DNA from: an uncultured Fluviicola sp. | GTDB taxonomy: Bacteria; Bacteroidota; Bacteroidia; Flavobacteriales_D; Crocinitomicaceae | Direction of reading: 5' to 3' | Length of the DNA: 64,000 nt | Assembly (NCBI GenBank): GCA_913009205.1 | Contig: CAJVYC010000003.1 | Span: forward strand, 62,001 to 126,000 | In this document: one piece after another, positions 1 through 64,000 of the stretch | Layout of the letters: each line of letters begins with the position of its first letter | How positions within the stretch are numbered: the first letter of the stretch is position 1 | Program-made: the position numbers and the translations under genes | The notes under the pieces: model-generated | The model's input: only the letters and a program-made list of their open reading frames with translations | What the model was told of the DNA's origin: nothing | Database searches by the model: none

Positions 1-357
1 AATTTGGATGTAAGAACTGGCATCGCAAGGCACACCCGCTTCGATGATGGTCGCTTGAAGTTCATTGTCTTGACCAGGATTTGTCTCAAAAACTAAGTTG
101 GTGAAATCGATTTGAACGGCCCCTCCAGTAGCATTGGTTGTAAAGGAGCACCAAATTGTGTTTTCTGGTGAAAAACAGAAATTAAAATCGTCTTCACAAT
201 TTACACAAGCGAAAGTCGTTGCGCCCAAATTATTCAACGAATAACTTGCGTTTGGACAAATCTCTAAAGCGTTGTTACAGCCATTGTAGACTTCCTGTGC
301 AGGAGCCGTAAAGACCGAAACACATGACATTAACAAAAAGATAACAGCTATTCTCAT
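1..357 (-). CDS. N-terminal part of a secreted surface protein (runs off left edge)
   Basis: From the ATG at 357 a frame of 119 codons stays open to the window edge, so only the N-terminus is seen. It starts with a hydrophobic signal peptide (MRIAVIFLLMSCVSVFTA) and continues with a cysteine-containing beta-rich module (NGCNNALEICPN, then CVNCEDDFNFCF and ENTIWCSFTT). In the family sense this module is common at the N-terminus of long Flavobacteriales surface proteins that end in T9SS sorting tails; the tail itself lies outside the window, so export by T9SS is inference. It is divergent from the outer-membrane/Ig-repeat gene at 512, with about 150 bp between the two starts. Confidence 0.75.
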   Translation of the reverse strand, partial: MRIAVIFLLMSCVSVFTAPAQEVYNGCNNALEICPNASYSLNNLGATTFACVNCEDDFNFCFSPENTIWCSFTTNATGGAVQIDFTNLVFETNPGQDNELQATIIEAGVPCDASSYIQI

Positions 358-511
358 TCCCTCTAAAACCCTTGTTTTTTCTAGTAATTGTAACAAATTT
401 AAGATAAATTTACCGCTTATAAATTGATAATGACTACTGTAAATTAGTATTTAAGTTCTGTTTGGCACAATAATAGGATTAGGTGAAGAACTAATCGCAA
501 AATTTTTGCTC

Positions 512-3500
512 ATGAAAAAAATAATTACCCTAGCAATTTGTTTACATATAATGCCGAGCCTTTTCGCTCAACATGTAAATTACGAAACTGATTCAAAATG
601 GTTTTTCGGACTTAACGTTGGTGCCGCATGGAACACTACTGATGTTAAAAATGAAACCAATGTCGGATACGGATTTCTTCTTGGAAGAAGTTTCAATTAC
701 GGATACGGAAAAAGAACAAGCTTTGATTTGCGATTAAGATATTTGCGCGGAACATGGTACGGCCAAGATTATGATACAACCGACCTTACTGACTATAGTC
801 CTGCTTATATGGCTCCAGGCCTACAAAGCTATAAGGATGATCCTGGTTTTACAGTGAACAACTTCCGGACGGACGTTCATGAATTGGGTCTTGAGCTAGC
901 CATTCATGCCAACCGTCTTCGAGCACGTTCAGGTTGGGACCCATATATTTTTGGGGGAATAAACCTTGCGTGGAATCAAACGTATTCAAACTTGATTCAA
1001 AACGATCCATTCTTTCCCATATCTAGTCAATACCAATATGATTCAGTAGACATTTCAGAATCGTATATTAATTTTATTGAGGACGGTACATACGACACGC
1101 CAATGAACGAAGGAAGTCTACTTGATAGCTGGAACGTAAATGTTATGCCAAGCCTTGGTATTGGTATTGGGTATTATTTTGGGCCCCGTTTCTCGGTTGG
1201 AATTGAGCACAAAACAACGTTCGCATTGAAAGACGATTGGGACGGTTACGAAGATTTAGAAAAGAGATGGGGAATGTTTGAAAATGACGTTTACCATTAC
1301 ACGAATGGATACTTAAAATTCCATATTAAAGGAACAAGAAGTGCAATAATCGAGCCTCCGGCAGATCAAACTCCAGTTACGAACGTTGCAGCGTGTAACG
1401 ATCCTGTTATAAGATTCTTTAGACCATCTTCGAACAGCATTGATGTTAGCGAACAAATTTATCAGCTTCGCGCTAAGGTTGACTTCGTAGGCGGAAGAAA
1501 TAATATAGTTGTTCGTGTGAACAATTTAGAAACAACTAATTTCTTCTATGATGAAAATACAAATGAGATAGAAGGAAACTTAGTTCTTGTTGAAGGACAA
1601 AACACAATTAAAATCACAGCAACAAATGGTTGTGGTACTGATGTGAAAGTGAGAAACCTTAACTATGTATCATGTAAAGATCCAATTGTGAGCTTTATTA
1701 ATCCATCGCATAATAACTTCCACGTTGATAAGGCTGCGTATGTTGTAAGTGCATCAATTGCTCATGGAGGAAGTATTTCTTACTCAGTGAATGGAGTTGC
1801 ATCAACGAATTTCTACTATACAGCGTCGAACGGCAGCTTTGAAAGCAATGTTACTTTGAGACCGGGAAGCAATTTGATTAAAATTACAACGACGAATGAT
1901 TGTGGTTCTGCAACACAGACTGTTAATGTAATTTTTACGGATTGTCAGGACCCAAATACGGAGTTCCTTATTGGAAATGGATCTACAATGTCTACAGATG
2001 TTGTGAATGCAAATGTTCAAGCTTATGTGCGTGGTGTTTCAAATCAAAACGCAATTGGGTTTAGAGTTAATGGTACAAACAAACCGTTTACATTTAATCC
2101 AACGAACCACATCTTACAGAGCCTAGTAGCGTTATCACCAGGTCAGAACATTATTCAAATTACCTCTGGTAATGACTGCGGAACAGATACTGAAACAATC
2201 ACGATTTATTACAACCCTTGTTTAGATCCAACGGTTTCGATATTGACACCAATGATTGTTTCTATAACATCTTCAGGATCAATTCCAGTTTCCGCATCGT
2301 TCTCAAATATTGTCAACGCAAATCAAGTTGTAATGTATGTAAATGGAGTTGCAGTGTCAAGAGGGTCGTTCAATTCGAACACACATATTTATTCTAACAC
2401 AGCAGCATTAAATGCAGGATTAAATACGATTCAAATTGTTGCAACGAATGATTGTGGGAACGATTCTGAAACAGTAAGTGTTAAATACAGCGCACCATGC
2501 CCTAAACCGACAATTTCTCGTGTGGCAAGTCAAACTATTGTTTCTAATCCAAACTTACCTGTTCAAGTGATTGTCCAGAACATTACTTCAGCTGGTCAAG
2601 TTCAAATGACTTTAAATGGAGTAAACGTAGATGGAGGTTCTTACAATAGTTCAACACATGTATACACAAGCAATGTTGTATTACAGCCTGGTGCAAACAC
2701 TATAGTAGTGACTGCAACAAACCAATGTGGAACGGCAAGCTATACTTTTGTAACAACTTACAGAGAGCCTTGTGATTTACCAGTTATAACTATGGTTAGT
2801 CCAATTTCATCTCCACTACAGTCAGCAACACCTAACTTAACTGTTCAATCTTCTATTTTGAACATTACGTCAGCGACGCAAGTAACAATGACTGTGAATG
2901 GTGTAGTTGACGGAAACGGAATTTACAACAACTTGACGCATTTTTATCAAAACGGAGTGAAACTTCAAACAGGTGAAAATATAATTGTCACTACTGCAAA
3001 GAATGCTTGTGGAACTGTTACAAAAAAAATACTTGTTAACTATTCACCATGTTTAGCTCCTGTGATCGCGATTACTGCGCCAGTTTCTATCATGACTCAG
3101 AATGGAACTACAGTAGTAACAGCATCAGTTCAAAATGTAACTATAGCGAATCAAATTCAACTTTTGGTGAACGGAGCGATTGTAGCAGGGTCTTATAGTA
3201 GCTTGACTGGAATTTTCCAGAGTAATGTGGCCTTAGCACAAGGAACGAACGTAATTCAAATCACAGCAACGAATAATTGTGGTTCTGATTCAGAAATGAA
3301 GGCAATTACATTCCAACCATGTTTAGTGCCAGTGATTCATTTCATTGCACCAACTACGCCTGTAATAACGAGTTCAACAGTTGCTATTCAAGTTTCTGTA
3401 TTGAACGCGGCAGTAGCGAATCAAATTAACTTGTATGTTAATCGTGAAAACATAAGTGGATATTACAATAATACTACCCACATATATAGTGCTACCGTGA

Positions 3501-4375
3501 CTTTACAAAGTGGATCAAATATTATTTCTGCAACAGCAACAACAAATTGTGGAACTGATACTAGGACAATTGCAATTCGTTACGACGAGCCTTGTGATCA
3601 GCCAAAAGTGAATATTATTTCACCGATTTCAGGAACGCAAACAACAGCAGCATCAGTTCAATTACAAGCGACTGTTGCAAACATTACTTCAGCAAGTCAA
3701 ATCAATGCAACTTTAAACGGAGTAACAATTAGTGGCGGGACATATAGCCCAGCAGCGCAAATTTATAAGGCGAATGTAACTTTACAAAACGGTCAAAATA
3801 CAATCATTATTTCAGTAGCGAACAGATGTGGATCTGACTATAAATCAGTTGTAGTTATCAAGAATGTAGTTGTTGAACCAACAATGGTCATTTGTCACCA
3901 CCTTCCAGGAGATCCTGATAATACACAAACAATTCAGATTCCATTATCTGCTTGGTTAGCTCACAAAGCTCACGGAGATGAATTAGGGTCTTGTTCAGGA
4001 ACAGAGTTAAACGGAGCCGGTTTGCCAGGAGGCCAAGGTACACAAGGTACTGGCGTCGGAGGTTTGGGGACTGTTGGCACCGGTGGAACTGGCGGAACCG
4101 GTGGTGGAAATAAATCTCAAGAAGAAGAGAAAGAAGCCAATCGCAAAGCAGCTGAAGCCGCAGTAAAAGTTAAGGCAGCACAAGAAGCCGAGGCAAAAAG
4201 AAGAGCGGAAGAAATTGCTAAGCAAAAGGCTGAGGAAGAAGCAAAGGCGAAAGCTGCTGCCAAAGTAAAAGCTGCACAAGAAGCGAAAGTCAAAGCAAAT
4301 GCTGAAGCAAAAAAGAAGGTTGATGAGTTAAAACGTAAAGCTGAAGAGGAGGAAGAAAAAGGAGGCGGAAAATAG
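512..4375 (+). CDS. Outer-membrane-like N-domain + nine Ig-like repeats + TolA-like Lys/Ala/Glu tail
   Basis: 1287 residues from the ATG at 512 (an in-frame TTG six bases earlier is less likely). Order of parts: signal peptide ending in FAQ; residues about 22-275 are aromatic- and glycine-rich with alternating strands resembling a porin-family outer-membrane beta-barrel; residues about 295-1120 hold nine repeats of 88-100 residues, each opening with Cys-x-x-Pro and ending around G-x-N-x-I-x-I-x-x-x-N-x-C-G; residues about 1125-1160 hold an ICHHLPGDP...AHGDELGSC module known from many Bacteroidota secreted proteins; a Gly/Thr linker; and from about residue 1201 a highly charged Lys/Ala/Glu helix resembling TolA. 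No T9SS tail is present. A role linking outer membrane, surface and periplasm is inference. A rho-independent terminator follows. Confidence 0.85.
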   Translation: MKKIITLAICLHIMPSLFAQHVNYETDSKWFFGLNVGAAWNTTDVKNETNVGYGFLLGRSFNYGYGKRTSFDLRLRYLRGTWYGQDYDTTDLTDYSPAYMAPGLQSYKDDPGFTVNNFRTDVHELGLELAIHANRLRARSGWDPYIFGGINLAWNQTYSNLIQNDPFFPISSQYQYDSVDISESYINFIEDGTYDTPMNEGSLLDSWNVNVMPSLGIGIGYYFGPRFSVGIEHKTTFALKDDWDGYEDLEKRWGMFENDVYHYTNGYLKFHIKGTRSAIIEPPADQTPVTNVAACNDPVIRFFRPSSNSIDVSEQIYQLRAKVDFVGGRNNIVVRVNNLETTNFFYDENTNEIEGNLVLVEGQNTIKITATNGCGTDVKVRNLNYVSCKDPIVSFINPSHNNFHVDKAAYVVSASIAHGGSISYSVNGVASTNFYYTASNGSFESNVTLRPGSNLIKITTTNDCGSATQTVNVIFTDCQDPNTEFLIGNGSTMSTDVVNANVQAYVRGVSNQNAIGFRVNGTNKPFTFNPTNHILQSLVALSPGQNIIQITSGNDCGTDTETITIYYNPCLDPTVSILTPMIVSITSSGSIPVSASFSNIVNANQVVMYVNGVAVSRGSFNSNTHIYSNTAALNAGLNTIQIVATNDCGNDSETVSVKYSAPCPKPTISRVASQTIVSNPNLPVQVIVQNITSAGQVQMTLNGVNVDGGSYNSSTHVYTSNVVLQPGANTIVVTATNQCGTASYTFVTTYREPCDLPVITMVSPISSPLQSATPNLTVQSSILNITSATQVTMTVNGVVDGNGIYNNLTHFYQNGVKLQTGENIIVTTAKNACGTVTKKILVNYSPCLAPVIAITAPVSIMTQNGTTVVTASVQNVTIANQIQLLVNGAIVAGSYSSLTGIFQSNVALAQGTNVIQITATNNCGSDSEMKAITFQPCLVPVIHFIAPTTPVITSSTVAIQVSVLNAAVANQINLYVNRENISGYYNNTTHIYSATVTLQSGSNIISATATTNCGTDTRTIAIRYDEPCDQPKVNIISPISGTQTTAASVQLQATVANITSASQINATLNGVTISGGTYSPAAQIYKANVTLQNGQNTIIISVANRCGSDYKSVVVIKNVVVEPTMVICHHLPGDPDNTQTIQIPLSAWLAHKAHGDELGSCSGTELNGAGLPGGQGTQGTGVGGLGTVGTGGTGGTGGGNKSQEEEKEANRKAAEAAVKVKAAQEAEAKRRAEEIAKQKAEEEAKAKAAAKVKAAQEAKVKANAEAKKKVDELKRKAEEEEEKGGGK
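1394..3870 (+). repeat. Nine tandem Ig-like repeat units inside the coding region
   Basis: Units open with a Cys codon at 1394, 1673 and so on to 3593. Each encodes a V-N-G turn in the middle, a Y-x-x-x-T-x-x-(Y/F) segment and a closing N-x-C-G. Each unit has two Cys, consistent with one disulfide per domain (inference). DNA identity between units is limited, so these are old duplications, although short oligomers such as acaaatgattgtgg-like stretches recur. Confidence 0.8.
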
Positions 4376-4396
4376 CTGAATTTGAACAATAAATGA

Positions 4397-4434
4397 AACC
4401 GCTCACTTCCAATATTTTGGATGAGCGGTTTTTT
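4397..4434 (+). terminator. Rho-independent terminator of the Ig-repeat gene
   Basis: Stem AACCGCTCA (4397-4405) pairs with TGAGCGGTT (4422-4430), followed by a run of T. It lies just after the stop codon at 4375. Confidence 0.85.
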
Positions 4435-4470
4435 CATTTGTAGTGGGGCTTGCAGCCGAATCCACTTTAG

Positions 4471-4502
4471 TTTGTATAAGTTAATTCATCTCGTTATATT
4501 CG
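4471..4502 (+). promoter_or_regulatory. Bacteroidota-type promoter for the PpiD-like gene
   Basis: TTTG at 4471-4474, a 20 bp spacer, then TATATTCG at 4495-4502 (seven of eight matches to TAnnTTTG), 22 bp before the ATG at 4525. Confidence 0.5.
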
Positions 4503-4524
4503 CAGACTCATTTAAGCATATATA

Positions 4525-6750
4525 ATGGCAATAATTGGAAAAATTAGAGAAAGATCATGGTTAATCCTTATCGTAATTGGAGGGGCACTAGTGACTTTTA
4601 TATTTACTTCTCAAGGCCCAGGCGGAGCCGCAGGAGGTGAAGAAAAATACGGAATTGGTACTGTTTACGGGGAAAAAGTAGACATTGATAAATTCGGAAA
4701 CAGAGTTGATGAAGAGCAAGAAGCTTCAGATAAGCAGAAGCAAGATCAAGAGAATCAACAAGCACAACAGCAAGGAAGACAGCCTCAAAAGATAGCGTCT
4801 GTTCCGGTTGAACCAACACGTGTTTTTAATACGTTTGTTCAAGAGATGATTCTTCAAAAAGAATACGATGCACTAGGGATTGCAGTAAGTCCAGCAGAAT
4901 TTGATGCTTACCTTTTTGGAGAGCAAGGATTCGACGTATTGCCAGATATCGCATCTACGTTTGTGGATTCTGCGAGAATATTTGATCCGAATTTGCTTAG
5001 AGCAAGAATTGATGAAATGGAATCAGGTGAAGCTGAGGTTAAGGATCAATGGGAAAAGAGTAAAACATATTACACAGAACAACGCCAAAAACAAAAATAC
5101 TTAGACATCGTTGGTCAAGGAGTTTATGTGACGAAGCTTGAAGCCAAAGACGAGTATTTTTCAAAGCAAGAAACGAAAAGCATTTCTTTTGTATTAAAAA
5201 AGTATGCTGAGATTGAAAACAAAGATGTTAATCCTACATATAAGCAGTTAAAGGCGTTTTACAAGAAGCACAAATCGGAGAAAAAATACGAGAACAAATT
5301 TAGTTCGCGTGATCTTAGATATGCGACTTTAAAAGTGGCGTCTTCTGCTGCGGATTCTGCTGCACTAGAAGCTGACCTTACAAAACTTAAAGAGAAATTT
5401 AGAGCAACAAATAACGATTCAAACTTTGTAATTATTAATTCTGAAATCCCGCTTTTTGTTTCTCAAATTGGATACAAGCCTTTAGGAGATAAAACGGCAA
5501 AAGAAAACTTTACGTATCCTGCAGATCTTGACACTGTATTCAAAGCAGCTCAAATTGGTGATGTTGTTGGCCCTTATTGGGACAATGGATCAATGAAGAT
5601 TGCAAAGGTATTGGCGAAGAAAGATAAGTTCTTAACGGCGCGTCATATTTTGATTGGTGCACAGAAAGGGGATACCGTTGGAATTGCCAAAGCACAAAAA
5701 ACAACGGATTCTTTAATTGGAATTATTACTTCAGAGAACTTTGAAGAATATGTTAAAAACTTTACTGATGATCCTGGATCAAAAGAAACAGGAGGCAAAT
5801 ACGAAGATTTTTTAGATGGAGAAATGGTTCCTGAATTCAGTAAGTATGCAATGGAAGAGCCTATAGGAAAGATTGGATACGTTCAAACAGACTTCGGATT
5901 CCATATCATGGAGGTTCTTGAAAGAAAGCCTGCAAACATCCCTAACCTTGGTGTAATTCAAAAAGCAATTAAACCAAGTGAACCTACACAGGATAATATT
6001 GAGGACAATGCTTACAGTTTGCTAGAAAGCATTTTCCGTAAAACGGAAGGAACAAGAAACATTAATAAGAAAATTGCATTTTTCGATACACTTGTTAAAA
6101 ATGCAGGGAGCATAGCTTATCGCATCTCTATTCAGGATAACAGTCCTCTAATTAATGAGTTTGCGTCTCCATTTGCTGAGTCTGAAATCTATAAATTAGC
6201 GTTTAGCGAAGAAGCCAAGGCTGGTGATATTTTAGGTTCTCCAATTAAAGACGGTGATCGTTGGGTTGTTGCAATTCTTACATCGATTAAAGTTAAAGGT
6301 GAGACTAAGTTCGGTGATGTAAAAAGCATCGTGAAAAGAGAGTACATTCTAGATAGAAAATACAGAGAGTTAAGCGGTAAAATGAAAGCTAAATCGCTTG
6401 AAATTTTAGCAAAAGAGGGAGGGCGGACTGTTCTAAAAGAAGAAGTTTTATTTGGATTCACAAAAATGGGTAATTCTATTCCAGACGAGCCAGAGATTAT
6501 TGGAGCGATTTTCGGAGCATTAAAAGATGGAGAGATGACAAAACCATTGAAAGGGAAACAAGGTGTTTATGTTGCTCGAATTGACAAAACAATTAAACCG
6601 ATTGTTGCCGATAAAAATTACCTTACGGAAAGAAATCAATTGACAGGAAGCATTAGACAAGGGCTTAAAGATGTTGTTACTAATGCCTTGGTTGATCAAG
6701 CAGATGTAATTGATAACAGAAAACTTCGTGAAAACGGAATTAGAAGATAG
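4525..6750 (+). CDS. ppiD: Membrane-anchored periplasmic peptidyl-prolyl isomerase, PpiD/SurA type
   Basis: 741 residues. One transmembrane segment lies near the N-terminus (about residues 12-30, LILIVIGGALVTFIF), followed by a SurA/PpiD-type N-domain with a Gln-rich stretch at about 70-93, and a parvulin (PpiC) domain at about 368-475. That domain shows the hallmarks ARHIL, DDPGSKETGG, EFSKYAM and TDFGFHIMEV. A C-terminal region of about 260 residues follows. Length and order match Bacteroidota PpiD, which helps outer-membrane proteins fold on the periplasmic face of the inner membrane. It stands alone, with its own promoter-like element and terminator. Family assignment is firm; the exact client proteins are unknown. 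Confidence 0.9.
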   Translation: MAIIGKIRERSWLILIVIGGALVTFIFTSQGPGGAAGGEEKYGIGTVYGEKVDIDKFGNRVDEEQEASDKQKQDQENQQAQQQGRQPQKIASVPVEPTRVFNTFVQEMILQKEYDALGIAVSPAEFDAYLFGEQGFDVLPDIASTFVDSARIFDPNLLRARIDEMESGEAEVKDQWEKSKTYYTEQRQKQKYLDIVGQGVYVTKLEAKDEYFSKQETKSISFVLKKYAEIENKDVNPTYKQLKAFYKKHKSEKKYENKFSSRDLRYATLKVASSAADSAALEADLTKLKEKFRATNNDSNFVIINSEIPLFVSQIGYKPLGDKTAKENFTYPADLDTVFKAAQIGDVVGPYWDNGSMKIAKVLAKKDKFLTARHILIGAQKGDTVGIAKAQKTTDSLIGIITSENFEEYVKNFTDDPGSKETGGKYEDFLDGEMVPEFSKYAMEEPIGKIGYVQTDFGFHIMEVLERKPANIPNLGVIQKAIKPSEPTQDNIEDNAYSLLESIFRKTEGTRNINKKIAFFDTLVKNAGSIAYRISIQDNSPLINEFASPFAESEIYKLAFSEEAKAGDILGSPIKDGDRWVVAILTSIKVKGETKFGDVKSIVKREYILDRKYRELSGKMKAKSLEILAKEGGRTVLKEEVLFGFTKMGNSIPDEPEIIGAIFGALKDGEMTKPLKGKQGVYVARIDKTIKPIVADKNYLTERNQLTGSIRQGLKDVVTNALVDQADVIDNRKLRENGIRR

Positions 6751-6771
6751 TCAAAATACGAATTATTTAAT

Positions 6772-6806
6772 AACCCGTTTTAGCTTAGCTAAGACGGGTT
6801 TTTTTA
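6772..6806 (+). terminator. Terminator after the PpiD-like gene
   Basis: Stem AACCCGT (6772-6778) pairs with ACGGGTT (6794-6800), with an inner TTAGC/GCTAA pairing, followed by T residues. It sits between convergent genes; the dprA stop codon begins in its T tract. Confidence 0.8.
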
Positions 6807-7904
6807 TACCATGGAATATCGTTTTCCGGGTAGTTCGGAAATGATTCCGCAGAGCTGTAAACTGAACAATTCCACATTTAATTTTGAAATCGGAATCCGA
6901 AGGCGCGTAGAGATTATATCAACGTGGACTGTTTGTTCGGCACCAATCAATCCGATTATTTCATCTTGAGTTGCGCTAAGCTCAGGAAAACAACTTCTTT
7001 GAACGTTTTCAGCTTGATAATCGTCATCCCAATTCATAAGTTTTAAAAATTCCGCTGGGCTTTGAATCAAATGTGCTTTTTCTTGAGAAATAAGAGCATT
7101 GCAACCTTGAGATGTTTCTAAATTAATGTTTCCAGGAAAGGCAAAAACGTCGCGGTCATAACTATTGGCTAAGTATGCCGTAATTAGCGAGCCGCCGCTA
7201 ATTTTACTTTCAACAACAATCGTTGCATCACTCATTCCGGCAACGATTCGATTTCTTTTCGGAAAATTCTCACGTTCCGGCCGAGTGCCTGGAACAAACT
7301 CAGTGAGAAGGCCGCCCTTCTCAATCATTTTCTTTGCTATTGAACGATTTTCAGCAGGGTAAATCCGGTCCAAACCGTGGCCCAGAACCGCAATTGTGGG
7401 AACATCAAATTCAAGGCAATAGCGATGAACATAGGAATCGATACCAAAAGCCAGCCCGCTTAAAACAACGATATCCTTTCCAACAAACGACTCAATTAAC
7501 CTTCGACAAATTTCTTTACCGTATTGGGTCGCCTGACGTGTTCCAACAATAGAAACATACTTAAAACTGTTTAAATCAATGTTGCGTTTTGCGAATAGCA
7601 TTGTTGGAGCGTCGGAACAATTTGACAGCCTCCTTGGAAATTTTGAACTGGTATAAAAGAGACTTTCAACATTTTTAGAAAGGTGAAATTCGACAGCCTT
7701 GACTGCTGTTTGAAGAGCTTCTTCTCGTTTCATTGTAGAAAAAAAGGATGCTTTTACCCCTGTCATTTTGAACAGGCGGGATGGACTTTCCGTAAAAAGA
7801 AGTTCAATAGATCCGATTTTATTAATTAAGTCGCGCGCTTTCCGAGGACCAATTCCGTGGAGCATTGATAGCGCTGTTTGATAGTGTATGCAGGTGTATT
7901 TCAA
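6804..7904 (-). CDS. dprA: DNA-processing protein DprA
   Basis: 366 residues. DprA loads RecA on incoming single-stranded DNA during natural transformation. Visible parts: an N-terminal helix-hairpin-helix-like region (LHGIGPRKARDLI, residues about 15-27), the extended Rossmann domain with SIVGTRQAT, VLSGLAFGID, LGHGLDRIYPAENR, PKRNRIVAGMSD, SKISGGSLITA and VFAFPGN, and a C-terminal winged-helix-like segment. The start is the TTG at 7904: a TAA lies two codons upstream, and the next ATG (7865) would cut off the conserved YQTALSML segment. It is convergent with the PpiD-like gene. Length is normal for the family. Confidence 0.93.
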   Translation of the reverse strand: MKYTCIHYQTALSMLHGIGPRKARDLINKIGSIELLFTESPSRLFKMTGVKASFFSTMKREEALQTAVKAVEFHLSKNVESLFYTSSKFPRRLSNCSDAPTMLFAKRNIDLNSFKYVSIVGTRQATQYGKEICRRLIESFVGKDIVVLSGLAFGIDSYVHRYCLEFDVPTIAVLGHGLDRIYPAENRSIAKKMIEKGGLLTEFVPGTRPERENFPKRNRIVAGMSDATIVVESKISGGSLITAYLANSYDRDVFAFPGNINLETSQGCNALISQEKAHLIQSPAEFLKLMNWDDDYQAENVQRSCFPELSATQDEIIGLIGAEQTVHVDIISTRLRIPISKLNVELFSLQLCGIISELPGKRYSMV

Positions 7905-8259
7905 GATAAATTAAGTATTAGGCTTACTTTAATTTACGAAATAAATTGAGGGGATTTATCGATAGAAGCAACTCTTTTGGAAGTAATAATAGTCCTTGGG
8001 CGGGCACCAAAGGATTGCACACATGTACCTAAAAACCCCGATAAATTTGCGTACAACATCTTTTGACTTGACCATGTTTGTTGGAAATAATGAAGTCATT
8101 AGAAGATGGGTCTAAGATTTGGATAATGAGAACAGCAAAAATATTTTACCAAATAAATTGTTTGAAAGATGAACCGAACTGTTACCGTATAATATTCCAA
8201 GTAGGTCTATTCCAAAATAATTGGTATTTTAGATTCCTAGAATTTACGAAACCTATCGG
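7905..8259. other. Intergenic region between dprA and the TonB receptor
   Basis: 355 bp without a convincing gene. A 61-codon frame from a TTG at 8078 ends in an ATGA overlap with the receptor start, but its product has no signal, domain or homology I recognise. The stretch holds one copy of a TGCACACATGTACCT-like motif (8016-8034) related to the tandem copies near 59.9 kb. Confidence 0.5.
8016..8034 (+). repeat. Single copy of a GCACATGTGC-like dispersed motif
   Basis: The 19-mer TGCACACATGTACCTAAAA matches 16 of 19 positions with the 19-mer at 59929-59947. Both copies are intergenic. The function is unknown; an operator or the remains of a dispersed repeat are both possible. Confidence 0.45.
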
Positions 8260-10674
8260 ATGAGATACCTATCGCTATTACTATTTTTATTTCCTTTTTT
8301 TATTTTTTCGCAGGTCACAGGAACCGTAATAGAGAAAGTATCAAAAGATCCAGTTTACGGTGCAAAAATTAGAGCAAGTACAGGTGAAAAGGTTTTAACA
8401 GACGTAGACGGCAAGTTCACACTTATGCCATCTTTATATCCCACTACGCTAATTATTTCTGCCCAAACACTATTGAATGACACAATCGTTATGACTGCCT
8501 CGGGGAATATTCCAATTATTCTAAGCTCCGCTGTTCAGGAGATAAAAACGGTTGTTGTAACATCAGGGCGCCGCGATCAAGATATTGAGGACGTTTCAAT
8601 ATCAATGGAGATTTTAAAGCCTGAATTAATTGACAACAAGGGAGTAGCAAACCTTGAAGAAGCCGTTGCTCAAAGCCCAGGGGTATATACAATGGACGGA
8701 CAAGTAAGTATTCGAGGTGGAAGTGGATTCGCTTATGGCGCAGGAAGTCGTGTGATGCTTTTATGGAATGGAATGCCAATTCTTTCTGGAGATGCTGGAG
8801 ACGCCAAATGGAACGCCATTCCAATGGAAAGTGCATCTCAAATTGAAATATTAAAAGGAGCATCTTCAGTTTTATACGGGAGTGGAGCATTGAATGGAAT
8901 TATTTCATTGAATGAACGAAAACCAACATTAAAAGGTGAAACAAGAGTTAAGGTTCAAACGGGAATTTACGACGCACCAAAAAGAGCAAGCCTCAAATGG
9001 TGGAACGGTCCTAGAACCTACCAAATGGCCGATGCTTATTTCGGAAAAATGTACAAGAATGTTGGTTTTACGATTGCCGCAAATGGCTATAAAAACCCAG
9101 GCTATAAAGAAGGAGAAGTTGAAAATAGAGGAAGGATAAGTGGAACATTTTATATCCGTCCCGAGAAGTATGAAAATTTGAAAGCTGGAATTGGATACAA
9201 TTTCCATTATCAAAAGCAAGGAACTTTTTTAATTTGGGAGAGTGATAGTCTAGCATATTCTCCGGGTGGCACGGCGGATACTTCATTGGCAGAGTCTACT
9301 TTGACATATAATTCGGGGATTCGAATGAGCGTTGATCCGTATGTTAAATTTTATGATGGGCAGAATAATCTACACACGTTTAAATCGAGATTGTACATTG
9401 TAACAAACGATAATATTACAAACCCGTCTCAATCAGCGAATTCGAGCGTAGCCTATGGGGATTATCAATTCCAAAAGAAATGGGACACGAACGTTGTACT
9501 TACCGCTGGAGCAACATTCATTCGAAACGGTGTTCAATCGAACTTGTTTGGAGACCACCACTCGGAAAATGTTGCTGCTTACGCTCAATACGAACACCGA
9601 TTTGATCGACTCGATTTAACAGGAGGAGTTCGATTTGAGTATTTTGAGCAAGATGGGAAAAGTGGTGACACAGACTTTTACTTAGGAAGAGACACCAATT
9701 CAGCAAAGATTCCTGTGTATCCAATTGTTCGTTTTGGAGCACATTATAAGTTGGCTAAGTTCTCTCACCTTAGAGCTTCATTCGGCCAAGGAGTTCGTTA
9801 CCCATCTGTGGCGGAACGATACACAACAACCAATGTTGGAGCGTTGAATATTTTTGCCAATCCAGACCTAACGAGGGAAACAGGATGGGCTGCGGAAATC
9901 GGATTCAAACAAGGAGTTAAAATAGGGAAGAACTGGAAAGGCCTAATCGATGTTGCAGGTTTTGTGAATCAATACAACAACATGATGGAATTCTCTTTCG
10001 GAATTTTTGACCCAACGACAAGTACTCGATTGGACGCGTCAGATCCAGATTATGGAGCGACATTGGGTAATTTATTTAATCAAGGATACACGATCAACGA
10101 CATGTTTGGTTTTGCTGCGCAAAATTCAGAATCGGCAAGAATTATTGGTGCTGAGTTCTCATTCAATAGCCAAGGAAAAATTGGAGAAGTTGAGTTGACA
10201 TCACTTATTGGATACACGTATATGGTTCCAAACACATTAAATGCAGATTCAGCCTACGTGCATACATTTTCAACATACGACTATAACGAAGCAACGAGTT
10301 CAGCGACGTATAACCCAATGCTGAAGTATAGATTTAATCATCTAATTAAAGCTGATGTTGAGGCTACTTGGAAAAGTATATCACTTGGATTGTCTGTACG
10401 ATACAATAGTTATATGGAAAATATTGACGCAGTATTTGAAGAGAACCTGACTACGTCTGGAGACCCATTGTACATCCTTCCAGGCCTAGATCAATACAGA
10501 GAGCTGAATAATAAAGGACTTGCCGTTGTTGATGCTCGTTTTGGATATGAAATCAAAGAACATTATCGAATTGGGTTTATGGTGAACAATGTCTTTAATA
10601 CAGAATATGTTTCACGCCCAGGTGATGTTCAAGCGCCAAGATCGTTTATATTGCAATTGCAATTAAAATTCTAA
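8260..10674 (+). CDS. TonB-dependent outer-membrane receptor
   Basis: 804 residues. Order: signal peptide ending near FSQ; a carboxypeptidase-regulatory-like beta-sandwich (residues about 18-95, VTGTVIEKVSKDPVYGAK...DVDGKFTL); a plug domain (about 115-215, with SIRGGSGFAYGAG and IEILKGASSVLYGSGALNG); then a 22-strand-type barrel ending in an aromatic strand (FILQLQLKF). Receptors of this build import large or scarce substrates such as iron chelates, cobalamin or oligomers using TonB energy. No SusD partner or substrate-specific neighbour is present, so the substrate is unknown. kdsB begins 5 bp after the stop codon, which suggests joint transcription rather than shared function. Confidence 0.92.
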   Translation: MRYLSLLLFLFPFFIFSQVTGTVIEKVSKDPVYGAKIRASTGEKVLTDVDGKFTLMPSLYPTTLIISAQTLLNDTIVMTASGNIPIILSSAVQEIKTVVVTSGRRDQDIEDVSISMEILKPELIDNKGVANLEEAVAQSPGVYTMDGQVSIRGGSGFAYGAGSRVMLLWNGMPILSGDAGDAKWNAIPMESASQIEILKGASSVLYGSGALNGIISLNERKPTLKGETRVKVQTGIYDAPKRASLKWWNGPRTYQMADAYFGKMYKNVGFTIAANGYKNPGYKEGEVENRGRISGTFYIRPEKYENLKAGIGYNFHYQKQGTFLIWESDSLAYSPGGTADTSLAESTLTYNSGIRMSVDPYVKFYDGQNNLHTFKSRLYIVTNDNITNPSQSANSSVAYGDYQFQKKWDTNVVLTAGATFIRNGVQSNLFGDHHSENVAAYAQYEHRFDRLDLTGGVRFEYFEQDGKSGDTDFYLGRDTNSAKIPVYPIVRFGAHYKLAKFSHLRASFGQGVRYPSVAERYTTTNVGALNIFANPDLTRETGWAAEIGFKQGVKIGKNWKGLIDVAGFVNQYNNMMEFSFGIFDPTTSTRLDASDPDYGATLGNLFNQGYTINDMFGFAAQNSESARIIGAEFSFNSQGKIGEVELTSLIGYTYMVPNTLNADSAYVHTFSTYDYNEATSSATYNPMLKYRFNHLIKADVEATWKSISLGLSVRYNSYMENIDAVFEENLTTSGDPLYILPGLDQYRELNNKGLAVVDARFGYEIKEHYRIGFMVNNVFNTEYVSRPGDVQAPRSFILQLQLKF

Positions 10675-10679
10675 GAAGG

Positions 10680-11408
10680 ATGAATATTATTGGAATCATT
10701 CCGGCACGATATGAATCGTCACGATTTCCTGGGAAACCACTTATTGATTTAAAGGGTAAAACGATGATCCAACGTGTTTATGAAGGCGCGAAAAAATCAA
10801 CGAAACTTTCTGAAGTAATTGTGGCAACGGATGATCAACGAATATACGACCATGTCAAATCTTTTGGTGGAGAAGTTATAATGACTTCTGAAAATCATAA
10901 GAATGGAACTGACCGATGCGGAGAGGTAGCAAGTCAAATGGATTGCGACGTTGTGATTAATATCCAAGGAGACGAACCATTGGTAGATTTTAGACAATTA
11001 GATCAGCTTTGCAAAGCTTTTAACGATTCTGACGTGTCCATTGCAACATTGGGAATAAAAGGCGTTACAAAGGAGGAAAGAAACAACCCGAACCGAATTA
11101 AAATAGTTTTGGACGAAAACTCAAATGCTTTGTATTTTTCAAGAAGTGCAATTCCAAATACAGCGAACGGAAAACCAGAAATAATTGAAAATTTCCCCCT
11201 CTACCGACATATCGGATTATATGCCTATAAATCAGGCACATTAGCTGAACTGACTGATTTACCACCCACTCAATTGGAAAAAGTTGAATCGCTTGAGCAA
11301 CTGCGCTGGTTGTATTATAGTTACAAAGTTAGAGTGGTCGAAACAGACATTGAAACGCCCAATATTGACGTGCCTGAAGACCTTAAAAAGGTGCTCGCTT
11401 TCCTGTAA
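10680..11408 (+). CDS. kdsB: 3-deoxy-manno-octulosonate cytidylyltransferase (CMP-KDO synthetase)
   Basis: 242 residues. It activates KDO with CTP for attachment to lipid A in lipopolysaccharide synthesis, in the cytoplasm. The family signature is clear: IIPARYESSRFPGKPL at the N-terminus (nucleotide-binding), INIQGDEPLV, FSRSAIPN, and HIGLYAYKSGTL followed by LEKVESLEQLRWL. Length is normal. The sequence AAGAAGG just before the ATG may act as a ribosome-binding site. It is probably cotranscribed with the TonB receptor upstream, since only 5 bp separate the two genes. Confidence 0.95.
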   Translation: MNIIGIIPARYESSRFPGKPLIDLKGKTMIQRVYEGAKKSTKLSEVIVATDDQRIYDHVKSFGGEVIMTSENHKNGTDRCGEVASQMDCDVVINIQGDEPLVDFRQLDQLCKAFNDSDVSIATLGIKGVTKEERNNPNRIKIVLDENSNALYFSRSAIPNTANGKPEIIENFPLYRHIGLYAYKSGTLAELTDLPPTQLEKVESLEQLRWLYYSYKVRVVETDIETPNIDVPEDLKKVLAFL

Positions 11409-11454
11409 CAAAATTCATTTCTCTTCGTATGTACTTAAATACCTAGTTTTTAGT

Positions 11455-11462
11455 TATTTTTG
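11455..11462 (+). promoter_or_regulatory. -7 element (TATTTTTG) directly before the HU/SPOR gene
   Basis: A full match to TAnnTTTG ends only 5 bp before the ATG at 11468. The predicted transcription start would fall almost on the start codon, so the transcript would be near-leaderless. No good TTG is seen at the usual upstream distance. Confidence 0.4.
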
Positions 11463-11467
11463 TAGTA

Positions 11468-12694
11468 ATGACAACCATTGATCAACTTATTGGAGATTTA
11501 TTATTGAAACACAACTGTGTCATCATTCCATCGTTTGGTGGATTTGTTGCAAAGCCTGTTTCTGCTCAAATTGATTACCAGAAAGGAACAATGCTTCCTC
11601 CTGGAAAATCACTGTTGTTCAATCGGCAATTGATCAATAACGATGGTTTATTAGTCAATGAACTATCGCAAGCAAATAACATTTCATTTGATCAAGCGTC
11701 GGAAGAGGTAAACGATAAAATCAGTTCTTGGAACAATACCTTGAAAAACGGAGGTCGAATTGAAATTGATCGTGTTGGAAATTTATTTTTCGACGAGGAG
11801 CGCAACATGTGCTTCGAACAAGATCGTTTCTTCAATTTATTATTGGAATCATTTGGATTGGGAAAGGTCCACTTCTTGGTGGAAGAAGATGTTCAAATAG
11901 TTGAGCGAAAAATTGAAACAACCCTTGTTTACGAAGCCTCAAAAGCGAAAGAGGAAGCGCAAGAAGTTAAGGTTCCAATTACAAGTGCACCTTTGGTTGA
12001 ACCTGCAACAATAGAATTGGTTGAAGAGGCACCGATTATTGAAATTAACGCTCCAAAAAGAAAGAAGGAAGACCCGAATATTATTGAACATCCAGCGGCA
12101 CGAGCAAGATATGCTTGGAGATATGTAGCAGCCGTTTGTATTCTTCCAATCGCATTTTATTCCGTTTGGATTCCGATGAAAACAGATGTTTTGGAATCGG
12201 GAATTATTTCATTTAATGATTTCAATCCTTTCCATTCATCTCCTGATGGTTCTTATGAGAAGAGGGGGCTGACCAAAGAAACGTCTCTTGTAAAAGCGGA
12301 TGAAATCTCTTTAGAAGATGAGATTGCGAAATTAGACGCAGACAAGAAAAATTACTCATACAAATTTGACGATGACACCTATATTCAGGTGGAAATCCCA
12401 GAAGCCGAAAAGGTAGAATTATCTGAAAATATTGAGAAAAAACCCGAGGTTCCTGAGAACTCGGAGACTTTCAACGCAAGCGCAATGAATTTCATTGTTG
12501 GTTGTTTTGGAGATAAAACGAATGCTGACAACTTGGTTGCGAAATTGAAAGCGAACGGATTGGAAGGTCGAATTTGCGACAACAAGAATGGCCTTCATAG
12601 AGTTACAGCTGGATCTGCAATTTCTATTGAATCGTACCAAGAAATAAAAGCTCAAGCTGAAGGTTTGGGGTTGAGAGGGTGGAAATTGAACTAA
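11468..12694 (+). CDS. HU-CCDC81-type and SPOR domain envelope protein
   Basis: 408 residues. Residues about 1-60 and 60-130 resemble the two bacterial HU-CCDC81 domains (LLLKHNCVIIPSFGGFVAKP; LKNGGRIEIDRVGNLFFDEE). An acidic linker follows, then one transmembrane segment at about 219-235 (YVAAVCILPIAFYSVWI) and a C-terminal SPOR domain from about 337 (FIVGCFGDKTNADNLVAKL). SPOR domains bind denuded glycan strands of peptidoglycan. The protein probably sits in the inner membrane with SPOR in the periplasm and the HU-like part in the cytoplasm, which could link nucleoid or cytoplasmic partners to the cell wall (inference). This arrangement is typical of Bacteroidota. Confidence 0.85.
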   Translation: MTTIDQLIGDLLLKHNCVIIPSFGGFVAKPVSAQIDYQKGTMLPPGKSLLFNRQLINNDGLLVNELSQANNISFDQASEEVNDKISSWNNTLKNGGRIEIDRVGNLFFDEERNMCFEQDRFFNLLLESFGLGKVHFLVEEDVQIVERKIETTLVYEASKAKEEAQEVKVPITSAPLVEPATIELVEEAPIIEINAPKRKKEDPNIIEHPAARARYAWRYVAAVCILPIAFYSVWIPMKTDVLESGIISFNDFNPFHSSPDGSYEKRGLTKETSLVKADEISLEDEIAKLDADKKNYSYKFDDDTYIQVEIPEAEKVELSENIEKKPEVPENSETFNASAMNFIVGCFGDKTNADNLVAKLKANGLEGRICDNKNGLHRVTAGSAISIESYQEIKAQAEGLGLRGWKLN

Positions 12695-12755
12695 GGCTTA
12701 AATTCGAACCAATATTCCTTTGTGAGAATTTTCTTCAGTCTCAAAACATTCAAAA

Positions 12756-13448
12756 ATGCTCAAAAGATTCTATTTTATCATAGCGATTTTTCTTTTGCCC
12801 AATATGGTTTTTGGTCAAATTGATCAAGGTCAATTGGGCGGATGGCACATGTATTTCTTCAACACATCGTTCAAAAAAAGCGCCTGGGGAGTGCAGGGCG
12901 ATCTACAATACCGAAACTGGAATATTGCTGGGGATTTAGAACAGCTTTTGATAAGAGGCGGACTGACGTATTCACCGAAAGATGCCAAAATTAAATTCAC
13001 TTTGGGTTACGGAGATGTTACTACAGGGACATTTGGCGGTTATAAAACAACCACTAGAGAAAGTAGAATTTATCAAGAGGCCCTATTTCCACTAAAGTTG
13101 GGGCAACGGTTTTACATGAACCACCGTGTTCGCTATGAGCAACGTTTTGTCGATAATCAAGATTTTAGAACGCGTTACCGTTACAACTTATTCTTGAACG
13201 TTGCTTTGAACTCCAAGGAAATGAAGAAAAAGACGGTATACTTTGCCCTCTACAATGAGATCTTCATTAATGGTCAACGAAACATTGGTGACGGACAAAC
13301 GGTTCAAGTGTTCGATCGAAATAGATTCTATTTGGCTCTTGGATATCACATTCTTGACAACCTAAAAGTCCAAGCTGGAATCATGAATCAAACAACGAAT
13401 GGTTGGAAGAAAAACCAACTGCAATTGAGCCTGCACCATAAGTTTTAG
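12756..13448 (+). CDS. DUF2490 outer-membrane beta-barrel protein
   Basis: 230 residues. A signal peptide ends in VFGQ, followed by amphipathic strands rich in Tyr, Arg and Gly (GVQGDLQYRNW, IRGGLTYSP, FTLGYGDV, HRVRYEQRF, RYRYNLFLNVAL, LQLSLHHKF). The last strand ends in Phe, as expected for assembly by BamA. The pattern fits DUF2490, a family of small barrels of unknown function found in Bacteroidota. It starts 61 bp after the HU/SPOR gene. Confidence 0.82.
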   Translation: MLKRFYFIIAIFLLPNMVFGQIDQGQLGGWHMYFFNTSFKKSAWGVQGDLQYRNWNIAGDLEQLLIRGGLTYSPKDAKIKFTLGYGDVTTGTFGGYKTTTRESRIYQEALFPLKLGQRFYMNHRVRYEQRFVDNQDFRTRYRYNLFLNVALNSKEMKKKTVYFALYNEIFINGQRNIGDGQTVQVFDRNRFYLALGYHILDNLKVQAGIMNQTTNGWKKNQLQLSLHHKF

Positions 13449-13500
13449 AATTGGGTGTTAATTGTCAGTCTGACCCTTTATCACAATTGCTCCCCGATTT

Positions 13501-13531
13501 TTGCTCCTTCGTTTTCAGATGGTTATCTTTA
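13501..13531 (+). promoter_or_regulatory. Promoter candidate for the C1 peptidase gene
   Basis: TTG at 13501-13503, 20 bp spacer, TATCTTTA at 13524-13531 (seven of eight matches to TAnnTTTG), leaving a leader of about 50 bp. Confidence 0.4.
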
Positions 13532-13587
13532 AACACAATGTAAAAAATAAGCTGATGCGGTAGCATCGAGGTTAAAAATAACAAATT

Positions 13588-14772
13588 ATGAAAATACACT
13601 TAACGCTTGCACTTGTTTGGCTCGCTTCGATAACGATTGCGCAGAATGATGAAATTCAAACAGTTACGAATGCAGAAGGGAGTAATTATGCCTTTACCCC
13701 TATTGCACATTTAGACGCGACACCTGTTCAAAGTCAAGGGAATACAGGAACATGTTGGTCTTTTTCATCACTATCCTTCTTCGAGTCTGAGATGATTCGA
13801 ATGGGAACAATAGGGCCAGATATTTTATCCGAAATGTTCATTGTAAGAAAAGCGTACGAAGCGAAAGCAGACCATTACGTGCGGATGAATGGAAGAGCCA
13901 ACTTCAGTGAAGGAGGGCAGTTTCACGATATTCCTTTCGTAATTAGACAATATGGAATTGTTCCTTTAGACGTTTATTCTGGATTGAATTATGGTTTAGT
14001 AAACCACAATCACAGTGAAATGTTTAGCGTTTTAGACGGAGCAGTTCAAGGGTTGATAAAAGGGATGAGAAGTTCAAAAACAGGAACAATCACAACGGCT
14101 TGGAAAGAGGCAGTAAATGGAATATTAGACGCTTACTTAGGAGAAGACATTACTGAATTTGAGTACAAGAACAAGAAATACACACCTCAATCGTATGCGA
14201 AGTCAATTGGATTGAATATGGATGATTATTTATCCTTGACGTCCTTCAAAAACCATCCAATGAACAAGCCTTGTATTCTCGCAATTCAAGACAATTGGAC
14301 AACTGAATCAAGTTACAATGTGGCGTTAAACGAAATGGTTGAAGCAACTAAATATGCTTTGAATCAAGGGTTCACTGTTGCATGGGATGCCGATGTTTCT
14401 GAAAAAGGATTTAGTTTTAAAAACGGAATCGCAGTAAACCCAAAGGATAAATCAACGCTACAAGGTCAAGACGCAGAGCCAGCTGCAGGATTTATGAATC
14501 CTGTTGAAGAAAAGGAGGTAACGGCAGAAACAAGACAAGCAGGATATGACAACAAGTCGACAGAAGATGATCACTTGATGCATATCGTTGGATTGTATGA
14601 AGATCAGAAAGGAACATCGTACTTCTTAGTTAAAAACTCATGGGGAACTGGAAATTTACCAGAAGGTTACTTATACGTTTCGGAAAGCTATTTCAAGGAA
14701 AAAACAATATTGGTCTATTTAAACAAAGGCGGTTTGTCAAAAGGAATGACGAAGAAACTAGGTTTAAAATAG
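13588..14772 (+). CDS. Secreted C1 (papain-fold) peptidase, bleomycin hydrolase/PepC-like
   Basis: 394 residues. A signal peptide (to about residue 18, ITIAQ) makes this an exported form of a family that is often cytoplasmic. Catalytic residues are in place: Gln and Cys56 in QSQGNTGTCWSFSS, His332 in LMHIVG and Asn350 in KNSWG. A large insert lies between Cys and His, as in aminopeptidase C/bleomycin hydrolase, a family of hexameric aminopeptidases. Whether this exported member acts as an aminopeptidase or an endopeptidase cannot be read from sequence. No T9SS tail is visible, so a periplasmic location is likely. It is followed by a strong terminator. Confidence 0.9.
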   Translation: MKIHLTLALVWLASITIAQNDEIQTVTNAEGSNYAFTPIAHLDATPVQSQGNTGTCWSFSSLSFFESEMIRMGTIGPDILSEMFIVRKAYEAKADHYVRMNGRANFSEGGQFHDIPFVIRQYGIVPLDVYSGLNYGLVNHNHSEMFSVLDGAVQGLIKGMRSSKTGTITTAWKEAVNGILDAYLGEDITEFEYKNKKYTPQSYAKSIGLNMDDYLSLTSFKNHPMNKPCILAIQDNWTTESSYNVALNEMVEATKYALNQGFTVAWDADVSEKGFSFKNGIAVNPKDKSTLQGQDAEPAAGFMNPVEEKEVTAETRQAGYDNKSTEDDHLMHIVGLYEDQKGTSYFLVKNSWGTGNLPEGYLYVSESYFKEKTILVYLNKGGLSKGMTKKLGLK

Positions 14773-14790
14773 GAGCACAAGACGAAAAAA

Positions 14791-14825
14791 AACCCTTTTC
14801 AGTTCAATTGAGAAGGGTTTTTTTA
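14791..14825 (+). terminator. Terminator of the C1 peptidase gene
   Basis: Stem AACCCTTTTCA pairs with TGAGAAGGGTT and is followed by a T run. Flanking A and T runs could let it serve the convergent lipoprotein gene as well. Confidence 0.85.
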
Positions 14826-14848
14826 ATCAATTTGGTTTGATGGTGTTC

Positions 14849-15070
14849 TTAACTTTTCGGCTCAAAGCTTTTCGCTAAAGGGGAATCCATTATATCACCA
14901 CCAGACTCTAATTGGCAATTCGTTTTCTCACTTTTTTGAACAACTCGAATGAATCCATATCCTATTTCTTCTTCTCTATCTCCACCAAAGGGATTCGTTA
15001 CTTCTTTGTAATAAACGCAATCACCGTCAGAACCGCAGGATGCTAGAACGGCAAGTATCAATGAAAACAT
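14849..15070 (-). CDS. Small lipoprotein of unknown function
   Basis: 73 residues from the ATG at 15070. A lipobox is clear (LAVLASC, with GSDGDC after the cysteine), so the mature protein would be lipid-anchored. The visible start gives a signal without its usual basic N-region, while the in-frame codons just upstream encode KGWKTG with no standard start codon, so the true start may be non-canonical or lost. The rest is polar and ends FEPKS. I do not recognise a domain. It is convergent with the C1 peptidase. Confidence 0.45.
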   Translation of the reverse strand: MFSLILAVLASCGSDGDCVYYKEVTNPFGGDREEEIGYGFIRVVQKSEKTNCQLESGGDIMDSPLAKSFEPKS

Positions 15071-15464
15071 TCCTGTTTTCCATCCTTTATTAATAGTGTT
15101 CGGTTTATTAGTTGGAGCAAATTATAAAATTATTGAAGAGTAAAATTGTTTACATTATGTCGTCCTCAACATCTAATGCAAAAGAAACTAGTACTTTATG
15201 AGAATAACTCTATTTGTTTTTTTCTTGCAAGCTCCTACTGCAGAAGCCACGACACAATTCTTGTTTTATGAAGGTGACCGTTAAGGTTTGAAAGTGTCTG
15301 TTCGCTTCACCGAAAAAATCTTTAGAACAATTAAAATTGACGTCTATACAGTTACTCGTCAATAATATCTTGTGCTTCCGAGGGTAATAACGAAACGGCA
15401 AAGAGTATTCCCCCCAATAATAATGACAAGGAAAGTGTATCTTTAGCGCATCAAATTTAATAGA
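15071..15464. other. Intergenic region with decayed coding traces upstream of pgk
   Basis: About 390 bp. On the plus strand a 28-codon frame from the ATG at 15199 starts like a signal peptide (MRITLFVFFLQAPT) and stops. Another plus-strand frame, ending just before pgk, encodes a lipobox-like SIISCASEGNNET followed by a polar tail but has no start codon. These look like pieces of one or two decayed secreted-protein genes. No intact gene is seen. Confidence 0.35.
15438..15445 (+). promoter_or_regulatory. -7 element candidate for pgk
   Basis: TATCTTTA, seven of eight matches to TAnnTTTG, 19 bp before the ATG at 15465. No clear TTG is seen upstream at the right distance. Confidence 0.3.
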
Positions 15465-16658
15465 ATGCAAGACATTAATTCGTACGACTTTACAGGAAAA
15501 CGCGCTTTAATTAGAGTGGATTTTAACGTTCCATTGGACAAAGAAACGCTGGAAATAACTGATGACACAAGAATTCAGGCAGCAGTTCCAACGATCAAGC
15601 ACATTTTGAAAATTGGAGGTTCGGTCGTAATTCTGTCACATCTTGGAAGACCAAAAGATGCGAGCCAACCTAAATTTTCTTTGAGAAATATAGTTGCCCA
15701 TACATCTAAAGTATTGGGGGTTGATGTCAAATTTTCAAGTGATTGCATCGGAGACGAAGCAATGGAAATGAGTTCAAATTTGCAAGAAGGAGAGGTGTTG
15801 ATGCTTGAAAACGTAAGGTATCACAAGGACGAAACGGCAGGAACCGAGAGTTTTGCAGAGCAGCTTGCAGCACACGGAGATGTTTTTGTAAATGATGCCT
15901 TCGGAACAGCCCACAGAGCTCATGCTAGCACAACAATAGTCGCTAATTTTTTCCCAAATGATAAAATGTTTGGGTTCTTAATTGAAAGTGAAATCAAAAG
16001 TGTTGACAAGGTATTGAACAGTACTGAAAAGCCAGTTACAGCAATTGTGGGAGGTGCTAAAGTTTCTTCAAAAATTACGATTATTGAACGCTTGTTGGAC
16101 AAGGTGGACAACTTAATTGTTGGAGGTGGAATGGCTTACACGTTTGTTAAGGCGAAAGGTGGAAAGGTCGGAGATTCTTTGGTTGAAGATGATTTTCTAG
16201 AAATGGCGAAGCAGATAATGGAAAAAGCAGCGTCAAAAGGCGTGAATCTATACATTCCAGTTGATACGATCATTGCCGATAAATTTACCAACGAAGCAAA
16301 CCAACAAGAAGTAAATATCAATAAAATTCCTGAGGGTTGGATGGGACTTGATACGGGCAGTCAAACATCCGTAGATTGTGCGAAAATCATCGAAAAATCA
16401 GAGGTTATTTTATGGAACGGACCCATGGGAGTTTTTGAAATGAAAAGCTTTCAGGCAGGAACAAAATCTATTGCACTGTCCATTGTTGAAGCGACATCGA
16501 AAGGGGCTTTTTCTTTAATCGGAGGAGGCGATTCTGTTGCCGCAATTAACAAGTTTAACCTTGCCGATAAAGTAAGCCACGTTTCAACAGGAGGTGGAGC
16601 AATGCTCGAATACCTTGAAGGAAAAGAATTGCCTGGAATCAAAGCGATTAAGGGGTGA
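15465..16658 (+). CDS. pgk: Phosphoglycerate kinase
   Basis: 397 residues, the normal length for bacterial enzymes. It transfers phosphate between 1,3-bisphosphoglycerate and ADP in glycolysis. Signatures: KRALIRVDFNVPLD near the N-terminus, the substrate loop SHLGRPKD, NDAFGTAHRAHAST, the hinge region AIVGGAKVSSKI, the nucleotide-binding VILWNGPMGVFEM and GGGDSVAAINKF. All parts are intact. The gene stands alone in this window, with no other glycolytic gene next to it. Confidence 0.97.
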   Translation: MQDINSYDFTGKRALIRVDFNVPLDKETLEITDDTRIQAAVPTIKHILKIGGSVVILSHLGRPKDASQPKFSLRNIVAHTSKVLGVDVKFSSDCIGDEAMEMSSNLQEGEVLMLENVRYHKDETAGTESFAEQLAAHGDVFVNDAFGTAHRAHASTTIVANFFPNDKMFGFLIESEIKSVDKVLNSTEKPVTAIVGGAKVSSKITIIERLLDKVDNLIVGGGMAYTFVKAKGGKVGDSLVEDDFLEMAKQIMEKAASKGVNLYIPVDTIIADKFTNEANQQEVNINKIPEGWMGLDTGSQTSVDCAKIIEKSEVILWNGPMGVFEMKSFQAGTKSIALSIVEATSKGAFSLIGGGDSVAAINKFNLADKVSHVSTGGGAMLEYLEGKELPGIKAIKG

Positions 16659-16697
16659 TTTAATTGATATTTATGAATTAATAGGTAGAGTGGAACC

Positions 16698-17040
16698 TCA
16701 TAATCCCGACTGTATTTTAGTCTGAAGAGAACTCTTGTTGTAGAACAAGCACCTGTTTTTATACACATTCGTGCTCATTATTTGGATTGTATAAACCCCT
16801 TTTGGGGATGGTGCTTAAGTTAATGGCATGAATGCGATCGTTGAGAGTATTGTTAACATAGACGCGTTTGCCCGTTTCATCTACAATATTGACATGTATG
16901 TATTCGTCAAATTCACCTGTTAATTCAATATTGGAATGCCTTACGCTTGGGTTGGGATAAACTTTTGCTGTCCATTTATCTTGGCTGACTTGTTGCGCAA
17001 ATAGGATGGAGTGCAGGTTAGAAATAGAAGACTGAGCCAA
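16698..17040 (-). pseudogene. Frameshifted short protein made of a T9SS type A sorting domain
   Basis: The open frame from the TTG at 17040 encodes a signal-like end (ILFAQQ) followed directly by a Por secretion tail: KVYPNPS, then a sandwich IHVNIVDETGKRVY and INLSTIPK. At the run CCCCAAAAGGGG (plus strand 16796-16807) the frame slips and ends at NNEHECV. Removing one A restores IPKGVYTIQIMSTN and the rest of a normal tail, ending at the TGA at 16698-16700. There is no room for a passenger domain between signal and tail, so this is either a remnant of a larger gene or a tail-only protein. The frameshift may also be a sequencing error in the homopolymers. Confidence 0.7.
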
Positions 17041-17092
17041 ATGGCATTTGGAGATACTTCTAAAACATGAAGGCTAGAGTTTAATTGTTAGG

Positions 17093-18853
17093 CTAGCTCT
17101 TATATTCCTCTAAAACAATTTTAAAATTCTTGATTTTGAATTGCTTTCCGCCCTTGTTCCAGATGTAAATATTGATGCGACTAAATGTTTGCAGATTGTC
17201 TGGAATCAAACTTTCGAATTCAACATGCGCCCATTCTTTGACACCTTCAAGGCGGTCATTGTGCAAAGGTAAGGCGCGGTAATAAGAGGTACCTGTCTTT
17301 TCATTTCTGGCGTCAAGAACCAAAAGAACATCCTCCAAAGGTGCTTCAGTCGTCATTTTATCAAGAACAACGCGAAAATACAAACGCTCAGTCGTGCGAG
17401 GCAAAGGAAGTGTTGCTTTGCCAGACAAATTGAAAATGTCATTTGGATTAATTTGAAGCTCCCCTTTTTGCTCTCTTAGGACAAGCCCCCTTGTTCTTAC
17501 ACCAAATGGACGACAGGATTTCGGATACGCCCAACGGTCAAAATTGGCATCTTTCCAAAAAGCTAAGCTCATAAAATAGTTCTTGCGCGTAAATTTTTGG
17601 TTGACCATAAACCCACTGTTGAAGGTCGAAATTCGAATAAGTCCAACAATGAAGAAAAGACCAATGAATGAATACGACCAGACTTTTCGTTGTTGCAACA
17701 AAGTAAAAAGCGGTAATAGAATAAAGATCAAATGTTCAGTATACGGACGGTTTCCAAAAGCAGATTCATAATCCCAAGCCCACCAAGAAGAGATCACCCA
17801 GCAGTTTACAATGAAGTAAAGCGCCCACCAAAAGGCTTGAAACTTATTCGATTTATACAAATAGACAAGCCCGACGATGGAAAGAATCAAAATCGGTGTA
17901 TGAAGGAATAGTCCAACTCTAAAACTAAAAAGAGAAGCAATAATATGCGGGCTCAAAAACGTGAATCCTTCACCGCCATACGACCAAATCAACCAACTTC
18001 CAGATTCCCATTTCCAAATTAAAAAGAGATTGAAAATAATCAATAGTACTCCAGCTGTTCCGTAAATAAATTTTTGCGCGCGGTTCTTAAACAACTGCCT
18101 CCAAAATACACGCAGCCCCGCGGTATTGCCAAGCAGGAATGGAATAATGAGGATAATAATAAGATTCGTTGGGCGAACGAGAACGATCATTCCAAGGGTA
18201 AGTCCCAAGCCGAGGAAGTACCATTTGTAGACTTCTTTCCTCATTTTTATTATAAACCAAGAGAATAGTCCAAAAAGGAAAAACGAATACGAATGGCTAA
18301 AACTTAAAGTATTGACTGAATAATGAAAAAGAGGCGTTGCTAAATAAAGGACTGGTAGGAGCCAACGAATCAAAGTTTTTTGTTCTGGGAATAAATTCTT
18401 GAGTAAACTGTAGAATAAAAGCAATCCTAGAATAGCATAGAAGGTCGCGCCAATTTGAAGAAACAATTGATACGTTGCAGAATACCCGTCGGTTGGGATT
18501 CCAGTCATCCAAGAAATGGCTGTCGCCATTGCATAAAATGGAGATTGAAGCAGTGCAACACCAGGGAAATACTTGTTGTGAACGCCACCATTTTCCGTTT
18601 TGACTAGATAGTTTTGATTCTTTTTCTCTTGTAAATACTGGGCTTCAGCCTCAAGGCATTTTTGAAAACTTGGGTCGTTATGGGATAGAATGGCGGGTAA
18701 ATACGAGTAATATCCGCGCATATCTGAACGAATGGCTTGCGTTTCTTCTCTGCCCGAATAGTTGTAGAAACTGAAGAACACCAAGAACAATCCAAACCAA
18801 AAAACAGGACTTGAAATGGACTTTAAAATTGATTTTGATTGAATCAAAGACAT
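17093..18853 (-). CDS. Multi-pass membrane protein, probable GT-C type glycosyltransferase
   Basis: 586 residues with about ten or more hydrophobic segments over residues 14-430 and a soluble C-terminal part of about 110 residues. The first loop carries acidic residues and a patterned ETQAIRSDMRGYYSYLPAIL followed by NGGVHNKYFPGVAL, as in lipid-linked GT-C transferases such as the ArnT/PMT relatives, where an acidic residue in the first loop is catalytic. The C-terminal part (LYFRVVLDKM...WAHVEFESLIPD...FKIKNFKIVLEE) reads as a beta-sandwich facing the periplasm. Neighbours do not suggest a sugar acceptor. Family level is inferred from topology and the first loop only. Confidence 0.65.
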   Translation of the reverse strand: MSLIQSKSILKSISSPVFWFGLFLVFFSFYNYSGREETQAIRSDMRGYYSYLPAILSHNDPSFQKCLEAEAQYLQEKKNQNYLVKTENGGVHNKYFPGVALLQSPFYAMATAISWMTGIPTDGYSATYQLFLQIGATFYAILGLLLFYSLLKNLFPEQKTLIRWLLPVLYLATPLFHYSVNTLSFSHSYSFFLFGLFSWFIIKMRKEVYKWYFLGLGLTLGMIVLVRPTNLIIILIIPFLLGNTAGLRVFWRQLFKNRAQKFIYGTAGVLLIIFNLFLIWKWESGSWLIWSYGGEGFTFLSPHIIASLFSFRVGLFLHTPILILSIVGLVYLYKSNKFQAFWWALYFIVNCWVISSWWAWDYESAFGNRPYTEHLIFILLPLFTLLQQRKVWSYSFIGLFFIVGLIRISTFNSGFMVNQKFTRKNYFMSLAFWKDANFDRWAYPKSCRPFGVRTRGLVLREQKGELQINPNDIFNLSGKATLPLPRTTERLYFRVVLDKMTTEAPLEDVLLVLDARNEKTGTSYYRALPLHNDRLEGVKEWAHVEFESLIPDNLQTFSRINIYIWNKGGKQFKIKNFKIVLEEYKS

Positions 18854-18956
18854 AGAATCAAAGATAAGAGTTCAGGTGTTGTTTAGAGTTCTTTGTCTTT
18901 TAAATTAATGATTGTTCGAACATTCCAACAATCGAAAGACCCAATGATCGAGATTC

Positions 18957-19886
18957 TTACATATTCTCCAAAAACTCAATCCTCTTTATTATAGGAGGGT
19001 GTGTAGCAAACAAACCGCTTATAGCAGAAAATGCACTTTTTTCTGTGGGGTGATTCTCAATAAATGCCTGTTTCATGTCAGAGCTTTTCATCTCAAGATC
19101 AGAATTTCCTGAAATTTTCCGAAGTGCAGAAGCCATAGCAAGTGGGTTTTTTGTCATATCAACAGCACCGGCATCTGCCATATATTCTCGTTTTCTCGAA
19201 AGGGCAAATTTGAATAAAATCGATAATAGATAAACAACAACGGCAACTGCAAGAGCAATTAGCATGACTCTTCCGTCCATTTTACTGTCCTTATTTCTTC
19301 TTCTTCCACCGCCAAAAAGGACCGATCGAAATAAGATCTGAACAATAAAGCCGAGAATCCCAACAAAGACGATTGAAATGATCAACAAGCGAACATCCCT
19401 ATTTCGAATGTGTGTTAACTCATGTGCAATTACACCTTCCAATTCATTGTCATCAAGCGAAGCAATAATTCCAGTGGTGAGGGTAACAGTAAATGTTTTT
19501 TCATTGATTCCAGAGGCGAATGCGTTCAAAGCGTTGGAATCTATAATCTTAAGTTTTGGCATTGCCATTCCAACTCCGATGCAAAGATTTTCCAAGAGGT
19601 TATAAACCCTCATATTTTCTTTTCGCTCTAAAGTGCTCGACCCTGTAGCCATCTTAATCATGGCCGAGTGCGATGTAAATGCAATTAGAAACCAAACCAA
19701 AACACCTCCCACAACAAAAGGAAGTGCATATAGAAACATCGAATTAATATCCGCTGCCCTTGGATCGACAGTAAAAAAGAGGAACGCATACACCCCCGCC
19801 AATATAACGAGCGGGAAAAGGAACAGCAGAAGTGTCGATCGCAAATTGTTCCGACTGATCTGCTTCTCTAAACCAACATATTTCAT
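18957..19886 (-). CDS. htpX: M48 zinc metalloprotease, HtpX-like
   Basis: 309 residues. It has two N-terminal transmembrane segments (about 17-40 and 52-72), a catalytic HELTH motif at 155-159 followed by IRNRD, two more hydrophobic segments (about 168-190 and 207-228), and the downstream REYMADAGAV region that supplies the third zinc ligand (the Glu). HtpX-type proteases degrade damaged membrane proteins at the cytoplasmic face of the inner membrane. The gene starts 7 bp after lemA, a pairing found in many bacteria. The strong RxxxMAD variant and total length fit the family. Confidence 0.9.
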   Translation of the reverse strand: MKYVGLEKQISRNNLRSTLLLFLFPLVILAGVYAFLFFTVDPRAADINSMFLYALPFVVGGVLVWFLIAFTSHSAMIKMATGSSTLERKENMRVYNLLENLCIGVGMAMPKLKIIDSNALNAFASGINEKTFTVTLTTGIIASLDDNELEGVIAHELTHIRNRDVRLLIISIVFVGILGFIVQILFRSVLFGGGRRRNKDSKMDGRVMLIALAVAVVVYLLSILFKFALSRKREYMADAGAVDMTKNPLAMASALRKISGNSDLEMKSSDMKQAFIENHPTEKSAFSAISGLFATHPPIIKRIEFLENM

Positions 19887-19893
19887 CTAGCGA

Positions 19894-20457
19894 TTAAAAT
19901 TTAATTTCAGGAGCTTTGTCCATTTCTTGGCGTTGAGTAGTACTCAATTCAAACATCGGTTGCGTTGTCATTTTCTTCATTCCAGCGACAATATTCGTTG
20001 GAATTGACTCAATCGCGTTGTTTAATTCTCTTGTTGCTGAATTAAAGAAACGTCTAACTGCTGCTAATTTATTTTCCATATCGGCAATTTCATTTTGAAG
20101 ATTCATGAAATTTGTATTAGCTTTCAAGTCTGGATAAGCTTCAACTTGAATATTGAATGAACTCATCGCCGCGCCCAATTCGTTTTCAGCAGCAATTTTA
20201 TCGTTAATTCCACTTGCATTCATTGCGCCAGAGCGAGCAGCGGTAATTCTCGTCAATACTTTACTTTCATGGTCCATATACCCTTTAACCGCACCCATCA
20301 ACTGAGGGATTAAATCATGACGTTGTTTTAACTGAACATCGATGTCAGCAAACGCATTTTCGCGTCGGTTGTCAAGACGAACCAGCTTGTTATTTGCAGA
20401 AATATACCAGATTATTACAATCAGTACAATCCCCGCTACTACTAATAAAGGAATCAT
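19894..20457 (-). CDS. lemA: LemA family protein
   Basis: 187 residues. One N-terminal transmembrane helix (about residues 3-22, LLVVAGIVLIVIIWYIS) is followed by the helical LemA core: NKLVRLDNRRENAFADIDVQLKQR is the family signature region (split here: RRENAFADIDVQLKQRHDLI and PQLMGAVKGYM), then LTRITAARS, FNIQVEAYPDLKAN and VRRFFNSATRELNNAIE. LemA is associated with HtpX in an envelope-stress role that is not well defined. First gene of a lemA-htpX operon, divergent from the sigma factor gene across 96 bp. Confidence 0.93.
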   Translation of the reverse strand: MIPLLVVAGIVLIVIIWYISANNKLVRLDNRRENAFADIDVQLKQRHDLIPQLMGAVKGYMDHESKVLTRITAARSGAMNASGINDKIAAENELGAAMSSFNIQVEAYPDLKANTNFMNLQNEIADMENKLAAVRRFFNSATRELNNAIESIPTNIVAGMKKMTTQPMFELSTTQRQEMDKAPEIKF

Positions 20458-20553
20458 TTTTTAAGTTTTAAATTTAGTTCAAGATACTTATTTTTTTCAA
20501 GCCCTGTAACTTTTCTGTAACTTGTTAGTCTTGTAGACGAGACAAACTTAAAA

Positions 20554-20995
20554 ATGACTGTAAAAGAGTACAACATTTCGGTAGACGAATATTCGGACAA
20601 CCTATTCCGATTCGCTCTAAAGCATCTTCGAAACGAAATGTCGGCCAATGATGTTGTACAGGAAACTTTTACAAAAGTTTGGATCAAACACGAAGAGGTG
20701 AGTTACGAAAAGGTGAAATTATATTTGTTTACTACCGCGCATCACACCATTGTTGATTGGGTTAAAAAAGATGGGGCGTTCTGGAGATATTGAAAATACG
20801 GAAGAACAAGGGGAAAATTCGAACTTCAATTTTAACTTAAAAGAAGTACTCGATGAAGCACTTGATAAGCTTCCGAAAACTCAGAAGGCGTTAGTGTTAT
20901 TGAGAGATTATGAAGGGCACAACTACAATGAAATAGCTGAAATCACAGGACTTAGCGAGTCACAAGTGAAAGTGTACATTTTTCACAATGCATAA
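20554..20995 (+). pseudogene. ECF-type sigma factor gene broken by a frameshift and 3' truncation
   Basis: The first 75 or so codons encode sigma region 2 (NLFRFALKHLRNEMSANDVV, QETFTKVWI, LFTTAHHTIVDWVKK). At the run AAAAAAGATGGGG the frame must slip by +1 to continue into DGRSGDIENTEEQ and region 4 (LDKLPKTQKALVLLRDYEG, HNYNEIAEITGLSESQVKVY). The second frame then stops at VKVYIFHNA, before the basic last helix usual in this family. So there is one extra base in a homopolymer plus a shortened C-terminus. It precedes the SpoIIM/MoxR gene set. A programmed frameshift seems unlikely; a pseudogene or a sequencing error is more likely. Confidence 0.8.
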
Positions 20996-21062
20996 TTATC
21001 GTTGTTCTTTTTCAGAATAACTCATTATATTTACTCTTTGTTCAAAAGCACGTAAATAACCA

Positions 21063-22979
21063 TTGAAAGAGACTTCATTCATAGAACAAAACAAGGGAAA
21101 GTGGGGCCGCTTCGAAAAGCTGTACGAGTCTAAATCCAATGATCCTGAAGAATTGAGTGATCTCTATATGGACATCACGGATGACTTGAGTTACGCTCAA
21201 ACTTTTTACAAACGAAGAACCGTCCGTGTTTACCTAAATCAACTGGGTCAAAAAGTCTACACTGGAGTACATAAACAAAAAGGAGAATCGTTCAAAAAAT
21301 TCTTTACCGTTTGGAAAACTTCTTTGCCACTTGAAATTTACCGTTCTAGAAAAAACCTTCTTTTTGCGCTCGTTTTATTTTTTGTTTATGCAACTATTGG
21401 CGCTCTCACTACCCATTACGACCCTTTTTTTTTGAATGATGTGACTGGACAGGGATATGCAGAAATGACGATTGAAAACATTAACAATGGAGACCCGCTT
21501 GGGGTTTATGCAGATGATCGGCAAATGGATATGTTTCTGCGGATTGCAACCAATAACTTACGCGTCGCCTTTCTAACTTTTTTCTTTGGGTTCTTTTTTA
21601 CAATTGGAAGTCATATCCTGCTGTTCTCAAACAGCGTAATGGTTGGCTCATTTCAATATTTCTTTGCTACAAAAGGAGTGCTACTTACCAGTTTTCTCGG
21701 AATATGGATTCACGGGGCGTTTGAAATCTCTGCGATTGTATTGGCTGCTGGAGCAGGTATTACAGCTGGAAACGGAATGCTGTTCCCAGGAAGTTATACC
21801 CGAACCCAAGCACTTCAGCTTTCCACCAAGCGCGGACTGAAAATAATGCTGAGCCTTGTTCCCTTCATTATCGTTGCAGGGTTTTTGGAAAGCTTCGTAA
21901 CAGCAAATTATAAGGAATTACCAGACTGGTCGAAATGGGCTTTAATTTTGTTGTCTTTTGGAATTATCCTTTTCTATTATGTTTTTTATCCAATGTATGT
22001 AGCCCGGAAGCATCCGGAATTGTTGGAAAAAGAAGAGGTCGCTGGCTTCCAATCAAAAACAACATTTAATTTCTCCAAAATAAGAACGATTGGAGAAATA
22101 GTGGCGGACTCTTTTCGTCTGTATCGAAAGCTATTTGGCCGATTTACACGAATTAACATTCTCATTGTTTTCCCAATTATTGCAGCGGTTGTGTTTTGGC
22201 AAGATATAAATCACTATGATCTTCAACAAACGGAGTATTGGTACGATTGGGCCTCCCAATTAGAGTTTATGATGGGTTACTGTTTCATTAACGGACAAGA
22301 TTTTATCGTTTTTGGAATCTGGACATTTATTTTTGCAATGCTATTCACCTCCGTATTTTGGTCGGTTAAAACAATGCATGAAGAGCAGTTTAGTTGGAGA
22401 TCCTTTTTCAAATATATGAAAAAAAGGTTTTTATCGATTTGGCTTGGAAACTTCTTTTTATGCTTTCTAGTACTTGCCTTGCCGTGGTACTTCTTACTTC
22501 TTGGACTGGCCGTTTTCCCACTCTTCTATCTAAATGCAGCAACAATGGGACTGGATGATGAAAAATTTTATGTGCGCTTTAATCGCGGGTTCAAATACAG
22601 TTCCAAGCAATACGGAAATGGAATGTTAGCAATGGTTATTATTACGCTTTTGGTTTTTATGGCGGCTCAACCAATTGCTTTGTTCTTGAGTAATCATATT
22701 AGTTTTACAGATGAACCATTGCTTCCAGATTTATTGGATATGGTTGCAGGTTTTGTTAAAAGAATCGCAATGATTTACGCAGACGACTACATGATTTGGC
22801 CGAATGCTTTCCGCCAATTGGTTTATATTATCTTCATCATAATGGTTATCCCAATTCTCGTTTTAATGATGTCGTTTGGTTATTATAACGAGTTAGAAAA
22901 GAACGAAGCCAAAGGCCTACGAAAAACATTTGAAAAATTCGGAAAGCGAAGTAGAAGCAAAGAAACAGACTTTGATTAA
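21063..22979 (+). CDS. SpoIIM/DUF95-family multi-pass membrane protein
   Basis: 638 residues from the TTG at 21063; no ATG fits before residue 36. The N-terminal half has a soluble helical start (MKETSFIEQNKGKWGRFEKL) and about six transmembrane segments with the family's IHGAFEISAIVLAAGAG region. The C-terminal half adds several more hydrophobic segments, giving a longer protein than sporulation SpoIIM. In non-sporulating bacteria this family travels with MoxR and DUF58 genes, as here; its biochemical role is not settled. It starts 67 bp after the broken sigma factor gene and overlaps the next gene by 8 bp. Confidence 0.85.
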   Translation: MKETSFIEQNKGKWGRFEKLYESKSNDPEELSDLYMDITDDLSYAQTFYKRRTVRVYLNQLGQKVYTGVHKQKGESFKKFFTVWKTSLPLEIYRSRKNLLFALVLFFVYATIGALTTHYDPFFLNDVTGQGYAEMTIENINNGDPLGVYADDRQMDMFLRIATNNLRVAFLTFFFGFFFTIGSHILLFSNSVMVGSFQYFFATKGVLLTSFLGIWIHGAFEISAIVLAAGAGITAGNGMLFPGSYTRTQALQLSTKRGLKIMLSLVPFIIVAGFLESFVTANYKELPDWSKWALILLSFGIILFYYVFYPMYVARKHPELLEKEEVAGFQSKTTFNFSKIRTIGEIVADSFRLYRKLFGRFTRINILIVFPIIAAVVFWQDINHYDLQQTEYWYDWASQLEFMMGYCFINGQDFIVFGIWTFIFAMLFTSVFWSVKTMHEEQFSWRSFFKYMKKRFLSIWLGNFFLCFLVLALPWYFLLLGLAVFPLFYLNAATMGLDDEKFYVRFNRGFKYSSKQYGNGMLAMVIITLLVFMAAQPIALFLSNHISFTDEPLLPDLLDMVAGFVKRIAMIYADDYMIWPNAFRQLVYIIFIIMVIPILVLMMSFGYYNELEKNEAKGLRKTFEKFGKRSRSKETDFD

Positions 22980-23850
22980 ACACCTACTCTATATTGCATT
23001 TTTGCTGATTGCAGCTCTTTCCTATGGTCAAGACGATCAAGAGAAGAAAGACACTAAGTGGCACACTGAGCGTAAAAAACTGAAGTACAAAAAAGAAACT
23101 GATTATAAGGGCCCAGAAGATTGGTACGGAGCCGATCCAACAAGCTTGAAGGATCGTTATGGAAGTACATCGACACCATCTGAATATGGTTCAGGAGGAA
23201 GGAGATACAGCCCTCAGCAAATTCAACGAGACCGACAAAAAAGATACGGTGGCTACGAGCGTGGTGGAAGCGAAGGAACCTTGAAAAGCGATCCAAAAGT
23301 AAAACGTCTAGCGCCCCCGAATTCGTCGAATTCACCAGATGTGAACCCTCCAGATATTGATTCCGATGCTCCAGATGTGGGCTCCCCAGGGATAGGCATG
23401 TCATTTTGGAAAATACTCTTGTATCTTTTAATTGTTGCCGCTGTCGTTGTGATCATTTTTTATGTAATGAAACGCTACACCCCTCCCGTTAAGCCAGTTG
23501 TAAACATTGAAAATGAATGGAATCCTGAGGTGATATCCAAAACGGAACTCGAGCTGAAACTTGAGACAGCGATGGACAATGAAGACTATCGAGAATGTGT
23601 TCGGATTTACTTTACGTTTATTCTTAAGGAACTCATTCACAAGGGATGGATTCGTTGGAAAAAGGAAAAAACAAACCATCACTATGTGATGGAATTAGCA
23701 GTAAAATCAAGTGTTCTTTCCTTCATGGAATGCGTACGAATTTATGACCTGGTATGGTATGGAGACTATAACATCGACCTTGAAATTTTTGAAATGCTGA
23801 AGCCGACATTGGAAAACTATTACAAATCATTAGACCTTGCCGATGACTAG
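22972..23850 (+). CDS. DUF4129 domain protein with signal peptide and one membrane helix
   Basis: 292 residues from the TTG at 22972, chosen because it gives a good signal peptide (MIKHLLYIAFLLIAALSYGQ); an earlier TTG at 22930 would add a charged leader. After a charged, glycine- and tyrosine-rich periplasmic part, a transmembrane helix lies at about residues 144-166 (ILLYLLIVAAVVVIIFYVM), followed by the DUF4129 domain (ETAMDNEDYRECVRIYFTF, HYVMELAVKSS, YDLVWYGDYNI) predicted to face the cytoplasm. It overlaps the upstream and downstream genes, so it is translationally linked. Role in the MoxR module unknown. Confidence 0.85.
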   Translation: MIKHLLYIAFLLIAALSYGQDDQEKKDTKWHTERKKLKYKKETDYKGPEDWYGADPTSLKDRYGSTSTPSEYGSGGRRYSPQQIQRDRQKRYGGYERGGSEGTLKSDPKVKRLAPPNSSNSPDVNPPDIDSDAPDVGSPGIGMSFWKILLYLLIVAAVVVIIFYVMKRYTPPVKPVVNIENEWNPEVISKTELELKLETAMDNEDYRECVRIYFTFILKELIHKGWIRWKKEKTNHHYVMELAVKSSVLSFMECVRIYDLVWYGDYNIDLEIFEMLKPTLENYYKSLDLADD

Positions 23851-25558
23851 TAATATGAAACTCATACTGCTTGGTGGAATCGTTGGACTAATGCTTCTGT
23901 TTGTTTGGCTCTTTAGTGGAGGTGATGACACTGGCGATGTAAACCTTCAGCATGTTTCTTCCAATTGGAATAGTAAATCCCAACCGTTTGATAAAGATCC
24001 GTTGGGGCTGTATTTATTCAACACTTTGGTCCAAACCCATATTAATTCTTCGAAAGATGTCTATGAAGTTGTTAGTTGGAATGAATTGGATTCATTGATT
24101 CATTCTGGTAAAAAAGAAAAGACCTTCATGTTCGTTGGAAATATTTTTGGTTTAGATGACCATGAAATAGATTCTATAATGTCAAGCGTTAGTGGAGGTT
24201 CCGAATTATTTTTGAGCTACAATATCGTTACGAGTAACATCATGCGAAATTTCTTTGTTTCTCGTGAACAGAAAGTAATGTACGAGGAGAAGTTTGAGTA
24301 CAGTGAATCGGTAAATGTTTTCACGGACAAGCTTAAATGCAACATGATCAACGTTTACCAGAACGATACGATTGCCTGTCATTGGACTGCTTTTGGTGAA
24401 ATTGAGACATTGGGAGATTCAAAATCGTTGTCTTCTTTTATGGAGATGGACAATTTCATTGAAATAAAATTTGGGAAGGGAAAAGTGTTATTACACACCA
24501 ACCCCTTGATGTTCTATAATTACCAAGTTAAAAGAAAATCAGCTTATAAATACACCGAATATGTTCTGAGTCAATTACCTAAAAACCAAGATGTTTTGCT
24601 TCTAGAACTTGGCCGTCTTTCAGATGATTATGGTAGTTATGCTGCAGATGAGCAAACTGGAATGGATGGTGAAAAAGACGATAGTTTCCTTAAAATCATT
24701 TTCGAAAACCCAACACTGCTTACTGCATTATTGCTATCCATTTTAGGATTAATATTATTCATGATCTTTAGATCAAAACGGATTCGCCCTGTTGTAGAAT
24801 ATCGTGAAAAGAAGAAGGATATGACCCTGGCCTTTGCCGAAACAATTACATCTATTTACTTTTCGAAAAGAAACCCTTATGGACTTCTGCAAGTGCAGCG
24901 AAAGAACTTTTACGCAACAATGCACAGGCATTTTTTCGTTGACTTGGCAAGAAGGGATAAGACAGACGACAAAGATTTAAGAACTCTTGCTGAAAAGAGC
25001 AATAAATCGCTCGAAGAAATAATAGCCATTGTCAACAAATTAGAAACGACGGAGGCCGCAAGTATAACAGAAAAAGAGATTACAGAAATGGCGCACAAAC
25101 AACGTTCATTCTACCGTGAAGTTGGAATTATTTCGGACACAATTCAAGAGCGTTTAGAGGACAAAACAAAGACCTTTAGACGTTCGTTATTACTGCCTGT
25201 TTTGTTGGTTCTTGCTGGAGTTATTTCAATTGTTCTAGGAGCCTACTATTTGATGGTGGCTGTTGGGGTTGGAATTACATTATGGCCGCTGGGAATTGCA
25301 TTATTGACACTTGGCTCCATCCGACTTTCGAAACCATTTATGGTTGTCGATCCAAAAGAGATGATGTATTACACTTCACTTGGAATAAAGAAAATTTACA
25401 AACAAGAAGACTTGGTTGGAATCGAAAAGAAAGAACTAGGAGTCGTGATTAAATTCACTGACAATAGAGCTTTGATTATTAATTATTGGGACTTAAGTCG
25501 CTTCGATAAAAATGAATTCGACCGATTTATTGCTAAACTTCATACATTAGAATTATGA
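23843..25558 (+). CDS. DUF4350 domain membrane protein
   Basis: 571 residues from the ATG at 23843 (an ATG at 23855 is an equal alternative; a TTG at 23837 is less likely). It has an N-terminal transmembrane helix, a periplasmic DUF4350 region (DPLGLYLFNTLV...VVSWNELDSLI...IEIKFGKGKVLLHTNPLMF) reminiscent of a glutamine-amidotransferase-like fold, a second helix near residue 292 (LLTALLLSILGLILFMIF), a cytoplasmic helical part, and two more helices (LLPVLLVLAGVISIVLGAYY, GVGITLWPLGIALLTLG) with a PH-like end. The stop codon overlaps the MoxR start (ATGA). Typical third gene of the set. Confidence 0.82.
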   Translation: MTSNMKLILLGGIVGLMLLFVWLFSGGDDTGDVNLQHVSSNWNSKSQPFDKDPLGLYLFNTLVQTHINSSKDVYEVVSWNELDSLIHSGKKEKTFMFVGNIFGLDDHEIDSIMSSVSGGSELFLSYNIVTSNIMRNFFVSREQKVMYEEKFEYSESVNVFTDKLKCNMINVYQNDTIACHWTAFGEIETLGDSKSLSSFMEMDNFIEIKFGKGKVLLHTNPLMFYNYQVKRKSAYKYTEYVLSQLPKNQDVLLLELGRLSDDYGSYAADEQTGMDGEKDDSFLKIIFENPTLLTALLLSILGLILFMIFRSKRIRPVVEYREKKKDMTLAFAETITSIYFSKRNPYGLLQVQRKNFYATMHRHFFVDLARRDKTDDKDLRTLAEKSNKSLEEIIAIVNKLETTEAASITEKEITEMAHKQRSFYREVGIISDTIQERLEDKTKTFRRSLLLPVLLVLAGVISIVLGAYYLMVAVGVGITLWPLGIALLTLGSIRLSKPFMVVDPKEMMYYTSLGIKKIYKQEDLVGIEKKELGVVIKFTDNRALIINYWDLSRFDKNEFDRFIAKLHTLEL

Positions 25559-26757
25559 TAGAAGAGAACGAAAAGACAAACGCTCCTCAAGAAGGGGAGA
25601 ATAACGGTGCTGAAAACCAAAATACGTCAGACGCACAAGATCATTCGGCATGTATGCCACCATCGGATACTCCGGCATCTTCAACTGAGGCTTCAACTCC
25701 AGCAGCTGAAATACCTCTGGACACAACCGGTGAAGAGGTTTTGGCCGCTACCCTAGCGGAAGTTCCGCCTGCACCAACAGCAGGTTTTGGATTTGAGCGT
25801 GATAATCAAGAATTGCTTTGGGTATCGCAGAAGGTTAGCGACGTTCGAGCCGAGTTAGCGAAGTATGTTATTGGCCAACACGAAATGGTTGACCTCCTTA
25901 TGACTGGAATTTTCTCCAACGGACACCTTTTATTAGAGGGAGCTCCTGGTGTGGCAAAAACCCTTTCAGCTAAGGTTTTATCGAAGTCATTGAACGTTGA
26001 TTTTTCTAGAATTCAATTTACACCAGATATGATGCCGTCTGATGTCATCGGAACTTCAGTATACAACATGAATGATTCTACATTTTCGTTTAAACGAGGT
26101 CCAATTTTCTCAAACATCGTTTTGATTGATGAGATTAACCGCGCTCCGGCTAAAACACAAGCTGCATTGTTTGAAGTAATGGAGGAAAGACAAATTACTT
26201 ATGATGGCGAATGCTATCCGATGAGTTTTCCGTTCCTAGTTATTGCAACGCAGAATCCAATTGAACAAGAAGGAACGTATAACCTTCCCGAAGCACAATT
26301 GGATCGGTTTTTATTCAAAATTAAATTGGGATATCCATCGTTGGACGAAGAAGAACAAATCTTACACCGCTACAAGAACAGTATTCAAACTCCAGATTTA
26401 GAGGATATCAAAGCTGTTTTTAATGCCGATGAAATTAAGAAAATTCAAAAAGCCGTTGAAAACGTAGTTGTTGAAAATAACCTTGTGAAGTACATCGCTT
26501 CGATTACACATAAAACAAGAAATCACGGTAAAATATATTTAGGAGGATCGCCTCGAGCGTCGCTTTCAATTATCCGTTCATCTAAGGCAATTGCAGCGAT
26601 TAGAGGACGCGATTTTGTAACACCAGAAGACATTCAGTTTGTTGCAGTTCACGTATTGAATCACCGTTTGATTTTAACTCCTGAAGCAGAGATGGAGGGT
26701 GTTTCACCTGAGGATGTGGTAAAAGAGATTCTTAAAACGTTGGAAGTTCCCAGATAA
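25555..26757 (+). CDS. MoxR-family AAA+ ATPase
   Basis: 400 residues. Walker A is GAPGVAKT (129-136), Walker B LIDE at about 190-193 within LIDEINRAPAKTQAALFEVM, sensor region ATQNPIEQEGTYNLPEAQLD with the arginine finger in RFLFKI, and a C-terminal lid (GGSPRASLSIIRSSKAIAAI). MoxR ATPases act as chaperones that mature or insert partner proteins, often with VWA or DUF58 partners. The first 80 residues are an acidic, Pro/Ala/Thr-rich extension, longer than in the standard protein of about 320 residues. Overlaps the DUF4350 gene by 4 bp; DUF58 starts 2 bp after the stop. Confidence 0.93.
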   Translation: MIEENEKTNAPQEGENNGAENQNTSDAQDHSACMPPSDTPASSTEASTPAAEIPLDTTGEEVLAATLAEVPPAPTAGFGFERDNQELLWVSQKVSDVRAELAKYVIGQHEMVDLLMTGIFSNGHLLLEGAPGVAKTLSAKVLSKSLNVDFSRIQFTPDMMPSDVIGTSVYNMNDSTFSFKRGPIFSNIVLIDEINRAPAKTQAALFEVMEERQITYDGECYPMSFPFLVIATQNPIEQEGTYNLPEAQLDRFLFKIKLGYPSLDEEEQILHRYKNSIQTPDLEDIKAVFNADEIKKIQKAVENVVVENNLVKYIASITHKTRNHGKIYLGGSPRASLSIIRSSKAIAAIRGRDFVTPEDIQFVAVHVLNHRLILTPEAEMEGVSPEDVVKEILKTLEVPR

Positions 26758-26759
26758 GC

Positions 26760-28091
26760 TTGAAAGTAATCAAAAACATACATCTTACCCGTTGGTTTTT
26801 CGCCCTGTTTTCAGGCGTCATTATCCTCTATATCGTAGCGTATTCTGTTCCGGCCATGGAGTTTATTGCGAATGTTGTTCTAGCTTCCTTAATTTGCTTG
26901 ACAGCGATTGACGCCTTATTGGTATTCACAAGTGTAAACCCAATAGTGGTGACACGGGATGTGAATGCTAGACTGAACTTAGGCGACGATAATAAGGTTA
27001 TTTTAACCGTTAGAAACACGACGCCTCAGCCGATTAATTTTAGCTTGATCGAAGGTTATCCGGTTGAAATGCAAGATCGCAAAACGGTTTTGAAAGGAAC
27101 ATTGCTTCCAGAAAAAGAAAAAGTTTTTGAATACCAATACGATGCTTCTCAGCGTGGGAAATTTGAATTTGGAGATGTCTTTATCATCATTAGGTCAATG
27201 TTCTTTATGGCGTCGAGAGGTGTTACGATTCCGCTGAAGCAAGACGTCCATGTTTACCCATCTGTTCTGCAGATGAAGAAGTATGAGCTTCTAGTTTTTC
27301 AACAGCAAAAAACGAGTTCTGGAATTAAGAAAATCAGACGTTTGGGTAACAACAGTGAATTCGAACAAATCAAGAATTATGTTCAAGGGGATGATTTGAA
27401 ATCCATCAACTGGAAAGCGACAAGTAGGCGAAATGAACTTATGGTGAATCAATACCAAGAGGAGAAATCACAAAGCATTTATTGTATCATTGATAAGAGC
27501 AGAAACATGCAAATGGATTTTGACGGCTTATCGCTTTTAGATTACTCTATAAATTCGTCATTGGTGTTTAGTAACATCGCACTTCGAAAAGGAGATAAAG
27601 CAGGTTTAATAACTTATTCTGATAAAATTGGAACATTGCTTGCCGCTGAGAAATCAGCCGGTCAAATGCGTAGAATTCATGAATCGTTATACAATCAAAA
27701 GACTCAGTTTAAAGAATCGAATTTCGAAATTTTGTACCAATCAATACGTCAGACTATTCGGTCAAGATCGCTTCTTGTTTTATTCACCAACTTCGAAACA
27801 GAATTCTCAATGCGTAGAGCGATTCCAATGCTTCGTAGGCTGAATCAAAAACATGTTTTGGTGGTTATTTTCTTCCAAAATAGTGAGTTGCAAGAAATCG
27901 CATATCAGCCTTCTAAGAACATAAAAGAAGTCTACACATCTGTTGTTGCAGAACGTATGATTTCTTTGAAGTCGAAGATTGCGCGAGAACTTCGCCAAAA
28001 CGGAATTCAAACAGTACTAACGATTCCAAGTGAATTATCAGTGAATACAATTAACAAGTACTTGGAGTTGAAAGCAAAGGGGTCGATTTAA
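26760..28091 (+). CDS. DUF58 domain protein, MoxR partner
   Basis: 443 residues from the TTG at 26760. Two N-terminal hydrophobic segments (about 10-30 and 35-55) are followed by a beta-rich part and the DUF58 core, GDDLKSINWKATSRRNELMV, which precedes a VWA-like fold (YCIIDKSRNMQMDF; LLVLFTNFETEF). In the VWA-like part, D-x-S-x-N replaces the classic D-x-S-x-S of a metal site. DUF58 proteins are the usual partner of MoxR ATPases. Last gene of the tight cluster that begins at 21063. Confidence 0.9.
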   Translation: MKVIKNIHLTRWFFALFSGVIILYIVAYSVPAMEFIANVVLASLICLTAIDALLVFTSVNPIVVTRDVNARLNLGDDNKVILTVRNTTPQPINFSLIEGYPVEMQDRKTVLKGTLLPEKEKVFEYQYDASQRGKFEFGDVFIIIRSMFFMASRGVTIPLKQDVHVYPSVLQMKKYELLVFQQQKTSSGIKKIRRLGNNSEFEQIKNYVQGDDLKSINWKATSRRNELMVNQYQEEKSQSIYCIIDKSRNMQMDFDGLSLLDYSINSSLVFSNIALRKGDKAGLITYSDKIGTLLAAEKSAGQMRRIHESLYNQKTQFKESNFEILYQSIRQTIRSRSLLVLFTNFETEFSMRRAIPMLRRLNQKHVLVVIFFQNSELQEIAYQPSKNIKEVYTSVVAERMISLKSKIARELRQNGIQTVLTIPSELSVNTINKYLELKAKGSI

Positions 28092-28151
28092 GCTTCTGTT
28101 TCCGAACCTATTACTTTTTCGGTTATATTTATTCTAAAGAAAAAGAGAACT

Positions 28152-28760
28152 ATGAAATATTTTCTCGCATCCCTCGCTTTAACGCTATGTATAGGCTCCG
28201 CATGCAGTCAAGACGGTTCAGCACCAAAGGACAGGGAAGGTGACCAACCAAACAATTCCAACCGAGTTGTTTACAAAAAAAAGTTACAGACGATTATAAA
28301 AGAACAAGGAATTCCGAAAGGTCAACTTCTACTGAAAATCGATAAATCTGCGTATACGTTTTCAGTGTATCATGATGATTCATTGCTGATTAGTTATCCA
28401 TGTGTTTTTGGGTTCAATGAAACCGATGATAAACGTCAAGAAGGTGATGGCTGCACTCCAGAAGGGAATTTTGGAATTAGAAGTCAATACCCGCACAAAA
28501 GCTGGAACTACTTCATTTGGGTCGATTATCCAACAAAAGAATCATGGAGCAAATTTAGAAAAAGTAAAGCTGATGGAGACATTCCAAGTTCGGCCACAAT
28601 CGGAGGTGAAATTGGAATTCATGGAGTTCCAGAGGGTTATGATAGTATTATCGACAATAGAACAAACTGGACCCTTGGATGTATTTCCCTTAAAAACAAG
28701 GATATTGAAGACGTTTACAAGTCAGTTAACAGTGAAACGAAAATAGTGATTGTTCACTAA
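28152..28760 (+). CDS. L,D-transpeptidase family lipoprotein (YkuD fold)
   Basis: 202 residues. The signal ends in a lipobox-like IGSAC (Cys18), so the protein is probably lipid-anchored. The YkuD domain runs from about residue 57 to the end: KGQLLLKIDKSAYTFSVY, PEGNFGI, then the catalytic region with His157 in GIHGVPEGYD and Cys177 in WTLGCISLKN (S-x-G-C here is T-L-G-C). These enzymes form or use 3-3 cross-links in peptidoglycan or attach proteins to it; in Bacteroidota the substrate is often unproven. It follows the MoxR module by 60 bp. Confidence 0.88.
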   Translation: MKYFLASLALTLCIGSACSQDGSAPKDREGDQPNNSNRVVYKKKLQTIIKEQGIPKGQLLLKIDKSAYTFSVYHDDSLLISYPCVFGFNETDDKRQEGDGCTPEGNFGIRSQYPHKSWNYFIWVDYPTKESWSKFRKSKADGDIPSSATIGGEIGIHGVPEGYDSIIDNRTNWTLGCISLKNKDIEDVYKSVNSETKIVIVH

Positions 28761-28775
28761 TTCTTGCACATAAAA

Positions 28776-28804
28776 AAACCGCGCCGGCTTAGCCAGTGCG
28801 GTTT
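28776..28804 (-). terminator. Terminator between convergent genes
   Basis: Stem AAACCGC pairs with GCGGTTT around a GC-rich inner hairpin (GGCTTAGCC). Reading on the minus strand a run of seven T follows, so it mainly serves the lipocalin-like gene; it may also act for the L,D-transpeptidase gene. Confidence 0.8.
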
Positions 28805-28824
28805 ATAAAGTAACTTAATTACGT

Positions 28825-29241
28825 TTATTTCGTCGCTAATTCTGTAACATATGTAATGCCATTATTAACATTAGATAGTTTCATTTCGTCTTTCTTTAAC
28901 TTAATAATTGTCATTGTCGTTGTTCCGTTGTTATCAATAACCGTAATAGTGGTAGCGTCATCGTTAAACGCCCAAGTACCTGCATCATCAGTACTAATTC
29001 CAGCAATGGTATAAGTAGTAGTCCAAGCACCTTCTTTAGTAGCTGTAATTTGAGAAACTGGAGATAAAGATGAGATATCAATATCATTCGCTGTCAACGC
29101 CGACAACTCCCAAGTATTTGCAACTCTTGATTTTTTAGAAATAAGGCTAAAGTTTGATCCCTCTTCGTATTTGCTACATGAAGCTACCATTAAAGCAACT
29201 AGTGTAAAAGCGAACAACTTAAAAGTCATTGATTTTTTCAT
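28825..29241 (-). CDS. Lipocalin-like lipoprotein
   Basis: 138 residues. Lipobox VASC with Cys22, after which SKYEEGSNFSLISKKSRVAN leads into TWEL, the usual opening of lipocalin-like Bacteroidota lipoproteins (a W in the first strand). The rest alternates short strands rich in Thr and Asp (GAWTTTYTIAG, GTWAFNDDATTITVIDNNG, MTIIKLKKDEMKL). Such proteins sit on the outer membrane facing either side; the ligand is unknown. A full TATCTTTG element lies upstream on the same strand and a terminator lies downstream, so it is a single-gene unit. Confidence 0.8.
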   Translation of the reverse strand: MKKSMTFKLFAFTLVALMVASCSKYEEGSNFSLISKKSRVANTWELSALTANDIDISSLSPVSQITATKEGAWTTTYTIAGISTDDAGTWAFNDDATTITVIDNNGTTTMTIIKLKKDEMKLSNVNNGITYVTELATK

Positions 29242-29257
29242 AATGTGAATTTTTTGT

Positions 29258-29265
29258 CAAAGATA
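29258..29265 (-). promoter_or_regulatory. -7 element (TATCTTTG) of the lipocalin-like gene
   Basis: A full match to TAnnTTTG, reading from 29265 down to 29258, 16 bp before the start codon. A TTG is present upstream, but too close to be a standard -33 element. Confidence 0.45.
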
Positions 29266-29425
29266 AGGAAACGCAGGCAATTCCTCTAATAATAGTTTGG
29301 AATCTTAAAAAAATAAAGATCAATGAACTAGGCGTTTGCGATATGTTTCGAACCTTAAATTTCGGCTCTAGAATTAGGTGTTTGAGCATTATTATTCAAT
29401 GCTATTATCAAATTGTATGAAATGC

Positions 29426-29433
29426 TATCTTTG
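29426..29433 (+). promoter_or_regulatory. -7 element (TATCTTTG) of the carboxylase gene
   Basis: A full match to TAnnTTTG located 25 bp before the ATG at 29459. Its place inside the longer open frame shows that upstream in-frame starts are not used. Confidence 0.5.
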
Positions 29434-29458
29434 CCTGTATAGATCAAAACAACGTCAA

Positions 29459-31000
29459 ATGGACAAAAACCAAGATTTAAAAGACAGAAGAGAGGCATCG
29501 AAGCTAGGCGGTGGAGAAGCTAGAATTGAAAAGCAACATTCTCAAGGAAAGCTAACAGCAAGGGAGAGAGTTACTCTATTGTTGGATGAAGGTTCGTTTA
29601 ACGAGGTTGGACAGTTTGTTGAGCATCGATCCACGTCGTTTGGGTTGGAAAAGAACAAAATCCCAGGAGATGGAGTAATCACGGGCTATGGAACCATTCA
29701 TGGTCGACTAATCTATGTGTTCTCTCAGGATTTTACTGTGTTAGGAGGTTCTCTTTCTGAAACACATGCTGCCAAAATTTGCACAGTAATGGACATGGCG
29801 GTAAAAAACGGAGCTCCTTTAATTGGACTGAATGATTCAGGTGGAGCAAGAATTCAAGAAGGTGTAGTTTCCTTGGCTGGTTATGCCGACATTTTCTATA
29901 GAAACACAAGAGCATCTGGTGTTATACCTCAAATTAGTGTAATCATGGGGCCTTGTGCAGGTGGAGCTGTTTACTCTCCCGCTTTGACAGATTTCATTTT
30001 CATGGTTGAAGACACGTCATATATGTTTGTGACGGGACCAAACGTTGTAAAAACAGTAACCCATGAAGAGGTCACATCTGAAGACTTAGGAGGCGCTAAA
30101 GCACATGCTGAAAAATCAGGAGTAAATCACTTTACAGCTGCAAACGATGTTGTAGCATTGACGAAAGTGCGAGATTTAATGACTTTCCTTCCTCAAAACG
30201 CAAATGAATTGGCTCCTCAGCCAACCGGATACAAATTTAATAAATCGAAACTAAAGAACATCGGCTCTATCCTTCCAGAAAACAGCCAATTGCCTTACGA
30301 TATCCGTAAAGTGATTGATTGTGTTATTGACGACGAAAGTTTTAGAGAGGTTCATCAAGATTTTGCGAAAAATATCGTTGTGGGCTTTGCTCGTGTTGAC
30401 GGACGGTCTATTGGTGTGATTGCAAATCAACCCATTGCTTTGGCAGGAGTTTTAGACAACGACGCTTCGCGTAAAGCCGGTCGATTTGTTCGTTTCTGTG
30501 ACGCTTTTAACATTCCATTATTGGTATTTGAAGATGTGCCAGGATTCTTGCCGGGAACAGATCAAGAGTGGAATGGAATTATAACGAACGGAGCGAAGTT
30601 GTTGTACGCATTTGCTGAAGCGACAGTTCCAAGAATTACCATCATTGTTAGAAAGGCGTACGGTGGTGCATTCGATGTTATGAATTCAAAAAGCATAGGC
30701 GCCGATTTAAACTTTGCCTGGCCAACGGCTGAAATTGCTGTAATGGGAGCGAAGGGAGCAGCCGAAATTATTTTCAAAAGAGAAATCGCAGCAGCAGAAG
30801 ATCCTGAAGCGAAATGGTTAGAGAAAGAAGCTGAGTATGCTGAAATGTTTGCAAATCCATACAGAGCTGCTGAACGTGGAATTATTGATGCTGTAATTCT
30901 TCCTGAAGAAACACGAGCGAATGTTATTTCTGGATTCAAAATGCTTGAGAATAAAGCGGAGGTTTTGCCTAAGAAAAAGCATGGAAATATTCCGTTATAG
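29459..31000 (+). CDS. pccB: Acyl-CoA carboxylase beta subunit (propionyl-CoA type carboxyltransferase)
   Basis: 513 residues from the ATG at 29459; the frame is open further upstream, but the promoter element and family length support this start. It carries the two crotonase-like halves of carboxyltransferases: [48 protein letters not shown], then [29 protein letters not shown] and [16 protein letters not shown]. It would transfer CO2 from carboxybiotin to propionyl-CoA or a related acyl-CoA. The biotin carboxylase and carrier partner are not in the window. The family is certain; the acyl chain preference is inference. Confidence 0.92.
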
Positions 31001-31062
31001 GATTTCGAAAAGATGTAATAAAATTGATCCAATAAGCGAAGAGAATTCTAGGTGCTGGAATC

Positions 31063-31245
31063 TTGTTAACCTTAATGGGAGTTCTCAAAATTTACATAAA
31101 GAGAATTTACACCGACAACAACGAAATTCATTGGTTTAATCAGTTAGTTCCTTTTGGTATCGGCCTTTTGGTGATATGCTATTCGCTGTTTTTGATCAAT
31201 ACTGAAAATCAAATAATTAATGGGGGTTTGGCAAGGTCAATTTGA
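31063..31245 (+). CDS. Small two-helix membrane protein, start unclear
   Basis: 60 residues from the TTG at 31063; the frame is open back to 31036 after a stop and would add KRILGAGI, completing a first hydrophobic helix (ILGAGILLTLMGVLKIYI). A short polar loop (KRIYTDNNEIHWFNQ) leads to a second helix (LVPFGIGLLVICYSLFLI). This hairpin layout looks like a real small inner-membrane protein, but no ATG fits and I do not recognise a family. It lies 62 bp after the carboxylase gene. Confidence 0.4.
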   Translation: MLTLMGVLKIYIKRIYTDNNEIHWFNQLVPFGIGLLVICYSLFLINTENQIINGGLARSI

Positions 31246-31339
31246 ATGCGACAAAGCAGATTAAGGTTTTGACACGGCGGTGAAATTTGAACTATACGTT
31301 AATTTCGAAAACGTATCTTAGATGAATTAGCAAGCAATT

Positions 31340-31525
31340 ATGATTGATATTCACTCAGACTCTATTTCCTTAACAACCTTGTTCACAGTACTCATCATAT
31401 TTTTATTTGTCGCCGATCTATTTTTGAATCGCAGAAAAAAGAGACATGAAATTAGTTGTGATGGAGATTTAAAGGGCTTTCACGAGGCTGTTTTAAGTGA
31501 AGATATTGAGTCGATGAAATTCTAG
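31340..31525 (+). CDS. Small single-helix membrane protein
   Basis: 61 residues from an ATG. A hydrophobic helix (TLFTVLIIFLFVADLFL) is followed by a basic stretch NRRKKRH, which predicts a cytoplasmic C-terminus, and an acidic tail. A TATCTTAG sequence about 20 bp upstream is close to the promoter consensus. No family is recognised. Short length and lack of neighbours in the same unit limit confidence. Confidence 0.4.
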   Translation: MIDIHSDSISLTTLFTVLIIFLFVADLFLNRRKKRHEISCDGDLKGFHEAVLSEDIESMKF

Positions 31526-31713
31526 GGAGATAGAGTAATATGGAATGAGTTCAAATTTTATATAAGCCGCAAAAGAATAGTATTTAATCCTCACTGACTC
31601 GTTGAAACTACACGTTTGATAAACCGCTTTCATCTTTAACAGTTGTCGGACTAGTATTTTGTAACTTTAAATGTTAAAAGCGCACCATTTTTATAGGCCA
31701 ATCAGTCTTTTTG

Positions 31714-31721
31714 TAATTTTG
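31714..31721 (+). promoter_or_regulatory. -7 element (TAATTTTG) upstream of the S74 protein gene
   Basis: A full match to TAnnTTTG about 70 bp before the ATG at 31790; no clear TTG at the -33 position. The leader would be long. Confidence 0.35.
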
Positions 31722-31789
31722 TACGTCATATTAACAGAAGGAGTACAACCTGGCATTATAAATTTTAAGCGAGACACTAAATCTTGACC

Positions 31790-33343
31790 ATGAGAAGTTA
31801 CCTAACTATTCTACTACTAATCCCATTTTTCGTAATTTCACAAGGTCCAGCCCAGTTTAAATATCAATCTGTGGTTAGAGACGCGGGTGGATTAATAATT
31901 GTAAACGCTCCCGTGGGAGTTCAACTAACAATTCACGACTTAAGTGCGACAGGAAATGTTGTTTTCCAAGAAATACATTCGGTAACCACTAATCAATATG
32001 GTTTAATGAACCTTGAAGTTGGTAGCGGAATCCCAACAGCTGGCACTTTAGGTTCTGTTGATTGGGCAAATGGAGCAAAATATTTAGAAATTGAAGCAGA
32101 TTTAACCGGAGGAACTTCATATTCAAGCTTTGGGACATCACAATTGTTGAGTGTTCCTTATGCATTACATGCAAATACATCTGGAACTCCAATTCTTCCG
32201 AATGGATCAATGATCGGCAACACATCGTTTTGGGATGGAACAACGTGGGTGACCAATAGTAATTCACTTTTTAATGACGGAAACAGAATTGGAATTGGGA
32301 CTGTGAGCCCCCAACAAAAATTAGATGTTTTGGGGCATTTTAATTTGGCTGCAGATAGCAGCATCATGTTCGGGAATATAAAAATGATCACAGTTTCCGG
32401 AATTAAGAGTATGTATTTAGGAGATAGTTCAGGCATTTCAAACACATTTGGAACCGCGAACACCTATTTGGGATACCATACGGGAGCAACAAATTTATTT
32501 GGCAGTCAAAACACTTTTATTGGGTCTGAAACCGGTGTGGCAAACAATGCTGGTGGAATGAACTCGTTTTTCGGAAACAGAGCAGGCTTTTCAAACACAA
32601 TTGGATATGAAAACACTTTTATTGGTGCTTTTGCGGGTCAAAACACAACCGAAGGCCAACACAATTCGTTTTTAGGAGTAACGACTGGTTCGTCTAACGT
32701 TGATGGTGAAGAAAACACATTTCTTGGAGCACACGCTGGATATTTTAATGTTTCGGGAAGTTTTAACTCATTTGTCGGGAATTTTGCCGGCGTGAATAAC
32801 GATATTGGGAACTACAATACTATACTTGGATTTGAAGCCGATTTGGCATTGGGAAGTTTTACCAATGCTTCGGCTTTTGGCTATAACGCGGTTGTTACAG
32901 CGAGTAATTCGGTGATGATTGGAAACACTTCGGTTACAAGCATTGGTGGACAGGTTGGATGGAGTACATTTTCAGATAAGCAGTTGAAGAAAAAAGTTCA
33001 AAACAATGCAATTGGTTTGGATTTTATCAATTCATTGAGAACTGTGAATTACGAATATATCACTGAAGGGCAGACAAACATTCGTTATACAGGACTTATA
33101 GCACAAGAAGTAGAATCAGTATTAGATTCTATGAACCTTGAGTTTAGCGCGGTTGTTAAGCCAAAAAACGAAAAAGATTTCTATTCTATTCGCTACTCAG
33201 AATTTGTAATTCCTTTAATAAAGGCAACCCAAGAGCAGTCGGAAACGATTAATAGATTAGAAGCTGATAATCAGGAATTAACAAAAAGGCTCTTAAACTT
33301 GGAGAAGATTGTTGATGGATTGAATAAAGATAAAAAAAGATAG
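31790..33343 (+). CDS. Secreted protein with YadA-like head repeats and a C-terminal peptidase S74 domain
   Basis: 517 residues from the ATG at 31790 (a TTG at 31784 is in frame). Order: signal peptide (ILLLIPFFVISQ); a beta-rich N-domain (FKYQSVVRDAGGLI...VQLTIHD) common in Bacteroidota tail-fiber-like proteins; six or so repeats of about 22 residues at DNA 32458-32830 with the pattern N-T-F-(I/L)-G-x-x-A-G-x-x-N; an S74 intramolecular chaperone domain (SDKQLKKKVQNN, with the catalytic Ser/Lys region, and TGLIAQEVESVL); and a final coiled coil (ETINRLEADNQELTKRLL). S74 domains trimerise a fibre and then cut themselves off. It stops 1 bp before the T9SS type B protein gene. Confidence 0.85.
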   Translation: MRSYLTILLLIPFFVISQGPAQFKYQSVVRDAGGLIIVNAPVGVQLTIHDLSATGNVVFQEIHSVTTNQYGLMNLEVGSGIPTAGTLGSVDWANGAKYLEIEADLTGGTSYSSFGTSQLLSVPYALHANTSGTPILPNGSMIGNTSFWDGTTWVTNSNSLFNDGNRIGIGTVSPQQKLDVLGHFNLAADSSIMFGNIKMITVSGIKSMYLGDSSGISNTFGTANTYLGYHTGATNLFGSQNTFIGSETGVANNAGGMNSFFGNRAGFSNTIGYENTFIGAFAGQNTTEGQHNSFLGVTTGSSNVDGEENTFLGAHAGYFNVSGSFNSFVGNFAGVNNDIGNYNTILGFEADLALGSFTNASAFGYNAVVTASNSVMIGNTSVTSIGGQVGWSTFSDKQLKKKVQNNAIGLDFINSLRTVNYEYITEGQTNIRYTGLIAQEVESVLDSMNLEFSAVVKPKNEKDFYSIRYSEFVIPLIKATQEQSETINRLEADNQELTKRLLNLEKIVDGLNKDKKR

Positions 33344-33344
33344 A

Positions 33345-35726
33345 ATGAAAAATATTAAATCGATTTTGCTCTTAACATTAAGCCTTAAAGCATTTGTTGG
33401 CCTGTCATGTTCGCCATGCGGGGTCATCGATAACTTATCGCAATCAATTACAGGAACGGTAATAACACTTGGATTTGATAGTAATGCAGGTTGGGATTGT
33501 TGTTACACTGGAAATATCGAAATTGTATGTGCAGGTAATGCATTTACAGGAGTTCCAAACTATACGAGTTCTCTACTTTGCCTTACACCGGGAAACCTTA
33601 CAGGAGTTCCTTATGCACCAGTAGCAATTGATATCTCTGCTTTTTGCCCCGGAGTATATTCTTGGCGCGTTAGCGAATGTGCGGGTATATATTCTACAAT
33701 AATGACATTTACAGTTCCAGGAGTTGCGCTTCCGTTGGCGGCGAACATTACAGTTTCAAATGATACAATTTGCTTGGGAGAAAGCGTTAATTTGGATATT
33801 CTTACAAGCGGTGGCTGTGGTGGACCTCTATCTTATACATGGACCGCATTTCCAGGTCTAAGTAATTACGGGATTGCTAATCCAGTTGCCACGCCGGCTG
33901 TTACTACAACTTATGGTGTAACGGTAAACGAAAATAGCTTTTGTAACCAACAAGTTTCACCACCAAGTGTTACTATTGTTGTACTTCAAAACTTAACGTT
34001 AGTCACCTCCTCTGTCAACGATACATGTGGAGCGGGTCTTGGCTCCGCAACTGCTTTAAGCGTCACCGGGCAGTCGCCGTTTACCTATACTTGGCCGGCA
34101 TCAGGAACTGTTGCGGCCACTCTCAATAATTTGACCGCAGGACTTTATACAGTGGATGTTATAGATGACAATGGTTGCGATGGAACCGTTGACGTTTTAG
34201 TAGACGAATTTGTTCCCATTTATCAAGGTTCGACAACAATTGTGAGTTGTGCCGGAGGTTCGGATGGAACAGCATTTGCAGAAATGGTACCCGCTGTGGG
34301 TGCCCTAACATGGCAATGGAATGATGTCAATGCACAAACAACACAAACCGCCGTGGGGTTGCCTGCTGGGCAATATACATGTACCATAACTTCGAGTACC
34401 GGGTGTTCCGAAGATGTTATTGTTGATGTATTGGAAAACCTGCAACTTGTCGCAAGCATTTTTGCTTTAGACGCTGTAAGTTGCAACAGTGGAAGCGACG
34501 GAGTGGCTGACTTAAATGTTATTCAAGGTATTCCTCCTTATTCATATTCTTGGACAGGTTCTTCCTCAACTAGTGACATAGCTACTAACCTTAGTGCTGG
34601 TCAATATACATGTACGATTATTGATGATTTGAATTGTACTATCGATTTTGATGTTGATATATTGGAACCGGATCCATTGGATATTACTTTTATTACGCCT
34701 TACACAGAAATTTGCCCTGAAGAAGGTATTTGGTTGAATGCTACTGGAATTGGTGGTTCTTCACCACACACATTTACTTGGTTTGAAAATGGCAATCAAA
34801 TTGGGACTGGGGATAGTATTTATGTTGAACATGACAATGCAAACACAGAATATTGTGTTGTTCTATCAGAAGACTGTGGCTCACCTACTGATGAAGAATG
34901 CACTATAATCAATTTCCACACTGCGATTAACCCAGCTACAAATTATGTATCCATATGTCATGTGAACAGAGCTGAATTCCAGAACCTTTCTTCGAATAAT
35001 TCTGAAATCGCAACAACATACTGGGACTTTGGAGAACCATTCAATCCAGGTGTTACAACACTTGGCTTAGATTCTACTTCAAACCAATATGAAGAAGTAG
35101 GAATTTATGATGTGACAATGACGGTTACTTCTATATATGGATGTGTATATATAGACATATTGGAAGATCAAGTCGAAATACTGGGAGATCCGATTGCAGA
35201 CTTTGATCTTTCTGTAAATCCAACTACAATTTTTGAAACTTCAGTTTTTATTCAAGATCACTCATCGAGTGATGTGGCTTATTGGGATTGGGACAGCCCA
35301 TATTCAGTGCCAAGCACAGCTACTGGTGTCTTTACAGAGTTTGAGTTTCCTATTGGTGAAGTGGGATCATATCCAATAACATTATTCGTAGAAACCGCTG
35401 ATGGTTGCAGAGATAGTGTTACTGTTTATTTGAGTGTTATTGAAAGAAGTTTCTTCGCACCAAATTCGTTTACACCTGACGGAGATGAGTTCAATCAAAC
35501 TTGGAAGCCTGAAATTAATGGAATTGACCCTTATGATTTTGAACTTTTGATTTTTAATAGATGGGGAGAACTTATTTGGGAAAATCATGACCCGGAAGTG
35601 GGTTGGGATGGAACATTCAATGGAAAAATTGTTCAAACTGGAGCTTACGTTTGGAAGGCCGTGACCAAGGATAAATACACGGATTCCCGCACGAACTATT
35701 CTGGAACCATTCAATTGCTTAAATAG
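33345..35726 (+). CDS. Cell-surface protein with SprB-like and PKD-like repeats and a T9SS type B C-terminal domain
   Basis: 793 residues. A signal peptide is followed by a Cys-rich module (SCSPCGVIDNLSQ; WDCCYTGN), an Ig-like region (SNDTICLGESVNL), three SprB-type repeats (each with a Cys-x-Gly start, PFTYTWP or PYSYSWT, and LTAGLYTVDVIDDNGC or similar), an Ig/PKD-like region and PKD domains near residues 545-700. The end is a gliding-motility-associated type B sorting domain (FFAPNSFTPDGDEFNQTW, IFNRWGELIWE, GWDGTFNGK, GAYVWKAVTKD). It would be exported by T9SS and displayed on the surface or used in adhesion or motility. Cotranscribed with the S74 gene. Confidence 0.9.
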   Translation: MKNIKSILLLTLSLKAFVGLSCSPCGVIDNLSQSITGTVITLGFDSNAGWDCCYTGNIEIVCAGNAFTGVPNYTSSLLCLTPGNLTGVPYAPVAIDISAFCPGVYSWRVSECAGIYSTIMTFTVPGVALPLAANITVSNDTICLGESVNLDILTSGGCGGPLSYTWTAFPGLSNYGIANPVATPAVTTTYGVTVNENSFCNQQVSPPSVTIVVLQNLTLVTSSVNDTCGAGLGSATALSVTGQSPFTYTWPASGTVAATLNNLTAGLYTVDVIDDNGCDGTVDVLVDEFVPIYQGSTTIVSCAGGSDGTAFAEMVPAVGALTWQWNDVNAQTTQTAVGLPAGQYTCTITSSTGCSEDVIVDVLENLQLVASIFALDAVSCNSGSDGVADLNVIQGIPPYSYSWTGSSSTSDIATNLSAGQYTCTIIDDLNCTIDFDVDILEPDPLDITFITPYTEICPEEGIWLNATGIGGSSPHTFTWFENGNQIGTGDSIYVEHDNANTEYCVVLSEDCGSPTDEECTIINFHTAINPATNYVSICHVNRAEFQNLSSNNSEIATTYWDFGEPFNPGVTTLGLDSTSNQYEEVGIYDVTMTVTSIYGCVYIDILEDQVEILGDPIADFDLSVNPTTIFETSVFIQDHSSSDVAYWDWDSPYSVPSTATGVFTEFEFPIGEVGSYPITLFVETADGCRDSVTVYLSVIERSFFAPNSFTPDGDEFNQTWKPEINGIDPYDFELLIFNRWGELIWENHDPEVGWDGTFNGKIVQTGAYVWKAVTKDKYTDSRTNYSGTIQLLK

Positions 35727-35737
35727 GGCAGAAGTAT

Positions 35738-35762
35738 CAGCGATCTATATATTCGCTGTTTG
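35738..35762 (+). terminator. Weak hairpin after the T9SS type B gene
   Basis: CAGCGA (35738-35743) pairs with TCGCTG (35753-35758), followed by TTTG. It lies between the adhesin stop and aspS. The stem is short. Confidence 0.3.
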
Positions 35763-35773
35763 CTAAAAGTGTT

Positions 35774-35781
35774 TATCTTTG
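35774..35781 (+). promoter_or_regulatory. -7 element (TATCTTTG) of aspS
   Basis: A full match to TAnnTTTG, 18 bp before the ATG at 35800. Confidence 0.5.
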
Positions 35782-35799
35782 CGACTTCAAAATTAAATC

Positions 35800-37545
35800 A
35801 TGTACAGATCACATACTTGCGGCGAATTGCGCTCCGAAAACATAGGTTCAACAGTTACAATTGCGGGATGGGTTCAAACCATTCGAGATAAAGGAAACCT
35901 TATTTGGGTTGACATTCGTGACCGTTATGGAATAACTCAAGTTGTAGGACAGGATACTTCTTCAGAAGAATCGCTGAAAGCATTAAAATCTTTAGGTAGA
36001 GAATTTGTAGTTCAAATCACTGGAACAGTTTCGGCGAGAAGTGCGGCAAATCCAAATATCGAGACAGGAGAAATTGAGCTATTGGTTGAGAAAGTAGTTG
36101 TTTTGAATGCTTCATTAACGCCGCCTTTCACTATTGAAGACAACACAGATGGAGGAGAGGAATTAAGAGCGCAATACCGTTATTTAGATTTAAGAAGAGG
36201 GCCCGTTCAAGATAAGCTTCGTTTGAGAAACAAAGTGAACCTTGAAACGCGTAAATATTTAGATTCACAAGATTTTTTGGATGTTGAAACACCCGTTTTA
36301 ATCAAATCAACTCCAGAAGGAGCAAGAGATTTTGTTGTACCAAGTCGAATGAATGAAGGGCAGTTTTATGCACTTCCACAATCGCCACAAACCTTTAAAC
36401 AGCTTTTAATGGTTTCAGGATTTGATAAGTATTTTCAAATTGTGAAATGTTTTAGAGATGAAGATTTACGTGCCGATCGCCAACCTGAGTTTACTCAAAT
36501 TGACTGCGAAATGGCATTTGTAGAGCAAGACGATATTTTGAATATGTTCGAAGGAATGATTCAACACCTTTTTCGCGAGGTAAGAGGTGTTGAGTTGGAT
36601 GCTAAATTCCCAAGAATGGAATACTCTGAAGCAATGGAACGTTACGGATCTGATAAACCAGACATTCGTTTTGGAATGGAATTCGTTGATTTGAATCCCG
36701 TTGCTAAAGGAAAAGGATTTTCAATCTTTGATGATGCAGAGCAAGTTATAGCCATTAACGCAGAGCAATGTGCTGCTTACACAAGAAAACAATTGGATAA
36801 ACTCACCGATTGGGTGAGACGTCCACAAATTGGAGCAAAAGGATTGGTTTACATGCGCTGCAATGAAGATGGAACATTTAAATCATCCGTAGATAAATTT
36901 TATTCCCAAGAAGACTTGGCCGCATGGGCAAAAACAGCCAATGCGAAACCGGGAGATTTAATCCTTGTTTTAAGTGGAACAACGGAGGGAACGCGTAAGC
37001 AAATGAATGAATTGCGTTTGCACATGGGCGATGAGCTTGGACTAAGAAACCCAAATGTATTCAAGCCTCTTTGGGTTGTTGACTTCCCACTTTTAGAATG
37101 GGATGAAGAATCTGGAAGATACAACGCAATGCACCACCCATTTACTTCGCCTAAACCGGAAGATTTGCATTTAATCGACACAGAGCCAGGAAAAGTTAGA
37201 GCAAACGCCTATGACCTCGCAATGAATGGTGTTGAGCTAGGAGGTGGTTCTATTCGTATTCACGATAGAGATCTACAATCTAGAATGTTTGATTTGCTCG
37301 GTTTTACAAAAGAAGAAGCTGAAGCTCAATTTGGTTTCTTAATGTCAGCGTTCGAATATGGCGCGCCTCCACACGGTGGTTTGGCATTTGGATTGGATCG
37401 ACTTGTTGCGACAATGGGCGGATCTGAATCGATTCGAGATTATATTGCCTTCCCGAAGAACAATAGCGGAAGAGATGTAATGATTGATGCACCCTCTCCT
37501 CTAAGTTCTGATCAATTGACAGAGTTGGGTATAGCACTTAAATAA
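35800..37545 (+). CDS. aspS: Aspartyl-tRNA synthetase
   Basis: 581 residues. The class II synthetase charges tRNA-Asp in the cytoplasm. N-terminal OB-fold anticodon domain ([20 protein letters not shown]), linker [20 protein letters not shown], motif 1-2 region ([34 protein letters not shown]), a bacterial insertion (GAD) domain near 290-420, and motif 3 ([17 protein letters not shown]). Length is typical of bacterial AspRS. Whether it is discriminating or non-discriminating cannot be told without the gatCAB context. A small membrane protein gene follows by 17 bp. Confidence 0.97.
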
Positions 37546-37562
37546 CGAATAACGAAATAATT

Positions 37563-37778
37563 ATGCTTCCTGCAGTTGAATTCATCGGTTATACCGCTTC
37601 ATTTTTTGTGCTCCTTTCTTTCTTAATGAAGACAATGACATACCTCAGAATGGTAAATTTAGTGGGTTGTGGCTTCTTTATTTGGTATGGCATCCTTCTT
37701 AATTCTTGGCCAATCATAATTACGAACGGGGCGATTGTTCTTGTAAACCTCTTTTATCTTCTCAAGCCCAAACGCTAG
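37563..37778 (+). CDS. Small membrane protein of the YgjV/CBU_0592 kind
   Basis: 71 residues with three hydrophobic helices (FIGYTASFFVLLSFLM; MVNLVGCGFFIWYGILL; IIITNGAIVLVNLFYLL) and a basic end (KPKR). The repeated N-x-x-G and W-Y-G features in the second helix resemble small inner-membrane proteins of the YgjV/CBU_0592 type, whose function is unknown. It is likely cotranscribed with aspS. Confidence 0.65.
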   Translation: MLPAVEFIGYTASFFVLLSFLMKTMTYLRMVNLVGCGFFIWYGILLNSWPIIITNGAIVLVNLFYLLKPKR

Positions 37779-37861
37779 AAAGATTCCCTATCGATTCCAA
37801 TTGCGTAATCGAACTGTGGATTTGTTCTTCTTCCCTGAAAAAGCACTCATGTAGACATGGT

Positions 37862-39319
37862 CTATTTTAATAATCCACTTTGAAAAGGGCCCAAATATCC
37901 TGGCCATGTGATGGTGTCACAAGACTGTTCTAAATCAATGCATTCGATGATGCTAAATTGGGAAGAACTCTCTGTTTCAATTGAAGATGTTGCTACGATT
38001 ATTTCGTGTTTTCCATCTCCTTCCAAGTCAACAATTCCTGGAGAGGAAGCCATTGACAATCCTTCTCTGGTAGACCCAAGCGTATAACTTGTATTCTTTT
38101 TAAGATCAATTACTTTTACTTGATTTTCGATTTTAAACGTTTGAATATCAACCAAAGTGTTTTCAATATAAACGATCTCGTCCGTTCCATCGCCGCTTAA
38201 ATCAATGGAAATTGCAGGTGAGAATTGATTGAACCCAGAATCTTCCTGCCAAGCTATTTCTCCCGTTTTCCCGTCGATTATTAGCAACTTAAATGATGTA
38301 TACATTGGAAAAGATCCTTTCGCAATAATTGTGAAAACGTCGTGCGTGTTATCTCCGACAAACTGACCAAAGCTTGGCGTTACGTAACATTCATAGCCAT
38401 CAAACGAGCACTCCCAAAGCGTTTTGTAATTTTTGCCATCCACAGCGGAGATTGTAGCGTTCATTCGTGCATTGATAAAGTCCAATTTTGAATCACCGTT
38501 TAAGTCCGTGATGATTGAGTTCAAAATGAAACCTTTAACCGAATCTTTCAGGATTACTTTTGACTTTCGAATGTTGTTTTTCATCAATTTTTTCAATGGA
38601 ACTTCCCAAAGACTGCCATTGACTGTTTCGCCTCCAGTTCCAAAAACAACCATCTCTTTCTTTTTTTTAAGGTAGGTGTGAGGAGCATAATAGGATTCTC
38701 GTTCTTCAGGCATTTTCGCCTTGGCAATTACTGTTCCATCGATTCCGCTGAGTACCATTAAGTTGGCGACAGCACGCTTTGTTTCATTTGGGCTGGCAAG
38801 ATAATCGCCACCATTTGTTACTAGTAAGTCTGAATATCCATCTTCATTTTGATCATCAATCCACTGTGTCAAGAAAAAATTTAGAATTCCATTTTTGCGG
38901 GACTCCTTTATTGTTCCTTTCCAAAACTGCCAAATGATTTCACCCGTGGCGCCATTGATTGCGTAAAATGTTCCTGCCCTTCCTCCTATAAAAACGTCAT
39001 CTATTGAATCGCCTGTAATGTCTTGAAACAAGGCACTCGTATAAATTTGAGACGGTGTTGCGATCTTCCATAGGATTGTGCCGTCTTTTCCATTAATCGC
39101 CAAGATTCCATTATCGACAGATGTATTTTCGATTCCAGCACCAATTATTACGTCTTTTATACCGTCTTTGTTTAGATCTGTGAAACGAGGAGAGGAAAAA
39201 ATATTGGCAGACTCAATTTTAATTTTCCACCTCGTAGCTTGAGCAGTTAATGAATAACTTGCAAAGAGGAACCCAATAAAAAGAATGGATTTAAAACTAT
39301 TGAAAATCATAAGTATCAT
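37862..39319 (-). CDS. Secreted beta-propeller protein with PQQ-like and FG-GAP repeats
   Basis: 485 residues. A signal peptide (SILFIGFLFASYSLTAQ) is followed by repeats alternating FG-GAP-type calcium loops (FTDLNKDGIKDVIIG, FQDITGDSIDDVFIG, DDQNEDGYSDLLV, DLNGDSKLDFINA, DLSGDGTDEIVY, DLEGDGKHEIIV) with PQQ-like blades (LAINGKDGTILWKI, AINGATGEIIWQF). Each D-x-N-x-D-G loop is a likely Ca2+ site. It is divergent from the haloperoxidase gene by about 125 bp. Its job is unknown; propellers of this kind bind proteins or glycans outside the cell. Start may also be the second ATG three codons on. Confidence 0.85.
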   Translation of the reverse strand: MILMIFNSFKSILFIGFLFASYSLTAQATRWKIKIESANIFSSPRFTDLNKDGIKDVIIGAGIENTSVDNGILAINGKDGTILWKIATPSQIYTSALFQDITGDSIDDVFIGGRAGTFYAINGATGEIIWQFWKGTIKESRKNGILNFFLTQWIDDQNEDGYSDLLVTNGGDYLASPNETKRAVANLMVLSGIDGTVIAKAKMPEERESYYAPHTYLKKKKEMVVFGTGGETVNGSLWEVPLKKLMKNNIRKSKVILKDSVKGFILNSIITDLNGDSKLDFINARMNATISAVDGKNYKTLWECSFDGYECYVTPSFGQFVGDNTHDVFTIIAKGSFPMYTSFKLLIIDGKTGEIAWQEDSGFNQFSPAISIDLSGDGTDEIVYIENTLVDIQTFKIENQVKVIDLKKNTSYTLGSTREGLSMASSPGIVDLEGDGKHEIIVATSSIETESSSQFSIIECIDLEQSCDTITWPGYLGPFQSGLLK

Positions 39320-39444
39320 GTTTAATCAGGCAGCTAAAAGTAATATAATATTGGATGTTATCAAGTTCGTTAGAAGGTAAAAATAAATTGATTCACAAGG
39401 GCTGTTTGGCTAAAGACTTTAACTTTGGGCAAAATCAAAATTCA

Positions 39445-40785
39445 ATGAAAAGGCGATACTCGTGGTTTAAAATAATTTTGTTAGCAGCTGTTTTTTTCGT
39501 CCAAATGGATGCAAGAGCAGGAAAACTTGCGATGCCAGAAGTAAAGAGCGAGTGTCTTAAGATTCATCATGCCTGGTTAAAAGAAGTATTTTTCCTGTCA
39601 AAGAACTGTGTTGGTTTTACAGCTCCAGTGAGTGGGCGTGCATATAGTTATATTTCAATCGGAATTTATGAAAGCAATGTGGAAATCATACCCGAATTGC
39701 AATCTGTTACAGGTCAATTGGATGGATATACGCGAAATGTTTGGCAAGATGAAGATGCCGATCTGAATTGGCAATTGGTTGCAAACAGTGCAGACTTTGA
39801 GCTTCTCAATTATTTCTTTATGAATATGCCCCCTTCGAATAGTGAGCACATGAGACTTGTTTCAGATTCGATCGAGAAAATATCTTCAAAGAAATGTGCA
39901 AAAAAAATGAATGAAAAGTCAATCGAATATGGCAAGAGTATAGCGATGGAGATTATTGAATGGTCGAAACTAGATGGTGGCGACAAAGCCTTTGACACCA
40001 ATTTCCCAGAAGAATTTGAGCCACCGAAATGTAAATCATGTTGGGTAAAGACTGCACCAGGTTATTTGCCTTCACTTCTGCCGTTTTGGGGTACGAATAA
40101 ACAATTGATGAATGAAAGTCATCTCGAAGTGAAAGATTGCGAGGTGTTTGAATTTTCAATTGATTCATCATCATTTATGTTTCAAGAAGCAATGGGTGTT
40201 TTGGATAACTCGAAAGAATCAGATTCTAAATTTGAAAACTTAGCAGAGTACTGGGATGACGGAGCCGGATATTCTGGAACTCCAACTGGGCATTTTTTCA
40301 CAATCGCACATCAACTTGTGGTTCGTGAAGGCTTAAAGTTGGACGAGGCCCTGGAACTCTATGTGAAACTCGGCGTTGCTGTTAATGAAGCTTTTATTTC
40401 TGCATTTAGATTAAAGTACAAGTTCAATTTTATTCGACCGATCACATATATACACCGCTATATTGATCCGCAATTTAATACACGAATTGCTAGTCCTCCT
40501 TTTCCTGAGTTTCCTTCAGGACACTCATTTCAGTCCGGCGCGGCAACAGAAGTAATGAAATCAATTTTTACGGATTCAATATCAATTACGGATTCAACAA
40601 ATTTTAATAGGACGGATATTGATGGCGCACCTAGGACTTATTCATCGCTTACTGAAATGTCAGAAGAAGTTTCAATTTCAAGACTTTACGGTGGAATTCA
40701 TTTTAAAGAAACATTGGATGTTAGTTTAGCATGCGGTCGTAAGATCGGAGTTTTCGTAGTTACTGAATTGAAGTGTAGAAAATGA
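39445..40785 (+). CDS. Vanadium-dependent haloperoxidase/PAP2-superfamily protein
   Basis: 446 residues from the ATG at 39445, which opens a clear signal peptide (MKRRYSWFKIILLAAVFFVQ); the upstream extension of the frame lacks signal features. The C-terminal half holds the PAP2 phosphate/vanadate-binding motifs: an Arg-rich YKFNFIRPITYI, FPEFPSGHSFQSGA (near residue 355) and SRLYGGIHFKETLD (near 412). Homologs are either vanadium haloperoxidases or acid phosphatases; the fused motif spacing and the NEAFISAFRLKYKFNFIRP region favour the haloperoxidase group. It overlaps the next gene as ATGA, so the two are translationally coupled. Confidence 0.88.
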   Translation: MKRRYSWFKIILLAAVFFVQMDARAGKLAMPEVKSECLKIHHAWLKEVFFLSKNCVGFTAPVSGRAYSYISIGIYESNVEIIPELQSVTGQLDGYTRNVWQDEDADLNWQLVANSADFELLNYFFMNMPPSNSEHMRLVSDSIEKISSKKCAKKMNEKSIEYGKSIAMEIIEWSKLDGGDKAFDTNFPEEFEPPKCKSCWVKTAPGYLPSLLPFWGTNKQLMNESHLEVKDCEVFEFSIDSSSFMFQEAMGVLDNSKESDSKFENLAEYWDDGAGYSGTPTGHFFTIAHQLVVREGLKLDEALELYVKLGVAVNEAFISAFRLKYKFNFIRPITYIHRYIDPQFNTRIASPPFPEFPSGHSFQSGAATEVMKSIFTDSISITDSTNFNRTDIDGAPRTYSSLTEMSEEVSISRLYGGIHFKETLDVSLACGRKIGVFVVTELKCRK

Positions 40786-42410
40786 ATTGCGCAATTAAAT
40801 ATGGGGTCATTGCAATTGCTCTTTGTACTTCGGGTCTAGCAGTAGCTCAAGTATTTAAAGAAGTAAGTGCTGAAGTCGGGTTGGATTACATCTATCCTGG
40901 GAATGATTTTCAAATGGTCGGCGGTGGCGTAATGGTCATCGATGTAAATAATGATGGCTGGGAAGACTTTTATCAAGCTGGTGGTGTCTTTGATTCTAAA
41001 TTATGGATTAATAATCGCGGAAAGTTTAGAGATGGAACGAGCGAATTTGGACTTGATAAGTTGAGCGGTTATTTCATTCAGGGGGCTGTTAGCGCAGATT
41101 ATGATAACGATGGTTATCAGGACTTTTTTGTTGTAAATTATGGAAGGGGAATGAGTAGAGGAGACAAGAAATCCCCGGTTCTTTTGCACAACTTGGGGGG
41201 GAAATCATTTGAAGTCATTAAAATGGATAATGTATTAGAACCGGGCGATTATTCATCGGCGTGTTGGGGAGACATCAATAACGACGGGTACGTTGATTTG
41301 TACTTAGCGAATTACGTTGCTACAATGGGTGAACTCATAGATTCAAATGAGGTAGTAATTGGCTATAAACCAACGTGCTTTGAAAACAAGTTACTATTGA
41401 ACCTGGAAGGAAAGGTCTTTCGGGAATGCTCCGAAGAATATGGCTTGAACGACGGGGGTTGTGGATTGGCGGCAAGTTTCACAGACGTCGATAGTGATGG
41501 TGATCAAGATTTACTTTTGCTCAATGATTTTGGCGAATGGACAGGAGAAGGGAACCGATATTTTCGAAATGAGTTCCCTAAAAAACAATTCATAGATCAT
41601 AGTATTGAGTCCGGATTTTCTCGTTTGATGTATGGCATGGGAATTGGGCAAGGTGATTATGATGAAGATGGTGACATTGATTATTACATCACCAATATTG
41701 GCCGCAATTGTCTTTTCGAAAATGAAAATGGTGACTTCAGGGAAGTGGCAAAAGAATTAAACCTAGATGTGACTTTTGTTTACGATTCTGTGAGAGGAAC
41801 AAGTTGGAGTGGATTATTTTTTGACGTTGAATTCGATGGCGACTTGGACCTTTATGTATCGAAGGGAAATGTTCTGACTTTAGTTCCTAAGACTGTTTTA
41901 AGTGATCCAAATAGATTGTTTGTTAATGAGAACGGGGTGTATTCAGATGTTACGTCAGGCTCGGGTATTGGTGATTTTTTATCGCACAGAGGATCTATTA
42001 TTTTTGATTATGATCACGATGGAGATTTGGACATTGTTTCATCGGTCGTGAAACTGCCGTGGAGTGTATTCTCAAAGAAGGAGCAGAAGTTGAAACTGTA
42101 CAGAAATGATTGCGAAACAAAGAACTGGGTTGGAATTAAACTCATCGGGGAGGATGGAGTTAATCGAGATTGTTTTGGCTGCAAAGTCCTGTTTGAGCAC
42201 GAATCAAGAAAAATGATGCGAGAAGTGGATGCGGGAAGTGGACTTGCTTCTCAGTCCTCAAGAATCTTGTATTACGGTTTGGATGATTCCAAGAAACTCA
42301 CCAAGGCTACAATTTATTGGACGAATGGAACGAAAACGGAAGTCAAGAAACTAAAGCAAGGGTTTTTTTATGAGGTACGTCCGAACGGTAAGGTGAAACG
42401 AATTAAGTAA
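40782..42410 (+). CDS. Secreted FG-GAP/ASPIC-UnbV (CRTAC1-type) repeat protein
   Basis: 542 residues. Signal peptide ending near LAVAQ; then an opening typical of CRTAC1 proteins (FKEVSAEVGLDYIYPG), several FG-GAP calcium loops (IDVNNDGWEDFYQAG, DYDNDGYQDFFVVN, DINNDGYVDLYLANY, DVDSDGDQDLLLLN, DYDEDGDIDYYI, DYDHDGDLDIVSS), and a C-terminal ASPIC/UnbV domain (KNWVGIKLIGEDGVNRDCFG, WTNGTKTEVKKL). It starts inside the stop codon of the haloperoxidase-like gene. Co-occurrence of haloperoxidases with CRTAC1 proteins is known; a binding or scaffolding role is inference. The end is periplasmic or surface-exposed. Confidence 0.88.
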   Translation: MNCAIKYGVIAIALCTSGLAVAQVFKEVSAEVGLDYIYPGNDFQMVGGGVMVIDVNNDGWEDFYQAGGVFDSKLWINNRGKFRDGTSEFGLDKLSGYFIQGAVSADYDNDGYQDFFVVNYGRGMSRGDKKSPVLLHNLGGKSFEVIKMDNVLEPGDYSSACWGDINNDGYVDLYLANYVATMGELIDSNEVVIGYKPTCFENKLLLNLEGKVFRECSEEYGLNDGGCGLAASFTDVDSDGDQDLLLLNDFGEWTGEGNRYFRNEFPKKQFIDHSIESGFSRLMYGMGIGQGDYDEDGDIDYYITNIGRNCLFENENGDFREVAKELNLDVTFVYDSVRGTSWSGLFFDVEFDGDLDLYVSKGNVLTLVPKTVLSDPNRLFVNENGVYSDVTSGSGIGDFLSHRGSIIFDYDHDGDLDIVSSVVKLPWSVFSKKEQKLKLYRNDCETKNWVGIKLIGEDGVNRDCFGCKVLFEHESRKMMREVDAGSGLASQSSRILYYGLDDSKKLTKATIYWTNGTKTEVKKLKQGFFYEVRPNGKVKRIK

Positions 42411-42635
42411 TTATTTCACAGTTTCGTTATTCAAATAATCCTAATTGTTATGATTAGTCCTACTCACGTTTAACGGATTTTGTTTGCTTTCACTCAGGCA
42501 TAACGGTCTAATTTACTTGAATGTTAGGGTGTTTTTTAAAATCATACATAATGATTTTACGGATGACATTAAAGGAGGAGGGTGGTGAATACCCATTTGC
42601 ATGAATCAGCCTAAAGGAGCCAATAGTAGTGGGAG

Positions 42636-44078
42636 TTAATTTACATAACCGGGGGCTCCGGGCTCCAGTTTTTTAATAATCCACCGGTATTGTTTGAGCA
42701 TGTGGCTGTTTACGAAGTCTTTTTTATGAATATAAGACGGTAAAAACACCCTGCCACCGACCTTAGCCGACTCAATATTTTTTACTTCGCATTGGGGGGC
42801 AATACCGTCTTGTTCCCAAACCGGATCGGCCTCTTTTTGATCCAAATTACTTCCGTACTGCCAAACCTCTTCAAATTCCGACCAGTCCATGCCATCAGCG
42901 CAGGCATTTTCAGCTGCAATGATGTAGATTTTCCCAAACACTACCTTGTCTTGTAGAGCTTCCAAGAACCCCAAGGCGTATGCATATCCCATGCTGTGGC
43001 AAACTAAATCCAAAGTGTCTTTAACCTCATTGCAACCTGGGAGCGTGCACCGAATTGATAAATAAGCTTTTGCAGCAATCGAACCTGCCTCTTTTCGCTG
43101 GACGAACCCTTCCAAATTTGGCTTGGTGTTTAGCAATTGATATTTACCTGCATTTTCGCTTTTTTTCTTAAGTGCTTTAACTCTTGTGTAACTGCTAGCG
43201 AAATTGGCCTTGTTGCGATGTGTCGAAGTATTAATATCATTGTTTCCATCGATATAATAATAATTGTCCGGTTCCATTCTTTCTAGAAAGAGCTTATCGA
43301 GCTTCATCCAGTACCAATACCTGTCTCGTTTTGTGATTAGGTTATCTGTAATGTCTTTGTTCCTTTTCGGCCCCCGGTATCCGTTCGAGAATATTAAAAT
43401 GCGCTGGGCAATTTCGACTTCACGTGAAAGACAATAAGACGTTATGTTTTCTCCGCTGTAATCATAAACTTGCTGATCGATGATGGTGTTGTTCGTGTCC
43501 CAAAATGTTTTAATCATATAGTGAGCGTCTGCCTTACGATTTACGTTGAAATGCTTTAGAGTTATGGAGTCATTACTATGGGAATAGCTCTTCGAAGAAT
43601 CCGGGTAAATATTGAAATACAACACGTTTTTGCGAGGGAAACTATCCCAAGAACCATCCTTGAATGTGTATTGAACTGTCGCCATTTCACAGGCTTCACT
43701 TTTCCGAAGCGGAACATGAACAAGGTCGGATTCGTTTTTCTTCGGACGCGTCTTGATATAGCGTTTTGCCTTTCTTGAATTATTGTGGTACATTCCGCTA
43801 ATGGCAAGCTTCATTCGTTTGCTCGTCACCTTTTTTTTTGGTTTGATGGCCGAATTTAAAACAATGACACCATTGATTCGATAGGGCTTCATTAAACTTC
43901 CCTTAACTATTTTCCCTAGAGAATCTTCTTCCCAAATATAATACGCTACAAGCCCACCCAATTTGGATTTATTGTCGGGTCGATTTGGGCCATTCGAATC
44001 GCCATTTTGTCCAAAACAAAGACTAGAAGCAAGGCAAAGGGAAATGAAGAGCCCAATTTTCATATCTATTTTATTCAA
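42636..44078 (-). CDS. Secreted alpha/beta-hydrolase-like protein (lipase/esterase type)
   Basis: 480 residues. Signal peptide (FISLCLASSLCFGQ). The N-terminal 180 residues are charged with no known domain. Near residue 365 lies LDLVCHSMGYAYALGFLEAL, which fits the nucleophile elbow of an alpha/beta-hydrolase, with C-H-S-M-G instead of G-x-S-x-G. A strand ILIFSNGYRGP nearer the middle fits the oxyanion loop. A candidate acid is in NACADGMDWS and a candidate His in SYIHKKDFVNSHML. It is flanked by 225 and 158 bp of non-coding DNA and is divergent from cysS. Substrate unknown. Confidence 0.6.
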   Translation of the reverse strand: MNKIDMKIGLFISLCLASSLCFGQNGDSNGPNRPDNKSKLGGLVAYYIWEEDSLGKIVKGSLMKPYRINGVIVLNSAIKPKKKVTSKRMKLAISGMYHNNSRKAKRYIKTRPKKNESDLVHVPLRKSEACEMATVQYTFKDGSWDSFPRKNVLYFNIYPDSSKSYSHSNDSITLKHFNVNRKADAHYMIKTFWDTNNTIIDQQVYDYSGENITSYCLSREVEIAQRILIFSNGYRGPKRNKDITDNLITKRDRYWYWMKLDKLFLERMEPDNYYYIDGNNDINTSTHRNKANFASSYTRVKALKKKSENAGKYQLLNTKPNLEGFVQRKEAGSIAAKAYLSIRCTLPGCNEVKDTLDLVCHSMGYAYALGFLEALQDKVVFGKIYIIAAENACADGMDWSEFEEVWQYGSNLDQKEADPVWEQDGIAPQCEVKNIESAKVGGRVFLPSYIHKKDFVNSHMLKQYRWIIKKLEPGAPGYVN

Positions 44079-44177
44079 AAATGAATGTATTTTAAAAGTA
44101 CTCGAAATTACCCACTATTCCTTAAAGTTAAAATCTCAAATGCAATTATTTTCAAGCAATCTGATTGCATTTTAGAA

Positions 44178-44205
44178 TTGAACTCAGGTTTTAAAATTAT
44201 ATTTG
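44178..44205 (+). promoter_or_regulatory. Promoter of cysS
   Basis: TTG at 44178-44180, a 17 bp spacer, then TATATTTG at 44198-44205, a full match to TAnnTTTG, 31 bp before the ATG at 44237. Confidence 0.55.
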
Positions 44206-44236
44206 TTCTAATCACGCGAAAAGAGGGGTAAATATC

Positions 44237-45697
44237 ATGGAATTGAAAGATTTAAAAATTTACAATAGTTTAAGTGGCGAGAAAGTTAAATTTATTCCCG
44301 TTCAGGAAGGTTTTGTAGGCTTGTATGTATGTGGACCAACGGTTTACAGCAATGTGCACTTGGGCAACTGTCGTTCGTTTATTTCTTTCGATTTGGTTTA
44401 TCGCTACCTGACATACATTGGCTATAAAGTGCGTTACGTTCGAAACATCACGGATGTTGGACATCTTGTTGACGACGCGGATGATGGTGAAGATAAGATT
44501 TCAAAAAAAGCACGTTTGGAGCAGTTGGAACCAATGGAAATTGTGCAACAATATACCTTAGACTTCCATAAAGTTATGGATCAGTTCAACAGCATTCCTC
44601 CGAATATTGAACCAACGGCTACGGGACATATCATCGAACAAATTGAAATGATTCTAACGATTTTGGACAACGGGTTTGCTTACGAATCAAATGGATCGGT
44701 TTATTTTGATGTTGAGAAGTACAACGAAACGCATCCCTACGGCGAACTTTCAGGAAGAAAGATTGAAGATTTAATATCCAATACGCGCGATCTTGATGGT
44801 CAAGACGAGAAAAGAGCACCTTTGGATTTTGCTTTGTGGAAAAACGCTTCTGATGAACATTTAATGAAATGGCCGTCTCCTTGGGGGCTTGGTTTTCCAG
44901 GTTGGCACTTGGAATGTTCTGCGATGAGCACAAAATATTTAGGTGAAGAATTTGACATTCACGGAGGAGGAATGGACCTTAAATTTCCTCACCATGAATG
45001 CGAAATTGCGCAAGGAACAGCTTCTAATGGTAAAGCTCCCGTTCGTTATTGGATGCATGGAAACATGTTGACATTGAACGGAAAGAAGATGAGTAAATCG
45101 ACAGGAAATTCAATTTTACCTGAAGAGTTGTTTTCGGGTGTCAATGATTTCATGGAGAAGCCTTTCGACCCGATGGTGGTTCGATTCTTTATGATGCAGG
45201 CACATTACAGAAGCACGCTTGATTTTACGTCGGATGCATTATTGGCTGCCGAAAAAGGATACGATAAATTGGCCGAAGCAATAAAGACTTCCACGAATTT
45301 GAAAATATCGAAGGAATCGTCTTTGAATATTCAGGATTTGGTCGCAAGTTTCTACGCAGCAATGAATGATGATTTCAATGCTCCAATTTTGGTGGCAAAT
45401 TTATTCGAAGCGGTCAAATTCATTAATTCGGTGAAAGACGGAAGTCAAACAGTTTCAAAGGAAGATTTAGAATTGCTACAAACGGAAATGAATGCGTTCG
45501 TACAAGACGTTCTTGGATTAAGACAAGGAAACCCTAGTGGTGATGATAAATTGAGTCCGGTAATGGATTTGGTATTGGATCTTCGTCAAGAAGCACGTGA
45601 AAACAAAGACTGGACAACATCTGATAAAATCCGCGATGGATTGGCGACTGCTGGAATTGTGGTTAAAGATTCGAAAGAGGGAACGAGCTGGAATTAA
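44237..45697 (+). CDS. cysS: Cysteinyl-tRNA synthetase
   Basis: 486 residues. Class I synthetase. The HIGH-like motif reads VHLGN in [15 protein letters not shown], the zinc ligands are the Cys in this segment, Cys in HLECSAMS, and His/Glu in [10 protein letters not shown], and the KMSKS motif is [16 protein letters not shown]-type helical end follows. All active-site parts are present and length is typical (about 460-490). The convergent CotH-like gene ends only 4 bp away from its stop codon. Confidence 0.97.
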
Positions 45698-45701
45698 CAT
45701 T

Positions 45702-46955
45702 CTATTTCTGCTTTTCTAATTCTGATTTAATTTCAACCAAATTCGATTGTAACATCTTTATATGATCATCAAAATTTTTCGCGTTTAGCTTCTTAAAGAA
45801 TAGAATTTCTTCTTTGAAGACCTCAGCTAATTTGTTCGGGTCGGATTTTTCCGAAATTTCAGTTAAGCTTTCCATATAACTGGATTGCATTTCTGGATCC
45901 GAAAATAGCTGAGCCGTAAATAAAGGCAGAGACACTTTATTTGGCCAATAATTTGCTCCTCTATCTCTTTCATTTGCGAGAGTGAGGTCTCTTATTACTT
46001 CCATGTCATAGCCGATTGGCTCAATTAACTCCGTGGTCGGATTATAATAAAAGCGGATGTTCGTTGCAAAGGCAGGATGTTGACTTCCAAAAAGCGTGTT
46101 TACAGCAAAATATTTTCCCATTAACTTTAGATCGAAAACGTCTTTAGCTTCAGCCAATCCATCTCTAAACTTGTTCAGTTGTTCAATTGCTTGATTGCTT
46201 AATTCTCTCCAGTTATCCTGCCTTCCACTTTTAAATTTAAAACTCTTAACAGGGGCGGTATGATATGTTTTATCGAATGCTTTCATAATTGAGATCACGC
46301 TCAAATTTGGCTTCATCCAATCAACACTTTCCCAATATTCATCAAATACAAATTTTAAAATAGGGCCTTCCACTTTATTATTATTAGCTAGTAAAGGCGT
46401 GTCAAAAAACTCTTCAATTGCATAATTATTTAAAAAAGTGCCATTCAAACTGAAATTGATATTTGAATAGTTCATATAAATCAAGCCATTCGATTTTAAA
46501 TAATGATGGTAATACAACTCAACTAAACTTCCCCTTTGGGTGCCAGATTGAATAGAGAATACTTTTAGTCCGTTTTCAAGACGTTCCCCATCCTTGATGA
46601 CAATTCTAAAAGACAATCTTATTGGATCGATCCAATGACTTCGGAGTGCTCCTTTGAGCTTTACTTTAACATCATATTTAGATTCGTTCACAGTAAGAAT
46701 CCCCTTAACATAAGGCTGGTTGTCGTCTGTTAAAACACCTTTTTTAATAGCTTTTAAGCGACAATCCTCTAAAACTTTGAAATTAGAAGGGTCAATATCT
46801 AGCTTATAGGAAAGTTCGGAATTTACGCGTAGAGGAGCCTCTTTCTTGACAGGGTTAATTGAATTCGAATTTGATTCCTCTTTCAATAGTACGATGTACA
46901 ATATTACAATTGCAACAATCGTTATTAGACCGATTATATATTTTTTGTGTTTCAT
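45702..46955 (-). CDS. CotH-like kinase-fold protein, membrane-anchored
   Basis: 417 residues from the ATG at 46955. One N-terminal transmembrane helix (IIGLITIVAIVILYIVLL) is followed by a CotH-type core: VKLKGALRSHW near the start, LSFRIVIKDGERLENGLKVF, FSIQSGTQRGSLVELYYHHY, the MNYSNINFSLNGTFLNNYAI region that matches the beta-lobe, and YFAVNTLFGSQHPAFATNIR with EPIGYD in the C-lobe. CotH proteins are atypical kinases that phosphorylate spore-coat or secreted partners. No partner substrate is obvious. It starts 6 bp after the stop of the glycoside-hydrolase-like gene, so the two form an operon. Confidence 0.75.
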   Translation of the reverse strand: MKHKKYIIGLITIVAIVILYIVLLKEESNSNSINPVKKEAPLRVNSELSYKLDIDPSNFKVLEDCRLKAIKKGVLTDDNQPYVKGILTVNESKYDVKVKLKGALRSHWIDPIRLSFRIVIKDGERLENGLKVFSIQSGTQRGSLVELYYHHYLKSNGLIYMNYSNINFSLNGTFLNNYAIEEFFDTPLLANNNKVEGPILKFVFDEYWESVDWMKPNLSVISIMKAFDKTYHTAPVKSFKFKSGRQDNWRELSNQAIEQLNKFRDGLAEAKDVFDLKLMGKYFAVNTLFGSQHPAFATNIRFYYNPTTELIEPIGYDMEVIRDLTLANERDRGANYWPNKVSLPLFTAQLFSDPEMQSSYMESLTEISEKSDPNKLAEVFKEEILFFKKLNAKNFDDHIKMLQSNLVEIKSELEKQK

Positions 46956-46961
46956 AATCAA

Positions 46962-49052
46962 TTATTTCAGCTCCTCTTTCAATTTCATTAATACCTCTTT
47001 GTATTCAGGTTTCATTCCATCTACGGTAAAGAAGGTTACGCCTTTTGCGCCTTTTTCTTTGGCCAATCGAATCGCTTTTTCGAAATCTTCTGGGCTTTCA
47101 AAACCGGCCAGGTACAATCCTGAATTGATAGGGAAATCAACATCATTCACGCCTTGTTCGGTTGCATACCCAATCCAATTAATGTTTTCGCGGTAAAAAT
47201 TGTGATAGATCATCGGGTAGGCCGCATCAAGGTTCCAATCGTTCCAAGCTTGACGTACCATTTGCCGCGACATTTCAGGAAAAGGAAAGACGGCCGCTGT
47301 TAATTTTTGATCTTCTGCGTGCACAATTTCTGCAATTTCATTGACCAGGGTTGTGATTGCATTCAAGCGAAATTGGCGCCATTCTGTGCTCAATTCTGGA
47401 TGCTCCATTTTTATCGGGTCTTTGTCAAAAAGGGCTTTGAATTGTTCGCGAGCAATGGGATGGTATCCATAATCATACTCTGGCATTTCATGGTCCTGAA
47501 CCAATCCATATTTTGGTTGTAAATCGGCGCCTAGAATAACGTCCACATAGCGAACATAATCCAGATGAATAGACGCCAGCCCATCTACTTCCAGCAATTT
47601 TCGAACGTTTCTTTTAACATATTCTCGCACTCCGGGATGAAAAGGACTCAGCCATTGATAATAGTCAACATACGCTCTATAATCCAGCGAATTTTCATTG
47701 TTTCGATTGACAGCGTACCATTCAGGATGCTTATTGGCAATTGAATCGTTTGGGCGGTTTAAGGTCCACATCCAAGCGTGGACTTTAATGCCTTTCTTGT
47801 TTGTAAGTTGAACCAATTCGCCTAGAAACTCTGGACTTCCTCCAACAAGAATTTCTGTGATTCCAAGCGATTCGTACGTTTTTAGTTTTTTCAACCATTC
47901 CTTTTTGTTAAAGTCCTTTCCTCCATGCGCCCAGGTTCCGATTGCGAATGGCTCTACTTCTTCCTTGCTTTCAATCAGCTCCCCCTTTTCATTAATGGCG
48001 TATTTTTTATCAGAAACCGGACTTGTCAGCGTGATTTCAAATCCCAATGCTGTTCTTCGAACTTCTGAAGTGATTTTCTTATCCGTATCGAAAGTAGTTT
48101 CTACCGTAAACGATTCCAAAGGAAGCATCGCCCAAATATTCTTCGGACGCGACAAACGGATTTCACGGCACAAAGCGTAAAGACTTTGTTTATAAATGAG
48201 ATCGGGATCGAGTTTAAATTCGATCCCTTCTGAACTTATTTGATTAGTAAACTGAACGATTCCCCAATTTTCGGGCATGTGCATATTAATCGCCGTTTGA
48301 CTGCTCCACACCCAATTGTACTCGGGTTGAAGTTTACCGTCAATTTTTTTCCTCGTGTATTTGCCGTCAATCAAATCGTAATTCCATTGGACTCTGGAGA
48401 AGTTCATTCTCCATTGATCACCCTCCTTTGGAAGTTGTCTATGATCGTTTTTTAGTTCGATAAGCGGCCGCATTGGAATTGCCATTTCAACCGTCCAACG
48501 TCTATCCTCATCGCTCGCATCATTAATTGTTCCTTCAATACGGACCTCGGTTTGCAGCGCGTCCAAATTCCAATGAAAGTTGGCGTAACCTCCAGCGCGA
48601 TAAGGCCGATTTAACAACAAATCCCATACTGTATTTAAAGCATTTAGTTCAATTTCGGCATACGCTTCCGTTTTTTGGGAAGGGTCAATGAACACTTCAA
48701 AGTCGTTGTTTAAATAAATAATCGTGTCTCGTTGCACAAGGTTTCCCCAAATATGTGGATCTTCCAACTCAGCGTAAACGTAGAGGTAGTTTTCGTCCCA
48801 CATCATTTTTGTTCGCGTTTGGAACTTCGGCGCTAGTCCCGCCGCGATATCTATAAATGGATCCGTGAATGCCGCATTTCTCCAGGCTTTTTCTGCTTTT
48901 CCGTCAATCTTAATCGATTTTGTAGCTTTCGTTATAATATAGCGTTTTGGAACAACAACCCTATCCGACATATCGATTTTGAAAGTAGGAGTGTCTTGAC
49001 AAAACGCAATCTGTACAAGTAGAATGAAGAATCCGCAAACTAAGCTTTTCAT
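46962..49052 (-). CDS. Secreted CBM9-like + glycoside-hydrolase-like (GHL10/DUF187-type) protein
   Basis: 696 residues. Signal peptide ending near IAFCQ. Residues about 35-285 are a CBM9/DOMON-like sandwich (TKSIKIDGKAEKAWRNAAF, VYAELEDPHIWG, FEVFIDPSQKTEAYAEIELN, WTVEMAIPMRPL). A spacer follows, then from about residue 390 a TIM-barrel-like domain: FAIGTWAHGGKDFNKKEWLK, KGIKVHAWMWTLNRPND, SIHLDYVRYVD with likely catalytic Asp, and MIYHNFYRENINWIG. It probably acts on a glycan outside the cell; no substrate can be named. First gene of the operon with the CotH-like gene. Confidence 0.8.
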   Translation of the reverse strand: MKSLVCGFFILLVQIAFCQDTPTFKIDMSDRVVVPKRYIITKATKSIKIDGKAEKAWRNAAFTDPFIDIAAGLAPKFQTRTKMMWDENYLYVYAELEDPHIWGNLVQRDTIIYLNNDFEVFIDPSQKTEAYAEIELNALNTVWDLLLNRPYRAGGYANFHWNLDALQTEVRIEGTINDASDEDRRWTVEMAIPMRPLIELKNDHRQLPKEGDQWRMNFSRVQWNYDLIDGKYTRKKIDGKLQPEYNWVWSSQTAINMHMPENWGIVQFTNQISSEGIEFKLDPDLIYKQSLYALCREIRLSRPKNIWAMLPLESFTVETTFDTDKKITSEVRRTALGFEITLTSPVSDKKYAINEKGELIESKEEVEPFAIGTWAHGGKDFNKKEWLKKLKTYESLGITEILVGGSPEFLGELVQLTNKKGIKVHAWMWTLNRPNDSIANKHPEWYAVNRNNENSLDYRAYVDYYQWLSPFHPGVREYVKRNVRKLLEVDGLASIHLDYVRYVDVILGADLQPKYGLVQDHEMPEYDYGYHPIAREQFKALFDKDPIKMEHPELSTEWRQFRLNAITTLVNEIAEIVHAEDQKLTAAVFPFPEMSRQMVRQAWNDWNLDAAYPMIYHNFYRENINWIGYATEQGVNDVDFPINSGLYLAGFESPEDFEKAIRLAKEKGAKGVTFFTVDGMKPEYKEVLMKLKEELK

Positions 49053-49221
49053 AAGTCAGTAAAGGTTGAAAATTCATTTGAAGAAAGCAAGAATGAAGAT
49101 AGTTCATAACATTACTCCGAGTATGGATAAAACGGGCTCCTCTAATTCAAAATTTTGCGATTAAAATGGTATTATTACATCCTATTCTTTCGAACAAAAT
49201 TTAGACATAACAATAGAAAAG

Positions 49222-52029
49222 ATGATTACTCCTGAACTCGATAAAAAGCTCTTTCTAATTGACGCTTATGCACTAATATTTAGAGCCTATTTTGCATTTG
49301 CGAAAAACCCAAGAATCAACTCTCAAGGACAAAATACGTCAGCAGCATTTGGCTTCACCAATTCATTGATTGATATTTTGAAGAACGAAAAACCGACGCA
49401 CATCGCCGTAGTTTTTGACCCTCCCGGCGGTTCTACAGGAAGGAAGGAAGAATTTCCAGAGTATAAAGCGCACCGTGACGAAACCCCTGAGGGAATTATT
49501 TCGATGGTGCAACCGATCAAGGATATTATCGCAGCATTCAATATTCCAATTATTGAAGTGGCAGGTTTTGAGGCGGATGATACGATTGGAACCTTGGCAA
49601 AGATGGCCGAAAAGGAAGGTTTCAATACGTTTATGATGACGCCAGACAAGGATTTCGGACAATTGGTAACGGAGAGATCAAAGATGTTTCGACCAGGAAG
49701 AGGAGGTAACCCAGCTGAAATATGGGGCCCAAAAGAAATCTGTGAGCGTTTCGACGTTGAAAGAGTAGAGCAAGTAATTGACGTTCTTGGACTGCAAGGA
49801 GATGCTGCGGATAATATCCCGGGAATTCCTGGTATTGGGCCAAAATCGGCATCGAAACTGTTAAAAGAATTTGGTTCGGTGGAAGGAATAATTGCAAATT
49901 CTGACAAATTGAAAGGCAAGCAACGCGAGAACATCGAAAACTACGCAGAGCAAGGATTGATGTCAAAATCATTGGCAACAATTATAGTAGATGTTGATGT
50001 TAAATTCGACGCGGAAGATGTAAAAATTTGCCCACCTGATGATTATAAAATTCGGGAAGTGTTTACGGCCTTGGAGTTTAGAAATCTTGCAAGACGCGTT
50101 TTGGGCGAAGAGATAGTTGTTACAAAAGCAAACGATACGGTTGGCAGTCAAATGGATTTGTTTGGAGCACAGCAAAGTTTGGTTGAAGAACAAGCGCCAA
50201 AAGAAACGGCCGATTTTAAGACAATTGCAACTGAAAAGCCGAGTTATCATTTAATTACGAAGCCTGAAGAACGCAAGGAATTGCTTGAGCTTTTATTGAA
50301 GCAGAAATCAGTTTGTTTTGATACGGAAACAGATAGTATTGAGGCACTTCACGCAAATATAGTTGGGATGTCATTCTCGTATAAAGCGAGAGAAGCGTTC
50401 TATGTTGCAACGCCGCCTGATTTTGAAGAAGCAAAGAAAATCGTTGAAGAATTCAGGCCCTTTTTTGAGTCCGAAACGATTGAGAAAGTAGCGCACAACA
50501 TCAAGTTTGACATCAAGATAATCAACAGATATGGAGTCAAGGTTTTGGCACCAATGTTCGATACAATGATCGCACATTATTTGATCAATGCGGACTCTAA
50601 GCAAAGCATGGATTTTCTTGCTGAGATGTATTTGAGTTACAAACCCGTTTCGATTGAGGAATTGATCGGGAAGAAAGGAAAGAATCAAAAATCGATGGCA
50701 GATTTGCCTGTTGATGAAGTATACGATTACGCCTGTGAAGATGCGGACATCACTTTTCAGTTGAAAGAAATTTTCGAGCCTGAAATTCAAAAGGAACATT
50801 TAAAAGACCTATTTTACAATATGGAAATGCCGCTTGTTGATGTTTTAAAAAGCATGGAACAAGAAGGAATCGCGATTGATTCTGAAGGGCTTCTTAATTA
50901 TTCGAAGGATTTGGAAATTTCGCTTGTTGAATTAGAGAAGAACATCAAGGCCCAGGCTGGAATGGATTTCAATATCGATTCGCCAAAGCAATTGGGACAG
51001 GTATTGTTCGAACACATGGAGATTTCTACTAAGGCGAAGAAAACGAAAACAGGACAATATGCTACTGGGGAGGATGTCCTCCAAAAATTGAAACACGATC
51101 ATGCTATTATTCCAATGATTTTGGATTACAGACAATTGAGAAAATTGAAGAATACATACGTCGATCCACTTCCAACATTAACGGATAAGGTTGACGGTAG
51201 GATTCACACCAACTATATGCAAACTGTTGCTGCGACGGGCCGTTTGAGCTCTAACAATCCAAACCTTCAAAACATTCCAATCCGCTCTGATAAGGGGAAA
51301 GAGATTCGAAAATCATTCATTTCTAGAGGTGAAGGATTTAAATTAATGGCGGCGGATTATTCACAAATTGAATTGAGAATCATTGCAGCTTTGAGTGATG
51401 ACGACAACATGAAAGCGGCGTTTAAAGAAGGGCATGACATTCACAAAGCAACAGCTGCAAAAGTGTTCAATGTTCCACTTGATGAAGTCACAAGAGATCA
51501 ACGAAGCTCGGCGAAAGCTGTCAATTTTGGAATTGTCTACGGACAGTCCGCATTTGGATTGGCGCAGAATCTTGGAATTTCTAGAAAAGAAGCAAAACAG
51601 ATTATCGATTCTTATTTCGGTCAATATCCAACAATCAAAGGATACATGGATGATGCTGTGAAAAAAGCACGTGAAAACGGATATGTTGAAACAATTATGA
51701 AACGCCGCAGGTATTTGAAGGATATTAATTCAGCCAACGCCGTTGTAAGAGGGTTTGCCGAGCGAAATGCCGTAAATGCACCGATTCAAGGTTCTGCCGC
51801 GGATGTTATCAAAATGGCAATGATTGGTGTTGATGGAGCAATGAAGGAAGCGAATATGAAATCAAAAATGCTTCTTCAAGTGCATGATGAATTGGTTTTT
51901 GATGTTCATGAAAGCGAAATCGATGCCTTACAGAAACTGGTAAAATATGAAATGGAATCTGCTGTAGAAATCGGAGTTCCGCTGGACGTTGAAATGGAAG
52001 TAGCTGACAATTGGCTGGATGCGCATTAG
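49222..52029 (+). CDS. polA: DNA polymerase I
   Basis: 935 residues. N-terminal FEN-type 5'-3' exonuclease (LIDAYALIFRAYFAF, VAGFEADDTIGTL, DKDFGQLV, GLQGDAADNIPGIPGIG), a 3'-5' exonuclease domain with all signature acids (CFDTETDS for exo I, AHNIKFDIK for exo II, YACEDADITFQ for exo III), and the family A polymerase with palm motifs AADYSQIELRI and LQVHDELVFDV, fingers RDQRSSAKAVNFGIVYG and IQGSAADVIK. All three activities look intact, unlike Taq-like forms that lost proofreading. It repairs and processes DNA in the cytoplasm. Single-gene unit. Confidence 0.97.
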   Translation: MITPELDKKLFLIDAYALIFRAYFAFAKNPRINSQGQNTSAAFGFTNSLIDILKNEKPTHIAVVFDPPGGSTGRKEEFPEYKAHRDETPEGIISMVQPIKDIIAAFNIPIIEVAGFEADDTIGTLAKMAEKEGFNTFMMTPDKDFGQLVTERSKMFRPGRGGNPAEIWGPKEICERFDVERVEQVIDVLGLQGDAADNIPGIPGIGPKSASKLLKEFGSVEGIIANSDKLKGKQRENIENYAEQGLMSKSLATIIVDVDVKFDAEDVKICPPDDYKIREVFTALEFRNLARRVLGEEIVVTKANDTVGSQMDLFGAQQSLVEEQAPKETADFKTIATEKPSYHLITKPEERKELLELLLKQKSVCFDTETDSIEALHANIVGMSFSYKAREAFYVATPPDFEEAKKIVEEFRPFFESETIEKVAHNIKFDIKIINRYGVKVLAPMFDTMIAHYLINADSKQSMDFLAEMYLSYKPVSIEELIGKKGKNQKSMADLPVDEVYDYACEDADITFQLKEIFEPEIQKEHLKDLFYNMEMPLVDVLKSMEQEGIAIDSEGLLNYSKDLEISLVELEKNIKAQAGMDFNIDSPKQLGQVLFEHMEISTKAKKTKTGQYATGEDVLQKLKHDHAIIPMILDYRQLRKLKNTYVDPLPTLTDKVDGRIHTNYMQTVAATGRLSSNNPNLQNIPIRSDKGKEIRKSFISRGEGFKLMAADYSQIELRIIAALSDDDNMKAAFKEGHDIHKATAAKVFNVPLDEVTRDQRSSAKAVNFGIVYGQSAFGLAQNLGISRKEAKQIIDSYFGQYPTIKGYMDDAVKKARENGYVETIMKRRRYLKDINSANAVVRGFAERNAVNAPIQGSAADVIKMAMIGVDGAMKEANMKSKMLLQVHDELVFDVHESEIDALQKLVKYEMESAVEIGVPLDVEMEVADNWLDAH

Positions 52030-52127
52030 GATCGATTGTTCGATTGTTTTGAGAAAGAGAGTTGAATTTAGATTGAAAGTTAACAAAAAGCGTTTAAGTT
52101 TTGTTCTCAAAAAGAGTAAACACCCAT

Positions 52128-52304
52128 TTATGGATCACTTGAACTCGATTCCAATTGGAAGGTTAAATTGTTCCCCGTAAAAAGCTGCATCAAGCCTTTC
52201 ATTTCGAGGTATTTATCAAAAACCACAACATTGTTCGTGTCGTTTGTCGGTGAACAGTTCTTCCGCAAAGAATGGTAGACATTATTGCGAAAACGATGAA
52301 TGCT
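52128..52304 (-). pseudogene. Orphan coding fragment downstream of the PLP enzyme
   Basis: A 58-codon open frame with no start codon, running from just after the PLP gene's stop to TAA at 52128-52130. It reads NVYHSLRKNCSPTND, then VVVFDKYLEMKGLMQLFTG and FQLESSSSDP; composition and codon use look like a protein C-terminus rather than noise. No family is recognised. The rest of the 280 bp between polA and the PLP gene shows no gene. Confidence 0.3.
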
Positions 52305-52308
52305 CTAT

Positions 52309-54159
52309 TTAAATACTTTCAACAAAATCTAAAAATACTTTCTTATGCAATTCAAGATCCATATTTGGAGAAAGTGCAACGCGTGCAATATAATCTTTGT
52401 CGCCCTCTTTCGTTGTTCCTTGCGTAGATGTTGCAGGGATTGTCCAATAACACCCATTTAACTGGCCATAACTCACACAGTACTTGCTCTCATTCGGAAT
52501 TTCTGTAATCATTAAATGGATCAATTTATGATTTAACGCCCTTTTGTAAGACTCTCTTTCTTCATCCGTATCCCCTTTTGTAGGGAGGTCCAATGAAAAT
52601 ACAGACGGGGTAAATCCTTGTTCGGCCAATTCTTCTGAAACAAAATTGATTTTCGCTTCCGCCAAAGTAACGTTGATGAAGTTTACAAATTCACGCGTAT
52701 TTTTATAAGCATCCTGAATTCGTTGTTTCATTGAAGGCAATTGCTTGGCCAAAATTTCATATTGAAGATTTGTAGCCTCGTTGTCGCAGAGGTATAGGTG
52801 TAATTCTATTTTTTCCATCAATTCGTCCGTTTTCGTATTTCCGATACAATAGCCAGCAGTGCATTGCCCACCACTTGGAAATTTCGATCCGCTTGCAAAT
52901 GAAATAGTTCGAACCGTTGAGAGAATTTCACCTTCGCCTAAAAAGCGCACATTTGGACAAAATGTTTGGTCTAAAATAAAAACGGGATCGGTCGCAATTT
53001 CACCTGTTGGCGTTTTACGTTCTTGACTTAAAACATTTTTTAATTGGATAAGATCTGGAACTTCAACTCTAGGGTTGGTTGGGATTTCCGCGATGATATA
53101 GGGGACAGCATCGTCGATTGCAATTTCTGCCAAAACCAGATCAATACTTTGAACCATATCATTAGCACCATCAACAGGTAAATCAACAATTTCAACATTA
53201 TCAATGCAAGCAGCAACACGTCGGGCTTGGTCATTTGTTCCACCGTAACAATTGGGAGGAACAATAATTTTAATCGCTTTCCCTTTATGATTTTCTAGAG
53301 CATCGTGAATGAGGCCCATTAATATTGCATACTGAACAGAAAGTCCACTTGAAGCAACCAACGCCTTTGTTTTTGAGCCGGTCACGGTTGCAATTGATTT
53401 TAAGACACTTACTTTGTCTGCCGCGTTACTTTTTTGAGAAACAGAGGAAGACGCACCTGTTAAAGCTTCTAACGCAGCAAGAGAATTGGCGGGTGTCATG
53501 GCAATTGTTTCTCTTCTTCGAACGTGTTGAATTTCAGGGGTGTATATTTCATTTTCCGCTCCATTTACAAATAAAACACTTCCCAAATGAGAATGAGCGT
53601 TGATAAAAAAGTCAATATTCGGCCTAAGATCAAAAGAAGAAATTTCGTCTTGTTGAGAAATGAAAATAGTACTTCCGTCGAACGGTGAAATGTCAGATGT
53701 ATTTACAACATTCCGTAAATCAAACGTATACCCATAAACACTTCTTAATAATTCAGCATCAAAAAATCCGGGCAATTCACCTGAATAAATTATTTGGGTG
53801 CTCTTATTGTCTAATAAATTTTTTCTTAGAATGGCCAAAACAGGAACCGTCTTTGATGAAAAACTGATTACATTATTTGGCACTTGATTGTTTAATTTAG
53901 CAATTGCCCATTCAAGGATACAAGATAATGGATGCCCCAATCGAATATAGTCAAAAGCAGTAGGCAATTCATTGAGTGCTGATGATTCAGAATTGTTATC
54001 ATTAAATAAGTTTTCAAACTGATCTAAGAATTGACTTTTGGCCAAGTTTTCATTATAAATATCTAGTCGATGCGTTGTTAGATTCAACCAGCCCGTTGGT
54101 TTATTTCCTAATACGTCTTTAATATAATTCAGCATTTTATTGTCTTGCATAATGTTCAC
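52309..54159 (-). CDS. Long PLP-dependent enzyme of the Cys/Met metabolism family
   Basis: 616 residues, about 220 longer than a normal cystathionine gamma-synthase or beta-lyase. The family core occupies the C-terminal two thirds: KALVASSGLSVQYAILMGLI near residue 263, PPNCYGGTNDQARRV, AEIPTNPRVEVPDL, and the lysine that would hold PLP, Lys426 in FASGSKFPSGG. The N-terminal part includes residues 71-112 (FDYIRLGHPLSCILEWAIAK), which itself resembles the opening of the same fold. It likely acts on sulfur amino acids, but specificity is not readable. Single gene; convergent with polA, with 155 bp to the DUF6438 gene. Confidence 0.82.
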   Translation of the reverse strand: MNIMQDNKMLNYIKDVLGNKPTGWLNLTTHRLDIYNENLAKSQFLDQFENLFNDNNSESSALNELPTAFDYIRLGHPLSCILEWAIAKLNNQVPNNVISFSSKTVPVLAILRKNLLDNKSTQIIYSGELPGFFDAELLRSVYGYTFDLRNVVNTSDISPFDGSTIFISQQDEISSFDLRPNIDFFINAHSHLGSVLFVNGAENEIYTPEIQHVRRRETIAMTPANSLAALEALTGASSSVSQKSNAADKVSVLKSIATVTGSKTKALVASSGLSVQYAILMGLIHDALENHKGKAIKIIVPPNCYGGTNDQARRVAACIDNVEIVDLPVDGANDMVQSIDLVLAEIAIDDAVPYIIAEIPTNPRVEVPDLIQLKNVLSQERKTPTGEIATDPVFILDQTFCPNVRFLGEGEILSTVRTISFASGSKFPSGGQCTAGYCIGNTKTDELMEKIELHLYLCDNEATNLQYEILAKQLPSMKQRIQDAYKNTREFVNFINVTLAEAKINFVSEELAEQGFTPSVFSLDLPTKGDTDEERESYKRALNHKLIHLMITEIPNESKYCVSYGQLNGCYWTIPATSTQGTTKEGDKDYIARVALSPNMDLELHKKVFLDFVESI

Positions 54160-54314
54160 CTTATATGTGGCTGGTAAGATACATTAAATAGAATTTTTTT
54201 AAAGCGTTCCAGAACGTTTTGTTGAATTGATCCTAACGAATTCCTAAAGTTTATCTTAAGAGAACATGTGTGTTCGGTAGGCTGATCCGATAAAAAACGC
54301 AAACAATTCACAAG

Positions 54315-54875
54315 TTAATCCTGCTCGCTATTTTCCACCGCTTCCCATTTTTGTGATTTAAGAAGTGCATCGAACAATTCTTCAAACTGAAGGATGCTTC
54401 TAGGAAAGTCATACCTGCGGTAAACAGATTTCTTAATGCCGTTCAGAACAATTGTCGTTGTTGCAGAAGGAAGGTCAGTAACCATTCCGTCGTATTTATC
54501 TTCCATATCCATGAAGCCAACGCGGTTTGCACGAATTCTAAAATTCTGAACTTGATTTACTGTCAATTTAGACGTATATTTTCCGATAAGGTCAACACCA
54601 CGAATTCCGTTCAATTCAACAAATCCATTTTCATAGATTGTCATTTTATATGTTGGACAGTTTCCGTAACAAGGAGTTCGAACAATACTTGCAAAAAACA
54701 CTCGATCCATTGTGCCTTCTTCTGATTCTTGAGCAACTTGTGTTGTAGGCGCTTCGGATACAACTGTGTCTTTTGGAGATTCTACTGTTGCCGCTGCACC
54801 CTCTATTGTTTTACAAGCCGTCAATAATCCAGGGAATGTCAATGCGAATAATGAGATTTTCAATGTAGTTTTCAT
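54315..54875 (-). CDS. DUF6438 domain lipoprotein
   Basis: 186 residues from the ATG at 54875, chosen because it gives a lipoprotein signal (TLKISLFALTFPGLLTAC, Cys21); an upstream in-frame ATG would add 15 unlikely residues. After a Thr/Glu/Ala-rich linker the DUF6438 domain starts with IVRTPCYGNCPTYKMTIYEN, its usual signature, and continues with GVDLIGKYTSKLT and KKSVYRRYDFPRSI. Function of the family is unknown. The gene is divergent from the DUF2891 lipoprotein gene. Confidence 0.85.
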   Translation of the reverse strand: MKTTLKISLFALTFPGLLTACKTIEGAAATVESPKDTVVSEAPTTQVAQESEEGTMDRVFFASIVRTPCYGNCPTYKMTIYENGFVELNGIRGVDLIGKYTSKLTVNQVQNFRIRANRVGFMDMEDKYDGMVTDLPSATTTIVLNGIKKSVYRRYDFPRSILQFEELFDALLKSQKWEAVENSEQD

Positions 54876-54913
54876 AACTTCTGGTTTGGGTTTATTAAGT
54901 ATAATCAAATAGC

Positions 54914-54941
54914 TTGCCACTTCTCACTTTTTGTATCTTTA
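54914..54941 (+). promoter_or_regulatory. Promoter of the DUF2891 gene
   Basis: TTG at 54914-54916, 17 bp spacer, TATCTTTA at 54934-54941, just 4 bp before the ATG at 54946. The transcript would have almost no leader. Confidence 0.45.
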
Positions 54942-54945
54942 AAAC

Positions 54946-56046
54946 ATGAAAAATGCGCTCATATTAATATCGATTCTTGTTTTGGCTTCCTGTTCCAATA
55001 ACGACAAAACTAAGGAAAGTCAAGAAAAGAAAGGGTTAACCGCTGAAGAACAACTAAAGCTTGATTTAACACAAGCGGAGAGAATTGTCCAGTTGCCTTT
55101 GGAATGCATCAAAATAGAATACCCCAATAAATTGAACCAAGTTATTGCAGGAGATTTTGATTTGAAGTCACCGGATGAATTACACCCCGCATTTTACGGC
55201 TGTTTTGATTGGCACTCTGCGGTTCATGGACATTGGTCGTTGGTGCGAATGGCGAAATCGTTTCCGGATTTAAAAGAACACGATCAGATTTTAGAAGGAC
55301 TTTCACAGCATATTACAAAAGAGAATATTGCAGGAGAAGTCGCTTATTTCACGCCAAAATTATCTGGTAACTTTGAACGAATGTACGGTTGGGCGTGGTT
55401 GCTTAAATTGTCGGAAGAACTGCATACTTGGGACAATCCAACAGCGAAGGAATTAGAGGAAACACTTCAACCTTTATCGGAATTAATAGCATCTAAAGTG
55501 ATTGAATTCTTGCCAAGATTGCATTATCCAATTCGCGTAGGAACGCATACCAACACTGCTTTCGCGATGACAATGATTTACGATTATGCAATTGCGGTGG
55601 ACAATTTAGAATTACAAATCCTTATTGAAAAGAGAGCGAAGGATTTTTACATATCAGATCAAGACTGCCCTTTGGCATGGGAACCGAGCGGATACGATTT
55701 TCTTTCACCGTGTTTTGAAGAGGCGGACATAATGCGTCGCGTATTGTCGAAAGACGCATTCAAGAAATGGCTGTACAAGTTCTTGCCGGATTTGAAAAAC
55801 GCAGATTTCGAGTTGAAACCTGGAATTGTGGCCGACAGAACAGACGGTCATTTGGTGCATTTAGACGGGTTGAATTACAGCAGAGCATGGTGTTTGTTTG
55901 GAATTGCAAAAACGCTTCCTGAATACAGTCATTTGATAAAAATTGGGAATGAGCATCTCAATTATTCTCTTCCAGATTTAACGGATGGAAATTACGAAGG
56001 TGGTCATTGGCTGGCGAGCTTTGCACTTTTGTCTTTGAGCGAGTAG
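54946..56046 (+). CDS. DUF2891 family lipoprotein
   Basis: 366 residues. Lipobox LASC (Cys16). The DUF2891 core is helical with conserved aromatic and acidic positions: ELHPAFYGCFDWHSAVHGHW, FERMYGWAWLLKLSEEL, HYPIRVGTHTNTAFAMTMIY, CPLAWEPSGYDFLSPCFEEA, HLDGLNYSRAWCLFGIAK and YEGGHWLASFALLSL. The pattern suggests an alpha/alpha-barrel, as in glycoside-processing enzymes (inference). The family's function is unknown. It has a promoter-like element directly upstream. Confidence 0.85.
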   Translation: MKNALILISILVLASCSNNDKTKESQEKKGLTAEEQLKLDLTQAERIVQLPLECIKIEYPNKLNQVIAGDFDLKSPDELHPAFYGCFDWHSAVHGHWSLVRMAKSFPDLKEHDQILEGLSQHITKENIAGEVAYFTPKLSGNFERMYGWAWLLKLSEELHTWDNPTAKELEETLQPLSELIASKVIEFLPRLHYPIRVGTHTNTAFAMTMIYDYAIAVDNLELQILIEKRAKDFYISDQDCPLAWEPSGYDFLSPCFEEADIMRRVLSKDAFKKWLYKFLPDLKNADFELKPGIVADRTDGHLVHLDGLNYSRAWCLFGIAKTLPEYSHLIKIGNEHLNYSLPDLTDGNYEGGHWLASFALLSLSE

Positions 56047-56047
56047 A

Positions 56048-56469
56048 TTACTTACTTTGTTTCAATAATTGCATTGCTTTTTTAAACTCTAAACTGCCTT
56101 TTTTCAAATTAGCTATTAGGATCATTGATATTCAGAAAAGTCGACTGTCTGTTTTTCAAACAATTCGTTTTCTGCTAATATTCTACCGAGCTTCAAAATA
56201 TCTTTTTGATTGTCTTCTCCATTTATAAAAAAGAAGTCCCAAATATCTCGGATGATTTTGATACCGACGTTATCCGAGTTATATTCAAACCAAATTTTAT
56301 CGTGTATCCATAAGTCATTCTGAAAAGGTTTAAAGTTTTCCTCTTCAAATATTCTTAATAAATCCTTTTGCAAATAATCGGGAAAACGATTACAATTCAA
56401 ATCCAACAATAACTCAGTTGAGCCTCATCCAGGGTGTAATTTGTATGAATATTTTGCTGTGTTCTTCAT
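56048..56469 (-). pseudogene. Decayed small gene directly downstream of the helicase
   Basis: An ATG at 56469, 3 bp after the helicase stop, opens a frame that hits an in-frame TGA at 56425-56427 after 14 codons (KYSYKLHPG). The same frame continues as ELLLDLNCNRFPDYLQKDLL, DLWIHDKIWFEYNS and IIRDIWDFFFINGEDNQKDI to a stop at 56122, and a -1 frame then carries LIANLKKGSLEFKKAM to 56048. Another reading of the first part in a different frame, YTLDEAQL, also looks coding. So at least two lesions separate coding blocks of about 135 residues in total. No family is recognised. Alternatively a shorter protein starts at TTG 56409. Confidence 0.6.
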
Positions 56470-56472
56470 TAT

Positions 56473-59400
56473 TCAATTATACCGTACTTCCCAACCTCGA
56501 TTTTCTAACACACTTTGAAGCGTGGCAACTTCTCGCGCATTTGGCAATGATTTTTGAATTTTTTCGAATGTAATTGTGTGACCATCCACCTCCGCTTTTA
56601 ATCCAAATGGTAATTCTAGATCAGCATTTGAAGAATGATTTTCGGCAAAAGCGATCCATTGACGGAGCAAATTTATAGACTCATTATCGCTCAACTTGAA
56701 GTCTGTCGATTTTACAGAACAGAAGAAATGGATCGATTTTATGGCTCTTGTCAGAAGCACGTTTAAGCGCTTTCTTCCATTCGTTGTATTCATCGGACCA
56801 AAGCGCAAATGAAACTCTCCGTCTTCATTTTTTGCATATCCGAAGCTGATGAATAAATGATCGCATTCGTCTCCCTGAACATTTTCAAGTGACTTGAAAA
56901 ACCCTTGATTATTGTCCAAACGATCGCTTAGTTTTTTCTGAGAAGAAGCACTCATATCCGACCAAATACAGTTCAATTGCTCTTCGGAAAAAGCAACAAT
57001 TCCCACCGTGTCTTTTTTATCTAAAACAGCCTCAATTGATTTTGCCAAGGACTTTGCTTCTTGCAAATTTTTACGGTCTATAAATCTACCGTTTTCAATG
57101 TAATGATGTTGGATTGCATTTGATGTCGGAAACGCTGGAAAGGCCTTCAAATCACCTTGGTAAAAATGCGTATTCGAAAATGAAATCAACTCCGGATGTT
57201 GACTTCTATAATGGTGTTTCAACTCCACTTTCGACCAATAATAATTTGCCTGATGAAGAAGGTCCACGATTTCAGAATTTCCACTTTTGAAATAAGTACT
57301 CGGTCCCATTTGATATTCATCGCCTGCGATCAAAATTCGTTTGCTTCTTTGAATCGTTCCAAGTGCATTTCCCAATGGAATTTGACTTGCTTCGTCAAAA
57401 ATAGCAACGTCAAAAAGACCTTCTTCTAGCGGAAAACACTTCGACAATTGAGATGGATTACTGAGCCAAATGGGTTTCAGTAATTGAATCCACTCTCTTG
57501 CTTCGGAATTAAATAATTCTCTCAAAGAAGGATGACTTCTCGTCTTCGAAAACTCCTTCACTAAAATTGATTTTCCTTTCCTCAATCGCGCTTTTAATTC
57601 CTTCTGTTCTTCCGATAAGTTCCGAGCTGGAATACTTAATAATTCATGTGATTTTAGAAAGGCATTCGAGACTTTGTTTTCGATCTGTTGCGCAAACAAT
57701 TTCGCTTCGCTTGATTGTGCATTTAAAATATCATTTACCTTCTTCGAAATTTCGTTCACGTCAAAAGAAGAAAACGCTGGAAACTGTTCTTTGAACCGCG
57801 TTAAATGGCTATATAAAACTTGCCCCGAAAATGAATCAAATGCGTTGTTTCTCAGCAATGTTTCCAATGTCAATTCATCAAGTGATTTGATTTTTTCTTT
57901 GCGAGCAAGAATTTCCGAAAACGAAGCATTCAGTTGATTTAAAAAATTCAAGATAGAAGTGTCTCCTTGCAAATTGAAATTCGAATTCAAATCGAAATAC
58001 AGCTTCTCTAATGTCCTGTGATGTGATGTGATTCGAGATCTTTTTTCACTTGGAATTGCTTGTAAGGAAGTCCATTGGTCTTCTGAATAAACCGATAAGG
58101 TTTGGTGAATAAGACTTACTTCAGAATCAGGATTTTCTATGCCTATTTGGCAAAGTTTAACTTTTATTTGAGTTAATAAATTGATTTTAGTCAATTCATC
58201 GGCATGTTGCTTTAAAGCGTTACCGGCATTTGAAAACGGCAAATTTGAAATCTCTTTCCATCTTTTCTTGGATTGAATTTTGGAAAAGAAACCGCCTGAT
58301 TTTAAGTTTTCTTTAAATGCCAAGGTTTCCGATTCAGAGGGCACAATTTTCCAATGCGATTGATTGGATTGAATTTGTTCGACCTCAGCGAAAGCTTTCA
58401 AATACTTCTTCCTAAGACTTAAAAAACGTAGTTGTGGTTTTGAATTAGGACGGAAAATATCGGCGTATTTTTTATAAAGATCGTTCTCGTAAATTTGACA
58501 ATTTGCGGCTTCTTTCAGTGTGCCAGAAAAGTCATTCCAAGTATCGAAATTAAAGTCTTTTTTCAACAAGTTAAATGTCTCGATCCAAGTTAAAATAGCA
58601 GCGTCCAATTTGCTAAAATCGTCACCTTGAATCGTTCGGGTTTTGAGCCGCCCAACCGTCGAGTTTAGACCCGCTAAATAGAGGTCTAGAATCGTGTCTT
58701 TTTGATCCAAATAATGCGGAATATTCGGCACCCGACTTGAGTACGAAAACTGCGAAATATCTTTGTTGGAAACAATAGATTTGAACGTATGAAATGAAAC
58801 ACCTCCTATCAATTCATCTTGTGATAAAAGATCCAAAGTCATTTGTAAATTGGCCTCAAATTGTTCTGAAAGGCGAAGGTTATTTATTGGCTTTTCAGAA
58901 TGTGATTCGAAATAATCCCACGTCGATTTGAGTTCTTGAAGAAACGAGTGACTTAAGCGATCAGAAGAGGCGACAAAACAAAGTTTATCGAGGCCAAAAA
59001 CACTCAATTTTTTTTGTAGAACTTCTAAGGCAACGCGTTTTTCTGAAACGACAACGGTCGTATTATTCCCCGCTAAAACTTTTCCAAGAACGTTGGAAAG
59101 CACTTGCGATTTTCCTGTTCCTGGGGGCCCTTGAATTACCATGTTTTGAACAGACGCTTTCTTAAAAACCTCTTCATGATCAACATCTGCTGGAAATAAT
59201 AAATCAGATTGAAAATTGAAATCTTTTGATTCGTTTTGAGAAGATTCACCAAGTATCGTTTTCACGTTTTCCGAATGATTTCCGAGTGCTAAAAGCTCCT
59301 CTAGTTCTTTCACAATTTCATACCGATGATGGTGGAAATTCCCAACGATTTTAAAGTCGGATGTCTTTAGTCCAAGCTCATTTAAAACAGTTTTTATTTC

Positions 59401-59841
59401 CGTCCATTGATCGGATGTTTTTTCTTCATCAGACCGTAGAATGGTTTTCTCCAAATAATACTTCAAAAATGGATTAATGAAAGCATCTTCTTCAAGAACT
59501 TCTAAGGTGACTGTTTGCTGTATTTTGTTTTTTGAGAAATCCACAGGCGATAAAAGTACAGGAGTTTCAACATCCTTCTCGCCGATTTTCAATTGAACAG
59601 TCCCAATTGCAAAGCAAAGCGAATTAACTCCAGATTCTTTTTTTGTTTTCTCGGCCTCTCGTAAAATCACTTTTGGGAAAACGTCTAGATCAAATGTCAT
59701 TTCTTCTGGTGAAAAAAAGAGCTTTTTATTTTCACGATCAACATGAACGAGAACATCATTCGTGTTAAATTGACTGCTCTCTTTCAAAAGCTCAGAAATG
59801 CTATTTTCAACTTGACTTGACAAGAGTCTAAATGTAGTCAA
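56473..59841 (-). CDS. Large SF1 (DNA2/NAM7-like) helicase/ATPase
   Basis: 1122 residues from the TTG at 59841, since a TGA lies three codons upstream. N-terminal 200 residues are of the DUF4011-like kind found before such helicases (LCFAIGTVQLK, NPFLKYYLEKTI). Walker A is GPPGTGKS at 238-245; a long coiled-coil insertion of about 500 residues follows; then Walker B IFDEASQIPL near 813, AGDEYQMGPS (motif III), VQGDECDHLFISFGYA and RLNVLLTRAIKSIHFF (motif VI). The C-terminus ends ENRGWEVRYN, where related proteins continue into a nuclease domain. Homologs occur in defence islands, but a defence role here is inference. The decayed small gene lies just downstream. Confidence 0.82.
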   Translation of the reverse strand: MTTFRLLSSQVENSISELLKESSQFNTNDVLVHVDRENKKLFFSPEEMTFDLDVFPKVILREAEKTKKESGVNSLCFAIGTVQLKIGEKDVETPVLLSPVDFSKNKIQQTVTLEVLEEDAFINPFLKYYLEKTILRSDEEKTSDQWTEIKTVLNELGLKTSDFKIVGNFHHHRYEIVKELEELLALGNHSENVKTILGESSQNESKDFNFQSDLLFPADVDHEEVFKKASVQNMVIQGPPGTGKSQVLSNVLGKVLAGNNTTVVVSEKRVALEVLQKKLSVFGLDKLCFVASSDRLSHSFLQELKSTWDYFESHSEKPINNLRLSEQFEANLQMTLDLLSQDELIGGVSFHTFKSIVSNKDISQFSYSSRVPNIPHYLDQKDTILDLYLAGLNSTVGRLKTRTIQGDDFSKLDAAILTWIETFNLLKKDFNFDTWNDFSGTLKEAANCQIYENDLYKKYADIFRPNSKPQLRFLSLRKKYLKAFAEVEQIQSNQSHWKIVPSESETLAFKENLKSGGFFSKIQSKKRWKEISNLPFSNAGNALKQHADELTKINLLTQIKVKLCQIGIENPDSEVSLIHQTLSVYSEDQWTSLQAIPSEKRSRITSHHRTLEKLYFDLNSNFNLQGDTSILNFLNQLNASFSEILARKEKIKSLDELTLETLLRNNAFDSFSGQVLYSHLTRFKEQFPAFSSFDVNEISKKVNDILNAQSSEAKLFAQQIENKVSNAFLKSHELLSIPARNLSEEQKELKARLRKGKSILVKEFSKTRSHPSLRELFNSEAREWIQLLKPIWLSNPSQLSKCFPLEEGLFDVAIFDEASQIPLGNALGTIQRSKRILIAGDEYQMGPSTYFKSGNSEIVDLLHQANYYWSKVELKHHYRSQHPELISFSNTHFYQGDLKAFPAFPTSNAIQHHYIENGRFIDRKNLQEAKSLAKSIEAVLDKKDTVGIVAFSEEQLNCIWSDMSASSQKKLSDRLDNNQGFFKSLENVQGDECDHLFISFGYAKNEDGEFHLRFGPMNTTNGRKRLNVLLTRAIKSIHFFCSVKSTDFKLSDNESINLLRQWIAFAENHSSNADLELPFGLKAEVDGHTITFEKIQKSLPNAREVATLQSVLENRGWEVRYN

Positions 59842-59928
59842 GTTGAGTCAAAATGATTTGAATCCGACGTTGAAGATATTCACAGACAGCAGAATAGTTG
59901 TTAATAGAATCGAAATTTGGTTTATATC

Positions 59929-59969
59929 TGCGCACATGTGCCTGAAATAGTGCGCACATATGCGTGAAA
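59929..59969 (+). repeat. Tandem GCACATGTGC-like 19-mers
   Basis: TGCGCACATGTGCCTGAAA at 59929-59947 and TGCGCACATATGCGTGAAA at 59951-59969 share 17 of 19 positions, with a 3 bp gap (period 22). The first contains the perfect palindrome GCACATGTGC. They sit between the helicase gene and a truncated nuclease gene; a third, more distant copy is at 8016. Confidence 0.6.
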
Positions 59970-60172
59970 AAGGGATTGAATGGTTTGATCTAAATACGGA
60001 ATCATACTTTTATTGGAAAGTCCTAACAGCTAAAAGATATACTATCTACGAACAAAAAACGAAGATCAAAGAGATGGAGGAGTATGTAATTACAAACGCT
60101 CCACCAAACGAAGGCCCTACGCATCGATTAAGTGATCATAAACCCATTTGGATGCAATTGAAGTTGTTCTAA
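59960..60172 (+). pseudogene. 3' remnant of an endonuclease/exonuclease/phosphatase gene
   Basis: A 70-codon frame that ends NEGPTHRLSDHKPIWMQLKL, a close fit to the last part of EEP-superfamily phosphoesterases, in which S-D-H carries the catalytic His. The rest of the domain (the catalytic Glu, Asn and Asp before it) is missing because the frame begins at the tandem repeat. The ATG that opens it is part of the repeat. So this is a 5'-truncated gene, not a functional nuclease. Confidence 0.65.
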
Positions 60173-60251
60173 ACATAAGGTGTGTGAGATGAGAAATGAT
60201 GTCGAGGAATGCAAACATTCTAGTTACTCTCAATTAACCCGTCGAAATCAT

Positions 60252-60259
60252 TAAATTTG
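60252..60259 (+). promoter_or_regulatory. -7 element (TAAATTTG) of the KtrA-like gene
   Basis: A full match to TAnnTTTG 35 bp before the ATG at 60294. No TTG is seen at the usual distance upstream. Confidence 0.4.
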
Positions 60260-60293
60260 TTTTAACAAATAATAGAAAGTCGATAGTGATATT

Positions 60294-60995
60294 ATGAATT
60301 ATAGCAAATTTGCAGTTATTGGAGTAGGGCGATACGGTTCTACAATCGCGAGACGTTTGGCCGAAAAAGGCGCGCAGGTTTTTGCCTTTGATCCAAATGA
60401 GGAGAAAATAGAGAACATTAAAGATGACGTTGCATTTGCGGTAACCATGGATGCAACAGATATTCGTGCGCTTCGTATGCAAAACCTACAAGAGGTTGAT
60501 GCGGCCGTTGTTGCAATTGGTGAAAACTTTGAAGCGACGGTTTTAACATGTGTACACCTATTGGATCTAGGTGTGAAACGTGTTATTGCAAGAGCGAGTG
60601 GAGATCATCAACGATTGATTTTAGAAAAGATTGGTGTTAGTGAAATTTTGACGCCGGAAAACGAGGTGGCTTATGTTGTTCGTGAGAAGCTTTTGAATCC
60701 AAACATTGTCAACTTCTTGCAATTACCGGATGATCATGAAATCGCAGAAATTATAGCGCCAAAGGGTACTGTTGGAAGATCAATTGATGAAATTGGGTTC
60801 CGAAACAGATACGAAATGACATTGATTACCATTAAACGTGAATATGAAATCACGAAAAACGGCGAAGAATGCACAGAACAGCACATTATTGGAGTTCCAA
60901 AAAGCGAAACTATAATCAAAGAGAAGGATACTTTGGTTGTTTTTGGCGCAGCGAAAAGCGTTGAACGATTTATTGAAATTAATGAGGCACTCTAA
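60294..60995 (+). CDS. RCK-type K+ transport regulator (KtrA/TrkA-like)
   Basis: 233 residues. RCK_N Rossmann domain with the NAD-binding GVGRYGSTIARRL at the start, VFAFDPNEEKIEN, MDATDIRAL and AVVAIGENFEATVLT, followed by TrkA_C (about 140-230, EIAEIIAPKGTVGRSIDEIG, EKDTLVVFGAAKSVERF). Such proteins gate potassium channels or KtrB/TrkH transporters in response to nucleotides. No transporter gene is nearby, so it may pair with a distant one. Single-domain length is normal for KtrA. Confidence 0.9.
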   Translation: MNYSKFAVIGVGRYGSTIARRLAEKGAQVFAFDPNEEKIENIKDDVAFAVTMDATDIRALRMQNLQEVDAAVVAIGENFEATVLTCVHLLDLGVKRVIARASGDHQRLILEKIGVSEILTPENEVAYVVREKLLNPNIVNFLQLPDDHEIAEIIAPKGTVGRSIDEIGFRNRYEMTLITIKREYEITKNGEECTEQHIIGVPKSETIIKEKDTLVVFGAAKSVERFIEINEAL

Positions 60996-61077
60996 GCCAA
61001 TAATAGCTTCGTAATTCCACGAAAATTTGGAAGAAAAGGAAACACAGGTGTTTGTCACTAATGAAAAAGCTGAATTA

Positions 61078-61458
61078 ATGAAATCTACCAATCACCTACT
61101 CATCCTTTTAATCGCCATTTCGCCACCATTTAGTGGATCATCACAAACTATAAACACTATAGAAATAGATGGGAATTACGTTTTAGGAAAGAGAAATGGA
61201 AGATGGCTTTCTGGAGATTTATCGAAAACGAAGTATTTGGGTGAGATCTGTTTGAACTCAAACATGCCAGATATCGAAGAAGAAATCAAGGACCGTGACA
61301 ACATGCTTAATCTTGAAATTATCTATTATAGACTGGGAAAATCATTCCATACCGAAATGTATGATATCGATATGAACTTTCATGAAGATTGGCAAGACAA
61401 GGATGGGGATTCTGACGAGAAGATGACAGAAGAAGATGAGGAATCGAATGATGGCTAA
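61078..61458 (+). CDS. Small secreted protein with an acidic tail, unknown function
   Basis: 126 residues from the ATG at 61078, chosen for the signal peptide it opens (STNHLLILLIAISPPFSGSS); an upstream in-frame TTG is less likely. A short middle part (GNYVLGKRNGRWLSGDLSK; NLEIIYYRLGKSFHTEMY) precedes a strongly acidic end (DKDGDSDEKMTEEDEES). I recognise no domain. Its stop codon overlaps the SDR start (TAATG), so the two are probably cotranscribed. Confidence 0.6.
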   Translation: MKSTNHLLILLIAISPPFSGSSQTINTIEIDGNYVLGKRNGRWLSGDLSKTKYLGEICLNSNMPDIEEEIKDRDNMLNLEIIYYRLGKSFHTEMYDIDMNFHEDWQDKDGDSDEKMTEEDEESNDG

Positions 61459-62195
61459 TGAAGATCAAGACAACGAAAAATAAACGTGTGATTTACATTG
61501 TAACTGGAGTTTCGCGTGGAATAGGTAAAGCAATAGCTGAAAATTACTTAAATCAAGGATTTAAGGTCATTGGAGTTGGACGCCGTCATAGCATTGAACA
61601 TGCCAATTTCTCCTTTGAAAAATGCGATTTATCTGATCTTGAAAGTACACGCCAGTTATTTGTAAATCAAAAATTCGAAGTGCCAGTTACCCTAATTAAC
61701 AATGCTGGAATTATAGGGTCTATTAGGAGAATTTCTGAACAAGAAAAATTGGACCTTGAACTTGTTATGGCGGTCAACGCTACGTCTCCAATGTTATTGA
61801 CCAAAAACATTTACGGCAACATGTCCAACAAGGCAGATTTCACCCTTGTCAATATTAGTTCAGGTGCGGCAAACCGTGCTATTCCATCTTGGGCATCGTA
61901 TTGCGCATCGAAGGCCGCATTGAATATGCTCACAGAGGTGTTTTATTTGGAAGAACTAGAAAAAGGAATTGACCTGAAAGCCTATGCCGTATCTCCTGGT
62001 GTAATTGAAACAGGAATGCAAAAGCAAATTCGAAACGCACCGAAAGAGGAGTTTTCGGCTGTAGAGAATTTCAAAAAAATGAAGGAAGAAGGCTTTCTTT
62101 TCTCAGCAGAAGATGCCGCGTCGAAATTAGTAGCATTACTTAATTCGGATTTTACAGGAGAAATCAAACATGATTTGAGAAGCGTAAATTCATAG
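61458..62195 (+). CDS. Short-chain dehydrogenase/reductase
   Basis: 245 residues. Classical SDR layout: cofactor site GVSRGIGKAIAENYL at the start, GRRHSIEHANF (an Arg after the second strand favours NADPH), NNAG, the catalytic Ser in VNISSGAANRA, and Y-C-A-S-K (YCASKAALNM), then the PGVIETGM loop. Length is typical. Substrate unknown. It overlaps the small secreted-protein gene by one base. Confidence 0.92.
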   Translation: MKIKTTKNKRVIYIVTGVSRGIGKAIAENYLNQGFKVIGVGRRHSIEHANFSFEKCDLSDLESTRQLFVNQKFEVPVTLINNAGIIGSIRRISEQEKLDLELVMAVNATSPMLLTKNIYGNMSNKADFTLVNISSGAANRAIPSWASYCASKAALNMLTEVFYLEELEKGIDLKAYAVSPGVIETGMQKQIRNAPKEEFSAVENFKKMKEEGFLFSAEDAASKLVALLNSDFTGEIKHDLRSVNS

Positions 62196-62308
62196 CCAAG
62201 AATGCGTTAAAATAGTAGTATTAAATAGAGTTAACACCAACCACTTTATTTGTTTTTGCGTTAAGGTTGTGTACCTTGCACGACTAAGCTTACAAACTGT
62301 TAATACTT

Positions 62309-64000
62309 ATGAAAAAAATAACACTCACAACATTAAGCGCTCTGCTCTCTTTTTCGGGAGCTTTTGCGCAAACTTCTCCCACTTTTGATGCTCAGAATGC
62401 CAGAGATGGAGAAAGTGTAGAATACTGTCTTCAGCACAAAAAGAGAGCAGAAATGCTTCAAATACCTGGTTTTGCTGAACAAGAAGCTATTGATGAAATT
62501 ATCCGTGCTCAAGAAGCAGCGCAACAAGCTGCAAACGGAACACCGGAAGCAACTACATATTATGTTCCAGTCGTATTTCACGTTTTACATAACAATGGAA
62601 GCGAGAACATTTCTGATGAACAAATCTTGGATGCTTTCGAAATCTTAAATAGAGATTACGATTTACAAAACTCAGATGCGAACAATGTAGCAAACGCATT
62701 TAATGCTTCAAACGGCGCTGCATCAGCGACTCCTTTTGATACAGACATCGAGTTTGTTTTGGCAACGAAAGCACCAGACGGAACTTGTTTCTCTGGGGTT
62801 ACAAGAACCGTAAGTTCAGCCACTTCAAGTGGCAACGGTCAAGGGCAATACCTAGCAATTAGAAATGGTAACGACGTTTACCAAGGAGAATGGGCAGGAA
62901 ACAAATACTTAAATATATTTATTTGTGCTGACATTGGTGGCGCTGCGGGATATACTTATACCCCTTCTAACTGGGTTGGATCAGGAATGGATAACGGTAT
63001 TTGGGTTCTTGATACTTACGTTGGTTCAATTGGAACTTCAAGTGCTAGCACGAGTAGAACGTTAACGCATGAATGTGGACACTGGTTAAACTTACCTCAC
63101 GTTTGGGGTGGAACGAATAACCCTGGATTAGCATCAAACTGTAATGACGACGACGGAGTAGATGATACTCCAGAATGTCAAGGACTTACGGCGTGTATCC
63201 TAGCGGCAAACACTTGTGATGGTGACAATAGCTATTGGGGATTTGATCAAATTGATAACACAGAGAACTACATGGATTATTCATATTGTTCTAAAATGTT
63301 TACACCCGGACAAGGGCAACGCATGAGAAACGCTTTGAACTCTGGAGTTGGTGGAAGAAGTAATTTAAAATCAGCAGGAAATCTTTCTGCGACAGGTGCA
63401 GATGGAAATGCCTACTTATGTAAAGCAGAGTTCTCAGCGGATAAGATAACGGTATGTGCTGGTCAAACGGTTAATTTCAATGACAACTCTTATAACGCAG
63501 TAAACGGTTGGACTTGGACTTTCATAGGAGGAACGCCAAGTTCATCTACGAGTCAAAACCCATCAGTTCAATACGACACACCAGGTTTGTACGAGGTAGT
63601 TTTGGATGCTACAGATGGTTCAGTTACGGACGGAGAAACAAAGACAGGGTACATTAGAGTATTGCCTGCTACTGGAACATGGATTCCTTTCTTAGAAGAT
63701 TTCGAATCCTTAACAACTTTGGATGGTGTTCAATGGGAAGTTCGTGATTACGGAAACAATGCTGAGTTCGAATTAGAAACGAATGTAGGTCACACAGGAT
63801 CTAAAAGTGCCAAACTTCCAAACTATGCTCAGTCTGCTGGAAACTTTGATGAATTGATTTCAGCACCCGTTGATTTGTCTTCAATCACAAGCCAAACAGC
63901 AATGACATTAAGCTTCCGTTATGCTTACCGTAAGCGTAATTCAAATAACGATGAGTGGTTGAAAGTATACGCATCAAACAGCTGTGGTGAAGCATGGGTG
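62309..64000 (+). CDS. Secreted M43 (pappalysin-type) metalloprotease with PKD domain (runs off right edge)
   Basis: 564 codons visible from the ATG at 62309; the 3' end is outside. Signal peptide ending in AFAQ. An N-terminal propeptide-like helical part (to about residue 90) is followed by the M43 domain: HECGHWLNLPH starting at residue 254 (the extended zinc motif) and the Met-turn region ENYMDYSYCSKMF near 321. From about residue 380 a PKD domain (VCAGQTVNFNDNSYNAVNGW) appears, then a beta-sandwich (FLEDFESLTTLDGVQWEV, GHTGSKSAKL) continuing off the edge. Many such Bacteroidota proteins end in a T9SS tail, but here that is outside the window. Confidence 0.88.
   Translation, partial: MKKITLTTLSALLSFSGAFAQTSPTFDAQNARDGESVEYCLQHKKRAEMLQIPGFAEQEAIDEIIRAQEAAQQAANGTPEATTYYVPVVFHVLHNNGSENISDEQILDAFEILNRDYDLQNSDANNVANAFNASNGAASATPFDTDIEFVLATKAPDGTCFSGVTRTVSSATSSGNGQGQYLAIRNGNDVYQGEWAGNKYLNIFICADIGGAAGYTYTPSNWVGSGMDNGIWVLDTYVGSIGTSSASTSRTLTHECGHWLNLPHVWGGTNNPGLASNCNDDDGVDDTPECQGLTACILAANTCDGDNSYWGFDQIDNTENYMDYSYCSKMFTPGQGQRMRNALNSGVGGRSNLKSAGNLSATGADGNAYLCKAEFSADKITVCAGQTVNFNDNSYNAVNGWTWTFIGGTPSSSTSQNPSVQYDTPGLYEVVLDATDGSVTDGETKTGYIRVLPATGTWIPFLEDFESLTTLDGVQWEVRDYGNNAEFELETNVGHTGSKSAKLPNYAQSAGNFDELISAPVDLSSITSQTAMTLSFRYAYRKRNSNNDEWLKVYASNSCGEAWV

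Follow-up and report, generated by a model that had tools for sequence, protein, structure and literature searches.

In CalE6, Lys197 and most contacts come from one subunit, and Tyr46' and Arg48' reach the PLP phosphate from the neighboring subunit, as set out in the available portion of the paper (PMC4851618). For Yll058w (Hsu1), about 180 residues form a region that has no homology to MetY/Met15; a prediction has it folding back to provide the active-site residues missing from the monomer, and Str2 and Yml082w are given as its close paralogs in the same partly available source (PMC9763685). Yll058w has been presented as a homocysteine synthase in the accessible text of a further report (PMC9757880).

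In the window (the whole 64,000-nucleotide stretch of DNA that was analyzed), we found a gene for a long enzyme of this kind. Our favored reading, to which we give a probability of roughly 0.77, is that one chain here forms a pseudo-dimer of the cystathionine gamma-synthase/lyase fold (PF01053), in which an N-terminal half (N1) would replace the subunit neighboring the catalytic C-terminal half (C2). The features compared are listed here; the boundary of N1 at residue 234 is our own reading of the alignment, and Arg593 is a residue that we take to bind the carboxylate.

52309..54159, minus strand: whole gene, long Cys/Met-metabolism PLP enzyme of 616 aa
53458..54159, minus strand: N1 (residues 1-234), putative degenerate copy of the fold without the catalytic lysine
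53941..53949, minus strand: Tyr71-x-Arg73, putative counterpart of the neighbor-subunit PLP-phosphate ligands, aligned to YSR of ordinary enzymes
53482..53547, minus strand: conserved helix segment at the end of N1 (residues 205-226), which holds QHVRRRETIAMTP; mean entropy 0.39, the lowest of the N1 stretches compared
53410..53481, minus strand: variable linker between the copies (residues 227-250); entropy 1.97, the highest compared
52312..53430, minus strand: C2 (residues 244-616), putative catalytic copy without the Tyr-x-Arg arm, from the VIA match to 7swh
53341..53352, minus strand: SSGL (residues 270-273), counterpart of the family's SGM phosphate-binding turn, aligned to SSGM
53245..53247, minus strand: Tyr305 (in CYGGT), counterpart of the PLP-stacking tyrosine, aligned to YGGT; 113/113
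52969..52971, minus strand: Asp397, counterpart of the PLP-contacting aspartate, aligned to VDNTF; 113/113
52882..52884, minus strand: Lys426, putative Schiff-base lysine, its SGSKF aligned to the SATKY region; 113/113
52381..52383, minus strand: Arg593, presumed counterpart of the carboxylate-binding arginine, aligned near LIRLSV; 113/113

The open reading frame starts with GTG, with an ATG at codon 4, and lies between two neighbors that were named by reading: polA (49222-52029, plus strand) on one side and a small lipoprotein-like open reading frame (54315-54920, minus strand) on the other. Pfam assigned the 616-aa protein to PF01053 with 32.1 bits (cut-off 27) and a best stretch of residues 254-497; in a six-frame search of the genome the same family gave 23.4 bits at this locus, below the cut-off. 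NCBIfam returned weak matches to ordinary family members, none of which approached its cut-off, and the best match to a cystathionine beta-lyase/gamma-synthase equivalog, TIGR01329, reached 32.5 bits against a cut-off of 487.5. The PF01053 catalytic set is present in order, with the phosphate turn (S270/G272), Tyr305, Asp397 and Lys426 each found in 113/113 sequences. The single-copy layout of the family, in which a chain of about 400 aa carries a Tyr-x-Arg arm of its own ahead of the SGM turn, was not found in this 616-aa protein, whose departure from the PF01053 norm is one of architecture, not of fold. A search with Rfam gave only one tRNA above the gathering score across ten loci, and no match between positions 50000 and 57000 of the window.

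The 113 sequences comprise the window protein, 79 of the 80 relatives that were kept and 33 sequences from the class and phylum genome samples. Because the latter were read from one stop codon to the next, they may be shorter than the lengths used. One locus (L047), whose match is full length, was left out of the entropy, the 113-sequence counts and the motif tests. Since all 113 are closely related, at 63-80% identity to the window protein, counts of invariance among them are not independent.

An earlier note, made from the DNA letters, had placed a normal catalytic core with Lys426 in the C-terminal part of the protein, and this was borne out: Lys426 lies in SGSKF within C2, residues 244-616. 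The full-length structure was predicted from an alignment of the window protein and 31 of the 80 kept relatives (mean pLDDT 78.2, pTM 0.83). In this model C2 superimposes on residues 41-427 of 7swh (VIA Z 27.2, 316 residues, 2.8 A), and in the profile comparison C2 aligns from residue 250 to residues 60-370 of 29 ordinary enzymes. The starting set held 31 loci of ordinary enzymes, one of them from the window's own genome, and a length filter removed L140 and L149 to leave these 29. Asn362 of C2 is also kept in 113/113 sequences.

The sequence evidence for a second copy comes from several comparisons. The earlier note had likened residues 71-112 to the opening of the same fold; the likeness is supported by TIGR01329, by the profile comparison and by shuffling, but the motif that carries it, FDYIRLGHPLSCILEW, sits at residues 69-84. 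When members of the long subfamily were scanned without their C-terminal parts, TIGR01329 (cystathionine beta-lyase) matched the N-terminal parts of 30 of 32, with a best E of 1.1e-4. In the window protein, N1 residues 66-157 match TIGR01329 positions 36-121 (E 0.0024) and C2 residues 252-379 match positions 52-161, and positions 52-121 of the profile fall within both matches. PF01053 itself matched five of the 32 N-terminal parts (best E 0.0058), a set that does not include N1 of the window protein. A profile of N1 built from the 113 sequences aligned at residues 66-159 to residues 46-136 of the 29 ordinary enzymes with a score of 32.0 and an E of 0.0013, at an hhalign probability of only 18.5%, and placed DYIRLGHP on DYSRAGNP. 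None of 300 column shuffles reached 32.0 (best 30.4). With a smaller N1 alignment of 32 sequences the score was 30.3, one of 100 shuffles scored higher (31.4) and the reversed profile gave 19.4. By these profile measures, the likeness of N1 to the opening of the fold is more than chance.

When the N1 profile was run against 395 genomes from the phylum, it found 12 long enzymes, among them that of the window, and one other place, a 371-aa protein. We take the latter for a HisC-like aminotransferase, another PLP enzyme of fold type I; its E of 0.0018 is per genome and is therefore at about chance level across 395. Matches among PDB sequences were weak: the N1 profile had none at E up to 10, and a PDB sequence search gave 9vsm in the right register at E 1.5, ranked behind a thioredoxin fusion at E 0.55. 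The whole protein against PDB sequences gave a transporter chain (E 0.27). The earlier note had also proposed a self-comparison of the two halves, and here direct comparison of the N1 and C2 profiles detected no similarity; the link that would make this a duplication runs via the ordinary enzymes.

The predicted fold extends the likeness beyond the arm. Modeled alone (residues 1-222; pLDDT 83.6, pTM 0.82), N1 has helices at 77-89, 105-116, 135-141 and 206-220 and strands at 97-100, 121-126, 147-151, 163-169, 184-189 and 193-198. C2 opens in the model with helices at 246-260, 272-290 and 307-318 that alternate with strands at 267-269, 296-300 and 322-326, and the order of the opening elements is the same in both predicted halves. 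With N1 alone as the query, the first 22 Foldseek matches in the PDB were all cystathionine/methionine lyases (best E 6.4e-5); cysteine desulfurases and further enzymes of fold type I came at lower ranks. In VIA, all 50 matches listed belonged to the Cys/Met type, with Z between 8.0 and 9.3 over 168-188 residues at 3.7-4.2 A. In most VIA rows listed, residues 1-219 of the model span the ordinary chains from their first residues to about 227-276, and a few are numbered further along (1ibj, 85-311; 7nl1, 31-262). By this comparison of its predicted fold, N1 covers ordinary cystathionine/methionine enzymes from their start to about residue 230-275. Although Z values of 8-9 are modest, barely above the zone that VIA labels a common arrangement, the assignment is persuasive because family and register are consistent across rows. 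A placement of residues 1-230 in an unrelated fold, which would have spoken against the earlier note, was not what the N1 model gave, as its matches are to enzymes of the Cys/Met type.

These results bear on whether there was a duplication at all. The arm could be the normal opening of the fold, with some 160 unrelated residues inserted behind it, and it is true that the arm and the catalytic lysine occur once each and that N1 and C2 fail to align with one another. We regard this as very improbable, because the N1 model follows the family fold well beyond the arm, to the equivalent of about residue 230-275, because TIGR01329 positions 52-121 are matched twice, and because C2 is predicted to have a helix of its own, 246-260, ahead of SSGL. 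Predicted fold and profile together show, at the level of such models, a two-copy architecture. The partial duplication or extra same-fold domain of the earlier note is supported by the fold comparison of N1 and the double coverage of TIGR01329, but N1 is larger than an opening and is not merely extra.

The last point follows from how the catalytic residues are divided. Y71 and R73 are each present in 113/113 sequences, and a Y-x-R in the lead-in to C2 (residues 224-268) was found in 0/113. Likewise, residues 183-204 of N1 showed an SxTK-like motif in 0/113, and N1, judged by eye, is also without the region in which ordinary enzymes have their aspartate. The arm motif is present in 28 of the 29 ordinary enzymes. 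Ordinary members of the family hold the PLP phosphate in part with a Tyr and an Arg from one subunit and take the lysine from another. As C2 has no Tyr-x-Arg, N1 carries the sole one and cannot be simply additional. Judged from sequence, the two halves show complementary loss, and the residues that each retains are invariant.

Conservation is distributed in a comparable way. Mean entropy over 80 sequences was 0.43 for the Tyr-x-Arg segment (66-90) and 0.39 for segment 205-226, close to the best stretches of C2 (0.41 for 266-325, 0.50 for 351-440 and 0.41 for 521-616). Other C2 stretches gave 0.67-0.79, with 1.30 for residues 251-265. In N1, residues 21-36 gave 0.59 and the stretches outside these three segments 1.04-1.28, with 1.08-1.28 for its body (91-204). 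This pattern fits what would be expected if N1 were kept for a surface that faces the active site.

Within segment 205-226, R214, R215 and R216 are each found in 113/113 sequences and E217 in 112/113. The QHVRRRETIAMTP segment is as conserved as the catalytic core and may be a second active-site piece supplied in trans. In the methionine gamma-lyase of P. putida, a charged pair is supplied by neighboring subunits; the RRRET segment was considered as a counterpart of this pair and set aside, the register being ambiguous. The same conserved segment could bind a ligand, as might be expected if N1 were mainly a regulatory or substrate-delivery domain of same-fold origin and the cofactor phosphate were bound in some other way. 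We find this improbable, given that the invariant Y71 and R73 align with the phosphate ligands of the family and that C2 is without them.

On the single-chain pseudo-dimer reading, an ancestral enzyme gene would have been duplicated in tandem or fused. C2 would have retained catalysis, with Lys426 forming the Schiff base, Tyr305 stacking, Asp397 and the phosphate turn, and N1 would have dropped the lysine and most of the cofactor site but held on to its N-terminal arm, where Y71 and R73 lie. By docking on C2 as a permanent partner, N1 would bring these two residues to the Lys426 site from the same chain, so that a single polypeptide would form a single complete active site; the enzyme may then be a monomer or a looser oligomer. 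In the full-length model pLDDT falls below 50 at residues 29-35, 70-72, 304-306, 360-364, 402-404 and 558-589, and in the model of N1 alone at 72-74. Low confidence at the arm itself counts against the placement of Y71 and R73. In the full-length model the Tyr-x-Arg lies in one such stretch, as do the stacking tyrosine and the NP loop; that all three would meet around the absent cofactor is no more than suggestive.

N1 of one chain could instead dock on C2 of the next, giving a swapped dimer or a higher oligomer. CalE6 is a homotetramer, held together by the same N-terminal loop according to the available portion of its description (PMC4851618). The monomer model, with its pTM of 0.83, suggests a defined placement of N1 on C2 within one chain, and Yll058w is predicted to be monomeric in the available text (PMC9763685), and we therefore consider a swapped form unlikely. 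If the single-chain pseudo-dimer is correct, it would be a natural example of a subunit-shared active site internalized within one chain, it would hint at the identity of the puzzling extra region in long cystathionine-synthase-like enzymes, and Y71 and R73 of the dead half should govern cofactor binding in the live half.

The length of the protein had been called unusual in the earlier note, which gave about 400 residues for ordinary family members. The second figure holds and the first statement does not. At least 517 relatives were confirmed, and of the best 80 that were kept (74-80% identity, full length), 79 read 613-630 aa. The enzyme was present in 33 of 395 genomes sampled from the class, its own included; 32 copies are essentially full length and one shorter match covers residues 5-451, the open frame there being 458 long. 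In the phylum sample it was present in 12 of 395 genomes, again including its own. Ordinary PF01053 members occurred in 61/61 sampled genomes at E 1e-40 or better, in stop-to-stop frames that by eye are mostly about 378-480 long, with extremes of 333 and 729 among those listed at the cut-off. As relatives have the same length, the long enzyme belongs to a standard subfamily, an outcome that the earlier note had named as refuting its observation; it is a regular, patchily distributed Bacteroidota subfamily and not a freak.

Horizontal spread of the enzyme is likely but not proven. In 11 sampled genomes the enzyme was 65-78% identical to that of the window, compared with 52-57% for PolA. Within the window's own family, one other sampled genome (G558) has the enzyme, and 10 other sampled members are listed without it. 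A tree of 50 of the 113 sequences mixes families, with nine of 47 inner branches starred and a bootstrap that has not settled. The copy from G558 is among the most distant (64.5%), and that from G103, of another family, is 78.8% identical. A further copy (L006) lies on a contig labeled Paludibacter and groups with Bizionia saleffrena (100/99), either through mis-binning of the contig or through recent transfer. A plasmid search for the enzyme gave no matches. Among 81 loci, 54 of them fully flanked, the commonest neighbor cluster occurred in only five, and no window gene was among the 13 neighbor clusters listed; gene context is therefore uninformative on function.

The enzyme probably acts on a sulfur amino acid or an activated homoserine, by beta- or gamma-elimination or by replacement. 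PF01053 finds one strong ordinary enzyme in the host genome (364.9 bits), which NCBIfam names 'cystathionine gamma-synthase family protein' above its cut-off, and a second place barely over the cut-off (33.5 bits). MetA (PF04204) had no match in the host genome and MetX had a partial match of only 20.7 bits; the MetX search is a soft test, as in a control it gave a signal in nine of 14 genomes, none above the cut-off. Since no clear homoserine acyltransferase was found in the host genome, a homocysteine synthase reading is lowered. De novo homocysteine synthesis by the window enzyme in this host appears doubtful from gene content, and a lyase activity or a special substrate is as likely. MetH of the same genome comes in two pieces, neighboring matches on two open reading frames that overlap slightly and lie in different frames (G000:C4:137268-140820).

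The comparison with known systems begins with BesB, whose product is an alkyne amino acid. BesB (PDB 9aua/9aub; 538 aa) was the only long chain among the 50 Foldseek matches listed for the full model, with 467 columns aligned to its 500-residue chain at E 5.9e-11 and 12% identity. Its TMq of 0.46 is little above the approximately 0.41 of single-domain enzymes and does not imply an equal placement of domains. The two enzymes share an EIP-NP/VPDL stretch, through the profile match to PDB sequences (E 0.36). Ordinary cystathionine gamma-synthase, methionine gamma-lyase and CalE6 have the fold common to both halves and the catalytic residues of C2, but they are about 380-430 aa long and consist of one copy, in contrast to the two of the window enzyme. 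In CalE6 the Tyr-x-Arg comes from an adjacent subunit of the homotetramer, by the available description (PMC4851618), whereas here it would come from N1 of the same chain. The window enzyme has an extra region and residues divided in a complementary way between its halves, and its extra region may complete the active site of one chain as that of Yll058w is predicted to do. However, the extra region of Yll058w is called non-homologous to MetY/Met15 there (PMC9763685), whereas that of the window enzyme resembles a degenerate copy of the same fold.

Duplication and complementary loss may have turned an obligate homodimer into one chain in a single event shared by Str2/Yll058w, BesB and the Bacteroidota family, whose N-terminal regions would all be decayed enzyme copies; we offer this tentatively, at somewhat less than even odds. 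A literature search with narrow terms found neither a described Bacteroidota counterpart nor PLP pseudo-dimers, and a broader one, judged on titles and abstract openings of the papers listed, found no such enzyme described. The statement that the extra region is a decayed copy is absent from the text available in these searches, which did not extend to the BesB structure paper. The fold-back region of Yll058w and BesB show that the kind of enzyme is already known; what this bacterial family adds is an extra region that itself seems to be the enzyme's own fold in decayed form.
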